This document shows positions 1-57,666 of a stretch of DNA of 57,666 nucleotides, piece by piece. This DNA is from a virus. Below the pieces are notes generated by a model, which was not told the DNA's origin, ran no database searches, and was given only the letters and a program-made list of their open reading frames with translations. Each line of letters starts with the position of its first letter. The first letter of the stretch is position 1. The stretch is taken from positions 1-57,666 of IMG/VR virus record IMGVR_UViG_3300043466_002594; one strand, 5' to 3'. The translations under genes were made by a program, and so were the position numbers.

Positions 1-2447
1 CCCGTCAACAGAGTAGTTGAATTCAACCAAATCAATCCTCTACTTACTTGTGTTGACAAATTTATACCTCTATTTAATTCAATGTTAAATGGTATCATAG
101 AAATGATATCATATTCAAATATTATTAACCCACTTTCATCCAATACCCATAATTTTGTCACAGAACTATCAATGGTAACTCCCAATGAAGTTATAAAATC
201 AATTGGTTTAGGTAATTCTATATATTCATTATTATTTATATTCAAGGCAAATAATTTTTCAGTAGACGATATTAACGGAAAGGATGGTTCAACTGAAGCC
301 CCACCACAACTTGAACATGATATATCATATTCTATTAATACCGATATTATTATTTCGGAATCTATTAGTGAAATATTTTGATTTTCACATCCTGTATTTA
401 TTACAATTTGATTCTGATTTGAATTAAAGGTAACATTTTCTATACCATCAATACTAAGTAAAATATTTTCAACTACATTATAAAAAACATTGTCGGATGG
501 ATATTCAGACATAGTATTACCTGTGAAAAATTCTTCTTGATAAGTTAATCCACTAACTTCTATAACAACAGAAAAAATAGATTGATTCAGAGAACAATTA
601 TTATCTTGATAAGTTAAATCATAGAAACCCTCATTCAACATTTGTTGGAGTCCTCGTTTAACTATTTGTCCAGAATTTACCAAATCATTATCGCAAACAT
701 TATATACTTGGTAAGAATTTATCAATGTTGTTCCAGGTATCACAAAATTTCTTGTTTGGGTACATCCATTATCATCAGTAATTCTAACATTATATGTACC
801 AGCGGATAGATTACTAAATGTTAATCCGGTTGTTAAAATTTCACTATAATTCCAATAAATACTATATGGAGGTTTTCCTTTTGTAATATAAATTTCAGCC
901 TTACCATTTGAATTTACACTTGGTTCAATTTTTAAACTAAAACTTATTTTTTCGGTATCAAGTATACTTATATTTTCATTTTGAATGCATCCTGAACCAT
1001 CAATTACTGAAACCAAATAATCCCCATATGGTATATTTTCAAAAATATGAAAATTTTCAGACTTTACTATGTTTGGTTGACCATTAATTTGATATGTAAA
1101 CGGAGGGACTCCATTTCCTATAACTTCAACCTCCACATACGCATTCTCATTAATACAATTACCTTCAAAAACTGAAGTAACAATTTCAAAAGAATTTATT
1201 GTATTTATGATTATTTCTTCACTAAAAATACATGGTCCTGTATTATATATTTCCAAAATATAATTTCCCGCAGATAAATTAGAAATTGTTATAGAAGGTC
1301 TTTGACTACGATATGTTGTTCTATTACCTGAAGTATCTATTAAGTCAAATATATAGTCAGGTGACCCACCATTTAAACTAACATTAATCTCCCCTTGATT
1401 GGATGAACAAGTTGTATTTTTTATACTAATACTTTCAACACTAAACCCTAAAACAGGCGTTAAACTAAAATCTTGTTTTAACGTACATAAACCAGCGTCA
1501 ATCACAGTCATGGTGTATTTACCGTTTCCTAAATTGACTAAAGTAATGTAGTCAAGATATGAAACATTAGAAAACCCGTTGGATAGTTGATAATTGTAGG
1601 GTGGAGTTCCTCCATTGATAATGAAGTTAAGAGACCCGTCATTGTTGAAACAACTTGGTGAAATTATTTCAGTACCTACAAAAGTTAAATTATTATTTAT
1701 TCCTACTTGAGTACTCTTAGTTATTTGTATTAAATTACTGTCCGTAACTTGTACTGAATATATACCATTTGTCAGTCCAGTAATATAAGATGTTGTTTCC
1801 CCGTTACTCCAAAGATAGGAATAAGGTCCGTTACCTGTTAATCCAGTTACAAAAATTTTCCCACTATATTTAATACACGGTGAATCATTTACCACATAAA
1901 ATCCATAATCAAATGTATCCGAACTTTTTACTATAACAGTCTCGGATTGACCTGTACATCCTCCCCCATCATCGGCAATAACATAATATGTTGCCGCCGA
2001 CAAACCTCCAAAAATAAAATTATTATTTTCAGAACTACCCGAACTTATAAATCCATAATCATAATCATAAAGGTAAAAATTTGATATATTATACAAATTT
2101 TCAGTTTGAGCCGTGATAGCACCATTATCTAAATCATATGTTGTATTTTGTAAATCAATACATGTAACTGTTGTTCCGCTAGATATAAAAACAGACGCCA
2201 AAGTAGGCGTAGTCGCAGATTGACATGAGTCTATAATTTCAAATACATAAGTACCCGCAGTTAAAGCGTTAAAAGTATAAGAGGTAACACCATTACCCAA
2301 ATAAAAAACATCAGAATTAGGACTTATAAATTGAATTGTATAATCAGGGGCATTACCTGTTATAAAAACACTAAACGCACCTGACCCGTTATTGGAACAA
2401 TCTCCACTAATCTGAGTTTGATATGATAAACCACATAAAGAAGCCAT
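1..2447 (-). CDS. SprB-like repeat tail/fibre protein, partial (C-terminus outside window)
   Basis: The reading frame opens at the ATG at 2447 and stays open to the left edge, so at least 815 residues are seen and the C-terminus is missing. Residues about 10-570 are a chain of seven roughly 80-residue beta-rich modules. Their cores (for example GNGPYSYLWSNG, NGGTPPYNYQLSNG, KGKPPYSIYW) begin near residues 204, 282, 359, 446 and 522 and end in patterns like LSAGTYNVRITDDNGCT. This is the pattern of SprB-type repeats of Bacteroidota gliding adhesins. Residues about 600-695 form a different domain that resembles the C-terminus of the upstream gp7-like protein. After about residue 715 the sequence (KLFALNINNNEY, KLWVLDES) looks like the start of a beta-propeller. 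The start overlaps the stop of the upstream gene as TAATG. Inferred role: surface-exposed tail protein that binds host envelope or polysaccharide. Confident of the repeats, less so of the role. Confidence 0.8.
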   Translation of the reverse strand, partial: MASLCGLSYQTQISGDCSNNGSGAFSVFITGNAPDYTIQFISPNSDVFYLGNGVTSYTFNALTAGTYVFEIIDSCQSATTPTLASVFISSGTTVTCIDLQNTTYDLDNGAITAQTENLYNISNFYLYDYDYGFISSGSSENNNFIFGGLSAATYYVIADDGGGCTGQSETVIVKSSDTFDYGFYVVNDSPCIKYSGKIFVTGLTGNGPYSYLWSNGETTSYITGLTNGIYSVQVTDSNLIQITKSTQVGINNNLTFVGTEIISPSCFNNDGSLNFIINGGTPPYNYQLSNGFSNVSYLDYITLVNLGNGKYTMTVIDAGLCTLKQDFSLTPVLGFSVESISIKNTTCSSNQGEINVSLNGGSPDYIFDLIDTSGNRTTYRSQRPSITISNLSAGNYILEIYNTGPCIFSEEIIINTINSFEIVTSVFEGNCINENAYVEVEVIGNGVPPFTYQINGQPNIVKSENFHIFENIPYGDYLVSVIDGSGCIQNENISILDTEKISFSLKIEPSVNSNGKAEIYITKGKPPYSIYWNYSEILTTGLTFSNLSAGTYNVRITDDNGCTQTRNFVIPGTTLINSYQVYNVCDNDLVNSGQIVKRGLQQMLNEGFYDLTYQDNNCSLNQSIFSVVIEVSGLTYQEEFFTGNTMSEYPSDNVFYNVVENILLSIDGIENVTFNSNQNQIVINTGCENQNISLIDSEIIISVLIEYDISCSSCGGASVEPSFPLISSTEKLFALNINNNEYIELPKPIDFITSLGVTIDSSVTKLWVLDESGLIIFEYDIISMIPFNIELNRGINLSTQVSRGLIWLNSTTLLT
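850..2420 (-). repeat. Tandem SprB/Ig-like modules, about 80 residues each
   Basis: Within the partial tail protein the motif [NK]G.(G/K)(T/S/K)PPY or GNGPYSY recurs at a spacing of 76-87 residues. Each copy is closed by a (L/I)..G.Y...V.D..GC segment. The copies are diverged at protein level and show no near-identical DNA repeats, so the array looks old rather than recently expanded. Confidence 0.75.
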
Positions 2448-5400
2448 TAACTACAAACTATATTAAAATTTATACCTACATTTATTTTTATATTTGAGGA
2501 AGATTCTTCAAAAGAACAACTTGAACTATATATTACAACTTCATCTTCGTTAGTAAAATAATAATTGAATCCCAAATTTTCTAAACTATCCAATGCACTG
2601 GTTATCGAATTTACCCATTGTTCCTCAGAAGGATAACTTAGTCCCAAAGTGTATACACCAACACCATCAAAGAATTGTAAATAAGTTTGTATTTCTTCAT
2701 TTATTAAAATTTCCACAAACCATTGGCTAACCACCGAATTAAATTGACAATTATTTAAAGATAAATTACTGTTATTATTTAAATAATTTGTAATAACATT
2801 TTGTAAAACCCCTCCAAAATCTCTGATGTCAGTACTCCACGGGAAAATTGGACATGTTGTTGAAAATGACGCACAATCATAAGGGAATATACTCGCAGTA
2901 GTCTGACAAGGATTACATCTGGCAGGAACTAAATTACACCCCGCCTGTCTTCTCCAAACAAATTTCTGTCTATGAAATATCGAATTTTCATATTTAACCC
3001 CTGTGTTCCAAATAGTGGTTGCCGGAACCATTTGTTCAACAAGTCTTATCCAATAATCACCTAAACCATTAACATATTCAATCATATTTTGATAATTGAA
3101 ATTATTATTGGTAACTCCAATTCCATCATCAATATCCGAATAAACCTGAGAACATGATGTTCCGTTGTATCTAGAAGTATCTGTTTTTTTATTTGAATTT
3201 AGATATTTCCAAAATATTGACTGTAAAGTTGGATAACCTCCAGTTTTACCGTCGGTTTGGAATTGTCTATTTCTAACATTGATGGTGTTGTGCCAAAATG
3301 TTTGAGCAAATTCAAAAAACGATTTTCTTTTTGGTTGAGGATTTATCTCTGTCCAATCGACTCCGCCTCTATATGGATATTCAATGTTTGGATTTGGATT
3401 ACACCTTGTTGGTCTTTGGTAGAATAATCCTTGATTTGGTATAGGATAATTGTATTGTCTTGACATGTACCAAACATCATATAACAAGGCCTGTCCTGGA
3501 TTTAAGAATACATCAATGTTTTTCACATTCAAAACAAGTCTATCATCCTCAACAACATATCGAGCGTTAAAAGACCCATCAATGTTTATTCTTTGTCCAA
3601 CTTCATCATTAGTCCAACTTTTATTATTATCAACAATCGATGTCAATTCGTATCCCAAGTTCATAAATGGGAAATTTCTGAATCGATTCAAATAAATTTG
3701 ACCATATGTGAATGGAGTTAATGATGTTTGATAATTTGGATTCTGTCCCGTAAAAACACTATTTGTTAAATCAACTTGCTCAGGTGACCTATGTTGTGGT
3801 GTTGATTCAAACCAACCCGAACCTATTTGAAAATAGAAATTTTCATTGTCCTCGGGAGTTGTTGGATACCCTTCATCATCCATTGGATACTCTTCTCTTA
3901 ACACATTAACATCCTTAATGACTAATGATGTTGTGTAACCCGTATAAGTTGTTCCAAAAATAGAAAAGACATTTGTTGGGTCTAAAACCGCAGTTTCATT
4001 AATATATGTCCCCCCTGATATTTGTAGGTATTGTGTGTTAAATTGGGACATATTTATTTTTTGGTCCGCAACATACACATATTCATTAAATTCAACCAAA
4101 GCATCAGGTGCCCCAATTAATCTTAATAAATTCTCAATTGACTTTCTTGTCCCCTTAGATTTAAATAAGTAAGCCGAATTTAATACGAGATTTCTATAAT
4201 ATTGATAATTTAATTCATCTGGAGTTGTTTTTACCGCAACTCCCGTGAAATCAGACGGACCACTATTTTTTTGTCCAAAAACAGATGATAAAAAGTCCTC
4301 ATTTGTTATCGGAGATATATTCGTTGCCCAACCTAAAGTTTGAGCTAAATTTTTTAACAGTTGTGATGGTATATCATTCTTAACCGTATAATTTACAGAA
4401 TTCATAAAAGCCAACGCATTTATGAACATATTTGTTTCATCAAAACTACGTCCATAAATTTGTAAAACCTTTTCCATTTTTTGACCTATCGTATCAAAGT
4501 CTTTGAAGGCGCCTGTTGTTAAAAAACGGGATATTAAGTTTGATTTAAATGAGTCAAAATTTTGACTTATTTCATCTAATTGAACCAAATAGTTATCAAA
4601 ATTCGCAGTATATATATCTAAATTCCATACTCCGTTTGAGGGCCATGTTGCAGTTACATTTGTTATGAAGAAAGTTCCGTCATCCGCCTCTTTTGGACTT
4701 CTAAATGAACAAGTATATTTTGGAGTTTGATTTCTATTTAATAAAAAATTCTCAACCTCATCAAAATCCTCATTGTAAACTTTATTAACTTCATAATCAT
4801 TTGGTCTAATAACCAAAGTGTTATAAACAACACTTTCTCCTGAGAATGGATTTCCTTTAACGGTTACAGTTAAAATACCACTAGTTAAAGAGTTAGTAGG
4901 TACAATACTTGATAATTCATATCCTTCACCTTCATAATATAATGAATACTTAGAAAATTCTAATGTTAAATTTCTAAGAACAGAAACCTCGATGTCTTTT
5001 AATGAAAGATTTCTTGTCGAATTTACTGTGAAATCAACATCAAATGGATTTCTTAATCTTGCTATATCTAAATTAAATGTTGTTATTCCCTGAACTATGT
5101 CATACACAATATTTGTAGCGGTCGCCCCTGTTTTATAATTTAAACCCATTTTATGGGATTCAATTGCTGCGGGGAAATAACTAATAATTTTTGTAACGGA
5201 TGTAGAAATTCTTTTCGACATTGACCCGTATTGAACAAAATTATTTATCTGAGTTAAATCAAAATTTGGATATACTTTAAAATTATTCTCAAAAATTAAT
5301 TTCGACTGTTCTACGGTTACGATGCCCAAATTTTCTAAATTGATTGGGTCTGAAAAAACACCTGTGTAAAATGTTCTATCTACTTTTTCTGTAACAGCGT

Positions 5401-5527
5401 TTGTAAATTGAAAATTACCTTGCGTAAGACCTCCTCCTTGGACTAATTGAAATCCAACTAAATCATCTGAGAATGTCCCACTGCCCGATGCCGGTGTCGG
5501 CGGACAGATAAATTTTTTTATCGCCAT
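2447..5527 (-). CDS. Baseplate wedge protein, gp7-like (P2 gpI-type tail domain)
   Basis: The protein is 1026 residues, close to T4 gp7 (1032). Near residues 455-485 it has the segment SAYLFKSKGTRKSIENLL, which matches the KGT...(I/L)..L region of phage tail protein I (P2 gpI), the family regarded as the gp7 counterpart in simple baseplates. A Cys-rich stretch (CNLVPARCNPC) lies near residue 865. The last ~100 residues form a domain that recurs in the downstream SprB-repeat protein. It lies in the same operon as gp25 and gp6, and both its ends are TAATG overlaps with the neighbouring genes, suggesting coupled translation. Expected role: wedge component linking the gp6 ring to fibres. The family call rests on one domain plus length and position. 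Confidence 0.6.
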   Translation of the reverse strand: MAIKKFICPPTPASGSGTFSDDLVGFQLVQGGGLTQGNFQFTNAVTEKVDRTFYTGVFSDPINLENLGIVTVEQSKLIFENNFKVYPNFDLTQINNFVQYGSMSKRISTSVTKIISYFPAAIESHKMGLNYKTGATATNIVYDIVQGITTFNLDIARLRNPFDVDFTVNSTRNLSLKDIEVSVLRNLTLEFSKYSLYYEGEGYELSSIVPTNSLTSGILTVTVKGNPFSGESVVYNTLVIRPNDYEVNKVYNEDFDEVENFLLNRNQTPKYTCSFRSPKEADDGTFFITNVTATWPSNGVWNLDIYTANFDNYLVQLDEISQNFDSFKSNLISRFLTTGAFKDFDTIGQKMEKVLQIYGRSFDETNMFINALAFMNSVNYTVKNDIPSQLLKNLAQTLGWATNISPITNEDFLSSVFGQKNSGPSDFTGVAVKTTPDELNYQYYRNLVLNSAYLFKSKGTRKSIENLLRLIGAPDALVEFNEYVYVADQKINMSQFNTQYLQISGGTYINETAVLDPTNVFSIFGTTYTGYTTSLVIKDVNVLREEYPMDDEGYPTTPEDNENFYFQIGSGWFESTPQHRSPEQVDLTNSVFTGQNPNYQTSLTPFTYGQIYLNRFRNFPFMNLGYELTSIVDNNKSWTNDEVGQRINIDGSFNARYVVEDDRLVLNVKNIDVFLNPGQALLYDVWYMSRQYNYPIPNQGLFYQRPTRCNPNPNIEYPYRGGVDWTEINPQPKRKSFFEFAQTFWHNTINVRNRQFQTDGKTGGYPTLQSIFWKYLNSNKKTDTSRYNGTSCSQVYSDIDDGIGVTNNNFNYQNMIEYVNGLGDYWIRLVEQMVPATTIWNTGVKYENSIFHRQKFVWRRQAGCNLVPARCNPCQTTASIFPYDCASFSTTCPIFPWSTDIRDFGGVLQNVITNYLNNNSNLSLNNCQFNSVVSQWFVEILINEEIQTYLQFFDGVGVYTLGLSYPSEEQWVNSITSALDSLENLGFNYYFTNEDEVVIYSSSCSFEESSSNIKINVGINFNIVCS

Positions 5528-6435
5528 TAAGAAATTATATTTGTAAAGTTCTTACTGAAGTCGATATTGTTACCTCTATCTTGTCTAACTTCATATAATA
5601 AATTATTAAATTGGTCTCTAACTTCGTATAAATTATATTGTCTGTAAATGTTATTTTGAGTGTCGTACATTGTATAAATTCCGTCATCAATTGACTTGGT
5701 TTGATTTCCAAATAGTGCAATTGCTATGGTTGAGAAATCATGTTCGGCAATCTCGATATCAAGGGTTATTGGGTTAAAAAATGTATTTGTGATTATTATA
5801 TCTTGATTTGGTTGTCCTATGTAAGGTATCGCATTTGGTTTGTTAGATGGTGAGGAAGAAGGTGATAATGTGCAAAAAATTATATTTGTATTATTATCGG
5901 TATATCGATATCTAATCGCCTTTGCCGATGTATTGGTTAGATTTTGAACAACTGGTTCACAAAAGAATGAAGAAGTTATAATTCTAAAAAAATTGGGTAT
6001 TTTAGTTCCATCTGAATTTAAATATTCCACTCTAAATCCAACAAGACCCTGATTTATAAATTTGTTTCTATATTGTGATGGTACCGAATTCAAATCAATA
6101 ACAAGTCCTCTTACGTTTGGTAAAGCGGATAACACACCACAATCTAAAATTGTTGTTCTTATTTGAGCAGGTCTAACCATTAAAGTATAAATCCCAATAC
6201 GATTAAACACATCTGCCGGTAGTTTTAAATTATATAAACCACCCAAAATTTCGACATCAGGATTTCCACCAGTATTCTCATTATTGAAATACGGTCTCAG
6301 TATGGACGGAGCATCTAATTTAGTTAAAAGAAAGTTACTCGTTTCATCTCTTGACGGTGTATAATTCAAAATTATTTCAACATCTTCTGGTGAGACATCC
6401 GCGGGTCGTATAGTTCCATAAGTACCTGTAGCCAT
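5527..6435 (-). CDS. Virion structural protein of the baseplate operon, unknown family
   Basis: 302 residues, beta-rich, with no signal peptide or membrane segment. It starts MATGTYGTIRPADVSPEDVE and has the stretch NRIGIYTLMVRPAQIRT near residue 85, a pattern of a small structural domain. Its position immediately before the gp7-like gene is the place of gp8 in other T4-like arrangements, and its size (T4 gp8 is 334) would fit, but I see no motif that proves this. Its stop overlaps the next start (TAATG). A TATTTAT element lies 27 nt upstream of its ATG, so it may also begin its own transcript. Confidence 0.55.
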   Translation of the reverse strand: MATGTYGTIRPADVSPEDVEIILNYTPSRDETSNFLLTKLDAPSILRPYFNNENTGGNPDVEILGGLYNLKLPADVFNRIGIYTLMVRPAQIRTTILDCGVLSALPNVRGLVIDLNSVPSQYRNKFINQGLVGFRVEYLNSDGTKIPNFFRIITSSFFCEPVVQNLTNTSAKAIRYRYTDNNTNIIFCTLSPSSSPSNKPNAIPYIGQPNQDIIITNTFFNPITLDIEIAEHDFSTIAIALFGNQTKSIDDGIYTMYDTQNNIYRQYNLYEVRDQFNNLLYEVRQDRGNNIDFSKNFTNIIS

Positions 6436-6462
6436 TTTATTAGAAAATTATTAAACTTTATT

Positions 6463-6469
6463 ATAAATA
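6463..6469 (-). promoter_or_regulatory. TATTTAT element, candidate phage promoter
   Basis: Minus-strand GGTATTTATAATAAAG, 27 nt upstream of the 302-residue structural gene. One of 15 sense-oriented copies near gene starts. Confidence 0.5.
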
Positions 6470-6483
6470 CCTTTTTTTGTGTT

Positions 6484-7659
6484 TTATATTTCTACGATAT
6501 TAAAGAATCCGTATCCATAATTAATTAAGTCCCCCATATTATTGATTTCACCCAACCTTTGGATTCTTTCTAATGCCGAATTTTTTCCTCTTTCAATGAA
6601 TATATTACTTTGTACTTCGGGTTCAAACACAACGTTTAATAAAACTTCATTCTTGGTTATCGCAGAACAATATAAATCAGAACATCCTGATGACTGTACA
6701 ACAAATATTGTGGTTCCATCAGCATAATCATAATAATCAATGTCATTTACCGTATATGCGGTAAATAATGAATTAGGGGATGGAGTATAAACAATCCCTT
6801 GAGCCCCTGATGACCCAGTTACAAAAACATTCGATTTAAATCTACCACCTAATTTACTAGGGTCCCCTTTTGGTCCATATTGTGTTAAATCGTTCAAAGT
6901 AGATTGTGTATATCCAGTAACCACAAATGGGATTGATGTAAATTCACAACAGGGTACAGTTGTTTCACAAATCGCATCTCCTGAAAAAATATAATTATAC
7001 TGAATTGGTGTCGCAGACCAACTACCTCCATCAGGAATAAAATACGCAGTACCATATGGGTCATTAATAATGATATCGGTAATAGGTATTGTAATATCTT
7101 TTTTTATAACATTATAACCCCATGGACTTAAACCTGACATAGATATGGTATACGTACCATTTGAAGAATAAGTATGTGTATAAAAATTAGGCGAAACAGT
7201 GGTAACTGTTAATACAGAACTCCCATCCCCCCAATCAACGTAATAATTAGAAAATTCTAAATATTTTTTAAATTCCTTGTCTGATGTATTAAAGAAGTAA
7301 ACAATGTTAGGTGTAGATGTATCTCCGGTAAATAAAAAATTCAACATGGTATCTTTTTGAGTTACCGCACCATCAAATACAGAATAATACCCGACATCAA
7401 CGGTATTTTCGCTCAGAAAAATAGGTATTGTTAAATCAGTTAATAATGATTCTCCGTTTGTTCCTCCTGACAAAATTTGTGTCATTGATGAATAAACAAA
7501 TGTAGTCCCTGTTATTACACCGGTATTTTCCAAACTTACATCACAACATGGGTCAAGTGTTGTAATATTAGAATACTCATCCTCAACATATGTCACACCA
7601 AAAATATCATTTTTTATAAATTCAGGTGAAATTTTTATGTAATAAGTTCTATTTTGCAT
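6484..7659 (-). CDS. PKD-domain virion structural protein
   Basis: 391 residues. Residues about 95-195 contain a PKD-like Ig fold: YYVDWGDGSS followed by a THTYSSNGTYTISM strand, the WGDG...H.Y...G.Y.V signature. The C-terminal 45 residues (IERGKNSALERIQRLGEI, then YGYGFFNI) form a separate conserved-looking tail. Two CC pairs (residues about 38 and 236) stand out. It overlaps the upstream gene by one base (TAATG). PKD domains in secreted and surface proteins bind proteins or polysaccharides, so an exposed baseplate or fibre adhesin is inferred. Confidence 0.65.
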   Translation of the reverse strand: MQNRTYYIKISPEFIKNDIFGVTYVEDEYSNITTLDPCCDVSLENTGVITGTTFVYSSMTQILSGGTNGESLLTDLTIPIFLSENTVDVGYYSVFDGAVTQKDTMLNFLFTGDTSTPNIVYFFNTSDKEFKKYLEFSNYYVDWGDGSSVLTVTTVSPNFYTHTYSSNGTYTISMSGLSPWGYNVIKKDITIPITDIIINDPYGTAYFIPDGGSWSATPIQYNYIFSGDAICETTVPCCEFTSIPFVVTGYTQSTLNDLTQYGPKGDPSKLGGRFKSNVFVTGSSGAQGIVYTPSPNSLFTAYTVNDIDYYDYADGTTIFVVQSSGCSDLYCSAITKNEVLLNVVFEPEVQSNIFIERGKNSALERIQRLGEINNMGDLINYGYGFFNIVEI

Positions 7660-8474
7660 TATGTTTTAGGAGGATTTACATATTCATACCACGTTAATGG
7701 AGTTCCATTTCCAACTCTAGAATTATTAATCACGTCATAAATTTTATAAGTAAAATTTGTGTAATCCAAAACCACCTTTCTATAAAAATAGAGTTCCTGT
7801 TTAAATAAAAACTTTACCCCTGTCAATTCAGACTGAGGTGTGGTCATCATTCTAACAAATACCCCATTTTTAGCGTCAAAAAATTTTACACTCATATAAA
7901 ACTCAGATAAATTAACAATGGATTTATCTCTTAACCAATAAATAAAAAACCCTTCTTTACTTATAATATAATCTAATGTGAAGTTAGGTGTAATTACGTC
8001 CACCACTAAATTTAAAATTGTGTTTAAAATTACAGATTCTCGTTTTGTTGAATTTGATGAAAAAATAATAGTGAAATAATTTTTTTGTTTGATACTATCA
8101 GTGCTATCATAGAAATCAATTTTAAAAAAAGATTTTGTAATTGGTTTTGTTTGATAATATAATTCCTCAATTGAAAATCCGGCTTGTTGATAACTCATTA
8201 TCCAATCAGTACTTACCGAGGTCGGTATGTCAACCGCAGTCCCATTGAAAAAATAGAATTGATATTCTAAAGAACTTTGGTTATCTGGTCCATAATAATC
8301 ATGCGCAAATCTAGATATTTCATAGTCTTTAGGTAACCCTACTATTTCTTCCACTACCTCATTTTCATAAATTTCAATACTATTGTCATGTCCATTAAAA
8401 TCCCATTTAATCTCAATTGGTATGTCAATTGATTGGTTATTTTCGGATAATATGAATCTATAATTATTATTCAC
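7659..8474 (-). CDS. Structural protein of baseplate operon, unknown
   Basis: 271 residues, beta-rich, with many aromatic residues (for example RFAHDYYGP, WIMSYQQAGFSIEELYYQ) and no recognised motif. The start lies 8 nt inside the end of the upstream 597-residue gene, and the stop overlaps the next start as TAATG, so it sits in a tightly coupled operon of virion genes. A structural or fibre-assembly role is inferred from context only. Confidence 0.5.
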   Translation of the reverse strand: MNNNYRFILSENNQSIDIPIEIKWDFNGHDNSIEIYENEVVEEIVGLPKDYEISRFAHDYYGPDNQSSLEYQFYFFNGTAVDIPTSVSTDWIMSYQQAGFSIEELYYQTKPITKSFFKIDFYDSTDSIKQKNYFTIIFSSNSTKRESVILNTILNLVVDVITPNFTLDYIISKEGFFIYWLRDKSIVNLSEFYMSVKFFDAKNGVFVRMMTTPQSELTGVKFLFKQELYFYRKVVLDYTNFTYKIYDVINNSRVGNGTPLTWYEYVNPPKT

Positions 8475-10260
8475 AAGGGTCTATTATTGGGTCAGCTACA
8501 TTATTTAATAGTAAATAGTTTGTACCTTCAGGTATCAATCTAAAAATTATATTTTTAAATGGATGATGTTTTCCATTTAGGAATGGTTGGTCAACTCCAA
8601 TTCCATCAGAATCAATATATCCATATTCGTATATATCTCTCCAAATAAATAAATTTCTGTTTTCGGAAAAATATGCCCAATTAGGAATCCCTTCTACATT
8701 AGTCACCTCACTTTCCTCTATATAATCTGAGAAAGCTCTAATTCTGATATTATGTAAGGGATTATAATAATAACCAGGATGGTAATAATTTTCTTGGTCA
8801 ATAAAAACTGAAACTGAAAAATTATTTTGGTTGAACGTTAGTTTATGATATATACTAGAGATAACTCTTTCCGTTTGTTCATAATCATTCCACTCACATA
8901 AATCCCCATCAATAGTATCTCCAACACTCAATGGCTCTGTATAAATAAAATTATAAGGAACTCCGGCAGGATTGATTCCATAAGGAGATAAATTCATATA
9001 TGAATTAGTAGATAAATTTGAGTTAGAATTAGACGAAGACCACCACGTAGTCGGTATTTTGGTTACTGGGTCTAATGGTAAATTAAATTCATATCCGGTT
9101 TTAACCTCATTCATCCATCCGAAATAACCTCTCCAAATTACAGTATAAAATAATTCAGAAACAGGTCTTTTTTGATTATCAGTTAAATTTGATATATTGA
9201 TATCTTCATTAAAACTAAGTGTGAAAGATTGAGAACCCTCTTTAATTGAAAATCTTTTAATGTTATTAGGAGTTAAAGTTTTTCTTTCTAGTTTTGAATT
9301 ATTTTTAAACACATTTTCTTCGAATCCTGCTTTAGCGATTATAGCGTCATTAGGATTTGTTAAAATTTTATTTCTCCTTATATAATATTTTGAAGTGGTT
9401 TCAGTTAAATTAGTATCTAATATTACTCGTTTTGCGGTTCCAGTAGTTCCTTCATTGAAGGAGGTCCCTAAAAATCCAGGATTCAATACGTTAAAAATGT
9501 AACCATCGGTATTAAACAATCCATCACCCACTGAATAAACTTGAAATGTATTCGTGGGACCTGTAGTTGTACTGTAATTAAAATTTAGTGTTACGTACTC
9601 ACCCACATTTAAACCATGTTTAAATGGACAAACAAATGAAACAAGTCCTTTACCACCCTCATCTGTAAGTCTTATAACAAATGGTATACCATCTCCTGAA
9701 TTCCAATTTAAAGTATATTTTATTCCTTTATCGGAAATAACAGCACTAAGGGCTTTATTATAGTTATTTTCAAACGCATAACTAACATAAAAAGTCCAAT
9801 TATATGAATTAGCACTTAATGTTTGAAATCTTAAATGATAATTAGGCGGAATTGATGAATCGGGTTGCGTATATCCTGATATATTATAATCGTTTCTTAT
9901 AAAATCAAATTCGGTGTACTGAGGAAACCCTGCCCATGAAGCGTTACCTGTCGCACAAAAGTTTGAAGCATCGCTTTGAGCGTTAATATAATATAAATTA
10001 TTTCTAAATGGTTCATAAGTTGATGTTCCAGTATATGCGTTTTTAAAAACAAATAAAAATTTTGAACTTGGTCTAAAATTAGTTGATTTTTGTCTCTCGT
10101 TATCAAATAATTGTTGTAAATTCAAATCAATATTTTTATCATATTCAACAATCTGTTTTGTACTCTGTACAAAAGGTATTTTAAAACCTAAATCGGAATT
10201 AGTCGCCGATTTATATCTTAATGACCCTAAAACTAATCTTATTTCTTTATTATTACCCAT
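8467..10260 (-). CDS. Large structural protein of baseplate operon, unknown
   Basis: 597 residues, rich in Asn, Tyr and Ser, beta-rich, with no membrane segment and no catalytic motif that I can recognise. Its C-terminal third contains tryptophan- and tyrosine-rich loops (YHPGYYYNPL, WRDIYEYGYIDSDG), typical of fibre-like proteins. The start overlaps the stop of the 1852-residue gene by one base (TAATG). The role is inferred from its place between gp6 and the gp7-like gene. Confidence 0.5.
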   Translation of the reverse strand: MGNNKEIRLVLGSLRYKSATNSDLGFKIPFVQSTKQIVEYDKNIDLNLQQLFDNERQKSTNFRPSSKFLFVFKNAYTGTSTYEPFRNNLYYINAQSDASNFCATGNASWAGFPQYTEFDFIRNDYNISGYTQPDSSIPPNYHLRFQTLSANSYNWTFYVSYAFENNYNKALSAVISDKGIKYTLNWNSGDGIPFVIRLTDEGGKGLVSFVCPFKHGLNVGEYVTLNFNYSTTTGPTNTFQVYSVGDGLFNTDGYIFNVLNPGFLGTSFNEGTTGTAKRVILDTNLTETTSKYYIRRNKILTNPNDAIIAKAGFEENVFKNNSKLERKTLTPNNIKRFSIKEGSQSFTLSFNEDINISNLTDNQKRPVSELFYTVIWRGYFGWMNEVKTGYEFNLPLDPVTKIPTTWWSSSNSNSNLSTNSYMNLSPYGINPAGVPYNFIYTEPLSVGDTIDGDLCEWNDYEQTERVISSIYHKLTFNQNNFSVSVFIDQENYYHPGYYYNPLHNIRIRAFSDYIEESEVTNVEGIPNWAYFSENRNLFIWRDIYEYGYIDSDGIGVDQPFLNGKHHPFKNIIFRLIPEGTNYLLLNNVADPIIDPCE

Positions 10261-13200
10261 TAAAGTTCAATTTTATCTGTAGAAACCCATTTAGTTAAAA
10301 ATCTATCAAAGGCACTGTTACCTCTATTTAAACCAAAATAAAAATAATAAGGTCCAGAAGGAGTAATAATTCTTCCAGTATAATTCTGAGTATTAAGACT
10401 ATAATCAGGTTTAAATTCAACACTCTGTATATCATACACTCCTCCAGCGGTTGGTGGATATGCACTTATTTCTCCTGAAACCACATTGTATATATAACCA
10501 CCATGAAATCCATATACAGAATCATCAACCGGTTGCATAAAACCAGAATTTAACCTATCCATTCCTTGATATGGGGATGTAAAAAAGTAGTCAGCATTTG
10601 TCCACCAATCATTTCTTTGGTCTCCAAAAATACTATCCGGGTCGGGGGTCTCGTCTTTACCTCTATTTTCAATAATATACCATTGATAAAAAGGAACTGT
10701 TTGTGTAAATATTGGTAAATTTTCATAGGTACAATCATTATATGTGCCACCACTCGAACTTGTTAAAAATCTATGAGGTGATAACCAATCTCTAAATTCA
10801 AAATCTTGTTTATAAAAAACTCCAAAGACGTTAAACTTTGAACTAGACGGGTTCAAATAAACATACCCATTAGGTGCCGCCGGAATTGCATTTGGTTCCG
10901 GGTCAAAATATTCATCTTCGTCGTAATTGAAAACTCCCATTTGTGAATTTATTGCAAGCATTTGTGCATAATCTCCATCAACTTTATTATACCCACGAGA
11001 AAACATTCGTCTAACAGGGTCTAACACAACACTAGTTACCGAAGCAGCGGCAGTGCCAACTCCGGGTATTGTTGAAAGAAGTATGGGGCCGGCCTGTGCT
11101 AAAATTTCACCAATTAAAGATTGACTAATTAACCTACCTAAAATAAATTGATTTAATAAATCAGAGACATCCTGAAATGATGTATGATTTAGTTTATTAA
11201 CGATATATCCTTGGTATTCATCACTTTGGATTAACTCCTCACTATATTTTGTTCTAGGACCCAAATCAATTACTGTAGTCGGAAACAATAAGTTTTTATA
11301 ATTAGGTTTTTTAGAATTCGAGCCACTTCCAAAATTTGTTGGACTTGCTTTACCAATAAATCCAACATTATTTTGATATGGTGCGGAACGATAATAAATA
11401 TAATTGTTATCGAAATTTATAAAAACAACATCGGGACATAAACAAGGATATTTTGTATTTGATGGTGTGTCATTTGGGCCAGTAGTAATTACTTTACTAT
11501 TCATAGGAAACATATATAGTGTCCCATTAATCCAATAGTTTGTAAAAATATGTCCATATATATTAAGACAGGCCGCTATTGAAACTCTCATTCTACCATA
11601 CCATTCAACAATTAATCTCAAATCTAAAAATAAACTAATAATCGGTTTTGTTACAAGTTTATAACAACCATTCTCTAAAATAGTGTCTTCATGGTTAGGT
11701 CCGTTGTAATAACAATCATCATCAGGTGGGGCAATTATTAAACTACCTGTATTTTCATCATATTGATAACATCTCAAAGGGATTAAACCATCACATGAAA
11801 ATGTTTCTCCCGCACCAGACAAAGTAGAGTTTCCTGATAAATCAATTTCAGAAGGATTAATAATTTCATCCGAACCCCCTATACCTGAAGATTGAACATA
11901 CCCATTATCATCAACTTCAAATAGAGTGAAATATTGATTAGCATGTAAAGCATATGACATATTACCATTTAACTGCTCAACACTACTTGTCGGCAATCTA
12001 TCACCCCTCATAATAATTCTATTTGAGCTTGTCATGTTAACAGTATATGAGTTAGGTGACATAGATAATGAAGACTTATAAGAATAAGAATAATATTCTG
12101 ATGTAATATTTCCGACTTCACACACCCAAAGACCCAACGCGGTTCTACTAGGTTGGTATTCGGAAGCATCTAAATACATATGAGCAGCACCTTCAATAAC
12201 CTCATTTCTAAAATAACCTCTATTTCTATAAGTCAATCCACCACCTCCATCAGGAAAAGAATTAGGTTGATTAAATGCAATATTACTATTTAAAGTAGAA
12301 TCTGAGGGATAAACAGATTTACATCCACTAATTAATCCATTAACATCAACATTAATTGGAGTCCAAATCGCGCCAGTGTTTGCAAAAAATTCTCTAGTGA
12401 ACCAATTATTATCATTTATTTTGAGCCCATATGGGAATCCTCCTTGTATTGCGTTAACGTTACCGGTTATGACATCACTAATATCCCCTCTAATGTAATA
12501 TGATGTAGCCGTTGTTGTATATTGTCGGTACATTGCCTCATCAGGAGAAAAACTATACGAAGGGTAAAATAAATATTGATTAGAATAAGTATCAGGTAAA
12601 GAATTATCATTCATTGTAATTCCATGTCTAACATTCCTGAATCCTCCCTGAATTGGTATATTTAATTTAAACTGTCCCTCAATAATCAAGTCTGAATTAT
12701 CACCATAGTTAGGATACCCAAACAATGCATTTAAATCATATGAACATGTTTGTCTTGAACTATACGGGTCAACTCCTCTAACCAAAAAGACCACTCCAAA
12801 ATTTTGAGAATCTTCTAAACATCTAAGAAAATTTAAAGGTGTGAATGTTGTACTAGGAAATGGGTCTCCTGGCGGGAATATCGCTCCAGAATCTGGGTCA
12901 TAGTATAATAATGTTGAGTTATTTGAATCCGCACCAAATGCCGCGTCAAAAAATAAATCATGTACTATATCCATATAACTACCAAATATTCTATTTGATA
13001 TTTGTGAATTAAAGTTTGATAAATTATAAAAATCTAAAACTGTAACTCCTGTTATGACTTGAAAATATTCAATGTCACTCGGAAACTTGTAGAAATTTTG
13101 ACCATCCCCTAAATCTCCTGTAGAACCTGTTATCGTATAAGTAACACTCTGATTATTAGCATTTACAGGATTTGTATAATTAACCGTCACAACTCTTTCA

Positions 13201-15818
13201 AAGTGACTTATTTCTCCTTCTGAATTAAATACGGGTGTTCCTAAAGTTTCTCCGGTTACCGCAGTATTACCAAATTGTGTTGTAGTCGAGGACAAATCCT
13301 CTAAATTTCTATCCTGAGAATATTTTTTTTCTACCGGTGTAAATATTTTACCTGATGTGAATTGACCTAATTGATTTGATTTAACAAGTAATATTACCAC
13401 ATTGTCTTGGTGATAATCATTTACAGAATTATCAGGATGGTCAGTCGCAAACCTAACTTTAATCCTATTAAAACCTGAACCAGGATTATTAGATGAACTC
13501 TGGAAATATTTAGCCTTTGTATTAATAACGTTCATTCTTTCAAAAAACGGTAAGCTAGTTGTAAATATTTTCCACTCATCAACCCCATTTACATCGGTTC
13601 CAGGTTGCCCATCGTTAGATATTATAGTCAACATTTGTGGGGCGTGATAAATATTACTAGGTGAATTTGGAACATAAGGGGCCCCGCTAGCCAATCCTCC
13701 CAAATAAACCGATATATTTGTATCAACAATTTCTTCCCCAAGAGCCGGAGTTCTTGAACATAACCATTTCGAAGGTGAGAATAAATCAGCCAATAAGCTA
13801 GTTCCTCCAACTTGCTCTAAAGCTGTTAATAATTCAGGAAAACCAAGTTCTCCTAAACCAACTTGGTCACCACCTCCAATCTCACTATCCCCACAATCGC
13901 AAAAAGTACAATCAGGATACGTAAACGCCGGAACTTTGAAGCTACTGCTTCGGCATGCATTTTCTAATTTATCCGCAGCTTGACTAATTGGATTACAAAG
14001 TATATCAAACGGAACTGCTAAAGTGTCAAAAACAAATCCTAAAAGAGGTATTTGGCCCATAGTATATAAAACATTTGCAATTCCACATACAATTGTTTCT
14101 AAAGCCTTCACAACGAACCAAAGTATACAAACTACTAAAACTAATATATGTAAAATTAATACGGTTTTTACTATACCTGAAACTAAAATACCTAATATTA
14201 AAGTTATAATTAAATAAAATATATTGTTATTTTTTTGCCCATCGTTAGCAGGAAATGTGTTAGTAGTTGACTCACATTTATCATCTAATATATCTTTTAT
14301 TGCCAAATATTTGTAATCACTTCGGTTTGCGGTTCTATATTCAGTTAATAATTGTGAAATTGTATAAACTTTACCATGATTAAACTCGAAAAATCTATCT
14401 TGACATCTAATCGCCTCGCTAATCATTGAATTTGAATCGGGACCCGCACCATAATCATCCCAATTTATACTAAAAGCGTAAGATGATTTTACTTGCCGAT
14501 AAGAGTCACTATTTACAAAATTAATATCAGGAGGTTGACAAACACCAACGACCGCATCAACATAAGTTAGTACAAAATCAGAAATTGAACCTGGCGATTC
14601 AGGATTAAAAATAGCAGGGTCATTTTCAGGATTACTAGTCCAACCCCACTCTTTAATGTTTGGCACTAAATAATTACCTCTAATAATTTTTCCACTTATT
14701 GTATTTGGTTGCTGCCACCTAACATTAAACCTATACTTTCCTTTAGTTGGTACTCCAATGTTCGGGTCTAAAGAAAGTATTCTATCACCAAATTCATCTG
14801 TAATGACATAATCTAAATTCATTGGGATATCGATTAACCATGTCCCATTTTCGTCAATACACTTTCCTCCGTTTTCTAGTGAATACTCTTCCAGTAACGG
14901 TCTACCTAATGTATCTATTTGAATAGTTTGCCTAATTGAACGTATTTCTCCAGGTCCTGTCGTGAGTGAACATAAATTACCGATTTTTTTATCAACTTTA
15001 CATTTTCTCTTGATTATCCTTTTTTCATCGTTAGAAAAAATTGACCCCATAAAAATAGAAGCAGGTTCAATTTTAATTCCAAATTCTTGTTGTAAATCAA
15101 AATCAATTCTGGTAATACCCAAATAACATATTTCAGGTTGTCCCCATAAAGGAACCACCTCAACTGTTCTGTTCGACTGTTTTATTTGTGGTAATTCATT
15201 TAAATTAGTCGATGACCTAAATCTCGTTCCATTTAATTGTGGCTCAGTCGCTAAATTTAATCTTATAAAATCCTGTGGTGATAATGAAAATTCTCCAATA
15301 TCAGATAAATCAACATCCATGTGAACCGTTTGTGGTCCAACCGGAACTCCAAAAATCATAAAATCACCACTTTCATTAGTTTTTGATGTAAATTTGTAAT
15401 ATTTGTCAAAAACCTCAATCAGTGATTGATTTAATAGAACATCCTCTCTCGATGGAAAAGTCCCTGTAGGTGTGTGCCCCCCATGTGAAACTTCATATGG
15501 TAACAAATTATACCTGTATCCTTCATCATTTAAATCGTTTAATGTTTTGTATGGATATAACTCAGAAATAATTGGATTTAATTCATCATCTAAGGATAGC
15601 GGAATGAATATAGATACTTTAGCATTAGGTATTCCTAATCCATTGTTTGCCGTAACTCTACCGACCAAAACTCCATAGTCGGAGCATTGTCTAGTGTAAA
15701 TCTGACTTTGTAATATTTTAAGAGATAAAATCTCTAATGCCTCAAAGTCCTGTTCTAATAATACATTAACCGCTTTATCAACTCCAACTTGAGTTCTTAT
15801 TCTGTATGAATTCGACAT
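10260..15818 (-). CDS. Giant virion protein with carboxypeptidase-regulatory-like domain and hydrophobic helices
   Basis: 1852 residues. Residues about 45-175 look like a carboxypeptidase regulatory-like (Cna B-type) beta-sandwich: GVLVGRVTANNGLGIPNAKV, then KTNESGDFMIFGVPVGP. Residues about 530-600 form an uninterrupted hydrophobic block of two to three predicted helices (IITLILGILVSGI, VLILHILVLVVCILWFVV), followed by a Cys-rich turn (CTFCDCGD, near residue 635). A second apolar Gly/Ala-rich segment lies at about 1570-1600 (GPILLSTIPGVGTAAASV). The rest is beta-rich. A TATTTAT element lies 14 nt upstream of the ATG. Its place directly downstream of gp6 suggests a baseplate or fibre component. 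The hydrophobic block is unusual in a virion protein and could insert into a host membrane; that is inference. Confidence 0.6.
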   Translation of the reverse strand: MSNSYRIRTQVGVDKAVNVLLEQDFEALEILSLKILQSQIYTRQCSDYGVLVGRVTANNGLGIPNAKVSIFIPLSLDDELNPIISELYPYKTLNDLNDEGYRYNLLPYEVSHGGHTPTGTFPSREDVLLNQSLIEVFDKYYKFTSKTNESGDFMIFGVPVGPQTVHMDVDLSDIGEFSLSPQDFIRLNLATEPQLNGTRFRSSTNLNELPQIKQSNRTVEVVPLWGQPEICYLGITRIDFDLQQEFGIKIEPASIFMGSIFSNDEKRIIKRKCKVDKKIGNLCSLTTGPGEIRSIRQTIQIDTLGRPLLEEYSLENGGKCIDENGTWLIDIPMNLDYVITDEFGDRILSLDPNIGVPTKGKYRFNVRWQQPNTISGKIIRGNYLVPNIKEWGWTSNPENDPAIFNPESPGSISDFVLTYVDAVVGVCQPPDINFVNSDSYRQVKSSYAFSINWDDYGAGPDSNSMISEAIRCQDRFFEFNHGKVYTISQLLTEYRTANRSDYKYLAIKDILDDKCESTTNTFPANDGQKNNNIFYLIITLILGILVSGIVKTVLILHILVLVVCILWFVVKALETIVCGIANVLYTMGQIPLLGFVFDTLAVPFDILCNPISQAADKLENACRSSSFKVPAFTYPDCTFCDCGDSEIGGGDQVGLGELGFPELLTALEQVGGTSLLADLFSPSKWLCSRTPALGEEIVDTNISVYLGGLASGAPYVPNSPSNIYHAPQMLTIISNDGQPGTDVNGVDEWKIFTTSLPFFERMNVINTKAKYFQSSSNNPGSGFNRIKVRFATDHPDNSVNDYHQDNVVILLVKSNQLGQFTSGKIFTPVEKKYSQDRNLEDLSSTTTQFGNTAVTGETLGTPVFNSEGEISHFERVVTVNYTNPVNANNQSVTYTITGSTGDLGDGQNFYKFPSDIEYFQVITGVTVLDFYNLSNFNSQISNRIFGSYMDIVHDLFFDAAFGADSNNSTLLYYDPDSGAIFPPGDPFPSTTFTPLNFLRCLEDSQNFGVVFLVRGVDPYSSRQTCSYDLNALFGYPNYGDNSDLIIEGQFKLNIPIQGGFRNVRHGITMNDNSLPDTYSNQYLFYPSYSFSPDEAMYRQYTTTATSYYIRGDISDVITGNVNAIQGGFPYGLKINDNNWFTREFFANTGAIWTPINVDVNGLISGCKSVYPSDSTLNSNIAFNQPNSFPDGGGGLTYRNRGYFRNEVIEGAAHMYLDASEYQPSRTALGLWVCEVGNITSEYYSYSYKSSLSMSPNSYTVNMTSSNRIIMRGDRLPTSSVEQLNGNMSYALHANQYFTLFEVDDNGYVQSSGIGGSDEIINPSEIDLSGNSTLSGAGETFSCDGLIPLRCYQYDENTGSLIIAPPDDDCYYNGPNHEDTILENGCYKLVTKPIISLFLDLRLIVEWYGRMRVSIAACLNIYGHIFTNYWINGTLYMFPMNSKVITTGPNDTPSNTKYPCLCPDVVFINFDNNYIYYRSAPYQNNVGFIGKASPTNFGSGSNSKKPNYKNLLFPTTVIDLGPRTKYSEELIQSDEYQGYIVNKLNHTSFQDVSDLLNQFILGRLISQSLIGEILAQAGPILLSTIPGVGTAAASVTSVVLDPVRRMFSRGYNKVDGDYAQMLAINSQMGVFNYDEDEYFDPEPNAIPAAPNGYVYLNPSSSKFNVFGVFYKQDFEFRDWLSPHRFLTSSSGGTYNDCTYENLPIFTQTVPFYQWYIIENRGKDETPDPDSIFGDQRNDWWTNADYFFTSPYQGMDRLNSGFMQPVDDSVYGFHGGYIYNVVSGEISAYPPTAGGVYDIQSVEFKPDYSLNTQNYTGRIITPSGPYYFYFGLNRGNSAFDRFLTKWVSTDKIEL

Positions 15819-15832
15819 GAAAAACCTTTTTT

Positions 15833-15839
15833 ATAAATA
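15833..15839 (-). promoter_or_regulatory. TATTTAT element, candidate phage promoter
   Basis: Minus-strand AACTATTTATAAAAAAGG, 14 nt upstream of the 1852-residue virion gene. A second copy lies further back at 15881-15887. Confidence 0.5.
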
Positions 15840-15892
15840 GTTTATTTGCTATTTTCAAAAAAAGATAGACCATTATTTAGATAAATAAATTA

Positions 15893-17731
15893 TCAAGAAA
15901 AATTAACCGTAGAAAGGTTCTTAACTCTGATATTAATATCTTTACCTGGAAATCTAATTTGGTAAATTTGATTTGGTTCCGCAAATATTGTGTCATCCAC
16001 TAATTCAATCTGTTTTGTGTCCGAATCTAAGTATCTTTGGGATGTTTGTGACGATGAATATTGTCCTCCAATTTTATTAAAAACTAAAATATCAGATATG
16101 GATAACACCCCATTTTCGCTTTGAATTAATCTACGTATTTCTGATACGTTAACATTTTGTCCCATTTGCATGTTAGTAGGGTCAAAATAATCCGAAACTA
16201 AATTTATAATAGAAGAAATTACAACTCCTTGGTTTTGAGTTGAATCTAACACAACATCTATAGTTAATGATAAATCAATCACATTAGCCGTTTCAACTGA
16301 AATATAATCATTAATCATTCTGTAGTTTGACAAATAATTGGCGACATTACTTTTCAAAGTGTTTGATATTATCTCAGTTAATTTGCCCGAATCATCATAA
16401 GATAACATTTTAATTTTTATCTTATTATTTTCTTCGGTTATTGATACTTTCGCAGGTGCTCCATATTGTGACGGCATTGTCCTTATTATTGACTCATAGT
16501 CATTAACAGTAACCGCTCTGTTTTGGGCGGCGAAGTTAAATGAAACATAATTTCTAACCTCTTCGGTAGTTGGTGCTGGTGCTCCCCCAATAGCCGCAGT
16601 AACATTAATACACCTTAATGAATTTACAACATTATTATTTACAGATTCTGAAGGACCATTAACAAAGAATGAAACCGTACCTATTTGTGTTATAACATTT
16701 ACCCCTAAGTTACTTGTAGACCCACCCCCAATTCTATACTGAACAAACATAGTGGTATTTGCTTTTAAGGTACTACCTAACGCAAAATTATTTGAGTATT
16801 TGTACAGGTCTAATTTATAACCATTTCTAGCAAATTCTCTTAATTGTTCATCCGCAGATTGACTACCTCCACCGAAAGTCATTTTTAAAAACCCTTCAGG
16901 TGTATATTCAGTTATAAATTTGTTATTAGTTACCACATATTTTCCAACCTTAATACCTGGTCTATCTGAAGTTTTAGTTGGGTCCTCTACAAAAACTCTG
17001 TCCTCAATTAAGGCCTTAACCTCATACCATCTTATATCATTGTTTAAAAATTCTTGAGCCGAAGGAATATTAGCATATTGAGTGCCATCTTTAAGTATAA
17101 CACTTGTGATACCTAATACATTTTTTTCAGGTAAAAACAATTCAAAAAATGGTTTCACGTCATTTGGTGTGACAACTTTTTTAAACACTTTAGTAACACC
17201 ATTAACAACCGTTTCTCTTTTTACTATTGTATAGTTGATTAATTTATTATTCGAATCAAATACCGGAATCTTTAATCTATTTGGAAATCCGTCTCCGCTA
17301 ATTGGAGATGAAAAATCAATATCGTATACTGTTTCAAAAACTTGACCTCCTCCGTTAACTTGAGCACCTCTTCTTAAAATACCACAATATCTCAAATCCT
17401 CTTTATCTCCAAAAGCCGGTACCGTAATTGAAAAGTCAACTAGTGCTACAGATGGCCTCTGTCCTGGAATTTTTAAACCGTAGGTTCTGGCAATGTTATA
17501 TATTGATGACCTTTGTTGTGCGTACTGAAGAACAGTTTCTTGTATACTTCTATCAATATTAAATTGTAAGTTATCCGTAACAGCCGCGTTCAAGTCTAAT
17601 AAAGCAGAAAAAACTGAAGCGTCATTAAAATTACTTACTAAATCAGGATAATATGTTTGTGTGAAATTTATTAATTCAGTCCTAATCGACTGAAAATCTC
17701 TTGTAGTATACGATATTTTTTTATTTGCCAT
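15893..17731 (-). CDS. 6: Baseplate wedge protein gp6-like (baseplate J family)
   Basis: 612 residues (T4 gp6 is 660). The N-terminus YTTRDFQSIRTELINF, then FNDASVFSALLDLNAAVTDNL, is the standard opening of gp6/baseplate-J proteins in T4-like phages. The middle has NRAVTVNDYESIIRTMP, and the C-terminal region has QNVNVSEIRRLIQSENGV, both typical of this family. The gene follows gp25 after 5 nt, the usual gp25-gp6 order. In the virion gp6 dimers form the continuous ring that ties the baseplate wedges together. Confidence 0.88.
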   Translation of the reverse strand: MANKKISYTTRDFQSIRTELINFTQTYYPDLVSNFNDASVFSALLDLNAAVTDNLQFNIDRSIQETVLQYAQQRSSIYNIARTYGLKIPGQRPSVALVDFSITVPAFGDKEDLRYCGILRRGAQVNGGGQVFETVYDIDFSSPISGDGFPNRLKIPVFDSNNKLINYTIVKRETVVNGVTKVFKKVVTPNDVKPFFELFLPEKNVLGITSVILKDGTQYANIPSAQEFLNNDIRWYEVKALIEDRVFVEDPTKTSDRPGIKVGKYVVTNNKFITEYTPEGFLKMTFGGGSQSADEQLREFARNGYKLDLYKYSNNFALGSTLKANTTMFVQYRIGGGSTSNLGVNVITQIGTVSFFVNGPSESVNNNVVNSLRCINVTAAIGGAPAPTTEEVRNYVSFNFAAQNRAVTVNDYESIIRTMPSQYGAPAKVSITEENNKIKIKMLSYDDSGKLTEIISNTLKSNVANYLSNYRMINDYISVETANVIDLSLTIDVVLDSTQNQGVVISSIINLVSDYFDPTNMQMGQNVNVSEIRRLIQSENGVLSISDILVFNKIGGQYSSSQTSQRYLDSDTKQIELVDDTIFAEPNQIYQIRFPGKDINIRVKNLSTVNFS

Positions 17732-17736
17732 AACTT

Positions 17737-18183
17737 TTAAATATTAATAATAACGAAATCGCTAGCATTAAAAACATCGTTATTAATTTTATAGTCAATT
17801 TTTATCTTAGCGGTATGTTCTAATGTTCCAATTCCCGGCACTCTAAATACTCTTTCATCATTATCATTAATATATGAACCTTTATCCTCATCATCACTAG
17901 ACGCAGGTTTGATATCTATTTTAGTTATTGTAATACCGGGTATATATTCCGATACAGTATCTCTAATTTCCGCTTCAATATCGGAAAAAGTAGGGCCGTC
18001 CAATGGTTCAAATAAATATTCATACAATCTTGTCCCAAAATCAGGTAAAAAATACCTAGTTCCTTTTCTTGTTAATAATAAATGAACCAAATCAGTTCTT
18101 ATCTCTTCATCATTAGTTGTTGATAAATCAAAATAAGTTCCGTTGAAAGAATCTCTGAATGGGAAATTTATACCGTATGTCAT
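17737..18183 (-). CDS. 25: Baseplate wedge protein gp25-like (GPW/gp25 family)
   Basis: 148 residues. It carries the family signature: an N-terminal INFPFRDS, the core LLTRKGTRYFLPDFGTRL followed by YEYLFEPLD, and then a FSDIEAEIRDTV helix. The protein belongs to the small sheath-initiator family found in contractile tails and T6SS. It lies 5 nt upstream of gp6. A TATTTAT element sits 17 nt before the ATG, touching the end of the upstream gene. Confidence 0.92.
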   Translation of the reverse strand: MTYGINFPFRDSFNGTYFDLSTTNDEEIRTDLVHLLLTRKGTRYFLPDFGTRLYEYLFEPLDGPTFSDIEAEIRDTVSEYIPGITITKIDIKPASSDDEDKGSYINDNDERVFRVPGIGTLEHTAKIKIDYKINNDVFNASDFVIINI

Positions 18184-18200
18184 TGTGTGTATATTTTATA

Positions 18201-18207
18201 ATAAATA
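18201..18207 (-). promoter_or_regulatory. TATTTAT element, candidate phage promoter
   Basis: Minus-strand AATAATATTTATTATAAAA, 17 nt upstream of the gp25 gene, inside the operon. Confidence 0.45.
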
Positions 18208-18831
18208 TTATTCGGTCGATTTTATATTATAATAATAACAATCCCCATCTTCGGCCACCCATCTATCGGATAAAGTTTCAACTGATGGTAAATCAGTGTC
18301 AACTTTAATCTCTTTTGGTTCTATTGGGAATTTGTTTGTTACCCAATTTGAATCTTTCCAATAAATTCTATTATTGGGTTGACATAAAAGATATCCGTCG
18401 TCACCAATTAAAATGTGTCCACACTTATAATCTGAGGGTTCATCAGAATATGGATTTCTGTACCAATCTACTGTCATAAGATATGTCGCCCAAATTTTTA
18501 ACCCGTCTCTCAAAACAACCTGACACCTTTTTTCATATAAATAATCATAAGTGGTTACGGTTACATTTTCAGAAAAACAATCCCAAAGTTGTTTAAAGTG
18601 GAACGGTATGTCGTTAGTCGGTTCTTTCATGAATATTTCAGAAATTGGGACTCTCGACCTCATCATACCATAATCAGTCATTACGTGAAATGTCAATATT
18701 TTTCCAGCAACTGACTGTATTGCAAAGGCATATGCTTTGTGAAATTTATCATCATCTTCAGGATTTTTTGTAAAATGTGAAACCCTAACTAAACACTTAA
18801 ACAATTCAATATTTTCATTATATACGGCCAT
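18208..18831 (-). CDS. Conserved-looking protein of unknown function, first gene of the baseplate operon
   Basis: 207 residues, soluble, with no signal peptide. It contains FHVMTDYGMMRSRVPI and an aromatic-rich central part (ATYLMTVDWYRNPYSDEP), and I cannot assign a family. The arrangement upstream is informative: the NrdA terminator lies at 18855-18874, then a TATTTAT element at 18836-18842, and the ATG follows after only 4 nt. It is therefore the first gene of the baseplate transcript, and its mRNA may be nearly leaderless. Confidence 0.6.
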   Translation of the reverse strand: MAVYNENIELFKCLVRVSHFTKNPEDDDKFHKAYAFAIQSVAGKILTFHVMTDYGMMRSRVPISEIFMKEPTNDIPFHFKQLWDCFSENVTVTTYDYLYEKRCQVVLRDGLKIWATYLMTVDWYRNPYSDEPSDYKCGHILIGDDGYLLCQPNNRIYWKDSNWVTNKFPIEPKEIKVDTDLPSVETLSDRWVAEDGDCYYYNIKSTE

Positions 18832-18835
18832 ATTA

Positions 18836-18842
18836 ATAAATA
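18836..18842 (-). promoter_or_regulatory. TATTTAT element, candidate promoter of the baseplate operon
   Basis: Minus-strand AAGATATTTATTAATATG: the ATG follows after 4 nt. It lies just downstream of the nrdA terminator, where a new promoter is needed. Confidence 0.6.
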
Positions 18843-18854
18843 TCTTAAATAAAA

Positions 18855-18874
18855 AATCCCGATTTCTCGGGATT
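18855..18874 (-). terminator. Terminator after nrdA
   Basis: An 8-bp stem AATCCCGA/TCGGGATT with a 4-nt loop and TTTTTTATTT following on the minus strand, 4 nt past the nrdA stop. It separates the nucleotide/replication transcript from the baseplate transcript, whose TATTTAT element follows 12 nt later. Confidence 0.85.
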
Positions 18875-18878
18875 CATT

Positions 18879-21311
18879 TTATGAAGAACAACCAAAACAT
18901 TCAAATTCACTATTTGCAGGTTTTGGTGGTAAGTTTAAATTTGAATAATCTACTTTAGGTGGTTCAGGAGTTACATTTGGTTTTGACATTTTTGATATAT
19001 CGACTGCCAAGTGTTTAGCCCCCGTTGAGATTGCCTTTGTTCTAACATAGTAACAAAGAGTTTTGAGTCCCTTTTCCCAACCATAGAAGTGAGATGATGA
19101 AATTTTAGATAGAGTTGGGTTACCCATATAAATGTTCATTGATTGTGATTGGTCAATAAACGGAGCTCTGTCAGATGCCATTTCAATCAATTCCTTCTGA
19201 GATATTTCCCAAATTGTTTTGTATTTTGGAATTAGGTGTTCAATTCTTTTAACTTTTTTATTGTAGTGTTTATCCTCAGGGTCAAGATAATTATTAAAGT
19301 TAATTCCCTGAACTGAACCTTCGTTAAGAATAATTTCATTCTTTAGGTCCTCACACCAAATACCAAGTTTCTCAAAATCGTTAATCAAGTACTTGTTGAC
19401 AATCATAATCTCACCGCCAACTACACGTCTATTAAAAATAGCCGAATGAGCTGGTTCTGTCATTTCATATGAACCAGTAATCTTGGCAGACGATGCGACA
19501 GGCATTTGAGCTGTGAATAAAGAGTTACAAACACCATAGTCTTTAACTTCTTCTTTTAATGAATTCCAATCCCATCTACCCGATAATTCTTCTTCTTTTA
19601 GTCCCCACATATCAAACTGAAATATTCCATTTGACATTGGTGACCCTTCAAAAAAGTCATACGGTTTATATTCACCATCAATACATAGTCTGTTACTTTC
19701 AGTGATGGCCGCAAAATAAATTGTTTCAAAAATTTCTTTATTAAGTTTCTTGGCCTCGTCAGATGTAAAGATGTAGTCCATCAAATAGAATACATCGGCA
19801 AGTCCTTGTGTTCCGATGGCAATTGCTCTTTGCTCACGACCACCCTTGTTACCCTTTTCAGTTGAGTAGTTGTTAATATCCACAACTTTGTTAAGTGCTC
19901 TTACGACTTTACGGGTTTCTTCATACAACAACTGATGGTTAAATTCTCCGTCTTTAATGAAGTTCTTTAATACCATTGATGACAATGTACAAATAGCGGT
20001 TGTGTTTTCGTCAGTATATTGGTAAATCTCATTACAAAGATTTGACTGTTTGATTACACCAATGTTTTGGTGGTTTGTCTTTTTGTTAGCATTATCTTTT
20101 GAACATAGATATGGAACACCAGTCTCAATTTGAGATTCAATAATCTTGGACCAAATTTCTTGGGCTTTAACTTTTTTGCCGAGACCTAATTGAACTGCTT
20201 TGTTGTAGTTTTCTTCGTATTCATCACCATAACATTCTTGGAGGGGTTTAACACCAGCTTTCTTAATATCATTAGGACAGAACAAATACCAATCATCATT
20301 ATTTCTAACCGCTTTCATAAAGTTGTCAGGAATCCAAAGAGCGGTGAATAGGTCACGAGCTCTTAATTCTTCAGCCCCTGTATTCTTTTTAATATCCAAA
20401 AGGTCAAAAATATCTTTGTGCCAAGGTTCCAAATAAATTGCCGCAGAACCAGGACGACGACCTTGTTGGTTAAAGAAACGAAGTGATTCATTAACAATTT
20501 TCAAATACTTCAAAAGTCCACCAGCAAATCCTCCTGAAGAAGAAATACGACTTTCTTTACTACGAATATTTGACATAGAAAGACCAATACCTGCGGCATC
20601 TGATGAGTATGTTGAAATATCTCTCATTGTATTTAAAAGTCCTTCCCTTGAGTCTGCATCATTGTAGTGAAGAACACAAGAAGCAAGTTGTGGAACCTTT
20701 GTACCGGCATTAATCATAATTGGTGTTGCCGGTGAAATAAGTTGACTTGAAAGAGACTTGTAGTATTCTACCGCTTGTTCAAATGATTTTGTTACCCATA
20801 TTGCAACACGCATGTACATATGCTGTGGACGTTCAATTGTCTTACCACTTGGTAGTTTCAAAAGATACATCTCTTGCAGTGACCTCCAAGCAAAGTAATC
20901 AAAATTATAATCATTGTCGTGATTAATAACTTCATCCACATTAGACGGTCCGTAACTGCTAATCATTTTGATAAACTCCTCATTAACAATACCTTCTTTA
21001 TAAAGTTCCATCATAGTGTTTGAGAAACTTGGGTTAGTTTCTTTGTGGTATGCCGAAATTGCAACTGATGATGCAAGTCTTGAATAGTCGTGGTGACTAC
21101 CAGTATAAGCCGCCGCAATTTCATAGATTAACTTATCAAGTTCCTTTGTAGTAATTTCACCTTCAGTTGGGACTGAAGTTATTACTTTAATAAAAATTTC
21201 ATCAGAATTAATGTTTAAACCTTTTGCGGCTCTTTTAATTCTATTATATATTTTCTGTGGGTTAAAGGACGAATCCTCCCCACTACGTTTTTTAATTTTT
21301 AATGACATCAT
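18879..21311 (-). CDS. nrdA: Ribonucleotide reductase class Ia, large (alpha) subunit
   Basis: 810 residues. Domains in order: N-terminal ATP-cone (about 1-90, IKKRSGEDSSFNPQKIYNRI), then the reductase barrel with the redox Cys in LASCVLHY (about 212), the active-site NLCNEI motif (Cys and Glu, about 422), the partner Cys in AICTLSS (about 438) and the radical-transfer pair in CYYVRT (about 753). The C-terminal tail ends CFGCSS and provides the mobile CxxC that re-reduces the active site. It reduces ribonucleotides to dNDPs together with NrdB, encoded 19 nt upstream. No Shine-Dalgarno is visible. A hairpin terminator follows 4 nt after the stop. All key residues are present, so it is expected to be active and dATP-regulated. 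Confidence 0.97.
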   Translation of the reverse strand: MMSLKIKKRSGEDSSFNPQKIYNRIKRAAKGLNINSDEIFIKVITSVPTEGEITTKELDKLIYEIAAAYTGSHHDYSRLASSVAISAYHKETNPSFSNTMMELYKEGIVNEEFIKMISSYGPSNVDEVINHDNDYNFDYFAWRSLQEMYLLKLPSGKTIERPQHMYMRVAIWVTKSFEQAVEYYKSLSSQLISPATPIMINAGTKVPQLASCVLHYNDADSREGLLNTMRDISTYSSDAAGIGLSMSNIRSKESRISSSGGFAGGLLKYLKIVNESLRFFNQQGRRPGSAAIYLEPWHKDIFDLLDIKKNTGAEELRARDLFTALWIPDNFMKAVRNNDDWYLFCPNDIKKAGVKPLQECYGDEYEENYNKAVQLGLGKKVKAQEIWSKIIESQIETGVPYLCSKDNANKKTNHQNIGVIKQSNLCNEIYQYTDENTTAICTLSSMVLKNFIKDGEFNHQLLYEETRKVVRALNKVVDINNYSTEKGNKGGREQRAIAIGTQGLADVFYLMDYIFTSDEAKKLNKEIFETIYFAAITESNRLCIDGEYKPYDFFEGSPMSNGIFQFDMWGLKEEELSGRWDWNSLKEEVKDYGVCNSLFTAQMPVASSAKITGSYEMTEPAHSAIFNRRVVGGEIMIVNKYLINDFEKLGIWCEDLKNEIILNEGSVQGINFNNYLDPEDKHYNKKVKRIEHLIPKYKTIWEISQKELIEMASDRAPFIDQSQSMNIYMGNPTLSKISSSHFYGWEKGLKTLCYYVRTKAISTGAKHLAVDISKMSKPNVTPEPPKVDYSNLNLPPKPANSEFECFGCSS

Positions 21312-21330
21312 AGTTTTATAAAATAATCAA

Positions 21331-22278
21331 TTAAAAGTCATCGGTAAAGGACAATGTTTCGTTCAATTTTGCTTTTTGATACTCAACAGTCCTTGACTCA
21401 AAGAAATTACCCTTCGTTTCAACTGCGATTTGCTCCATAAATTTAAACGGCTGTTCAACATTAAAATGTTTTTTACAACCCAATTTAACTAATAGACCAT
21501 CAACAACAAATTCAAGATATTGTTTCATAAGATTTGAATTCATTCCAATAAGTGAAACTGGAAGTGATTCAGTGATAAATTCTTTTTCAATTTCAAGAGC
21601 CGATAACAAAATCTCTTTAATTCTCTTTTCACTCGGTTTGTTTTCACAGTGATTATTCAAAAGGTGAATTGCAAAATCACAATGTAAATTTTCATCTTTA
21701 AAGATAAGTGAATTTGCGTTACACAAACCTTGCATAAGTCCTCTTGACTTCAACCAAAAGATTGAACAAAATGAACCTGAGAAGAAAATTCCTTCAACAG
21801 CCGCAAATGCCACAAGTCTTTCTTGGAAAGAGGCATTTGTAATCCATTCAAGAGCCCATTTGGCTTTCTTTTGAACCGCGGGAAGTCTGTCAATCGCGTG
21901 GAAACATTCATCTTTTTCTTTTGGATTTGACACATAAGTATCAATCAAAAGTGAGTACATTAGACTATGAATGTTTTCCATTGCAAGTTGAAACCCGTAA
22001 AAGAATTTTGCTTCGGGGTATTGTACTTCTCGGTAGAAATTTTCGGCCAAGTTTTCGTTAACAATCCCATCCGATGCCGCAAAAAATGACAACACATTTT
22101 TAACAAAGTATTGTTCATTTTCTGAAAGGTTTTCCCAATCACGAATATCCCCTGATAAATCAACTTCTTCAGCTGTCCAAAACGCCGCTTGGTGCATTTT
22201 ATAAAATTCCCATATATCGTTATGTTCGATAGGAAATATTACAAACCTATTAGGGTTTTCTACTAAAATCTTTTCCAT
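21331..22278 (-). CDS. nrdB: Ribonucleotide reductase class Ia, small (beta) subunit
   Basis: 315 residues. It has the di-iron ligand pattern of R2 proteins ([48 protein letters not shown]) and the radical Tyr region [11 protein letters not shown], which is of the eukaryote/Bacteroidota class Ia type. The C-terminus FTDDF is the usual acidic/aromatic tail that docks on the alpha subunit. It lies between the helicase gene (5 nt gap) and nrdA. All ligands are visible. Confidence 0.97.
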
Positions 22279-22283
22279 ATTTA

Positions 22284-23666
22284 TTAATTATTTTGTTGTT
22301 CTCGTTGTTTTCTTCTTTCGAGTAAATCTTTTACTCGTTGTCTTTGTTGTTCTTCTTTCTGTTCTTCAAGTCCTAAGAACGTTACCGAACTTTCGGTATC
22401 AATTTCTAACATACCGTTATCGAACTTACAATTTTCAAACACAATACCGTCGTCACCAATTCTTGATTTGGTTATCGCAATTGTGGCGAGTTTCATCTCT
22501 TTTTGTTGTAATGTCTTTGCAACTGAGATAATAACGTGACCAACTTGAGCCTTTTTAATTGACCCACCCATTTGGTCGGTTGTCACAACTTCAGATGAAA
22601 TAGAACTTCTATTACCCTGTGTTGCCGTCCACCCAACTAGATTTAACTCGTGACACATTGCTTCGAAACCTCTCATAACCGAACCTTCACTCTTCCATTC
22701 ATCACCCAAATTCTTGTCAGGTACAATACAATCGATATAATCTAATACAACCATATCCAACTTTACACCATCGGCAATCATCTTACGAAGTTGATTTTTG
22801 ATTTGTAACATTGTCAAAGTATCTGATGGCAGTTTCTTTAAAATAAGACGGTTTTCCATCTTACTTTGCACCTCTCTAACCTTATCCATTACTTCATCTT
22901 TCTTGTTTGATAACTCATCAGGGTGGACTTTTGTCCAAAGTGTGATGTGTTTACGTTGGATAATTTTTGGGTTATCCTCGAAGAATATTTGAAGTACGTT
23001 GTATCCCAAATTAAATGAGTGATTTGCAATTTTGGTTAAGAATGTAGATTTACCTACTCCTGTGGGCGCTAATATAACACCCAATTCTCCTTTAGCCAAA
23101 CCTCCTTTCAACAATCTGTCGATACCCGGTATTCCCATTGGGATTGGGTGACGATAATCCTCATTTAATACATCGTCCAAATTAGAAAATACATCAGCCA
23201 TACCGTCTTCTCTTTCCCCAACTTGTAGAGCTTCTCTAACAAGTTCCTCGAGTTTGTCATAACTCTCAAACTCACCACCATCAATAACTTTTTGAGCTTT
23301 AGTGATGGCTTTCTGTAATTCTTGTTGTTTACAGAATTTGAGAGCCTTTTCTTGTACAAACCCACTACCTTCTATTGGACAATCTTTGATTTTTGTAATC
23401 GTGTCCAAAACTATTTTGGATGCAAGTTCTTGTTGTAACTCAGATTTGGTTATTTGTTCGAGGGTGTCGAATGTGGGTACGTGTTCGAATTTTGAGTAGT
23501 ACTCCTTAATCATTTGCAAGATGATTTTGAAGTACTTGTTCTCAAAATATTGTTGTTCTATAACGTCAATTATTGACCTTCCAAACTCCTTGTCAACGAT
23601 GATTTGATTCAGTAATTGTACTTGAAATGAAGACCCTAAATAATCGAAATTTTTGTTTGACGCCAT
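22284..23666 (-). CDS. 41: Replicative DNA helicase, gp41/DnaB-like
   Basis: 460 residues (T4 gp41 is 475). An N-terminal helical domain (about 1-150) is followed by a RecA-like motor: Walker [10 protein letters not shown] (about 195), Walker [10 protein letters not shown] (about 303), and a downstream QGNRSSIS and [12 protein letters not shown] region typical of the DnaB family (motif H3/H4). The C-terminus is highly charged ([16 protein letters not shown]). It acts as a hexamer unwinding at the fork with the phage polymerase and primase; no primase is in the window. A TATTTAT element lies 22 nt upstream of the ATG. Confidence 0.92.
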
Positions 23667-23688
23667 AGTAAATTTTTGTTCGTTTTTG

Positions 23689-23695
23689 ATAAATA
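23689..23695 (-). promoter_or_regulatory. TATTTAT element, candidate phage promoter
   Basis: Minus-strand GATAATATTTATCAAAAACG, 22 nt upstream of the helicase gene. It is the one copy in front of a replication gene. Confidence 0.4.
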
Positions 23696-24148
23696 TTATC
23701 GCTTAGTACTAATTCCCGCAAATTCAAAAGTTAAATTTTTCGCCGAAAAAATGTCAGTAAGTGACGAAAGCAAACTTTTTATATGAGGACGGATATCTAC
23801 GGTGTATCTTATTTTAGGAGGGAAAATCTTGGCATCAATCTGACGATGACAAATTGTCATGTCTCCATGCTTAATAAAGATGTTAAAGTGCTCAGGACCA
23901 TCGGTATACGACGTATCCAAAATAGATGGATTACCCTGAATCTCATAAGAATTTTCAAGCATATAATCTACAGTTTTCATCTTCAAACGATGCATGAGAG
24001 TATTTTTAAACTCTAAAATAAACTCATAAAGTTCAAATGAATACTTAGCGTCCGGATTATAATCACGAACATTAAAATACCTTTGAACGATGATGTTGTC
24101 ATTAACCATCATCAAAAACTCAAGTTTTGTTAAATCTTGCTCTTTCAT
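23696..24148 (-). CDS. Hypothetical protein in replication cluster
   Basis: 150 residues with no recognised motif. An N-terminal helical part (KLEFLMMVNDNIIVQRYF) is followed by a beta-rich C-terminal half (PPKIRYTVDIRPH). It lies between helicase and RNase H genes with only 6 nt to the latter, so it is co-transcribed with replication genes. A helper role in replication is possible but is not shown by the sequence. Confidence 0.55.
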   Translation of the reverse strand: MKEQDLTKLEFLMMVNDNIIVQRYFNVRDYNPDAKYSFELYEFILEFKNTLMHRLKMKTVDYMLENSYEIQGNPSILDTSYTDGPEHFNIFIKHGDMTICHRQIDAKIFPPKIRYTVDIRPHIKSLLSSLTDIFSAKNLTFEFAGISTKR

Positions 24149-24154
24149 AAAAAA

Positions 24155-25159
24155 TTACTTTTTGGTTTTAAATTGTTTTTTTTCTTTTCTTGTTAATTTC
24201 ATAAACGGTTTTACAAAGTTTACCCAAGCTTCGTCATGTTTTGGGAGAAATTTGAAGAACCCATCCTCCATCATCATACGGATTAGGTTTCTATACCCTC
24301 TCCCCTCGGGGTCTAATGTTTCACTATAATATAATTTGACTATTTCCTTACCTTCCTCTGTGATTAACGGATTAGACAAATCCACGATTTTGTTGTTAAT
24401 CTCAAAAAATTCATTTCCATAGATACCTGATTTTGTTTTACCTGAAAGTAAGTTTTGTAATATTTTGTTTTCTTTGTCCTCAGTAAGTAATACCTCGGCT
24501 CTTGTTAAAATATCGTTAAAAGAAACCTCATGGTCAAGTATCTCAGGAAATAATTTGACTAAAGTTTTTTCACCCAAATAATAGATACCATCAATATTAT
24601 CAGACTTATCACCTGACAATATTTTATATGTTTTTACATTATAGTGGGGTATCTCAACCTCGTGTAGTTTGATAAAATCACCTTTTTTATAGGTTAATCT
24701 TTTACTGGGTGAGTATATAGACACGTTTTGTGATATAAGCTGTGTTAGGTCTTTATCACTCGAGAAAATGGTTATAATCTCATCATTTGCAATCTGACAA
24801 TAATAAGCAATAAGGTCATCAGCCTCATTGTTGTTAATATCAACCTGACGAACAAACATCTCTTCAAGATATTGTTTTACTCTATGTTTTTGTTGGTAAA
24901 ACGACTCCTCTTTAAAGTCATAACCAGGTTTTCTGTTCTCCTTGTATTGGGGGTATATTATTTTTCTTGTGAGAGAACTCCCTTCACCATCCCAGAATAC
25001 GACTACTTTATCAAAGTTTTCTTCTTCAATAAAACGTCGGGTAGTATTTAGAAAATGCCAAATACCCCCAACGTGTTTACCTTCGTGAAAAAAATCTTTC
25101 ACACCATGAAATCCTATCTTTAATAGATTGTTTCCATCAATTAATAATGTTTTGGTCAC
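24155..25159 (-). CDS. rnh: RNase H / 5'-3' flap exonuclease (FEN family, T4 Rnh-like)
   Basis: 334 residues (T4 RNase H is 305). It has the acidic metal-binding motifs of FEN nucleases: LLIDGNN (Asp8), VVFWDGE (about 55), NNEADDLIAYY (about 108), FSSDKDL (about 132) and GDKSDNI (about 184), the last opening the helix-hairpin-helix region. It removes RNA primers and 5' flaps on the lagging strand. The start codon is GTG (read from CAC at 25157-25159), an exception in this window. It lies just downstream of the UvsX-like gene. Confidence 0.9.
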   Translation of the reverse strand: MTKTLLIDGNNLLKIGFHGVKDFFHEGKHVGGIWHFLNTTRRFIEEENFDKVVVFWDGEGSSLTRKIIYPQYKENRKPGYDFKEESFYQQKHRVKQYLEEMFVRQVDINNNEADDLIAYYCQIANDEIITIFSSDKDLTQLISQNVSIYSPSKRLTYKKGDFIKLHEVEIPHYNVKTYKILSGDKSDNIDGIYYLGEKTLVKLFPEILDHEVSFNDILTRAEVLLTEDKENKILQNLLSGKTKSGIYGNEFFEINNKIVDLSNPLITEEGKEIVKLYYSETLDPEGRGYRNLIRMMMEDGFFKFLPKHDEAWVNFVKPFMKLTRKEKKQFKTKK

Positions 25160-25197
25160 AAAAATTTTTTAAATTGTTTGACAAAATTTTGTTAGTT

Positions 25198-26184
25198 TTA
25201 TTCATTTTCAGAATCATCTTGAGATTCATCTAATGAATAATTTGAGTCACCTAGTTTTTGTACCCAATAATCTGAATAGTCTTTTTTATACTTTTCCAAG
25301 GCTTCTTTTGTGTCGGCAATATAACCATGTGGTACCGCAATAATCTTTCCGTCTTTATAACCAAGTCCATTTACGTGGTTTTTTAGTATAGAAATTTTAG
25401 TTCTAATTGCAAATGATACTTTTCTACCATTTTTAGTTGCATCAATATGACTTATACCAGCCTTTTTTTGATTACCAAACAAGAATACTAAACTACTTGC
25501 CAACCAAATTGCCGTTCCACCTTTAGCCTGAATTTCAGGTTGTCCGAATGGATTATCGGGTAAAAGTACCCAAGGTTGATTTAAAACGACCAAAGTATTA
25601 TAATATGGGTAATCTTCTTTTTTTGATTTTGATATTCTTGAATGGATACCCATTCCTATTTTATCGGCTAGTACTTTAGCGTTGTGCATACCACCACCTT
25701 TACCATCAAATGTCATTTGACATGGGATGCTTCCAATACTATCCCACAAAAATAAAAGATTGTACGGGATGTCACCTTTTTCTTGAGCATCTAAAATTTG
25801 ATTAATGAAATCTGTTGCCTGTTCAATAACATCAAAAGAATCATTAAAAATGAACATTCCGTCATATTCTCCAAATTCATTTTTTTCAGCTTGGAGTCCT
25901 AACTCAATAGCATGTTCCCAACTCCATTTTTTTTCGGTAATAATGAAAACAGGTAGGTGACCTTTTTTCTGAGCATCAGCCGCCGCTAAAATCATAGCCG
26001 TTGTTTTAGATGTATTAGAATGTCCTAAAAACATATTAATGCCGCCCAAAACAGGACCAGGTAATCCACAAGCATCCATAAAAGATTCTCCACAACTATA
26101 AAAACTTTCAGGTTTATACTTAGTTTTAGTAGAGAACTTAGATTTGATTGAATCTAAACCTAATTCTTTTTTCTTAATTGCCAT
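25198..26184 (-). CDS. uvsX: UvsX/RecA-like recombinase
   Basis: 328 residues (T4 UvsX is 391). The P-loop near residue 53 is GHSNTSKTT, which lacks the second Gly of GxxxxGK, as also seen in T4 UvsX. Walker B is LLFLWDSIGSI. The L2-type region QPEIQAKGGTAIWLASSLVF and the acidic C-terminal tail (DESQDDSENE) fit the family. It would polymerise on ssDNA coated by the gp32-like protein encoded nearby and drive strand exchange for recombination-dependent replication. The start lies 2 nt after the stop of the small upstream gene. Confidence 0.87.
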   Translation of the reverse strand: MAIKKKELGLDSIKSKFSTKTKYKPESFYSCGESFMDACGLPGPVLGGINMFLGHSNTSKTTAMILAAADAQKKGHLPVFIITEKKWSWEHAIELGLQAEKNEFGEYDGMFIFNDSFDVIEQATDFINQILDAQEKGDIPYNLLFLWDSIGSIPCQMTFDGKGGGMHNAKVLADKIGMGIHSRISKSKKEDYPYYNTLVVLNQPWVLLPDNPFGQPEIQAKGGTAIWLASSLVFLFGNQKKAGISHIDATKNGRKVSFAIRTKISILKNHVNGLGYKDGKIIAVPHGYIADTKEALEKYKKDYSDYWVQKLGDSNYSLDESQDDSENE

Positions 26185-26185
26185 A

Positions 26186-26410
26186 TTAACTATATTTCTT
26201 GAATTGTTGTAAAGCGTCTAGCTTATCTTTTGCACTTGCCAATTGGTCAACAAATTTATCCATCTCTTCCAAATGTTGAGGATGTTCTCCGATACCAACA
26301 GGATTATTGAAATAGACCATTAATGTTGCTTCAGCTTCTGAAATTTGGGCGGAGTACTTGTTTGTCAACGCCTCATACAATTTTTGCGTAATTTTTTCTT
26401 GAGTTGTCAT
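26186..26410 (-). CDS. Small hypothetical protein between SSB and UvsX genes
   Basis: 74 residues, helical and charged, with predicted amphipathic helices (ISEAEATLMVYF; MDKFVDQLASAKDKLDALQQF). No motif is recognised. It begins just after the terminator of the SSB gene and ends 2 nt before the UvsX start, so it is translated with the recombinase. A mediator or accessory role (as UvsY has in T4) is conceivable from position but unsupported by sequence. Confidence 0.55.
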   Translation of the reverse strand: MTTQEKITQKLYEALTNKYSAQISEAEATLMVYFNNPVGIGEHPQHLEEMDKFVDQLASAKDKLDALQQFKKYS

Positions 26411-26427
26411 TTTTTTAAGGTATTAAA

Positions 26428-26453
26428 AACCACCCCATATTTCAGGGGTAGTT
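26428..26453 (-). terminator. Intrinsic terminator after the SSB gene
   Basis: A stem of 9 pairs (AAC/GTT, one G-U that is only good in minus-sense RNA, ACCCC/GGGGT) with an 8-nt loop is followed by TTTTT on the minus strand. It lies 17 nt past the SSB stop codon. Confidence 0.8.
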
Positions 26454-26469
26454 TGTTTAACATTTTTTA

Positions 26470-27321
26470 TTAGAAAGGAAGGTCGTCTGATGGTTCATCG
26501 TCTGACTGTGGGTCAACGACTGATTTCTTACCACCCATAGATACCGTTTCCTCAATTTCACTTCCATAGATATACTTACCAGCGTCAGAATCCCAACGTG
26601 GAACTTCGCCACGAGCAATAGCTTCGAGATACTCGGCCGGCTTCTTAGAATACACATCACCCCAAGTCAATTCATCATTAACCCAAGTTTCTTTTGTCTC
26701 CTTATCCTCATGTAGAGGAGATGGGTCATCGTGCATAATTGTCTGAATGACAGTATAAGTAGCTCCTTTTGGGGTCTTAGCCTTTGTCAATTCAAGAATG
26801 ATATCTCTACCATTTTCAGGGTCAGTGATATCTCCTTTTTGACGGAAAATTGGGATAATTTTATCCAAGATACCTTCGTTCTTGTAGTTGTGCTTGAAAC
26901 GCCAGAACTTAACTCCGTCTTGTTCGTTGTCACGGTCAATAACCTTAACAATATAGAATTTACGTGGTTTGTACTGTTTTGCAAGCTCCTTATCGGATTC
27001 TTTTCCTGTTGACATAAGTTCTTCGTAAACTTCTGACAACGGAGAACGCTCGTTATCGTTTTTACCTGGGTCAAAAAACTTCTGCCATTTTCCATCAACT
27101 TGAACTTCGTGGAACCATACCTCTTTGAATGGTGAACTTCCGTCTTTTGTTGGGAGGACTCGGAGTCGTTTTTGCCCTTGTTTCTCGTTATCCTTTAGGA
27201 TAGCCGCGAAATACTTTTTCATTCTTTCATCTTGAGACATTTTTGAGGAGTTAGATGAACCTCCTTGTTTTGAATTTTCGTACTGCGAAAGAATCGCATC
27301 TAAAGAATTGTTTGTCGCCAT
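26470..27321 (-). CDS. 32: Single-stranded DNA-binding protein, gp32-like
   Basis: 283 residues (T4 gp32 is 301). Layout: a basic N-terminal arm (RMKKYFAAIL), an OB-type core with many aromatics and basic residues (FKEVWFHEVQVDGKWQKFF; KFWRFKHNYKN), and an acidic C-terminal tail ending DDEPSDDLPF. It binds and protects ssDNA and recruits replication and recombination proteins through its tail. There is no cysteine anywhere in the protein, so the Zn site of T4 gp32 (His and three Cys) is absent. The end DDLPF resembles the tip of bacterial SSB. It has its own promoter and flanking terminators. Confidence 0.82.
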   Translation of the reverse strand: MATNNSLDAILSQYENSKQGGSSNSSKMSQDERMKKYFAAILKDNEKQGQKRLRVLPTKDGSSPFKEVWFHEVQVDGKWQKFFDPGKNDNERSPLSEVYEELMSTGKESDKELAKQYKPRKFYIVKVIDRDNEQDGVKFWRFKHNYKNEGILDKIIPIFRQKGDITDPENGRDIILELTKAKTPKGATYTVIQTIMHDDPSPLHEDKETKETWVNDELTWGDVYSKKPAEYLEAIARGEVPRWDSDAGKYIYGSEIEETVSMGGKKSVVDPQSDDEPSDDLPF

Positions 27322-27348
27322 AATAATTAAATTTAAAATTGTTTATTA

Positions 27349-27377
27349 ATAATAAGTGTCAGCCTTTGTTTTGTCAA
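27349..27377 (-). promoter_or_regulatory. sigma70-like promoter of the SSB gene
   Basis: On the minus strand TTGACA (27377-27372), a 17-nt spacer, then TATTAT (27354-27349), 27 nt before the ATG. This is a near-perfect sigma70 pattern, and it lies just after the terminator of the upstream gene. It lacks the TAnnTTTG element typical of Bacteroidota housekeeping promoters. Confidence 0.7.
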
Positions 27378-27381
27378 ATTA

Positions 27382-27405
27382 AAAAGGGGTCAAATGACCC
27401 CTTTT
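27382..27405 (-). terminator. Intrinsic terminator between the proline-rich gene and the SSB gene
   Basis: A perfect 11-bp stem (AAAAGGGGTCA/TGACCCCTTTT) with T-rich flanks on both sides starts 2 nt after the stop of the proline-rich gene. The sequence is almost symmetric, so it could also work in the other direction. Confidence 0.85.
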
Positions 27406-27406
27406 A

Positions 27407-28063
27407 TTATCTTACCTCGGTGAAGTCTCCCGATTCCTCATCTCCAAAATCTCTAAAACTTTTTTTGATATCTATAGGTGAATAACCTTCAACATCATCC
27501 TGAGTTAAAACATAATCATTCTTTCCCGTTTTTTCCATATCAATCTCTTTATCTTCAAAAAAATCACTAAGTTTCTGATTAAACGGTCCTGAATCTAAAC
27601 TACGTAATTCAAGTTTTTCCTCCGGAGTTTTTGTTCTATATTTTTCAACTTTAGCCTCCAAATCATTCAATTTGGTAACTATGGAGTCCATATTAGACAA
27701 TTTACTTTCCAACTCTTCTAAATGTTTAAATAAGTTATCAAAGTATTCTTCTTGTTTTGTTTCAATATTTTTTTGTGACTTAACTAAGTCAGTTATTTCT
27801 AACTCTTCACCTTTAGATTCTTTTCCTTCCTCGTCCCCAATTTTTTCAACATCAGGGTCTGTTGCAACATCAACAGGTTGTGGTGCCACCGCTTCAGGGG
27901 CCGGAGCACCAGGAGGTGGTGGAACCGCACCTGGGTCGGCGGGTGCCGGTGGTGGAACTGCTTCTTCTCCAGGTGGTGGAGGTGGAACGTCTTGTTCAGT
28001 TATATATCGATTGATATCGTTATATCTTTTTAATTCGTTTAATATTTTAGTATCTATTCCCAT
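27407..28063 (-). CDS. Proline-rich, coiled-coil acidic protein, unknown
   Basis: 218 residues. Residues about 24-70 are a low-complexity Pro/Ala/Gly linker (DVPPPPPGEEAVPPPAPAD and more), followed by an acidic segment. A heptad-like coiled coil spans about 95-150 (DNLFKHLEELESKLSNMD; LNDLEAKVEKY), and an acidic C-terminal part follows. The linker DNA is far more GC-rich than its surroundings. It starts 3 nt after the stop of the small upstream gene and is followed by a strong terminator, ending the transcript of the hub gene. It could be a scaffold or virion assembly factor; no family is recognised. Confidence 0.55.
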   Translation of the reverse strand: MGIDTKILNELKRYNDINRYITEQDVPPPPPGEEAVPPPAPADPGAVPPPPGAPAPEAVAPQPVDVATDPDVEKIGDEEGKESKGEELEITDLVKSQKNIETKQEEYFDNLFKHLEELESKLSNMDSIVTKLNDLEAKVEKYRTKTPEEKLELRSLDSGPFNQKLSDFFEDKEIDMEKTGKNDYVLTQDDVEGYSPIDIKKSFRDFGDEESGDFTEVR

Positions 28064-28066
28064 TTT

Positions 28067-28291
28067 TTAACCGTTTAAAAGTTGTTTAACTCCATTTAAA
28101 GTTTCAACCTGAATTTTTTTATTGGTATTCATAGTGTTATCAACTCTTTCAATTAAACCATCTTTCATTCTAAGAGTATAACACTCACCCGTATCTAAAT
28201 CACAAACTTCTTTATAACCGTTACCGTTATCTCTTTCTGTTATTCGAGTGTTCTTACCCAAATAACTATCTAATATCTCTTTAGTACCCAT
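28067..28291 (-). CDS. Small hypothetical protein
   Basis: 74 residues with EVCDLDTGECYTLRMKDG in the middle, a beta-hairpin with two Cys, and a helical C-terminus (VETLNGVKQLLNG). It lies between the hub gene and the proline-rich gene. A TATTTAT element lies 12 nt upstream of the ATG. No function can be named. Confidence 0.55.
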   Translation of the reverse strand: MGTKEILDSYLGKNTRITERDNGNGYKEVCDLDTGECYTLRMKDGLIERVDNTMNTNKKIQVETLNGVKQLLNG

Positions 28292-28303
28292 AAGTTTTTA
28301 TTT

Positions 28304-28310
28304 ATAAATA
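28304..28310 (-). promoter_or_regulatory. TATTTAT element, candidate phage promoter
   Basis: Minus-strand AAGATATTTATAAATAAAA, 12 nt upstream of the 74-residue gene. The core is palindromic here, so it carries TATAAATA too. Confidence 0.45.
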
Positions 28311-28319
28311 TCTTTTATT

Positions 28320-31300
28320 TTAGAAATTTCCACTAATATATTGTACAGTTTGACTTCTACTATTATCAAGCGTTACTCCATCGGACAATACAGGGTTCAA
28401 AGTTACTCTAAATTTCACAGATTCTACTGGAGTGTCTGAACAATCCGAATCTAATTGAATGTCCTCTAAAGATATTGATAAACTTTGTTTGTCACTAGAA
28501 ATCAAGTTTGATATATTATATTGATAATCAGTTTGTGAACATTCAGATGGTGAAGTCACTTTATACTCCGCAACTATCATAACCCATTTTTCATTATTTG
28601 TGTTATTAACTGTCACAACAAATTTGGGGTCACCTACTGAGGTTCTTGTTATACTTAATAACTGTGTTGGTTCTGTCGAAGTTGCAGATTGTCTATTAAC
28701 TTGGTCGTATGCAAAAATCGCAGATTGAACTTGACTTTCAATATTTCCTAAATCAACAATATCCATGTCCTCATATATGGTTTCAGGTTTAATATTTTGT
28801 TTAGAATTTAAAATAATAAATTTAGTTATTTCTTTATAATTGTCCTCACTAATTGTCGCAACTCTACTTCTCCACCTATTAGATAAAAATGTAACAAACT
28901 TATCAGTATTTTGGAAAGATGCATATGGTACATTGTCGGTAGAACAAAAATATTCTTTTAAGAAGTTTGACTCTCCTGATTGTCCCCATGAACTTGTTAA
29001 ATCAATCCCCCCAAAATTGAAATTGTTTGACGAAAAACCTGCTGCCGAACCATTTGAATTTAACCAAATAAATGCATAAATTGTATGGGCTAACTTAATG
29101 TTTGCACCTCCATTTAAATTTAAAACAGAATTAACAATTTCGTACATTTGAGTTAAGTTAAATTCTTTTTTAACAATTTCAGCTTTAGTGTAAGATGCGT
29201 AGTCTGAATTAGATACACATTCTTGATTAGCAGATTTTGTACTTGCGGGACTATTATTCAATTCATAATTCAATAATCTTAATTGGTCAATTGAATTAGT
29301 TGTTGTATTCGAGGTTGGTCCGGTGGTTAGAGTCGGAGAAGTCACACTATTTGATGTTCCTGCGGCTGCGTTTGTATTTGTTACATTTTGTGTTGATTGC
29401 GCAACTTGAGGTGTATTTGAACTTGATTCAACTTTTAACTTATCCTTTATTATTTTTAAAAGATTTGTTCTTATCGTTTGGACAAATTGGTCAACTTTCG
29501 GTAAAGACGCGGTTGGTTGTCTAATACCGGTAATTGTGGTGTGAAACATACCAGGGACTATGTTATGTGTTACATCCAAAATCATATATGGTCCGCTGAA
29601 CATAGGTACATACCTCAAATTAAAATACATACTTGGTTGTATCATTGCGTTACCCATCATCATTATCTTACATTTATAACTTCTGTTTTTATAAATGTTA
29701 TATAAAGATAAATTCTGCGTTGCACCTCCTCTATTACCTGATTGGTTTGCCATTTGATTAATCACCTCTAATGACTCAGCAGTAGAGGTTCCTGCCTCTT
29801 GAGATACGTCAAAACTTTGGAATATTTGTTGATTTTGTGTCCCAATATCAACATTAAATCCTACAACTTTATTCGATTTGTCCCAATCTGTTTTACCAAC
29901 TTGATTTTCTACTAATGGATTAGAAGTTTTTCTCAAATCAAAAGCGTCATCTTTGAACCTGTAATCAACATTTTTATTTATTGCTAAATGTTCTGATGGT
30001 TTTGAGATGAAAAAACAAACCATTTTAGATGATGAATCTCTATAGTCAACATTCAAAAAAGTACCAAACAAAGTATTAGCGAATTCTAAAGTACCTTCGG
30101 GTCTAGGTTTTGGATTTTTAACCGCATCTTGTACATTATAGAAATTAACATACGATGGTATATTCATCACCATGAAGTTATTTCTTAATAAGACAGACTG
30201 AGCAAAACTTAATACTGACATTTTGGGACTAGCATCCATTATAAAATTTTTCAAATGAAAAATGTCGGCAATAACCGTGTCACCAATATTCCTACTAGCT
30301 CTATCTAATAATAGTAAATCTTCAAAAATTGTTTTATTTTTAAAATCACCACCAGAAATCCATTTATCGTTAGTTGCTTTAAATGACTCCCATAGTTCTA
30401 ATTTTGTCTGAGAACCATCTAAATCTTTTCTAACACCTTTACTGTTTTCAACAGTTATTAAAGGTAATTTAGACCTTAATGTTATCATTAAATTATCTAC
30501 AATTGTTCCTTGGAATCTGTCAACAGCACTTAGGTAGTTATCCATATTGTTAATGAATGTGACTTTACCCCAATTGTTGGTTGAACTCGGTACTAATGGG
30601 AACTGTGGTTCGGGAGGAGTTGTTACTGAGGCAATATATTGTGGGTCTAAAGGTGATTGTGAATAAAAACCGTAAATTTCAGTTATTGCAATTTTTGCTA
30701 AATTCAAATTGGTTTCTCCAGATATACCTACTTGTTCTCCAACAAACTTTATTTCCTGTGAAAAATTCCTAAATAATGAAAATTTATTTTCGTTTTGTTT
30801 ATAGATAGTTACAGTTGACCCATCATTTAAAGTAAAAATTTCTATTATTAATCCCACAAATTGTTGTGTAGGTAAAACAGGTGGTATTGGTAATGGGGAA
30901 ACCGAAGTTTGTGGTTGAGTTTGTGTTAATTTTTGTGTTGCATAAATTTTAATTATCGGTGCAAAATTTTTAATATTCTGTACATTAAATCCAACATTTA
31001 AATCTATGAAGAAATCGGTTATAAATGAACCACTATCTTTATAAGTGAGTTCAGGTATATCTGAAAATCCAACATATATTCTAAGAGTTTTCCATTCTTC
31101 AGGGAAATTTGTTTGTGATGTTGTTAATGTAACAGACCCCCCTTGAACTGGTAATGCGTCTGGTGTTGCTTCAGTATATTTTTCCCATGTGTATGGGTCT
31201 TCAATAAATTTATTGGAGAAACTGTAGAATAGTTTTTTATCGAATGACGATGGATTTCCATATTTGAATACGTAGTCAAAATTTAAAAATTCTTTAATGT

Positions 31301-34300
31301 ATGAATTAATTGTTTGACATTGAATTTCTTGAGTTCTTGAAACCGCTTCAGTACCTGTCGCACCTGTGGTACTTTGTTTCGGTACTTTCATCATTTCTCT
31401 CATTAAAAATTGGAAATTTTTGAAAGATTTTTCGGTTTTGGTTAAAGTTTCAGATAAATTTTTTAAATCGTAATCATATACTGATTTGGAAAAATTCAAA
31501 AATTCTTCTTCGAACTTATTTAAAATTTCTGTATCAAATGCCGAAAATATTTCGCTGATTTTTGAGTATCCTACAACAGGGTTGTGTAAACCAAAATTTT
31601 CTTGTGATGATACATCACTTTCGGTAAAAATTATTTTTATATATTCATCATACTCTGGTTTTTTTATTTTTGATAAATCAAAATATCCATAGTGAGGAGC
31701 CGCCCAAAAATTTCTAATTGAGCCATCGTACATTGCCTGATTACCCTTAACTTCCAATTTTAATTTGTCAATGTTACCTTCCTTAGTAAAACATTCATTA
31801 AATGTTTGATTAAGTAATGAACCTTGGGATGGTATCGGATATGTAAAAGTTTTTATTATATTATCCACATTAACAGACCATGGTATTACTCGTAAATCTC
31901 TCATAGGGTTGGCATCGTCAAACCCTTCAGGTTCGTTAATAATTGCCTCTGATACATAATTTAAAGTCACTCCACTATCGAAACCATTCTGAATATCTGT
32001 ATCAGTAAACGTACTATAAATCATATACCCCTGATAAAACACATTGAAGTCATTTATTAGTTTTGGATAAAAACCTGTGTTTATCAGAGTGGATGTTTCG
32101 GTACCAATGATTGTATCTTTTTCTAAAACTATGTCGATATTTGCACCATTAATTATTAAACCATAATTTCTAGTTGGTACATTAGTTATAGGGTCAAAAT
32201 TCTCAACTTGTTTAAAGTTTTGCCAACAATCATCTAATATGTCAATATTGTTTTCAACATATTTTTTGTATCTGTGGTAAATTGAACCAATTTTCAAAAT
32301 CCATGCATAGGGTACTTTATGTATTGCCCCGAATTTTTTCAAACTAGCCAAGATATAATCTAAATCTTCAACAGTAATATTTGAATCGGAAGTTTTATAA
32401 GTTTTATACTTTTCTCTTAGTGTTGATAGTGGTAAACTATTTAAGAACAAATACGCAGGTACGGTGTAAGGATAGTCATCATAATTTCTAAATTTTTCTA
32501 CCGCCTGTTGTATTGAATTCACATAAAACGGTGTATTCAACATGGAAGTTGTTTGATAAAACCCTACTTGTCCTGAATAATTGTAATAAATTAAATCCCC
32601 TTCAGTTACTAATTGTTCAGAACGTACTCTTTCGTTATAAAAATCAACTAGATTTGTTGTAGTATCAGCGGTTGGTACTGCAGTATTTTCGTATATAAAA
32701 TTAGTTATTGGTCTTTTTTCTAATGTAGATAAATTATAAGGAAAATTAGTAATAGTCTTATTTGACTTATTATAAGTCAAAATTTTTGTAGTGTTAAACG
32801 CCGCTTTATTATCCGAAATTGATTGACCATTAGCTAATTTATCTTTACACCAACTTAAATTAGTTAAAGGATAAATGTCTGAATAATCATAACTATTAGA
32901 GGAACTACTACCAGTAATGTAATTCAAAAATTCATCCTCTTTTTCCAAAGAAAGTAGTGGATTTGATTTAGTTTCTAAAATTTTATCTAAATTTAAAAAT
33001 TCAAATTGTGAATTTTGTACCGTATTTCTTATGTAATTTGTATTGAATATACCTCTAATAAAATTTTGCCAACTTTGTCCTGTACCTCCATTTGATATAT
33101 GTCTGAGTGTGGTTTCAAAATTAGATGAATTAATTCCATACTGTTTTATTTTTTCGATTAAAAATGGGTTATCGGTACCTAATGCGTAAAGCAAATTAGT
33201 TTTTTCAGCTTCTGCAATAATACTACTAACAAAATCTTTTTCTTGAGTTAAAGATTTTGCTCTTGATAGTCTCGAATAATAAATCGTATAGAATAGTCTT
33301 TCGTATATTTCAAAGAAAAATTTAACTTCTTCTTTATTGCCATAAACAATATTCTCAACAGGAAATTCTATAGCATTAAAACTAAGTCTATTAATATCGG
33401 TTTGTTCATTAGATACTGGTTCTGGATTATCTATTTCAGGATTTCTATTTACAAACGCATTAATAAATTCTTCAACAAATTCAACTTCAGGCCATTTTTC
33501 ATAAGAAGTAGCGTTAGTTAAATTAGAATACTTAGGGTCACCAGGGTACGCAACAATGTATTTTTCTTGCCCATTTTCTCCAGCGGTTTCTACAATATAT
33601 TGAGGCCATGGATATATCGGTAGGTTAGTATTATCACCACTTGATAAATTATCAGGATTTGCGTTCGAAACTGATGGGTCTAAAATCGCCTTCTTTCTGT
33701 CTGTGTCGTCTCTAACTTCCCACGCCTTTGCATGGACATCGTCCATTATTCTTAGAAACGCCTCTCCATTTGCAAAAATAACAGATAGAACATTTCTAAT
33801 CGTAGGCACAAATCCAATTCCGTTATCTTTTGATTGAATTTTTTCTGTTAAAGCTTTAGTAAGAGCGTCTTGAATTTTTTCTCGATATGATTTAACATCT
33901 TTGAACATTCTATTAATTTCACCTAAAAATGTTCTAAACAATGGTACAGGTGACTGTTCTTCATTTAAATCACCAAATTTGTAATACGTATATTCAGGAA
34001 CAATGCCCCCATCTTTCATTATAATTTTTCCCGAATTAAATGTCATATTTGTGTTTAGTTCGGCTTGTAATTTACTAATTTCATCGTTAGTAAATTTTTT
34101 CTTACTCGACCTTTGATTTAATGTTTTTTGTAAATTGACATCTTCGGGTTTATCAATTATTTCTAAAAATATGTCGAAGGTTATATTATTTGGGATAGCG
34201 CATTTTTCTAAGTTTCCATTTATTTCATATGACCCGTTAGTACCTACTGTTTCATTTTTATTCAAAATTTCATTATACTCAGTAATGTATTTTTTTAACT

Positions 34301-35456
34301 CCGCTAAGGCCACCTCTCGTTTCGATTGTTCATCGAACTCTTTTTTGAACGAATAAAGTTTTTCCCCACTTAAATTACTAACATAGAAATTTTCGTTATC
34401 CATATACTTATCTTTCCACGATTTTTGATAAGTTGCGATATTTCCCTGATATTCTCTTAACTTTTTTTCATATTCTTGTACGTTGTTTAATGGGTCAAGG
34501 TTTTGTTGTATATAAGATTCTAAAGTGTTTTTGATAAAATTCTCCAATCTATAATACATTTGGAGAATTGTTATCTCAGGAAAATCATCGGGTATTAGTC
34601 CTTTGGTTTTATATTCACTATACATCTCGTGCATTTTTTGTTTACCTAACGAAACCGATACACTAGATATATTTGCAAATTGTGACGGTCCTCCTTCAAC
34701 ACCTTTTATATCAATATTTTTTTGATACATTTGTGGTGTTGCAATTGCTGCCGCCATAGTTACCTCATTTAACACATTATATTTATAGGTAATCATACTA
34801 AGAGTAATATGGAAATTACCCGAAGATGTATTGTACCTACTATTAAAACTTTGTAACATTAATGGTAATCTTACCGCCTTTCCATAATATCCCTTTATAG
34901 TCAAATAAAATATGGGATATGGCATATTAAAAAATGCAGCATATGGTGAATTATTACCCGATTCAAATAACGCTCTACCTTTAACGTCTTCTAACTCAAT
35001 TGTTATCACAGGAGTAAAAGAGGTGTTTTGTTGTATAGAAATTGATGTTATACCTAACAATCCACTATCTACCGTACCATTATTTCCTCCCGATAAATTG
35101 GTTTGTTTTGCATAATACTCTTCATCCTTTGAATTAATCTTGTTTTCAGACTTTAGATTCTCCTGGCCTGTCAAATTATCCGTATAATCATTTTCAAGTA
35201 TTCGTTTACCGCCTGGTTTTAAGAAATTAATAGAGGCAATTGATGTATTTCGGATAATATCGTCATTATTAGACCCAACAGCTAATTTTGTTCTTGGAAT
35301 TGGTTTACATTCCAAATTAGCATACATGACTAAGTCTTCCTGACTTACGTATCTTTCTTTAGCGTTACCATTTTCATCAATAACTTTGTTTGGGTCTATT
35401 ATGGTAATGTTGTTGTAATCAAATTCTACTAATATGTTCTCTGAATTATCTGCCAT
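28320..35456 (-). CDS. Giant baseplate hub protein with gp27/gpD-like part and degenerate lysozyme-like domain
   Basis: 2378 residues. The N-terminal region (about 110-260) has FYLTIKGYYGKAVRLP, then FHITLSMITYKYNVL. Residues about 1930-1985 read MMMGNAMIQPSMYF, then FSGPYMILDVTHNIVPGMFH, the pattern of the hub fold shared by gp27 and late-control protein D. A Ser/Thr/Gln-rich linker (about 1995-2060) leads to a lysozyme/glucosaminidase-like domain (about 2070-2230) with NFNFGGIDL. In that domain the place where a catalytic Glu is expected reads WLNSNG. A beta-rich C-terminal domain ends the protein. It starts 11 nt inside the LysM-type gene. Expected role: central hub and puncturing part of the baseplate. 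Confidence 0.62.
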   Translation of the reverse strand: MADNSENILVEFDYNNITIIDPNKVIDENGNAKERYVSQEDLVMYANLECKPIPRTKLAVGSNNDDIIRNTSIASINFLKPGGKRILENDYTDNLTGQENLKSENKINSKDEEYYAKQTNLSGGNNGTVDSGLLGITSISIQQNTSFTPVITIELEDVKGRALFESGNNSPYAAFFNMPYPIFYLTIKGYYGKAVRLPLMLQSFNSRYNTSSGNFHITLSMITYKYNVLNEVTMAAAIATPQMYQKNIDIKGVEGGPSQFANISSVSVSLGKQKMHEMYSEYKTKGLIPDDFPEITILQMYYRLENFIKNTLESYIQQNLDPLNNVQEYEKKLREYQGNIATYQKSWKDKYMDNENFYVSNLSGEKLYSFKKEFDEQSKREVALAELKKYITEYNEILNKNETVGTNGSYEINGNLEKCAIPNNITFDIFLEIIDKPEDVNLQKTLNQRSSKKKFTNDEISKLQAELNTNMTFNSGKIIMKDGGIVPEYTYYKFGDLNEEQSPVPLFRTFLGEINRMFKDVKSYREKIQDALTKALTEKIQSKDNGIGFVPTIRNVLSVIFANGEAFLRIMDDVHAKAWEVRDDTDRKKAILDPSVSNANPDNLSSGDNTNLPIYPWPQYIVETAGENGQEKYIVAYPGDPKYSNLTNATSYEKWPEVEFVEEFINAFVNRNPEIDNPEPVSNEQTDINRLSFNAIEFPVENIVYGNKEEVKFFFEIYERLFYTIYYSRLSRAKSLTQEKDFVSSIIAEAEKTNLLYALGTDNPFLIEKIKQYGINSSNFETTLRHISNGGTGQSWQNFIRGIFNTNYIRNTVQNSQFEFLNLDKILETKSNPLLSLEKEDEFLNYITGSSSSNSYDYSDIYPLTNLSWCKDKLANGQSISDNKAAFNTTKILTYNKSNKTITNFPYNLSTLEKRPITNFIYENTAVPTADTTTNLVDFYNERVRSEQLVTEGDLIYYNYSGQVGFYQTTSMLNTPFYVNSIQQAVEKFRNYDDYPYTVPAYLFLNSLPLSTLREKYKTYKTSDSNITVEDLDYILASLKKFGAIHKVPYAWILKIGSIYHRYKKYVENNIDILDDCWQNFKQVENFDPITNVPTRNYGLIINGANIDIVLEKDTIIGTETSTLINTGFYPKLINDFNVFYQGYMIYSTFTDTDIQNGFDSGVTLNYVSEAIINEPEGFDDANPMRDLRVIPWSVNVDNIIKTFTYPIPSQGSLLNQTFNECFTKEGNIDKLKLEVKGNQAMYDGSIRNFWAAPHYGYFDLSKIKKPEYDEYIKIIFTESDVSSQENFGLHNPVVGYSKISEIFSAFDTEILNKFEEEFLNFSKSVYDYDLKNLSETLTKTEKSFKNFQFLMREMMKVPKQSTTGATGTEAVSRTQEIQCQTINSYIKEFLNFDYVFKYGNPSSFDKKLFYSFSNKFIEDPYTWEKYTEATPDALPVQGGSVTLTTSQTNFPEEWKTLRIYVGFSDIPELTYKDSGSFITDFFIDLNVGFNVQNIKNFAPIIKIYATQKLTQTQPQTSVSPLPIPPVLPTQQFVGLIIEIFTLNDGSTVTIYKQNENKFSLFRNFSQEIKFVGEQVGISGETNLNLAKIAITEIYGFYSQSPLDPQYIASVTTPPEPQFPLVPSSTNNWGKVTFINNMDNYLSAVDRFQGTIVDNLMITLRSKLPLITVENSKGVRKDLDGSQTKLELWESFKATNDKWISGGDFKNKTIFEDLLLLDRASRNIGDTVIADIFHLKNFIMDASPKMSVLSFAQSVLLRNNFMVMNIPSYVNFYNVQDAVKNPKPRPEGTLEFANTLFGTFLNVDYRDSSSKMVCFFISKPSEHLAINKNVDYRFKDDAFDLRKTSNPLVENQVGKTDWDKSNKVVGFNVDIGTQNQQIFQSFDVSQEAGTSTAESLEVINQMANQSGNRGGATQNLSLYNIYKNRSYKCKIMMMGNAMIQPSMYFNLRYVPMFSGPYMILDVTHNIVPGMFHTTITGIRQPTASLPKVDQFVQTIRTNLLKIIKDKLKVESSSNTPQVAQSTQNVTNTNAAAGTSNSVTSPTLTTGPTSNTTTNSIDQLRLLNYELNNSPASTKSANQECVSNSDYASYTKAEIVKKEFNLTQMYEIVNSVLNLNGGANIKLAHTIYAFIWLNSNGSAAGFSSNNFNFGGIDLTSSWGQSGESNFLKEYFCSTDNVPYASFQNTDKFVTFLSNRWRSRVATISEDNYKEITKFIILNSKQNIKPETIYEDMDIVDLGNIESQVQSAIFAYDQVNRQSATSTEPTQLLSITRTSVGDPKFVVTVNNTNNEKWVMIVAEYKVTSPSECSQTDYQYNISNLISSDKQSLSISLEDIQLDSDCSDTPVESVKFRVTLNPVLSDGVTLDNSRSQTVQYISGNF

Positions 35457-35772
35457 AATAAAAGAAATGATTGTCTAACTGATTTTTATAGTCCTGTAAT
35501 GAAGTTATCAGCGGAAATGGAATAGTCAATACACTGCCATCAACTATATTCCATTCTTGTCCTCCAAATTTTGGGTTACCCATTAAAATTAACCACCCAA
35601 AAAAAGGAGTCCCATAATATTGTTGTGATACCTTATCTAATCTAGATTGACCAACTTTATAAATGTACCTTTTGTCAGTACTTTTAGAAGGCAAATCAAC
35701 ATATGTCACTACCGATGGTGAACCATCAACAAGAAACTCACTATATCTATTATAATATTGTTTTTTTGCCAT
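35446..35772 (-). CDS. LysM-type baseplate protein (gp53/gpX-like)
   Basis: 108 residues. The segment YKVGQSRLDKVSQQYYGT, followed by FGWLILMGNP and then DGSVLTIPFP, is a LysM-like fold as in P2 gpX and the LysM part of T4 gp53. In contractile tails such small proteins bind the hub and wedge rather than free peptidoglycan. The gene follows the 1684-residue gene after 3 nt and overlaps the start of the hub gene by 11 nt. Confidence 0.68.
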   Translation of the reverse strand: MAKKQYYNRYSEFLVDGSPSVVTYVDLPSKSTDKRYIYKVGQSRLDKVSQQYYGTPFFGWLILMGNPKFGGQEWNIVDGSVLTIPFPLITSLQDYKNQLDNHFFYYGR

Positions 35773-35775
35773 AAC

Positions 35776-38700
35776 TTATGAATTGAATTTTGCTTTTCCT
35801 ATATATGTACTATCCTCACCGGTATTTCCTCCACTATATAACTGTGAAATAGCAGTTTTTTGAGTTTCCGCATCAGTTCCAGGTACTGTGGTATAAGTAA
35901 ATTTACGAGTTTTTCCTTTAGGGTATAGTTTTTCGTCCAAACCTTCAGAAAAATCTTTAAATTCACTACTTTTCTTAAAGTCTTTATATAACTTTTCTTC
36001 GGCGGAAATTTCTTTACTGTATTCTTTAGCTAAATCATCAACAATATCCTCGAATTTCTTTTTTAATTTTTGTGGGTCTTTTACATTTTCTAAATCACCT
36101 TTTATTACCGCATTTACAAATTCTTGACGTTTTGTTCTATTATCAAAAATTCTACCGACAACTAAAAAGAATGTTTTTTCCGGTGTTGGTGACTCTGCAT
36201 TACCTATAAAATCTTGATATATCGGGATAAAATCTGCAGTAAAATCACCTATTGGTTCAAATATCTTTTTATCTTGTAAAAATTCATAATACTCTTCTAG
36301 CGTTAATTGTAATCTCGCAATATCATTCCACAATTCATCATCTGTTGTTGTTATAGTATCGTCATCAATGGTTGTTGATTCACTCACCTTATCAGTTCCC
36401 GAAAGAGTGTAGGGTCTTGGAACTCCCTTATCAATAATTTTACCATCAGTTAAATCTGCAACCAAATTTATTTTTCTTAAATTTTGCACATAATCTTGTT
36501 CCAACAAAACTAATTCCTGTATAGTAGTGAATATTCCGTTTGAGAATTCAGAAGAAAGAGAATTAATATAATCGACCATATTGGTAATGACCGCAGATAA
36601 ATCTTTTGGTTGCCATTCAATAGTGTTTAATTCACTAATAATTGGGTTAGTTTGGTCCTGAATTTCTAATATTACTTTATCAAAAATTTCTTTTATTTTC
36701 GCGTCCATTTTATTTGGGGCTCCGTAAATTGGAGCCGAGCCAACTTCATCCAAATCAACATTAAGTAAACCTTCACTATATAATCTATTATTACTTATAA
36801 TCTGAACAATACCTTGGTTTGTATTCAACATTATTTTTTCTAAAAGATTAGGAACCGCATCAATATATCCTTTTGTTTGGTCAAACAGGGTATCCATTAT
36901 TTTTTGATATGCTATTTCACCAGTTTGACCACTTTCAACAGGTATATTAGTTATAATTTCACCAATTGTTGTTCCTCCATCATTAGTTCGTTGGTTCTCT
37001 ACATTAGCAACTGTTGCTGGTTGTTCTGACTGTTCAATTGAGTCTATTAATTTCTTATCAATTACTTTCCATGAATCATCAGTCCATGTTGACCTTTCAT
37101 CATAAATTTCTGTGTTAGCATAATAATTAAATGACAACGCATTCTGCAATTGGTCAACTGGTTCTTTCAATCCATGTCCTCCAATCATGGAAAAAGACAT
37201 TTGAACTTTCACCACCATTGGTTGTAATCCAATACCCTCAGGATTCATATCATAAATTAATGGCTCATATGTAAATGCTATATTATCAGGCACTATCTTA
37301 CAATTATAAAAATCTCCAATTCTTAATATTAAAATGGGGGGAGCTCCAAATGAAGTGTTAATTGCATCATTTGTTTTTGGTTTACCATCCGCTCCTATAG
37401 TAGGAACTGTTTCTCCAGGTCTAGTACACTGATTAAGGAAAGTTAATCTAGCATTTAAACCCTCAGGTGTCATTGAGTGGAACGCCGGATTAAAATATTT
37501 AATTTTTTCTTTAATCGAATCATATACCATTGGTACGTCTTGTTTTAGTACCTCAAAATAATCACATTCACTTAATAAGTTTCTTAATATTTTTTTACTA
37601 ATACCTTCTTTTAGTTTCTTCTCAATAGTTATGGTTGGTTGTGGTTTTGGAAACTGAGGGGTTATACCTTGTCCTGATGTTTCGTCAGAAGGTGGGTTTT
37701 CAATTGTGGTTGTTTGACCTGTAACTTTATTAACAAATGTGGTTTCTTCTTTTGGTATATCAGTAAAAGAAATGTTAGTAATTCTAACTCTTCTACATGC
37801 CATAGCACTTACAGAATAAATTAACGAACCTTGATTAGTTTTACCATTTTTATCAACAGTTTCTCCACTACATATAATTGGGTTTTGTGAAATATTCCCT
37901 TCCCCCACAGGAATAGTTGTACCTTCTCCAAACCCTCCAGCTGAATTTATTTTTAAAGAGCCATCCTCTAAATATTTTTTAAACGAAACATCACCTTCAG
38001 AATAATTTTGTAGATATTGTATTACAGAATCTACTCTCCTTTCTGAAAGTTTTTGATTATATTCAGGCGTCGCTTTAGCCGAAGCGGCTCCCTCTAAAGT
38101 TATAGAAATAGTACCTTTTTGTTCTGACAATATCTTGTATAAATCTTGCACCATACAAGATGAACCCGAACTTATTTTATTAAAATTATCCGTAACATAA
38201 CCATCAAAAAATTCTAAGACACTACCATTAAAATCATCAGTATTAAATAAATTAGTGGCTTGAGCTAGATATACCTGTTTATTATTAACATATGAGTTGT
38301 AAGCACTCAAATAATCCTCATTTGATGTTGTACCATTATTAGGTCCAGGTACATTATTATCAAAATAAAATGACAAATTAGTATAAGTACCAGCAAATGC
38401 TTCTAATTCAGGTTTATTAGACACTATTTTTGTTTCAGGTACATCACCATATAAATCAGATGTACAAACTTCAGGGTCTTTTGGTATTGATTCAACAACA
38501 TAGTTTACCTCTTCTTCGGTTAATTGTGGATTATTCAAAATTTCTTGGTAGGTATATAAATCCTTGGCCGGTATAGTATTAAATTTTTGGGCTAACTCAT
38601 ATATATCGTACTTTACACACCCCGCAAAAAAGGAGTCAATTATTGAATCAACTCTTTCTCTTGCCGCACCTTTCAATTGTTTTTCAATAATTAAATTCAT

Positions 38701-40830
38701 TATCGAAGGACTGTCAACTATAATAGTCCAACTTAAACTTCCAGTACGACTAGTGTCTTTATATGTATAAATCGGCTCAGGTCTACCTAAAAAAGAAGTC
38801 GGATTAAAACTTGGTTTACTTGTATCACTAAATTTTAAATCATATGGAGGAAACCACATTACCCTACCCCCATTTGGACCTTTTTCACATGTTGGAAGTT
38901 CGTCATAAGTATATCCAGGTCTACTGGATGTTCTCCACGCTAAATTTTCAATAGAGAACATATATTTTTTAGCATATCCACCTGTTCCGTTATTTCCGTC
39001 AGCAATAATATTTGTTGAGCCAGGATTTTTAGTTGGAGAAATATTCAAATTGAAGGTGTTATCTAATACGGAATATGAAAATCTTCTTCCTGAATTAGTA
39101 ATACCCTCAGTCTTTTGTAAATCAGAGTAGGTATAGTAAGGAGTATCTTTAGCAAAAACCCTACAATATTCAATTCCTGCCTGAGTCCCTGTGGTATTAT
39201 CAACATAAGATAAAACTTTAGAACCTTTAGTCATTTCTTTATACCCATCATTGAATACTTTAGAAACTTGGTTGATTGCATTACCCACATGTTTTAATCT
39301 CGCAATACCTTCTACTAAATCAGCAGATTCAATTAACCTTTGAGTTTGGTCTAATATTGAGTTATCTTTAAAATCAATATTTGTTGACGAACCACGAGTA
39401 TAATTAGAACTAACTAAATTGAATTGTTCGTCCAAACTTCCCGCTCCGCCACCTGGTGTTGGTTTGTATCCCGCATTTCCTTTATATTTTGGTGATGTCC
39501 AAACAAATTGACCGTCAATTCCTCCTCCATCCGATAAAGATTTTCCCGCCAATCCAAAATTAAGAACTTCTTGATTTCCTTCGTATAAAATAGCTAATTC
39601 AGAAGGACCATAAACAGGTGTTTGAACCTGTTGTCCATATGGATTTATTGGTAACTGATTGGGTGGTGAATTTATTTGTGAAGGTTCTGAAGTATTACTT
39701 CCAACATAATAACCGCCTATTAAAGTTCCATTATTAGGATTAATTGCCGAGGCCAAAAGATTTGTTAATCCTTGAGCCAAGGTACCTAATAACCCTCTAT
39801 CATATGCGGGTCTATATCTATTATAATCTATGTTATTGAATAGAGCCGACCTTTGTCCATTTCCTGTATTTGCTAAAAATATTTCAGACGGATTTCTAGT
39901 TATATTTAAAATCGGTCCTAAAAATCCACCTGTTAAATTGTTAACTACGTTTAGAGCCGTTGATGTTTGACTAGTTTGTAAATTACCATTGGTGTTTTCA
40001 TCAAAATAATCACCCGGTATTGGTGATACGGGCCAATACGCACCCGCTAATCTTGTTGCAAAATCAACCGCGGCTAGTATAGGATTTTCAGGTACGGTAA
40101 TTCTCCAATTTCTATATACTAAAGGTTGTTGACCTGTTATTAATAAACTAGCCTCGAATGGGTCTTGTAGACTTGCCAAATTGACAGCACCTACGGTGTT
40201 TTGATAAATCTCAAAATTAATTCTTTCAATAAAAAGTTCCTTTAATGTTTGAGCACCTAAACGAGCAATAAATGAATCTTGTGATAATGGTCCGTCTGAA
40301 CCAACTGGATTTGTTGATGTTAATATTTCATATGGACTATAAAATGATGGAACAAATGTTGGTGGGTCCCAATAAGGTGAAAAATATTTGTTTAAATTAG
40401 GTAAGTCGTCAACCTCGTATAAAAATTTAAATCCTCCGTCGGGTATAAAACTATTTTGGTTAGCAGGACCTGTAACTAACTCATTCAACCAATAATCACC
40501 TAAGCCAATTAGAGGACTATTAATTAATGGATAATAAGGTTCTCCTGAAGGTTTTACAGGTACTAATGACCCGTTATAATTAATATTAAAATCAAATCCA
40601 CCCGATGGTCCGAATTCATTAAGAGGATAAAGTTTGTTGACAAATGGGTTTTTCGCAATTAGTTTGTCAGGAGAATCAATTACCGAAAAATCTGATTGAT
40701 TGTACTCATAAGATATGTCACCAGATGGTGGAGTATAAACACCAGTAACCGAATACGGTTGTAAATTTCTTACAATAAGTGATTTACGAAAAGATTCACT
40801 AGATGCAAATGATAAAGTGCTCTCTGACAT
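35776..40830 (-). CDS. Giant baseplate/hub protein with an internal OmpA-like domain
   Basis: 1684 residues. A segment near 678 (LGRPEPIYTYKDTSRTGSLS) resembles parts of hub proteins of large myoviruses. Residues about 885-1015 form an OmpA-like domain: ITLEGAASAKATPEYNQKLS, then ERRVDSVIQYL, closing with ACRRVRI. Compared with E. coli OmpA (GYTDRIG before YNQ), the diaminopimelate-binding Asp position is Ser here, while the Arg of LSERR is kept. A further hub-like segment near 1200 reads MVVKVQMSFSMIGGHG. The C-terminal part is helical and acidic. It lies between the tape measure and LysM-type genes. A TATTTAT element lies 15 nt upstream. The role is inferred: baseplate centre that meets the peptidoglycan or periplasm. 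Confidence 0.62.
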   Translation of the reverse strand: MSESTLSFASSESFRKSLIVRNLQPYSVTGVYTPPSGDISYEYNQSDFSVIDSPDKLIAKNPFVNKLYPLNEFGPSGGFDFNINYNGSLVPVKPSGEPYYPLINSPLIGLGDYWLNELVTGPANQNSFIPDGGFKFLYEVDDLPNLNKYFSPYWDPPTFVPSFYSPYEILTSTNPVGSDGPLSQDSFIARLGAQTLKELFIERINFEIYQNTVGAVNLASLQDPFEASLLITGQQPLVYRNWRITVPENPILAAVDFATRLAGAYWPVSPIPGDYFDENTNGNLQTSQTSTALNVVNNLTGGFLGPILNITRNPSEIFLANTGNGQRSALFNNIDYNRYRPAYDRGLLGTLAQGLTNLLASAINPNNGTLIGGYYVGSNTSEPSQINSPPNQLPINPYGQQVQTPVYGPSELAILYEGNQEVLNFGLAGKSLSDGGGIDGQFVWTSPKYKGNAGYKPTPGGGAGSLDEQFNLVSSNYTRGSSTNIDFKDNSILDQTQRLIESADLVEGIARLKHVGNAINQVSKVFNDGYKEMTKGSKVLSYVDNTTGTQAGIEYCRVFAKDTPYYTYSDLQKTEGITNSGRRFSYSVLDNTFNLNISPTKNPGSTNIIADGNNGTGGYAKKYMFSIENLAWRTSSRPGYTYDELPTCEKGPNGGRVMWFPPYDLKFSDTSKPSFNPTSFLGRPEPIYTYKDTSRTGSLSWTIIVDSPSIMNLIIEKQLKGAARERVDSIIDSFFAGCVKYDIYELAQKFNTIPAKDLYTYQEILNNPQLTEEEVNYVVESIPKDPEVCTSDLYGDVPETKIVSNKPELEAFAGTYTNLSFYFDNNVPGPNNGTTSNEDYLSAYNSYVNNKQVYLAQATNLFNTDDFNGSVLEFFDGYVTDNFNKISSGSSCMVQDLYKILSEQKGTISITLEGAASAKATPEYNQKLSERRVDSVIQYLQNYSEGDVSFKKYLEDGSLKINSAGGFGEGTTIPVGEGNISQNPIICSGETVDKNGKTNQGSLIYSVSAMACRRVRITNISFTDIPKEETTFVNKVTGQTTTIENPPSDETSGQGITPQFPKPQPTITIEKKLKEGISKKILRNLLSECDYFEVLKQDVPMVYDSIKEKIKYFNPAFHSMTPEGLNARLTFLNQCTRPGETVPTIGADGKPKTNDAINTSFGAPPILILRIGDFYNCKIVPDNIAFTYEPLIYDMNPEGIGLQPMVVKVQMSFSMIGGHGLKEPVDQLQNALSFNYYANTEIYDERSTWTDDSWKVIDKKLIDSIEQSEQPATVANVENQRTNDGGTTIGEIITNIPVESGQTGEIAYQKIMDTLFDQTKGYIDAVPNLLEKIMLNTNQGIVQIISNNRLYSEGLLNVDLDEVGSAPIYGAPNKMDAKIKEIFDKVILEIQDQTNPIISELNTIEWQPKDLSAVITNMVDYINSLSSEFSNGIFTTIQELVLLEQDYVQNLRKINLVADLTDGKIIDKGVPRPYTLSGTDKVSESTTIDDDTITTTDDELWNDIARLQLTLEEYYEFLQDKKIFEPIGDFTADFIPIYQDFIGNAESPTPEKTFFLVVGRIFDNRTKRQEFVNAVIKGDLENVKDPQKLKKKFEDIVDDLAKEYSKEISAEEKLYKDFKKSSEFKDFSEGLDEKLYPKGKTRKFTYTTVPGTDAETQKTAISQLYSGGNTGEDSTYIGKAKFNS

Positions 40831-40845
40831 TATAACATTTTATAT

Positions 40846-40852
40846 ATAAATA
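40846..40852 (-). promoter_or_regulatory. TATTTAT element, candidate phage promoter
   Basis: Minus-strand TTGTATTTATATATAAAA, 15 nt upstream of the 1684-residue gene. Confidence 0.5.
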
Positions 40853-40872
40853 CAATAAAAGGTTTTTTTTTA

Positions 40873-42699
40873 CTAGTTAGGTTTTGACTTATAATCAGGT
40901 ATACCTTTAACCGCTATTTCTACTATTTTTTGTTGTATTTCAGTTGTGTTTAATGCGTTTGTTAATTCTTGTGTTGATATACCAGGAGGAGCTTCAACTT
41001 TTATATTAACATCCACAGTTGATGTAGAATTTATATTTTGTGTATTGGTTTGTGGGGTAGTTTTTGTTGACTGGGTTTCACTGCCTTGATATTCCGCAAT
41101 TTTTGCTTTTATGTCAACTCCACTAACTTCTTTTATGTATCCAGAAAGTTCATCAACTAACGTATTTACAACACCGGCAAATATATTATCAGACTCTTCT
41201 AATTTTTTCCCTTGTTCGGCCAAATTTTGAGTTAAACTTTTCATTTGTTCACCTAATAAACCTCCGGCTTCTTCACCCATTTCCATGAATTTTCCTCCAA
41301 CATCAACATCTTTACCTGACAAAACATCTTTCATTAAATTCGCCATATCTTTAGGGTCCGCAATGTTAAACAACTCACGAATACTTTTTGCCGACATAAC
41401 ATCTCTATCGGTTACAACATCTGTCATATTTGTATAACCTTCTTTTATCGCCTCAGTAACTTCCTCTCCTATTTTAGATGTCGCCAACGCTCTTGAGGTT
41501 CTTCCGGCCATTTTAAATAAACTCGCTTCCATACTCTTTTGTAAGTCCAATTGTTCCTTAGCTAAATCTTCCATTGTTTTAGGTTTGGCAGCCTCTAATA
41601 TTTTGTTAATTTCTTCCGGACTATCTGTTCTAGCAAGTAACTCTTGTAAGTTTTGTTCTGTGCCATCAATTGATATTACATATTGACCATCCTTCATTTC
41701 GGACAAATTTGCAACCATTTTTTGTTGCTCTTCGGTCATAAACTCAGGAAATCTTATTTTAGACAACTTATTTTCTAATTCTGCGGAACCTAAAGCCATT
41801 TTTGTTAACTCTCCATACGCAATTCCAGTGGCTTGTTCTAATTCTCTCATTCTAAGTTTTCCCTCAGGTGCAATCTCAAATTGTCCGGCCTCATTCATAG
41901 TTACAAATTGTTGGGTCATTTGTACTAACTGATTTTGGAGTTCGGTCGGGTCATTAATAGATAAATCCATTAATCTTAGTGGGTCTAATAATTCAGACTG
42001 AGTTACTCCTAACCTTTGTAGAGCTGCAGACATTTCAATCGCCTTTTCAGGTTTATATAAATCCTCTGAAAATCTAAGAGTGGTACCCATATCAATTCTC
42101 AAACTAGTTGCCTGTGCCGCCATTTTAGCCAATCCATCAACTCCTCCTTGGAAGGTATACTTGTTCATAGCTTCCATATTATTTACCGCCTGCTCGCTTA
42201 CCGCCGCAACACTTAACCCCTGTTGTCTTGCGGTATCAACAATTTTTTGCATCCCATCGGCAACACCATAAGCGGATGTCCCAATATTTTTAAAACTAGT
42301 AAACAGTTTTCCAGCTTCTTGTCCAGTTACTTGTGTTGTTGCAAAAATGTCGTCGTATGATTCTGATGTTAACATAACTGACCTACCTAAACTATTAGTT
42401 AAGTCAGTTTGTATTTTTGCAACATCACCAAATTTACCACCCAAAGCCTCAACTGAAGTTGCGGCATCAACCAACGCAATTTTAATTCCCGCAATATTTT
42501 CTTTACCTTGTCCAAAAGTTTTAGCCACTTTGGTGGCGTCAGCGTCAATTTCTTGAACTGTGTTAACAAGATTTCTTAATCCTGGGTAAAAGTTGCCAAA
42601 AAAGGCTTCCATACTTTTACTACCTAATTTACTCACGAAATCATAAAAATCACTCGCCGCCTCCTGATTTGAGTTTTTTGGTGTTGGTTGATACATCAT
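40873..42699 (-). CDS. Tape measure protein (gp29-like)
   Basis: 608 residues (T4 gp29 is 590). It is helical and Ala/Glu/Lys/Met-rich, with tape-measure features (VDAATSVEALGGKFGDVAKI; GMQKIVDTARQQGLSVAAVS), and ends with a low-complexity Thr/Gln/Asn linker and a short C-terminal domain. Position is decisive: it lies directly after the frameshifting chaperone and two genes after the tail tube. If about 0.15 nm of tail length per residue applies, a tail of roughly 90 nm is implied. The protein starts with two Met codons; either could be used. A TATTTAT element lies 15 nt before the first. Confidence 0.78.
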   Translation of the reverse strand: MMYQPTPKNSNQEAASDFYDFVSKLGSKSMEAFFGNFYPGLRNLVNTVQEIDADATKVAKTFGQGKENIAGIKIALVDAATSVEALGGKFGDVAKIQTDLTNSLGRSVMLTSESYDDIFATTQVTGQEAGKLFTSFKNIGTSAYGVADGMQKIVDTARQQGLSVAAVSEQAVNNMEAMNKYTFQGGVDGLAKMAAQATSLRIDMGTTLRFSEDLYKPEKAIEMSAALQRLGVTQSELLDPLRLMDLSINDPTELQNQLVQMTQQFVTMNEAGQFEIAPEGKLRMRELEQATGIAYGELTKMALGSAELENKLSKIRFPEFMTEEQQKMVANLSEMKDGQYVISIDGTEQNLQELLARTDSPEEINKILEAAKPKTMEDLAKEQLDLQKSMEASLFKMAGRTSRALATSKIGEEVTEAIKEGYTNMTDVVTDRDVMSAKSIRELFNIADPKDMANLMKDVLSGKDVDVGGKFMEMGEEAGGLLGEQMKSLTQNLAEQGKKLEESDNIFAGVVNTLVDELSGYIKEVSGVDIKAKIAEYQGSETQSTKTTPQTNTQNINSTSTVDVNIKVEAPPGISTQELTNALNTTEIQQKIVEIAVKGIPDYKSKPN

Positions 42700-42714
42700 T
42701 ATTATCCTTTTAAA

Positions 42715-42721
42715 ATAAATA
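42715..42721 (-). promoter_or_regulatory. TATTTAT element, candidate phage promoter
   Basis: Minus-strand AAAGTATTTATTTTAAAAGG, 15 nt upstream of the tape measure gene. The AAGG that follows could serve as a weak ribosome binding site. Confidence 0.5.
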
Positions 42722-42728
42722 CTTTGTT

Positions 42729-42893
42729 TTAGGTTTTAGGAGTATTCATCTCAATAACCTTATCTATCAGATATTTTCTGAAATAAGTCGGCATTGATGT
42801 AAAATCAAAGTAAGATGTACTAAGATTCTTAGATAATATAATGTATTCGTTCGCTAAAGAAATTTTATGTTTAGAAGAAAGGCCGAAAAAATT
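42729..42893 (-). CDS. Tail assembly chaperone, C-terminal part made by +1 frameshift
   Basis: This frame is open from just after a TAG at 42894-42896 to the TAA at 42729 and has no ATG until its last 21 codons. It encodes GLSSKHKISLANEYIILSKN and continues with helical STSYFDFTSMPTYFRKYLI. This looks like the helical second half of a tail assembly chaperone. It overlaps the end of the 251-residue ORF in the +1 frame, and the overlap contains TTTTTTC. Ribosomes shifting there would make a fusion of about 298 residues with 51 residues from this frame. Confidence 0.65.
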   Translation of the reverse strand, partial: NFFGLSSKHKISLANEYIILSKNLSTSYFDFTSMPTYFRKYLIDKVIEMNTPKT

Positions 42894-43626
42894 CTACCCC
42901 AAAGACGATGTCAACATCTATCTTATCTCCTGATGGGGTAATTACTGTTTTATTTAAATCTAACGACGGAATATTTTCTTTTATAAAGTTTTTAATGTAT
43001 TTGGAGTCACCTATTGGTAATTTATCTATAAAAAGAGAAATTTGACTTGTATCTGAGTTACCGTCAACTTCCATAATTTGTCTTTGTAATCTCATAGTCA
43101 CTCTAGGTGCAACCCTTCCTTTGGGGTAATTTTCTAATAATTTATCTATTTCAAACAATTCACCAAAAGATAAGGGTCTTAGTTTTACAGAACTGCCGCT
43201 AACCGGTAATTTCGTGGTAAAAGTACCATCTTCACTTGGTAAAATTTTCCCCTTTTTGATGTTAATTTCGTCCAATATTAGTGTTTCCTCAAACTCTTTT
43301 TTACTTTTTGGGTCTTCTAATTTGACTATATACTCAGGACCAAACGAGGTATTTCTCAAGAATAAAAGTATTGCCTGAATATCTTCTTCTAAGAGTTCCT
43401 CAGGTCTTAAGTCGTGCTCGTAAATTTTGTTCCTTAACAATGTCATAACTATATTATCCCTAGTACCCAATCCTGACATTAGATAGTTCTCATCGTTAGC
43501 CGTTAAATAACCAACTTTAATACTTTTCTTTTTTGATTTGTAAAACACTCCACCAGTTGGTAGAACCACCACGTCATGTGGTAAATTAAAATTTTCAGTC
43601 GCAGCCTTTATTAATGATTCATCCAT
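42871..43626 (-). CDS. Tail assembly chaperone / gp26-like protein, zero-frame product
   Basis: 251 residues. It opens with a short domain (VLPTGGVFYKS; KVGYLTANDENYLMSGL), has an acidic helical middle (LEEDIQAILLFLRNTSFGPE), and ends VEFFRPFF. Similar size and place are occupied by gp26-type proteins in T4-like phages, which appear to act as tail assembly chaperones before the tape measure. No metal site or membrane segment is seen. An AAAGGA lies upstream of the ATG, one of few Shine-Dalgarno-like sites here. The gene follows the mini zinc-finger gene by 4 nt and precedes the tape measure gene. Confidence 0.68.
   Translation of the reverse strand: MDESLIKAATENFNLPHDVVVLPTGGVFYKSKKKSIKVGYLTANDENYLMSGLGTRDNIVMTLLRNKIYEHDLRPEELLEEDIQAILLFLRNTSFGPEYIVKLEDPKSKKEFEETLILDEINIKKGKILPSEDGTFTTKLPVSGSSVKLRPLSFGELFEIDKLLENYPKGRVAPRVTMRLQRQIMEVDGNSDTSQISLFIDKLPIGDSKYIKNFIKENIPSLDLNKTVITPSGDKIDVDIVFGVEFFRPFF
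42885..42891 (-). promoter_or_regulatory. Slippery site for +1 ribosomal frameshift
   Basis: Minus-strand codons GAA TTT TTT CGG. tRNA-Phe on the second TTT can slip forward onto TTC. The next zero-frame codon, CGG, is expected to be slow in an AT-rich genome. The +1 frame is closed by TAG just upstream and the zero frame by TAA just downstream, leaving a window of about 20 nt. Confidence 0.6.
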
Positions 43627-43630
43627 AATA

Positions 43631-43765
43631 CTATTCCTTTAAATTGTCTTTTTGTTGATTTTCTTCGGGTTTTTTCTTATTCTTATTATGTCTATTCAAA
43701 AACTCTTCCTCGGTTTCGAAGACTTTACCACAAGTATTACATGTAAATCCTGTATTGTTTTCCAT
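43631..43765 (-). CDS. Mini zinc-finger protein
   Basis: 44 residues: TGFTCNTCGKVFETEEEFLN is followed by RH and a Lys-rich tail. The spacing F.C..C...F.....L..H is that of a C2H2 finger, but the final His is missing (NKNK follows), so binding would be through three ligands or a different partner. It starts right after a terminator hairpin and ends 4 nt before the chaperone gene. The function is unknown; it may be an assembly factor given its neighbours. Confidence 0.6.
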   Translation of the reverse strand: MENNTGFTCNTCGKVFETEEEFLNRHNKNKKKPEENQQKDNLKE

Positions 43766-43774
43766 AATAAAAAA

Positions 43775-43801
43775 AAATCCCATATTAATAATATGGGATT
43801 T
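43775..43801 (-). terminator. Terminator after the tail tube gene
   Basis: A 12-bp perfect stem (AAATCCCATATT/AATATGGGATTT) with a 3-nt loop, followed by T-rich sequence on the minus strand, 24 nt after the tail tube stop. This would give a high-level, separate tube mRNA, with partial read-through to the chaperone gene. Confidence 0.82.
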
Positions 43802-43824
43802 ATATAAGATTGTAAAGTATTAAA

Positions 43825-44313
43825 TTAGTAAACTAAGATACAACGGTCCATTCTCATTTTAGCCGTAACTGTTGCTAACTTATCATCAGAATAACTTAAA
43901 GAATTGAAATTAACATCATTTAAAAATGTACCCTCCAAAATCCATTTTTCTACGACAACGCCTGTAGGGTCCAACATTTCAAGGTCCACATTCTTTTTGT
44001 AACCCGCAGCATAACCCATACGACCTGTAACAGATTCCGCACATAAACGAACCCATTCCATAAGTGCCTGTGAAGCTGAAGGTCCAATTGGGTCTCTGAA
44101 TGTTACAGTTATTTCTCCCCACGTAAAACGACCGGCAACGTAAGTTGATGTATTTAGGAATTGAATTTCCTGAGTACCAATCGTAATGTGTGGTCGAGCG
44201 GCAGATTCAACGAACCACTCGTTTATACCTAATGTAGAAGGAAAACGTAAAATAAATCGGTTATTCCTTTTGGGTTCATAAGGTATGGGCATTTTCATTA
44301 ATAAATCAGCCAT
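43825..44313 (-). CDS. 19: Major tail tube protein (gp19-like)
   Basis: 162 residues, almost the same length as T4 gp19 (163). It has the typical layout: an N-terminal KRNNRFILRFPSTLGI strand, TIGTQEIQFLNTSTYVAGRF, then FTWGEITVTFRDPIGPSAS, and a final MRMDRCILVY strand. These match the tube fold of T4-like and Hcp-type proteins. It forms the inner tail tube through which DNA passes. A TATTTAT element lies 36 nt upstream and a strong terminator downstream, consistent with a separate abundant late mRNA. Confidence 0.88.
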   Translation of the reverse strand: MADLLMKMPIPYEPKRNNRFILRFPSTLGINEWFVESAARPHITIGTQEIQFLNTSTYVAGRFTWGEITVTFRDPIGPSASQALMEWVRLCAESVTGRMGYAAGYKKNVDLEMLDPTGVVVEKWILEGTFLNDVNFNSLSYSDDKLATVTAKMRMDRCILVY

Positions 44314-44349
44314 TGTATTTTTGTTTTAAATTTTTTATTCTTTTTATTT

Positions 44350-44356
44350 ATAAATA
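44350..44356 (-). promoter_or_regulatory. TATTTAT element, candidate phage promoter
   Basis: Minus-strand TAGATATTTATAAATAAAA, 36 nt upstream of the tail tube gene, in the 117-nt gap after the HAD gene. Confidence 0.5.
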
Positions 44357-44430
44357 TCTACTAATAATTTTTTTCTATTTACTTTAGGATTTTTTCAAAT
44401 AACTTCTAGTTATTAATCACTAGTAAATAA

Positions 44431-45249
44431 TTAATAAGGTTTTTTTACTCCTCCTGCAGTTGAAATTGTTTTAACTATATTATCTGGTTCATTTTCAAAA
44501 TGACTTTTAACTTTTTCTAAATTTCTTAGGTCGTCGTCAGAAAATCCAATTGTGGGTACAAAATTATTTGAAATTCTGTTCTTTAAATACGCCTTTTTCT
44601 CGATGTGTTTAGAAATTCTCTTAACATATCCCACAAACTCATTTAAAGCTTTAATTTTTCCTTCTTCGGGACTAACTGCACTTCCTTTACCATAAGTCAC
44701 AGGGTAAAAACGACACATATCTAAGTATTCTCTTATCATTTCTTTTTTTGATGATTTACCAATGCCTTCTATGTCTCTGAATTTTTCTAGGTTTTTTAAA
44801 AGTTCGTTAGAGTCTATCCCCATATGATTTGAAATTATCATATTATATACAGACTCTTTCATAACTTCAGGAGTATGTCCTCTAGCAGTCACGATTGAAA
44901 AAATAGAACCATTATTAATCGCCTCCACAAAATCAGACCAAGCGGGTCCTGGTTTTCCTAATAAAGAATCAATTATAAACTGTTTATCACCTTCCACACT
45001 GAAGTACCTAAATGGGTTTTCGGCAAAACCAACAATGTTATGTCCATCATATTCGAAGGGTTCCTTACCAATTTTCATTCTATATTCGGCAAAATCTTCG
45101 GTAGACATCCCAACTTCTTCATCCTTGTCATCTTTAAGAATTATTTTAGTTGGCATTATCAAAATATTATCATCCCAATCAAATGCATAATACTTCATGT
45201 CCGGAGTTCCGGTTTCTGTGATTCCTTCGTTAACTGATTTTAATCTCAT
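44431..45249 (-). CDS. HAD-superfamily phosphatase-like protein
   Basis: 272 residues. Motif I is YYAFDWDDNIL (Asp24 and Asp26), motif II SIFSIVTARGHTPE, a Lys-rich central region, and motif IV IGFSDDDLRNLE. All acidic residues expected for a HAD hydrolase are visible. Substrate unknown: it could act on nucleic acid ends, as do 3'-phosphatase members, or on a small phosphate. Oddly, it is set between the sheath and tube genes. An internal Met18 is an alternative start, but the ATG used here lies 8 nt after a TATTTAT element and just after a terminator. Confidence 0.75.
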   Translation of the reverse strand: MRLKSVNEGITETGTPDMKYYAFDWDDNILIMPTKIILKDDKDEEVGMSTEDFAEYRMKIGKEPFEYDGHNIVGFAENPFRYFSVEGDKQFIIDSLLGKPGPAWSDFVEAINNGSIFSIVTARGHTPEVMKESVYNMIISNHMGIDSNELLKNLEKFRDIEGIGKSSKKEMIREYLDMCRFYPVTYGKGSAVSPEEGKIKALNEFVGYVKRISKHIEKKAYLKNRISNNFVPTIGFSDDDLRNLEKVKSHFENEPDNIVKTISTAGGVKKPY

Positions 45250-45257
45250 AATATTAA

Positions 45258-45264
45258 ATAAATA
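45258..45264 (-). promoter_or_regulatory. TATTTAT element, candidate phage promoter
   Basis: Minus-strand TTTATATTTATTTAATATT, 8 nt upstream of the HAD gene and directly after the sheath terminator. Confidence 0.5.
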
Positions 45265-45266
45265 TA

Positions 45267-45296
45267 AAGACAGGCCGACTTTTGCCGACCTGTCTT
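45267..45296 (-). terminator. Strand-specific terminator after the tail sheath gene
   Basis: In minus-sense RNA an 8-bp stem AAGACAGG/CCTGTCTT continues into UCGGC/GUCGG with two G-U pairs around an AAAA loop, 13 pairs in total. In plus-sense RNA the wobble pairs become C-A mismatches, so it is built for the minus strand. It lies 10 nt after the sheath stop. Confidence 0.8.
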
Positions 45297-45306
45297 ATAT
45301 AATTGG

Positions 45307-48300
45307 TTAGATATTTTCAAACGACGCTCCTGTTGGAGTTATGTAGAATGTAATATCAATGAATTCAAGAGACCTTGTTGGTTTGATATAAATCTTACCT
45401 GTCATTTGGTTTCTATCTAAGTCAGCAGTATCTGAAGAAACTGTTACACGGAAATCGTATAAACCTCTGTCTCTTCTGATTGCGTCTAAGATTGGATTAA
45501 CCGCATCCAAGAAGTCTTGTCTAACTTTTTGGTCATTTTGCTCAAACAACAATCTAACAGAAACTGCTGAAATCAACTTACGAGCTTGTAATAACAATCT
45601 TCTAACATTAATTCTGTCAAGAGCCGACTGTCTAATTTGTAGAGTTTTATTACCCCAAATTACAGTTCCCACATCAGAGAAGGTTGCAATTGGGTTAATT
45701 CTACCTTGATAAAGAGTGTCTCTGTCTTCTTGAGTTAGCTTCTTACGAGCCTTAATCGCGTTTACTATACCACGAGTGTAACCAGCTGCCGCGAACCAAG
45801 GGAACGCAATGTTATCCGTTAATGCTAAGTTTTTAGTAACTTCAGCAGTCGCAGGAATGTAAATTTGAGTGTTGTTAACAGTATCTCTTGTTAATACCCA
45901 TGGGTAATAAGTACAAGTGTAGTTAGAATCTAATCCTGCCGTCTCCAAGTTATCAACCGCCTCTTGTGGGTAAATTAATTCAGTTGGTTCACCGGCAGTT
46001 GATGAGAACATGTTATAGTCAGGAGTAGTTGTTATATACAATGAATCGGCTCTATCGAACTCAACCATCTCTACCGCAGCCTCAACTAAGTTTGAATTAT
46101 TAACATAGTCGATACCAGGTGTAACAAACACATTTATGTTTACCGCTTCAGGATTTGAAAATGTTCTTTGTCCTAACAAATAAGCGTAATAGTCACTATT
46201 ACCATAGTCCATAGTGTTATCACCTACAGATATTTGTTTGAAAGCCCCCCATCCTGTTGCGTTTGGATATCTTGTGTCAGCACAAGCTCCTCTTAAATAT
46301 CCACTTTTTCCTAACACAAATCTGTCAGAATTAGTTCTGTATTCTCTGTATATATCCCATCCATCAAAACCACCCTGACACAACAATGAGAATTTACGAG
46401 CGTATATTCTGTAGTATGGATTTGTTTCATTATCAGGGTCACTAGTGAATGATGCAGACCCAACATAGAATGCTGGGTCACCTGAGGTTGTAAACCCATT
46501 ACCAATAGTTATCGCACTTGCGTTTATATCCATGTGGAAACCTCTTGTTCTATACGCCCAATCATCACCTGTAGTATCAGTACAAATATTTAATGGTGTT
46601 TGTTTACCTTTATATTGGTAAAAATCAACATCGATACCTATAGTATCTGATACACCTAAATAAGTTCTACGAACATTGTCACCAGGAGATGTAATCGCAT
46701 CATTACCACCTGTGGCCAAACCAAATGGTGGGTCATAAACTACTTCTCCAGGGAAGTCATATTTTGTTTTATAAATTGGGAACGGAGGTCTAGCGCCCGC
46801 ATACTCTCTCATATTGTATCCTAAGAATCCACAAGGTAACGCATCAACTGGAGCGTCCTCGTTTATCTCAATCATAACATATTTTGAGTTTAATTGATAT
46901 TCACCGTCTTTAGTACCAATTTTTTTAGCTATGAAACTGTTTTCATTTGGATTCATAGTACAGTTAGTGAATTTCTCAATCACAACAGGGTTGGCGTCTG
47001 AATCATAAAAATCTCTAACTAAAACATCAAATGTTCCATTACCAAATGAAATATTTGCTATAGAAATTTTAACTTCGGTATTTGCATCGTTACCGTCAGC
47101 AATAGTTGTAAACTTAAATAAGTTATAAACTTTATTACCTCTTAATTCAGAAACAACCCAAGGAGATGTTGGAGATTGATATTGTTCTAAATACCACCCA
47201 ATTGAGGTAGGGTCAAATCCTTGTCTCGCATCCGGTAACGCTATCAATTCACAATCAAGACCTCTTATATATCCTTTTCTATAACCATAGTTCAAAAGTA
47301 GTTGATATTTTTCCTCAACAAAAAGTGGTACAACTGTTCTAGGTTTTGAGAAGTTAGTTGTTCCAAAAACTTTAGTTATATATTCGGTATCTGAATTAGT
47401 AAGTGAAGTTTCAAAGAAATACACATCACCATCTTTACTTGTTACATTAACTCCAAATGTTAGGTATGGGTTTTTAGTAACTCCAGAGTAAGAACCCGTA
47501 CAATTCAAAGTAACACCGGACAAATCAGGTACTTCATATACCGCTCCGTTATCAGATGAGTATGTTGCCAAACCTCTTGAACGGAGTGTTGCAATAATTA
47601 AATCGTCATAGTTAGTATATGCAGTTCCTGAATATACATAGATTGTCCCATAAACACTACCACTGTAACATTCTAAAATTTCTCCTACACTATTTGAACC
47701 TGTATTACCTGATACTATAGGATTACAAGGATTTTGTATAGTTACAGATACTGTCCAATAAGTGGTAACTGATGAATCATTAGAAACTAATTCATATGTT
47801 AAACTACCAAAACTAAAATCATTTGTCGTTACCCCACTTTCTTGAAGCACGGTATTTACTGTAACTCCACTACAACAAGCGCTAAAGTCACTAACAATCG
47901 AAGTTAAATCGGTTCCTGAGAATGAATCATACGGTAAAATAACATCAATAGTATTTGTATTATAATTAATACTACCTTCCACACCCAAAACACTATAATT
48001 GTAGAAAGTGGCACAATTAGTAGATGTGGTGGTAGGAGTTATAGTTAAATAAGTGTAAAAAGAAGAACCAGTATAGTCTCCGCTACCCACATTATCAAAC
48101 ATTGCATAATACCAAGGGTCATTATTTGGGTCTGATAAATTAGCATCATTGTAACTAATATTATCAATTTCAAAAACATTAGTATCTGCAGTATATCCGT
48201 AACTAATAAATTGGTCATAAATATTAGTTGGCACCACCCCAAAGTAATTTATCTGTGTTGACTGTAATGAATTGTCACCAATTGAGTTGTTTATTTGGGT

Positions 48301-48894
48301 TTTAATATTTTCGTTTAATGAAGAAACTCCTCCATCAAATTGTTCATAAGGTAAGTTCAATTTATTTAGAATTATACCCGGTATTTGAGTTTCATCTAAA
48401 TAAACAATAGAATCAATACCTGTATTACATCCTGAAAAATCTATCTGAAAGGGTATTTCTTCGTATTGAGTACATTCTACAGCACATCCTGTTGATATGT
48501 CAGGGCCGGCAAAACTAATACAATTAAATCCAATAGTAGTTGTGTCAACGTTTGCCTTCACTCTTATAGACCAAGATGGTCCTGCATCATATCCTGATAG
48601 ACCTAAAATTCTTGTAACAAACAATTGATTAGATTGTTGTAAATAAGCCTTAGCTATATAAGCCGCCTCATATTTTGGGATTTGTGTGTTTATAAACTTT
48701 TCTGGTGTAGTTCCACCAAAATAAGTGGTGAATTCATCAAAGTTGGTAATAAAGATTGGCTCAAAAGCCGGACCCTTTAAAGTTTCACCAACAATACCTA
48801 GAGTTGTAACACCAACACTTTGTGATACAAAACTCAAATCGACCTCAGAGGTATAAACCCCGGGAGATACGAATACTTTACTGTTAGAAGCCAT
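45307..48894 (-). CDS. 18: Tail sheath protein (gp18-like), enlarged
   Basis: 1195 residues against 659 in T4 gp18. The N-terminus FVSPGVYTSEVDLSFVSQSV, then GIVGETLKGPAFEPIFIT, and the C-terminal third (INPIATFSDVGTVIWGNKTL; NVRRLLLQARKLISAVS; TGKIYIKPTRSLEFIDITF) are standard sheath sequence. Between about residues 120 and 520 lies extra beta-rich, Ser/Thr/Gly/Tyr-rich sequence with many short strands and several Cys, most likely surface-exposed Ig-like additions. Its strands assemble around the tube and contract to drive the tube into the cell. A TATTTAT element lies 35 nt upstream and a terminator just downstream. Confidence 0.92.
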   Translation of the reverse strand: MASNSKVFVSPGVYTSEVDLSFVSQSVGVTTLGIVGETLKGPAFEPIFITNFDEFTTYFGGTTPEKFINTQIPKYEAAYIAKAYLQQSNQLFVTRILGLSGYDAGPSWSIRVKANVDTTTIGFNCISFAGPDISTGCAVECTQYEEIPFQIDFSGCNTGIDSIVYLDETQIPGIILNKLNLPYEQFDGGVSSLNENIKTQINNSIGDNSLQSTQINYFGVVPTNIYDQFISYGYTADTNVFEIDNISYNDANLSDPNNDPWYYAMFDNVGSGDYTGSSFYTYLTITPTTTSTNCATFYNYSVLGVEGSINYNTNTIDVILPYDSFSGTDLTSIVSDFSACCSGVTVNTVLQESGVTTNDFSFGSLTYELVSNDSSVTTYWTVSVTIQNPCNPIVSGNTGSNSVGEILECYSGSVYGTIYVYSGTAYTNYDDLIIATLRSRGLATYSSDNGAVYEVPDLSGVTLNCTGSYSGVTKNPYLTFGVNVTSKDGDVYFFETSLTNSDTEYITKVFGTTNFSKPRTVVPLFVEEKYQLLLNYGYRKGYIRGLDCELIALPDARQGFDPTSIGWYLEQYQSPTSPWVVSELRGNKVYNLFKFTTIADGNDANTEVKISIANISFGNGTFDVLVRDFYDSDANPVVIEKFTNCTMNPNENSFIAKKIGTKDGEYQLNSKYVMIEINEDAPVDALPCGFLGYNMREYAGARPPFPIYKTKYDFPGEVVYDPPFGLATGGNDAITSPGDNVRRTYLGVSDTIGIDVDFYQYKGKQTPLNICTDTTGDDWAYRTRGFHMDINASAITIGNGFTTSGDPAFYVGSASFTSDPDNETNPYYRIYARKFSLLCQGGFDGWDIYREYRTNSDRFVLGKSGYLRGACADTRYPNATGWGAFKQISVGDNTMDYGNSDYYAYLLGQRTFSNPEAVNINVFVTPGIDYVNNSNLVEAAVEMVEFDRADSLYITTTPDYNMFSSTAGEPTELIYPQEAVDNLETAGLDSNYTCTYYPWVLTRDTVNNTQIYIPATAEVTKNLALTDNIAFPWFAAAGYTRGIVNAIKARKKLTQEDRDTLYQGRINPIATFSDVGTVIWGNKTLQIRQSALDRINVRRLLLQARKLISAVSVRLLFEQNDQKVRQDFLDAVNPILDAIRRDRGLYDFRVTVSSDTADLDRNQMTGKIYIKPTRSLEFIDITFYITPTGASFENI

Positions 48895-48929
48895 TATTAA
48901 TTTTTTTGTTAGTTAATTTATTTTTATAG

Positions 48930-48936
48930 ATAAATA
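48930..48936 (-). promoter_or_regulatory. TATTTAT element, candidate promoter of the sheath gene
   Basis: Minus-strand CAAATATTTATCTATAAAA, 35 nt upstream of the tail sheath ATG. Confidence 0.5.
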
Positions 48937-48973
48937 TTTGAGAAAAAACCAAAATTCTTGACTTTATGATAAG

Positions 48974-48980
48974 TATTTAT
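48974..48980 (+). promoter_or_regulatory. TATTTAT element, candidate promoter of the RHH gene
   Basis: Plus-strand AAGTATTTATAAATTGGG, 35 nt upstream of the RHH ATG. It is back to back with the sheath element, and the leader hairpin follows 6 nt later. Confidence 0.45.
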
Positions 48981-48986
48981 AAATTG

Positions 48987-49010
48987 GGCAGACTATTTTC
49001 TGCCTTTTTT
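48987..49010 (+). terminator. Leader hairpin with T-run upstream of the RHH gene
   Basis: GGCAGA/TCTGCC with a 6-nt loop followed by TTTTTT on the plus strand. It lies between the plus-strand TATTTAT element (48974-48980) and the ATG at 49016, so it would be at the 5' end of the small transcript. It could act as an attenuator or protect the RNA end. Confidence 0.55.
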
Positions 49011-49015
49011 ATCTT

Positions 49016-49180
49016 ATGTTGCAGAACGGTCGAGAAATAAAGAATTTAAAGATTTCAAAAGATGTTCACAAACTATTAAAAGATTATTGTGATAAGAAAG
49101 GAGTTAAGATTTATAGGTTCTTAGAGAAACTTATAATTGAAACCTGTAAAGAAAAAAAAGATATTTACGGTGAGGATTAA
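49016..49180 (+). CDS. Small ribbon-helix-helix-like regulator, antisense to the virion operon
   Basis: 54 residues: MLQNGREIKNLKISKDVHKL, then LKDYCDKKGVKIYRFLEKLI. A short strand (NLKIS) followed by two helices split by a KKGV turn is the ribbon-helix-helix pattern of MetJ/Arc/CopG-type DNA-binding proteins. It is the only plus-strand gene inside the 27-51 kb minus block, and its stop overlaps that of the opposing 345-residue gene by 4 bp. A plus-strand TATTTAT element and a hairpin lie upstream. A role as repressor of nearby phage promoters is inferred. Confidence 0.6.
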   Translation: MLQNGREIKNLKISKDVHKLLKDYCDKKGVKIYRFLEKLIIETCKEKKDIYGED

Positions 49181-50214
49181 ACCAAAAGATTGTTGAATAC
49201 CATAGATGTTTGACTATAGTAATCTGATTTAACTACCGATATTTTTAAAACATCCTCATTATTAATCTGTATTTGTAAAACGTCATCACCAAAATAATTG
49301 TCATTAATATAAACCGAATATGACGATATATTTACAGGATTACTAATATTGACATTAACTGAATAATCAAATTTTTTGGTATAAATGTCAACATCCACAG
49401 GAAAATCTATGTTCATAGTGGTACTAGAAGAATTTGAATTTCTTTTCTTTTGTCTTCTAACATCCTTTCTTTCTGTTTCTGTTAATTGTAAAACTCTTGA
49501 AATTGCCGGAGAAACTTCAAATTCGTTCTCGTCAATCAAAAAACCTAATAATGTAAATGAGTAACTTTGTATATAAAACTTTCTTTTCTCAAGTTCCATA
49601 ACCGATTCATCAGATATATCACCCATCACAATTGGAATATAATGACCCTTAATAACCTGATAAGCCTGTCGGGAGGCAAATTTTTCTATTATGTTTTTAT
49701 TAAATGAGTTCAATTCTCTCATTCTATTACAAATAATTTTTACAGAATAAGTTATATCAACAGGAACAGGTTGTGGTATTTTGTAAACATCAAATCCTTG
49801 TCTATTTCCATCCCAAGTAGGAACTTGAGCATAAAAATATTGTTTCCTATTTGGAATATTATACATTGTCGCAGGGTTTGTTCCGAATTTTACCTCGGGA
49901 ACTCTTACGACAGTTATAAATGGAGGTTCCGCATTTTTATCTAAGTTTTGAAAATTCCAAGTTTCGGTAAACTGAGCCCAATTTTGAGTGGTTATTAGAA
50001 TGTCAACCATTGGGACTACTTTACCATCAACAATTGTTTTTAATTCATCTTTAACAAAATCTAAAAATCCTTTGTCTAAATCTGCATGTAACAGTGATTT
50101 TGGTAAAAATGTCCCATCTTGTTGTATTTTTTCAGCAAGTTCATACCTCCTACTTAATAAAGTTTTAGGATGAGTTAATGGAATATGTTTTTTTATTTTT
50201 TTAGGTAAAGCCAT
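49177..50214 (-). CDS. Tail completion/sheath terminator-like protein (gp15-like, tentative)
   Basis: 345 residues. The N-terminal part has SRRYELAEKIQQDGTFLP. The middle part is WDGNRQGFDVYKIPQPVPVD, then ITYSVKIICNRMRELNSF, a pattern seen in proteins that cap the tail tube or sheath (PxPV.I.Y.V...). The C-terminal beta-rich 80 residues (NIDFPVDVDIYTKKFDYSVN) look like a separate domain. It sits between the neck-like and sheath genes, where the tail completion protein is expected. The exact family is uncertain. Confidence 0.45.
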   Translation of the reverse strand: MALPKKIKKHIPLTHPKTLLSRRYELAEKIQQDGTFLPKSLLHADLDKGFLDFVKDELKTIVDGKVVPMVDILITTQNWAQFTETWNFQNLDKNAEPPFITVVRVPEVKFGTNPATMYNIPNRKQYFYAQVPTWDGNRQGFDVYKIPQPVPVDITYSVKIICNRMRELNSFNKNIIEKFASRQAYQVIKGHYIPIVMGDISDESVMELEKRKFYIQSYSFTLLGFLIDENEFEVSPAISRVLQLTETERKDVRRQKKRNSNSSSTTMNIDFPVDVDIYTKKFDYSVNVNISNPVNISSYSVYINDNYFGDDVLQIQINNEDVLKISVVKSDYYSQTSMVFNNLLV

Positions 50215-50219
50215 TATTC

Positions 50220-50372
50220 TTAATTATTTTTACCACACTTATGACAAATAAATGGGTCATCACCACCATCAGATAATTTCCATGACCATCCACATTCGTC
50301 ACAAATAACTTTTTCTGAGTCAACCATTTCGGTTAATTTTTGTAATTGTTCTTCTGTTATTTTTATTTTCAT
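50220..50372 (-). CDS. Mini zinc-ribbon protein
   Basis: 50 residues: MKIKITEEQLQKLTEMVDSE is followed by a zinc ribbon with CDECGWSWKLSDGG and then CHKCGKNN (two CxxC knuckles). Its ATG overlaps the TGA of the upstream gene as ATGA, so the two are translationally coupled. It ends 6 nt before the next gene start. A structural zinc protein or assembly adaptor is possible. Confidence 0.7.
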   Translation of the reverse strand: MKIKITEEQLQKLTEMVDSEKVICDECGWSWKLSDGGDDPFICHKCGKNN

Positions 50373-50884
50373 AATCCTCTAAATTCATTATCTGTTACAT
50401 AAGATGCCATTATTGTTCTATAAAAAGGTAAATACCCCGCATAAGTGTGTTTGTTATCTGAAATTACACGACCATCATTTACTACTGAATAGTACCTAAC
50501 TCGTGATTCAGTTTCATAATATCCAATGTAATCACCAAAGTTTATATCAATTCCAAGTTCCTCTAAATGTTTTTGATAAACAGAAATCCGTATGTTACCA
50601 GGTTCTGTTTGTTCTATTTTAGAAGTACCCAAATTTTTGTTTTCAGGTGCCATAACTTGTACAAAGGCTTTGAATTCCACAGGTGGGTGGAACTTTATAC
50701 CATCTGTTAGAGTCTCCCCATATACATCATCAGTTTTAGTTTTATATCTATCAACACTATACAAAACCAATGTGAAATTCATGTCACCATGTAACCATTC
50801 CTCACCCATTGATATGTCAAGGTCATAATCTTCCGCTCCGAAAAATTTACCTATTCTTGAAATTGGTACTCTTGGTTGTCCCAT
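50369..50884 (-). CDS. Neck/head-completion-like protein (gp14-like, tentative)
   Basis: 171 residues. It has DVYGETLTDGIKFHPPVEFK, then a short acidic loop and ISVYQKHLEELGIDINFGDY, ending IGYYETESRVRYYSVVNDG. This order (PV.....V, loop, LEE.G...GD.I.Y......Y.V) resembles head-tail connector proteins of myoviruses, and the gene stands at the start of the tail block. It is divergent from the helicase gene, with a TATTTAT element only 4 nt before its ATG. The gp14 label is a guess from context and pattern. Confidence 0.45.
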   Translation of the reverse strand: MGQPRVPISRIGKFFGAEDYDLDISMGEEWLHGDMNFTLVLYSVDRYKTKTDDVYGETLTDGIKFHPPVEFKAFVQVMAPENKNLGTSKIEQTEPGNIRISVYQKHLEELGIDINFGDYIGYYETESRVRYYSVVNDGRVISDNKHTYAGYLPFYRTIMASYVTDNEFRGL

Positions 50885-50888
50885 ATTG

Positions 50889-50895
50889 ATAAATA
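50889..50895 (-). promoter_or_regulatory. TATTTAT element, candidate promoter of the neck-like gene
   Basis: Minus-strand TTAGATATTTATCAATATG: the ATG follows after 4 nt. It lies in the divergent gap with the SNF2 helicase gene. Confidence 0.5.
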
Positions 50896-50956
50896 TCTAA
50901 TTTTTACTATTTTTATAACATTAAAGATTGTTTTGGAAACAGGACAAATAGAAAAT

Positions 50957-52696
50957 ATGATTGAAAATAGAGCTCTGAATATTTTAGAGTCATATTCGGG
51001 TGCTAACAATTATATTTTAAGATTAAAAAATCAAAAAGAGTCAAACAAAAAGTTTTACCCTACAAGAGCCCAATCTGAATATATTACAACTTATCATGAC
51101 GTTGTTCCGAAAGTGGCTAAAAAATGGGTTGATTTGGACCCATATTTTGCTAAGAAAATTGCCGATGAAAAACTTTATTCTGAAATACCTACTGAATTGT
51201 GGATTGAGAAACTATTAGTTGAAAAAGAAAAATCATATCATGTATGGGGTAAAGTTTTTTCGGGGGAAACTCTTTACGATTTTTGGTTACCCAAAGGTGC
51301 CATAATTAAAACGCACGTTATTAAAGATGTTACAGTTGACTATGAAAAGTATAAACATAGACCCGCTTTAGAACATCAGAAAATTGCTATTGAAAAATTG
51401 GTTGGTAGTACAAGGTTTATTTTGGCTGACGACATGGGATTGGGTAAAACTACCGCAACAATTATTGCCGCGTTAGAGACGGGTATTCAAAAAGTATTAA
51501 TAATATGTCCCGCATCTCTCAAAATTAATTGGATGAGAGAGATTCAAAACTACACTGATAGGAGTGTTTATATTGCGGAGGGAAAAAACTTCTCATTAGA
51601 ACATGATTTTGTGATTGTTAACTATGATATTATAAAGAATTTTTATGATTTAAAGGACAAACAAAATTCACCAATAACCCAAGGAAATTTTGATTTAATT
51701 ATAATAGATGAGGCTCACTATGTTCAAAATGTTCAAGCTCAAAGAACCAAATTGATTAATAGTTTTGCCAAAAATGTAAAAAGACTGTGGTTGTTAACGG
51801 GAACTCCAATGACATCTCGTCCGATGAATTATTTTAACCTATTAAGTTTAATTGATAGTCCTGTTGCTCAAAATTGGATGGCCTACGCCATAAGATATTG
51901 TCAAGGATACCAATTTAAGGCCGGAAATAGAAAAGTTTGGAATGTTACAGGGGCTTCAAATTTGGAGGAATTAAGAGATAGGACTTCTCGACAGGTTCTA
52001 AGGAGATTAAAAACGGAAGTTTTAGATTTACCAGATAAAATTATTTCTCCTGTATATCTTAGATTAAAGTCAAAAGTTTATGAGGAGTTGATGGGCGATT
52101 ATTACAATTGGTATGAAAATAGAAAAGACGAATCATCATCATTAACTGTTCAATTTAACAAGTTAATGAAAGTAAGACAAACAATCGCAGATGAAAAAGT
52201 CTCAGATACCATAGAATTAATTCAAAATATTATTGACCAAGATAAAAAAGTTATAGTCTTTACCAACTTTACTGACACATTAAATAAAATTGCTGACCAT
52301 TTTGGTAAGCAGGCGGTTCGTTTAGATGGGTCAACAAGTAAACCAATGAGACAACATGCCGTTGACCAATTTCAAGAGAACGATAAGATTAAAGTATTCG
52401 TGGGTAATTTGTTGGCGGCCGGAGTTGGTTTAACCTTGACCGCTGCCGAGGCGGTTATATTCAACGACCTATCTTTCGTTCCCGCTCATCACCAACAAGC
52501 TGAGGATAGAGCATACCGTTATGGACAAAAAAATTCAGTATCCGTTTATTACCCAATTTTTGACAACACGATTGAAGGAGTTATTTATGACATGTTATCC
52601 AAAAAGAAAAATATAATCGATACTGTTATGGGGGATAATTTGGATAAGGCTGATTTTATAGAAGAATTGATGAATAGAATAAACTCTCGTTTATAA
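50957..52696 (+). CDS. SNF2-family DNA helicase (SMARCAL1/UvsW-like role)
   Basis: 579 residues from the ATG at 50957; an earlier TTG at 50876 would lie inside the divergent gene and is less likely. The N-terminal about 120 residues are followed by the SF2 motor: motif I LADDMGLGKTTATI (about 158), Ia ICPASLKINW, II IIDEAHYVQN (about 250), III WLLTGTPM, and in lobe 2 VFTNFTDTL, VGNLLAAGVGLTLT, motif VI QAEDRAYRYGQ (about 513). DEAH and QxxDRxxRxGQ place it in SNF2. It probably remodels forks or anneals and reverses branched DNA, as UvsW does in T4. It is divergently transcribed from the neck-like gene and first in the plus-strand block. Confidence 0.9.
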   Translation: MIENRALNILESYSGANNYILRLKNQKESNKKFYPTRAQSEYITTYHDVVPKVAKKWVDLDPYFAKKIADEKLYSEIPTELWIEKLLVEKEKSYHVWGKVFSGETLYDFWLPKGAIIKTHVIKDVTVDYEKYKHRPALEHQKIAIEKLVGSTRFILADDMGLGKTTATIIAALETGIQKVLIICPASLKINWMREIQNYTDRSVYIAEGKNFSLEHDFVIVNYDIIKNFYDLKDKQNSPITQGNFDLIIIDEAHYVQNVQAQRTKLINSFAKNVKRLWLLTGTPMTSRPMNYFNLLSLIDSPVAQNWMAYAIRYCQGYQFKAGNRKVWNVTGASNLEELRDRTSRQVLRRLKTEVLDLPDKIISPVYLRLKSKVYEELMGDYYNWYENRKDESSSLTVQFNKLMKVRQTIADEKVSDTIELIQNIIDQDKKVIVFTNFTDTLNKIADHFGKQAVRLDGSTSKPMRQHAVDQFQENDKIKVFVGNLLAAGVGLTLTAAEAVIFNDLSFVPAHHQQAEDRAYRYGQKNSVSVYYPIFDNTIEGVIYDMLSKKKNIIDTVMGDNLDKADFIEELMNRINSRL

Positions 52697-52709
52697 GTAT
52701 AAAATGAGA

Positions 52710-52716
52710 TATTTAT
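52710..52716 (+). promoter_or_regulatory. TATTTAT element, candidate promoter of the SOD gene
   Basis: Plus-strand GAGATATTTATATCTATAAA, 17 nt upstream of the ATG. It is embedded in an AT-rich inverted repeat, AGATATTT/AAATATCT (52707-52731). Confidence 0.5.
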
Positions 52717-52733
52717 ATCTATAAAATATCTTA

Positions 52734-53507
52734 ATGAAAAACTTAGAGTCTAAAGCCGAATTACTTAAGGAAGAAATTATTTTACAAGAAAAGAAAGATA
52801 ATCAAAACTTTCTTATAACTGAAATGAAACGAATTGGTATCGATAAATTACCATATTCATATTCTTCTTTAAAAAATTTCATTGATTCTAAAACAATGAA
52901 TGTTCATTATAACAATCACTACAAAACATATGTCAAAAAATTAAACGACGCTTTGTCAAAAAAAGATTATGGTGATGTTGAACTCGAGGAAATTGTAAAA
53001 TCAATAAGTAGATATAATAACAAAATTAGAAACAACGCCGGTGGGGCTTTTAATCATGCAATTTTTTGGAAAATGTTGTCACCAAAAAAACAAAAGGCCG
53101 AAGGTGAAGTTATAGAAAAAATTAAAAAACATTTTGGTAGTGTTAATGAGTTCAAACAAGAATTTGAGGAAACTGCTAAAGATAGATTTGGTTCTGGATG
53201 GGTTTGGTTAGTTTTAACCAAAAATAATAAATTAAAGATTATGTCTACCGCCAATCAAGATAATCCACTCATGAATGTTATTGATGGAGGGTATCCTCTA
53301 TTAGGATTAGACCTATGGGAACATGCTTACTATTTAAAATACCAAAGTAAAAGAGACGAATACATTAAAAATTTTTGGAATGTTGTTAATTGGGATTTTG
53401 TTAATGAACTTTATAAATTAAAGACAAAAAAAGAAACTAATGAGTCTGTTAGAACAACAAAAAACCAAATTTTGGAAAGTATTAAAGGTCCTATAAAGTA
53501 CGATTAA
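52734..53507 (+). CDS. Superoxide dismutase, Fe/Mn family (Mn-type signature)
   Basis: 257 residues. Conserved blocks: LPYSYSSLKNFI, then TMNVHYNNHYKTYVKKLN (residues 39-71), NNAGGAFNHAIFW (100-112), FGSGWVWLV (152-160), STANQDNPLM (171-180), GLDLWEHAYYLKY (191-203) and NVVNWDF. All four metal ligands are present: His58, His108, Asp193 and His197. Gly103-Gly104 together with Gln175 is the arrangement of Mn-type enzymes; Fe-type ones carry Gln in the first position. The first ~38 residues and the last ~30 (KLKTKKETNESVR and on) are extensions. It would convert superoxide to peroxide and oxygen in the infected cell or virion. A TATTTAT element lies 17 nt upstream. Confidence 0.93.
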   Translation: MKNLESKAELLKEEIILQEKKDNQNFLITEMKRIGIDKLPYSYSSLKNFIDSKTMNVHYNNHYKTYVKKLNDALSKKDYGDVELEEIVKSISRYNNKIRNNAGGAFNHAIFWKMLSPKKQKAEGEVIEKIKKHFGSVNEFKQEFEETAKDRFGSGWVWLVLTKNNKLKIMSTANQDNPLMNVIDGGYPLLGLDLWEHAYYLKYQSKRDEYIKNFWNVVNWDFVNELYKLKTKKETNESVRTTKNQILESIKGPIKYD

Positions 53508-53527
53508 GATAATTCTATTTAATTAAA

Positions 53528-53534
53528 TATTTAT
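53528..53534 (+). promoter_or_regulatory. TATTTAT element, candidate promoter of the neck-like gene on the plus strand
   Basis: Plus-strand TTAAATATTTATATAAAAAC, 14 nt upstream of the ATG at 53549. Confidence 0.5.
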
Positions 53535-53548
53535 ATAAAAACAAATCG

Positions 53549-54670
53549 ATGGCCGTAATTGAAGAACCATATAGAAGTGAGCTCTATAAGAGATTAAGAC
53601 ACTTGTTAGGTGCTCCACTTAGAAGTGTGGAACTTGAGGACGAACAATTAGACTCTTTGTTAGAATTATCTATTGATGATTATTCACAATATGTACAAGA
53701 TTGGTTAATAGAGTCGCAATGGTCCTCGTTATATGGACTTAATTTAGATACTCAGTCTTTGTCAAAGGCTTTTATTACAAAAAGTTTAGACTATGAAGAA
53801 AGATATACCTATGCCTATTCTAAGATAGTTGGTTTACAGACAGGTGGTGATTCTGTGTTAAAGAAGGATTATGTCCAACTACAACCAAATCAACAAATTT
53901 ATGAAATTCCCGCTAATAGAGAACTTAATGAACTTTTATGGTTTACTCCGGCCGAGTTAAATAATTTACTATTTGACCCTTGGTCATTTGGAGCCTTAGG
54001 TGGTGTTGGATTAGGTGGACCCGCGGGTTATTCTCAGATGGGTTATTCAGGGTCATACTTTATGATGCCAGCATTCGACATGTTATTAAGAATGCAAGAA
54101 ATTAACATTCAAAGAAGAATCATTGCTGGAGATTTAACATATAGAGTAACCGCATTACCTGAAGGTAAAAAGGCGTTACATCTTATGAATACACCTGGAG
54201 GTAAATTTGATTTCGGTAACGCCACCCTAATGAGAGGAAAAGTATGGTATTGGTATTATGACGTGGAGGGTGCCGATAGAGATAAATGTCTAAAGAACAA
54301 TCCTGATATAATTAAGTTACCATCTGACGTACCTTTTGAAAAAATAAATTGGATTGACCTAAATAATCCATCTCAAATATGGGTTCGTAGGTGGTTTTTC
54401 GCATATGCAAAAGAAACTTTATCAAGAGTAAGAGGTAAGTTTAGTGGTAACATTAAAACTCCTGATTCTGAATTAACAATGGACTACGCTTCATTGGCCA
54501 CTGAGGCTAAAGATGAAAAATCAAAATTAATTGAAGAATTAATCGGAGCTGAAGGTCGTTTGACAAGATTGAAACCTGAAAAAGTAATGGAAAGAGAGGC
54601 ATTGATTGCTGAAAATCTTAACAAACAGAAGAAATTTACAGCAATGCCGAGACAAATATACGTTATTTAA
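53549..54670 (+). CDS. Virion neck/connector-like protein (gp13-like, tentative)
   Basis: 373 residues. The N-terminus YRSELYKRLRHLLGAPLRSV, then DEQLDSLLELSIDDYSQYVQ, is the helical start common to neck/connector proteins of T4-like phages. It is followed by a beta part (YVQLQPNQQIYEIP) and a Gly-rich loop (ALGGVGLGGPAGYSQMGYSG). The C-terminus is helical (RWFFAYAKETLSRVRGKF; LIEELIGAEGRLTRLKP). A TATTTAT element lies 14 nt upstream. Virion role inferred from sequence pattern; identity with gp13 is unproven. Confidence 0.5.
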   Translation: MAVIEEPYRSELYKRLRHLLGAPLRSVELEDEQLDSLLELSIDDYSQYVQDWLIESQWSSLYGLNLDTQSLSKAFITKSLDYEERYTYAYSKIVGLQTGGDSVLKKDYVQLQPNQQIYEIPANRELNELLWFTPAELNNLLFDPWSFGALGGVGLGGPAGYSQMGYSGSYFMMPAFDMLLRMQEINIQRRIIAGDLTYRVTALPEGKKALHLMNTPGGKFDFGNATLMRGKVWYWYYDVEGADRDKCLKNNPDIIKLPSDVPFEKINWIDLNNPSQIWVRRWFFAYAKETLSRVRGKFSGNIKTPDSELTMDYASLATEAKDEKSKLIEELIGAEGRLTRLKPEKVMEREALIAENLNKQKKFTAMPRQIYVI

Positions 54671-54671
54671 T

Positions 54672-54989
54672 ATGGACAATAAATTTTTACGAAAGCAAGT
54701 GGGACAAAAAGTATACACAATTAAAAAGATTGTGGATGAACCAGTTTATTGGACAAGTGACGAAGAATTTATATTAGTAAAAAATACCGTTGATAAGGTT
54801 GTTTTAGATAATAAAAAAACTAATGAAATAACAATTAAGTCATTATCTCCTGTGATTGTTTCATGTACCGAAAATAAAATAGATGAAGAATATGATGAAA
54901 TTTTATTAGAAAAAGGGTCATGTGTTCATCTATTGAAATTAAATAATATTTGGTACATTATATCTTCAGACGGACTCAAACTGAATTAA
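54672..54989 (+). CDS. Small hypothetical protein convergent with DNA polymerase
   Basis: 105 residues from the ATG at 54672, starting 1 nt after the stop of the upstream gene; an earlier in-frame start would lie inside that gene. The sequence is beta-rich (VYTIKKIVDEPVYW; EFILVKNTVDKVVLDN) with a KLNNIWYIISSDG ending. No family is recognised. Its last 24 nt overlap the 3' end of the polymerase gene on the other strand. Confidence 0.55.
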   Translation: MDNKFLRKQVGQKVYTIKKIVDEPVYWTSDEEFILVKNTVDKVVLDNKKTNEITIKSLSPVIVSCTENKIDEEYDEILLEKGSCVHLLKLNNIWYIISSDGLKLN

Positions 54990-57666
54990 TTTTTCTTCCC
55001 ACCCTTTATCTGCCAATTCATACATATAATCAGGGTGTAATCCTCTTTTTTCCCAATATCTCATTTCAGGTTCTGATATTGTCAAAACTTCTTCCAAAGT
55101 ATCTTGGTCACCTTTTTCAAACGGTAAACCATTAATTAGTTCTGATTGGTCTTTCGTAAAGAACATTCTTTCCTCAGGATTATCAACAATCAAACCATCG
55201 CGAACTTCCTGTTTGAATACCACAAGTAGTGGTTCAATTCGTTTGTTAAATGTTGCAATCGCTCTTGGTACATTATAATCACCTGTCATTTCAGGATTGT
55301 TTTCCAAATCTGATGGTTCAATCCTATAACAGTTTAATTGTATGATTGAATTAATACTGTCATTTAATGGTTTACCAAATTCTTTTAGATGTTGTTCTTT
55401 TGTTTCCTCTGACCAACCCTTTTTAGGTTTATTAACTTTCTGAACATCTCCGTGTGAAGCCTTAATACCGTTGTTAACATAGTAAATCACATCACCAAGA
55501 TTAACCGCCACATTATCACGAATTGCAAGTTCCATATGGGCCATCCTTGACATTTCATTACCCGCTTTTGTTTTTTCTTTTGAGCGTTTTCTATAATCAT
55601 CAATTGATAATTTAACCTTCGCTCTTTGGGCAATCTTCATAAGTGGGATTTGTTTGTTATAGATTTTCTGAACATACTCATAATACCACTCGATAAATTC
55701 TTGACCCTTACCTTCGAGTAATTGTTTAACACCCTTATCTAAAAAGTCCTCAATATAAAGGGGAAGTTTCTTTGACTTAATTGTATTACCTGTAAGTTTA
55801 ATCTTACCCTTCGCATCCATAACCGCATAGTTCTTACGAGCAAGATTAATACACGATGGCCAAGTTCCGTCAGTATCTAATGCCATCTCACCTCTCATAA
55901 ATGTGTCGTTAAATTCGGCAACATCCGCATCGTCTCCACGATATTCTTTACCTTCCTTAACTTTCCAGTTTAAACCTTTACCAATATACACTCTATCCTC
56001 TACTCCATCAGGTTTTGAAAAGTTTACACCATCCGTATCCATTACAAGTGGGGTATAACCTTTCTTCATAAAGAACTTAATCATCATACGAAGGTATTGT
56101 CTACCTGTACAAGTAATTTGTTCTCCCATGTACATATCACCCCACGCAAATACTTGTGGAGCGGATAGAGCACCGAACATTGAGTTGATAAAAATCTTAA
56201 TCGGTAATTGTTTACGGTCATACTTTAATGATGTCTTTTTATCTTTATCATACCACTCCGCAGCTAAGTTCTTGTACATAATACGAGAATTACGGAAGTA
56301 AGATAACATACCCTTCATCGCCCCTGTAATATCACAATCAGGAAACACATCGTGAACAAGTTGGATTGAGGGATAAAGAGACGAGTAGTCAAGCTTCAAT
56401 ACTTTTGTAGAATAACCAACCTTCAATAATCGTGACAATCCTCCAACAAAATCTGTCTTTGATTGTTTCTTTGGAATTGCAAGTTTGTGTTTATAACTCC
56501 AAGCGAGCATCAACATCTTCCAAAGTGTTGCGGTACCCATAGTAGATACCCTCTCATATGTTGTTGGTACAAGTGAGGCAAGAAGGAATGTACCCTGATT
56601 AAATTCTTCGTCAACAAGTAAGGTTTCCTCCAAGTCATCATCGAGATATCTCTCAACAATATCGTCACCTGTTGTCTTAATATATGTACCAGGAAACCTT
56701 GTATCTAAATCATTAAATTCAGGATTATTGGCTTTCTTGTATTTTCCGTTTTTAATGTTTAACCAATATTCTTCCTTTTTGGCATACATCGGGCCAATTT
56801 CTGTGTGGTCAATATACACTCGGTCTTCGGATTCCGCATCAATATATTGGGTAATATACTTCAAACCTGCCGACTTAATACTTGAATTGATTGCTTGAGC
56901 TCTACGAACCGAATGAATTATATCGATTACATTATAACCCCACATACCAACCTGATTATATCTTTCAACTTCGTTGGCAAGTTTAAGTAAGTTCTCACTT
57001 TCCTTAATTGTGTGTTTTGGGTTAAGTGTTTTACAAATTCGTTTAATATCAAGATTAAGAGCCTTACATCTCTCAAATATCCAATACCAGTCGAAGTTCG
57101 CGGAATTGTAACCTCCCAAAATACTAGGTTTTAACTCATCTATGATATTGAAGAATTCTACGAGTCCTCGTCTCTCCTCGTCCTCATTAGAACACTCAAT
57201 TACTTTTTGGTATCCTTTGTTTGTTTTGATACCTATCATGAAGATACGACCGTATTTTGGTTCGAGTGCGGTCGTCTCTAAGTCGAATACAAACCTCGTG
57301 ATGTCATTGTATTCATCATATCCTTTAAATAATCGTTTTTCCCTTGATATAAGATATTGTTCGGTTGGGGGTAAAATCATAATTAGGTCTTTTGTCCTTT
57401 CGCCCCAAGGGTCAACTCCACCATCACGGAAGAACTGAATTAAAGAACGGTAACCCTTTAAGGATTTAACCATATACTTTAAACCTTCCTCCATTCGTTC
57501 GTTGTCACCCGTCTCGAGTTTATCAATCATAATCCCATATTTGGACATAGCTTCTTTCTGTAAAGCCTTTGATGACTGATAAAAATTTAAACCTCGTAGG
57601 TCTCCAACCCACGCAAATGCAACGAATGTATCTTTTTTGATTTCCTTACCTTTGCCAGGTACTTCT
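54966..57666 (-). CDS. 43: Family B DNA polymerase (gp43-like), partial (N-terminus outside window)
   Basis: The frame is open through the right edge. An ATG exists at 57548, but upstream codons in frame (TFVAFAWVGDLRGLNFYQ) continue the protein, so the true start is outside. At least 899 residues are seen (T4 gp43 is 898 in full). Exonuclease motifs: RFVFDLETTAL (Exo I), GYNSANFDWYW (Exo II), GYNVIDII (Exo III region). Polymerase motifs: KLDYSSLYPSIQL (A), KIFINSMFGALSA (B), VMDTDGVNF (C, with Gly after DTD where Ser is usual). It is the replicative polymerase with proofreading. It is convergent with the small plus-strand gene. Confidence 0.97.
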   Translation of the reverse strand, partial: EVPGKGKEIKKDTFVAFAWVGDLRGLNFYQSSKALQKEAMSKYGIMIDKLETGDNERMEEGLKYMVKSLKGYRSLIQFFRDGGVDPWGERTKDLIMILPPTEQYLISREKRLFKGYDEYNDITRFVFDLETTALEPKYGRIFMIGIKTNKGYQKVIECSNEDEERRGLVEFFNIIDELKPSILGGYNSANFDWYWIFERCKALNLDIKRICKTLNPKHTIKESENLLKLANEVERYNQVGMWGYNVIDIIHSVRRAQAINSSIKSAGLKYITQYIDAESEDRVYIDHTEIGPMYAKKEEYWLNIKNGKYKKANNPEFNDLDTRFPGTYIKTTGDDIVERYLDDDLEETLLVDEEFNQGTFLLASLVPTTYERVSTMGTATLWKMLMLAWSYKHKLAIPKKQSKTDFVGGLSRLLKVGYSTKVLKLDYSSLYPSIQLVHDVFPDCDITGAMKGMLSYFRNSRIMYKNLAAEWYDKDKKTSLKYDRKQLPIKIFINSMFGALSAPQVFAWGDMYMGEQITCTGRQYLRMMIKFFMKKGYTPLVMDTDGVNFSKPDGVEDRVYIGKGLNWKVKEGKEYRGDDADVAEFNDTFMRGEMALDTDGTWPSCINLARKNYAVMDAKGKIKLTGNTIKSKKLPLYIEDFLDKGVKQLLEGKGQEFIEWYYEYVQKIYNKQIPLMKIAQRAKVKLSIDDYRKRSKEKTKAGNEMSRMAHMELAIRDNVAVNLGDVIYYVNNGIKASHGDVQKVNKPKKGWSEETKEQHLKEFGKPLNDSINSIIQLNCYRIEPSDLENNPEMTGDYNVPRAIATFNKRIEPLLVVFKQEVRDGLIVDNPEERMFFTKDQSELINGLPFEKGDQDTLEEVLTISEPEMRYWEKRGLHPDYMYELADKGWEEKLIQFESV

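Follow-up and report, generated by a model that had tools for sequence, protein, structure and literature searches.

The stretch analyzed here (the window) is the 57,666-base virus record IMG/VR IMGVR_UViG_3300043466_002594, and all of the window features described below lie on its minus strand. A gene at positions 42871 to 43626 encodes a 251-aa protein that we predict to be a short tail assembly chaperone (TAC-N; the counterpart of T4 gp26) from its matches to PF12322 and phrog_150, an AlphaFold2 model, and a VIA-align search. Upstream of it lies a gp19-like tail tube gene (43825 to 44313; phrog_4542 tail tube, E value of 7.4e-25), and the next gene (40873 to 42699; 608 aa) is termed tape-measure-like by position only, its product having no significant family match in Pfam and PHROG profile searches. 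The gene following the chaperone gene is annotated as a tape measure in LIS04, SP-15, and Immuto, and the order tail tube, chaperone gene, tape-measure position occurs in the window and in loci L084 to L086 and L171, the tape measure being named in L085, L086, and L171.

Several further features of this region were recorded. Between the tail tube and chaperone genes, an inverted repeat (CCCATAT..ATATGGG) followed by a T run (43769 to 43797) looks terminator-like by eye; SP-15 has an annotated terminator at the matching place, which would separate expression of the two genes. Directly before the chaperone gene is an unlisted 44-codon open reading frame (ORF) (43631 to 43765) with a zinc-finger-like CxxC...H pattern, again by eye. 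Between the tail tube and sheath genes, a 272-aa protein (44431 to 45249) begins with YYAFDWDDNI, which, by eye only, we take to resemble a HAD-type phosphatase.

The chaperone gene (its reading frame hereafter the 0 frame) ends TTT GGG GTA GAA TTT TTT CGG CCT TTC TTC TAA. The initial annotation had read this end as a programmed +1 frameshift, and the layout on which it relied is confirmed in the sequence: a 251-residue ORF, a TAG closing the +1 frame just upstream (42894 to 42896), and then 54 open +1 codons (42893 to 42732), with the first ATG 21 codons before the end of that frame. Neither ATG, GTG, nor TTG occurs in the +1 frame from the TAG to codon 31 of the extension. Because the TAG closes the +1 frame upstream, entry into it is confined to the 20 nucleotides (42893 to 42874) before the 0-frame stop. 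Within these, the best-fitting slip site is the one named in the initial annotation, TTT TTT CGG (42883 to 42891), at which tRNA-Phe would move from TTT to TTC while a CGG, whose slowness is inferred from its rarity, is waiting; the P-site TTT occupies 42888 to 42886, the skipped C is 42885, and the waiting CGG is 42885 to 42883. Past this point, 51 of the 54 codons form the extension (42732 to 42884; stop codon at 42731 to 42729), for which we draw on dN/dS ratios, an AlphaFold2 model, and profile matches to the extensions of other branches. A one-base skip after the second TTT (TTT_C) reproduces the proposed 298-residue fusion (TAC-NC; within 42732 to 43626, with 43626 to 42886 joined to 42884 to 42732), which ends ...EFFGLSSKHKISLANEYIILSKNLSTSYFDFTSMPTYFRKYLIDKVIEMNTPKT; there is no protein-level evidence for this product. 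The -1 frame of the window is shut after 10 codons, and the classic TAC layout, a -1 extension behind X_XXY_YYZ, is not met.

The 0-frame protein matches PF12322 (T4_baseplate; E value of 8.7e-8, 32.6 bits against a curated cutoff of 24.5) and phrog_150 (E value of 1.7e-10). The extension matches no PHROG family, and its sole Pfam row, BrxL_N (E value of 0.053), lies below the cutoff. AlphaFold2 modeled the 0-frame protein with a pLDDT of 85.3 and a pTM of 0.79 (35 sequences) and the extension alone as three helices with a pLDDT of 89.2 (35 sequences), in keeping with the helical character assigned to it from the start. A VIA-align comparison of the 0-frame model with known chains placed 2ob9, the tail assembly chaperone of HK97, at the top (Z score of 5.6, 93 aligned residues, rmsd of 4.1) among 3 of 985 chains reaching a Z score of at least 2; since Z scores below 8 may reflect merely a common arrangement, we treat this modest match between a predicted and a solved fold as suggestive. 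Foldseek found nothing in the PDB at an E value of ≤0.001, and a sequence search of solved structures yielded two rows, both unrelated and with E values of at least 0.1. Against viral predicted structures, Foldseek gave 52 matches at an E value of ≤0.001; 16 of the 50 listed carry a baseplate or baseplate hub name (SP-15 and Aeromonas phage 25 gp26 included), and the rest are uncharacterized, otherwise named, or unnamed.

These names raise the possibility that the annotations are right, the protein being a structural subunit of the baseplate hub and the extension having some other role. The Pfam and PHROG names for the family speak of a baseplate or a "baseplate hub," and in the five annotated +1 records the 0-frame gene is labeled baseplate protein, baseplate hub, or hypothetical (the extension being unlisted in two of them and partly listed as a separate hypothetical protein in three). 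Against this stand the place of the gene before the tape measure, the two-frame layout, and the fold match to the HK97 chaperone. In addition, certain T4-like phages instead have a pair of TAC genes, one short and one long (PRFect, PMC10885494, in the portion available to us, citing Vladimirov et al. 2022); that these two genes are gp26 and gp51 is our own reading, which rests on their shared PF12322 membership. We consider the baseplate hub assignment unlikely. The functions preferred here, TAC-N and TAC-NC, are themselves inferences from where the gene lies, its family, the lambda model, and a fold match that is only modest, and there are no biochemical data.

Conservation of the slip site and of the two-frame layout in relatives had been set beforehand as a test of the frameshift. 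The group to which the window belongs (group A) was taken as the best 80 of 203 relatives, of which three (L028, L062, and L077) run off the contig, leaving 77 that are readable past the stop. All 77 have TTT TTT CGN with the extension in the +1 frame, the site being followed by CCT or CCG, TTC, TTC or TTT, and the stop, which falls one codon later in L039, L043, and L080. Matches over all 251 aa came from six IMG/VR contigs, each with its own metagenome id (L001 to L004 and L011 at 100% identity and L005 at 99%), and their slip site is identical letter for letter. Together with the window, group A comprises 44 distinct fusion proteins and 38 distinct 70-nucleotide contexts. Its extensions have a mean identity of 57% and a median dN/dS of 0.274 (46 distinct sequences, 449 pairs), and the 0-frame part has a median dN/dS of 0.248 (667 pairs); the corresponding values for extension and 0-frame part are 0.412 versus 0.259 in a second +1 group (group B) and 0.196 versus 0.207 in a cyanophage group. 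Judged by these ratios, the +1 extension in group A is under purifying selection. Sequence conservation begins exactly at the slip site. In the overlap, the 0-frame residues RPFF are kept, whereas variation among the +1 residues falls on 0-frame wobble bases; the 0-frame tail or its nucleotides are thus also constrained.

The same layout was found in other branches. Group B was assembled with Microcystis phage Mel-JY01 as the query (best 80 of at least 600 candidates; all but L123 and L152 readable), and a TTT_T site followed by a +1 extension occurs in all 78 readable loci. Among the 76 whose extension is complete, 71 read TTT TTT TGG CCT, 3 read CTT TTT TGG CCT, and 2 read TTT TTT TAC CCT; in the other two (L103 and L164), TTT TTT TGG is followed by an extension cut by the contig end. 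A query with LR756508 gave 20 loci, two of which (L283 and L284) end before the stop; 14 have TTC TTT TGG and 2 have TTT TTT TGG, all 16 with a +1 extension (truncated in L282, where the contig ends). Queries of IMG/VR with SP-15 and SagM-GXN1 gave one locus each. The +1 sites of named records are TTC TTT CGT in Streptococcus phage SagM-GXN1 (L083), TTT TTT CAC in Bacillus SP-15, TTT TTT AGT in Listeria LIS04, TTT TTT TGG in Microcystis phage Mel-JY01, AAC TTT CTA in LR756508 (L082), and TTT CTT TGG in Flavobacterium Immuto. The base following the P-site codon is C or T at every +1 locus examined except LIS04, the only one with a purine in this place. In no examined relative do chaperone gene and extension share a single unbroken frame, an arrangement that the initial annotation had named as a possible refutation. 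Its other refuting condition, loss of the shifted frame in relatives, did not arise either, that frame being conserved in group A and the other +1 groups.

The codon waiting at the site is among the rarest in the window. Across 30 long window ORFs (17,247 codons), the rarest sense codons are CGC, used twice, and CGG, used three times (one of these being the slip site), against 402 occurrences of AGA. In the 45 distinct loci of group A, the waiting codon is CGG in 21, CGC in 18, CGT in 5, and CGA in 1, such that 39 wait on one of the two rarest sense codons of the window. Elsewhere in the flanking ORFs, CGG and CGC make up 15 of 2,303 arginine codons; this background was taken only from loci with CGG or CGC at the site, with the site itself subtracted, and, the loci being related, no P value is attached to it. 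The presence of the two rarest codons at the waiting position is what a hungry-codon site predicts, the slowness of these codons being an inference from their rarity. The window thus meets the sequence criteria of a +1 site of the UUU_Y class, namely, a P-site codon able to re-pair forward, a rare (and presumably slow) A-site codon, and conservation.

Two candidate stimulators were rejected. Downstream RNA structure is not marked either in group A (mean z of -0.26 and -0.83 across 30 loci, with -1.17 upstream) or in group B (mean z of -0.24 and -0.70 across 30 loci, with 0.03 upstream), and the lack of marked downstream structure in group A means that the efficiency of the shift may be low. 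An internal Shine-Dalgarno sequence was also considered: upstream of the group A site, 22 of 31 contexts have GGGG, 7 have GGAG, 2 have neither, and none has GGAGG or GAGG, and the GGGG of the window is not at an RF2-like spacing; upstream of the group B site, 39 of 53 contexts have no such signal, 7 have GGGG, and 7 have some form of GGAG, GAGG, AGGAG, or AGGA.

If the extension were a separate gene with its own start, no fusion would be made. Loci of this kind do exist. In L274 and L280, the extension stands as an ORF of its own, in a different frame and with an ATG just past the stop of the chaperone gene; the site has decayed to TTC TTG TAT in L274 and is still CTT TGG in L280. In LR756511, the extension lies in the -1 frame behind T_TTT_TTC, and an ATG overlaps the stop. 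Start codons near the site are also common in the +1 frame, since between the upstream stop and extension codon 10, GTG or TTG occurs in 38 of 41 distinct group A contexts and ATG in 9, and in group B, ATG occurs in 33 of 64 contexts and GTG or TTG in 28, with none in 22. The absence of a +1 start codon near the site therefore fails as a group-wide rule in group A, being true for only 3 of the 41 contexts, the window included. These three contexts nonetheless speak against a separate gene, as do the lack of ATG, GTG, and TTG in the window from the TAG to extension codon 31, the onset of conservation at the slip site, and the conservation of the slip site itself, leaving independent initiation quite improbable as a general account.

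Two other mechanisms would lead to the extension through the T run. In a -2 slip, the Phe-tRNA on the second TTT would re-pair two bases back, which the six consecutive T's of the window permit and which reaches the identical frame with one extra Phe. The +1 layout, however, also occurs without a long T run, at TTC TTT TGG (14 loci), TTC TTT CGT (SagM-GXN1), and AAC TTT CTA (LR756508), where re-pairing is possible one base forward and not two back, and the near-invariant pyrimidine after the P-site codon (LIS04 apart) likewise counts against a backward slip, which we hold to be very unlikely. Slippage of RNA polymerase on the T run, altering the length of the mRNA, is compatible with the six T's of the window and the seven in most group B loci, but the layout persists in branches with T runs of only three or four, and the conserved rare CGN codon would be left without an evident role; there is little to recommend it. 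Finally, despite the homopolymer at the site, a sequencing error or decaying gene is refuted by the contigs of six metagenome ids that share the site, the 77 of 77 readable loci, and purifying selection in the +1 frame.

The family extends beyond the +1 branches. T4 gp26 and gp51 both belong to PF12322 (E values of 8.8e-64 and 3.9e-52, respectively), and gp51 is the longer of the two at the C terminus; the initial assignment to a T4 gp26-type gene therefore holds at the level of the family, but the counterpart of the window gene is the gp26/gp51 pair, short plus long, and not gp26 alone. T4 gp26 itself (L170, 9806 to 10429, minus strand) weakly matches phrog_1140 (baseplate hub distal subunit; E value of 9.4e-4), and a gp51 homologue in L263 (1501 to 2246) has its frame broken by internal stops in that record. 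In cyanophage S-SSM7, the -1 frame after gp26 encodes a 63-aa "gp51," and in Rhizobium phage RL2RES, a -1 extension stands behind T_TTT_TTG. With S-SSM7 gp26 as the query, we collected the best 80 of at least 600 candidates (L175 to L254; L225 lacks a stop). TTTTTTC, read NNT TTT TTC (with NNT varying; U_UUU_UUC), is present in 76 of 76 distinct contexts, all with an open -1 frame (cut in L206), and these cyanophage-type loci constitute a clean -1 series for comparison. GGAGG or GAGG lies upstream in 49 of 57 distinct cyanophage contexts, and downstream folding has mean z values of -1.61 and -1.30 (30 loci).

Profile comparisons link the extensions of the different branches. Those of groups A and B match each other (96.6%, E value of 6.5e-10), as do those of group B and the cyanophages (91.2%, E value of 1e-6), and a profile of five records (SP-15, LIS04, SagM-GXN1, LR756508, and LR756511) matches group B at 98.2% and reaches only 23% against the cyanophages. 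The cyanophage extension in turn matches the gp51 C terminus (97.0%), and a single family, PHROG 634, takes in the small ORF of the cyanophages as well as the C-terminal part of gp51. Direct comparisons with more distant partners gave less: the group A extension has no significant match to the cyanophage extension (0.3%) or to the gp51 C terminus (0.1%), nor has the group B extension to the gp51 C terminus (1.1%); fused group A reaches 54% against the fused cyanophage protein (E value of 1.3e-4), and the fused proteins of groups A and B reach only 0.3% and 4%, respectively, against full gp51. When all +1 branches were pooled (115 sequences), the extensions matched those of the cyanophages (91.3%, E value of 9.7e-7) and the cyanophages and gp51 together (92.6%), with reversed controls of 0.08% for the cyanophages and 0.14%, but did not match the gp51 C terminus alone (1.4%). 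Because the +1 extensions match those of cyanophages, and these match the gp51 C terminus, the chain to gp51 is transitive and runs via the cyanophages.

A tree of 52 selected rows, rooted at the midpoint, splits with support of 100/100 into one half holding the cyanophages, T4 and Aeromonas gp26 and gp51, and RL2RES, and another of 39 rows that comprises every one of the 36 with a +1 layout, LR756511, and the 2 with a separate ORF, which stand beside Immuto (99/96). Branches are long, and the program warns of long-branch joins; a single origin of the +1 state is compatible with this tree, which does not prove it. The initial annotation had expected a +1 case in a gp26-type gene to be unusual; the +1 layout is real, but it is no lone oddity, as 36 of 36 +1 rows fall in one half of the tree.

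We consider it highly probable that +1 programmed ribosomal frameshifting yields two tail assembly chaperones, a short one and a less abundant long one, in a T4-like phage with a contractile tail, a reading for which there are no protein or reporter data. Most ribosomes would read to the TAA and make the 251-aa TAC-N. A minority would stall at GAA UUU UUU CGG, with Phe-tRNA on UUU in the P site and a very rare arginine codon in the A site; the Phe-tRNA would then re-pair one base forward, from UUU to UUC, a better fit for its GAA anticodon, and translation in the +1 frame would add a 51-residue helical domain to give the minor, 298-aa TAC-NC. If the roles follow those of lambda gpG/gpGT, coating of the tape measure would fall to the short form and recruitment of tail tube subunits to the long one. 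That the shift occurs, how efficiently, and what both forms do are inferences; the two-frame arrangement and its persistence in relatives, the selection acting on the extension, the rarity of the waiting codon, and the assignment to the family are observations, and support from sequence comparison is strong, with none from experiment. Our confidence is lowered by the modest fold match and by the possible start codon near the site in many relatives. The latter counts against frameshifting, as do LIS04 without its pyrimidine, LR756511 with its -1 frame, and the separate ORFs of L274 and L280. We also lean, with less assurance, toward a broader reading in which half of the T4-like chaperone family has been +1 since its common ancestor, and the sister half is -1 or has two genes, all at one Phe-Phe hinge, with the group A shift driven by a starved CGG or CGC codon.

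Parts of this picture are already in print. In the accessible portion of a 2016 review (PMC5009743), G-T frameshifting is described as widely conserved "except T4," and UUU_Ynn as especially +1 prone in bacteria. Reporter values of 6% and 7% are given for two HK97-like TAC frameshift genes (PMC3711429, consulted in part), and poly-T -1 slippery sites are reported in T4-like TAC-N genes, citing Vladimirov et al. 2022, together with a -1 site in Adele's own family (excerpts of PMC12846349), such that at least a part of the -1 half of this family has been described before. The open PMC literature, which was itself only sampled and did not cover Vladimirov et al. 2022, showed no +1 shift among T4-like chaperones; within that sample, chaperone frameshifts, T4-like -1 sites, and scattered +1 cases are on record, and a T4-like branch with a conserved +1 layout is not.

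The review names T4 as the exception to tail chaperone frameshifting; many phages of the gp26/gp51 family carry a +1 frameshift layout; the direction of the shift implied by the layouts varies within one gene family at one hinge; and the extension became a separate ORF in one lineage (L274 and L280) and perhaps in LR756511. The sites UUU_CGN, UUU_UGG, CUU_UGG, UUU_CAC, and UUU_CUA form a natural series in which a bacterial ribosome would slip forward without a stop codon or marked RNA structure. Current annotation is incomplete, with the extension missed or split off in the annotated +1 records. On the broader reading, the ratio of long to short chaperone, and hence tail initiation, would be tied to the supply of one scarce arginine tRNA.

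Among known systems, T4 gp26 and gp51 resemble the window gene in their PF12322 membership and in comprising one short protein and one lengthened at its C terminus, but they are two separate genes, whereas the window has one gene and a predicted +1 shift. The gp26 and small "gp51" ORF of S-SSM7 and its kin belong to the same family and shift at the same Phe-Phe hinge; these cyanophages use a -1 U_UUU_UUC, often with GGAGG or GAGG upstream, and the window a +1 site with a rare codon. Lambda gpG/gpGT and the HK97-type chaperones are like the window gene in position and two-product logic, although the lambda shift is -1 and that predicted for the window +1 (as far as PMC5009743 could be consulted). 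A +1 shift in a TAC gene, as predicted for the window, has been proposed for other phages, namely, HSTV-2 ("very likely +1" in the same part of that review) and mycobacteriophage Karhdo, which is so annotated (PMC10793310, seen as an extract). Listeria PSA tsh and cps also shift +1 in phage genes but at CCC_UGA and CCC_UCC (PMC5009743). The closest likeness in codons is to the UUU_CGN motif of influenza A PA-X and the amalgaviruses (sections of PMC5009743 and PMC9559581), which has the same P- and A-site codons as the window and, in influenza A, no evident stimulators; it operates on eukaryotic ribosomes and in unrelated genes, and we infer that the resemblance is likely convergent.
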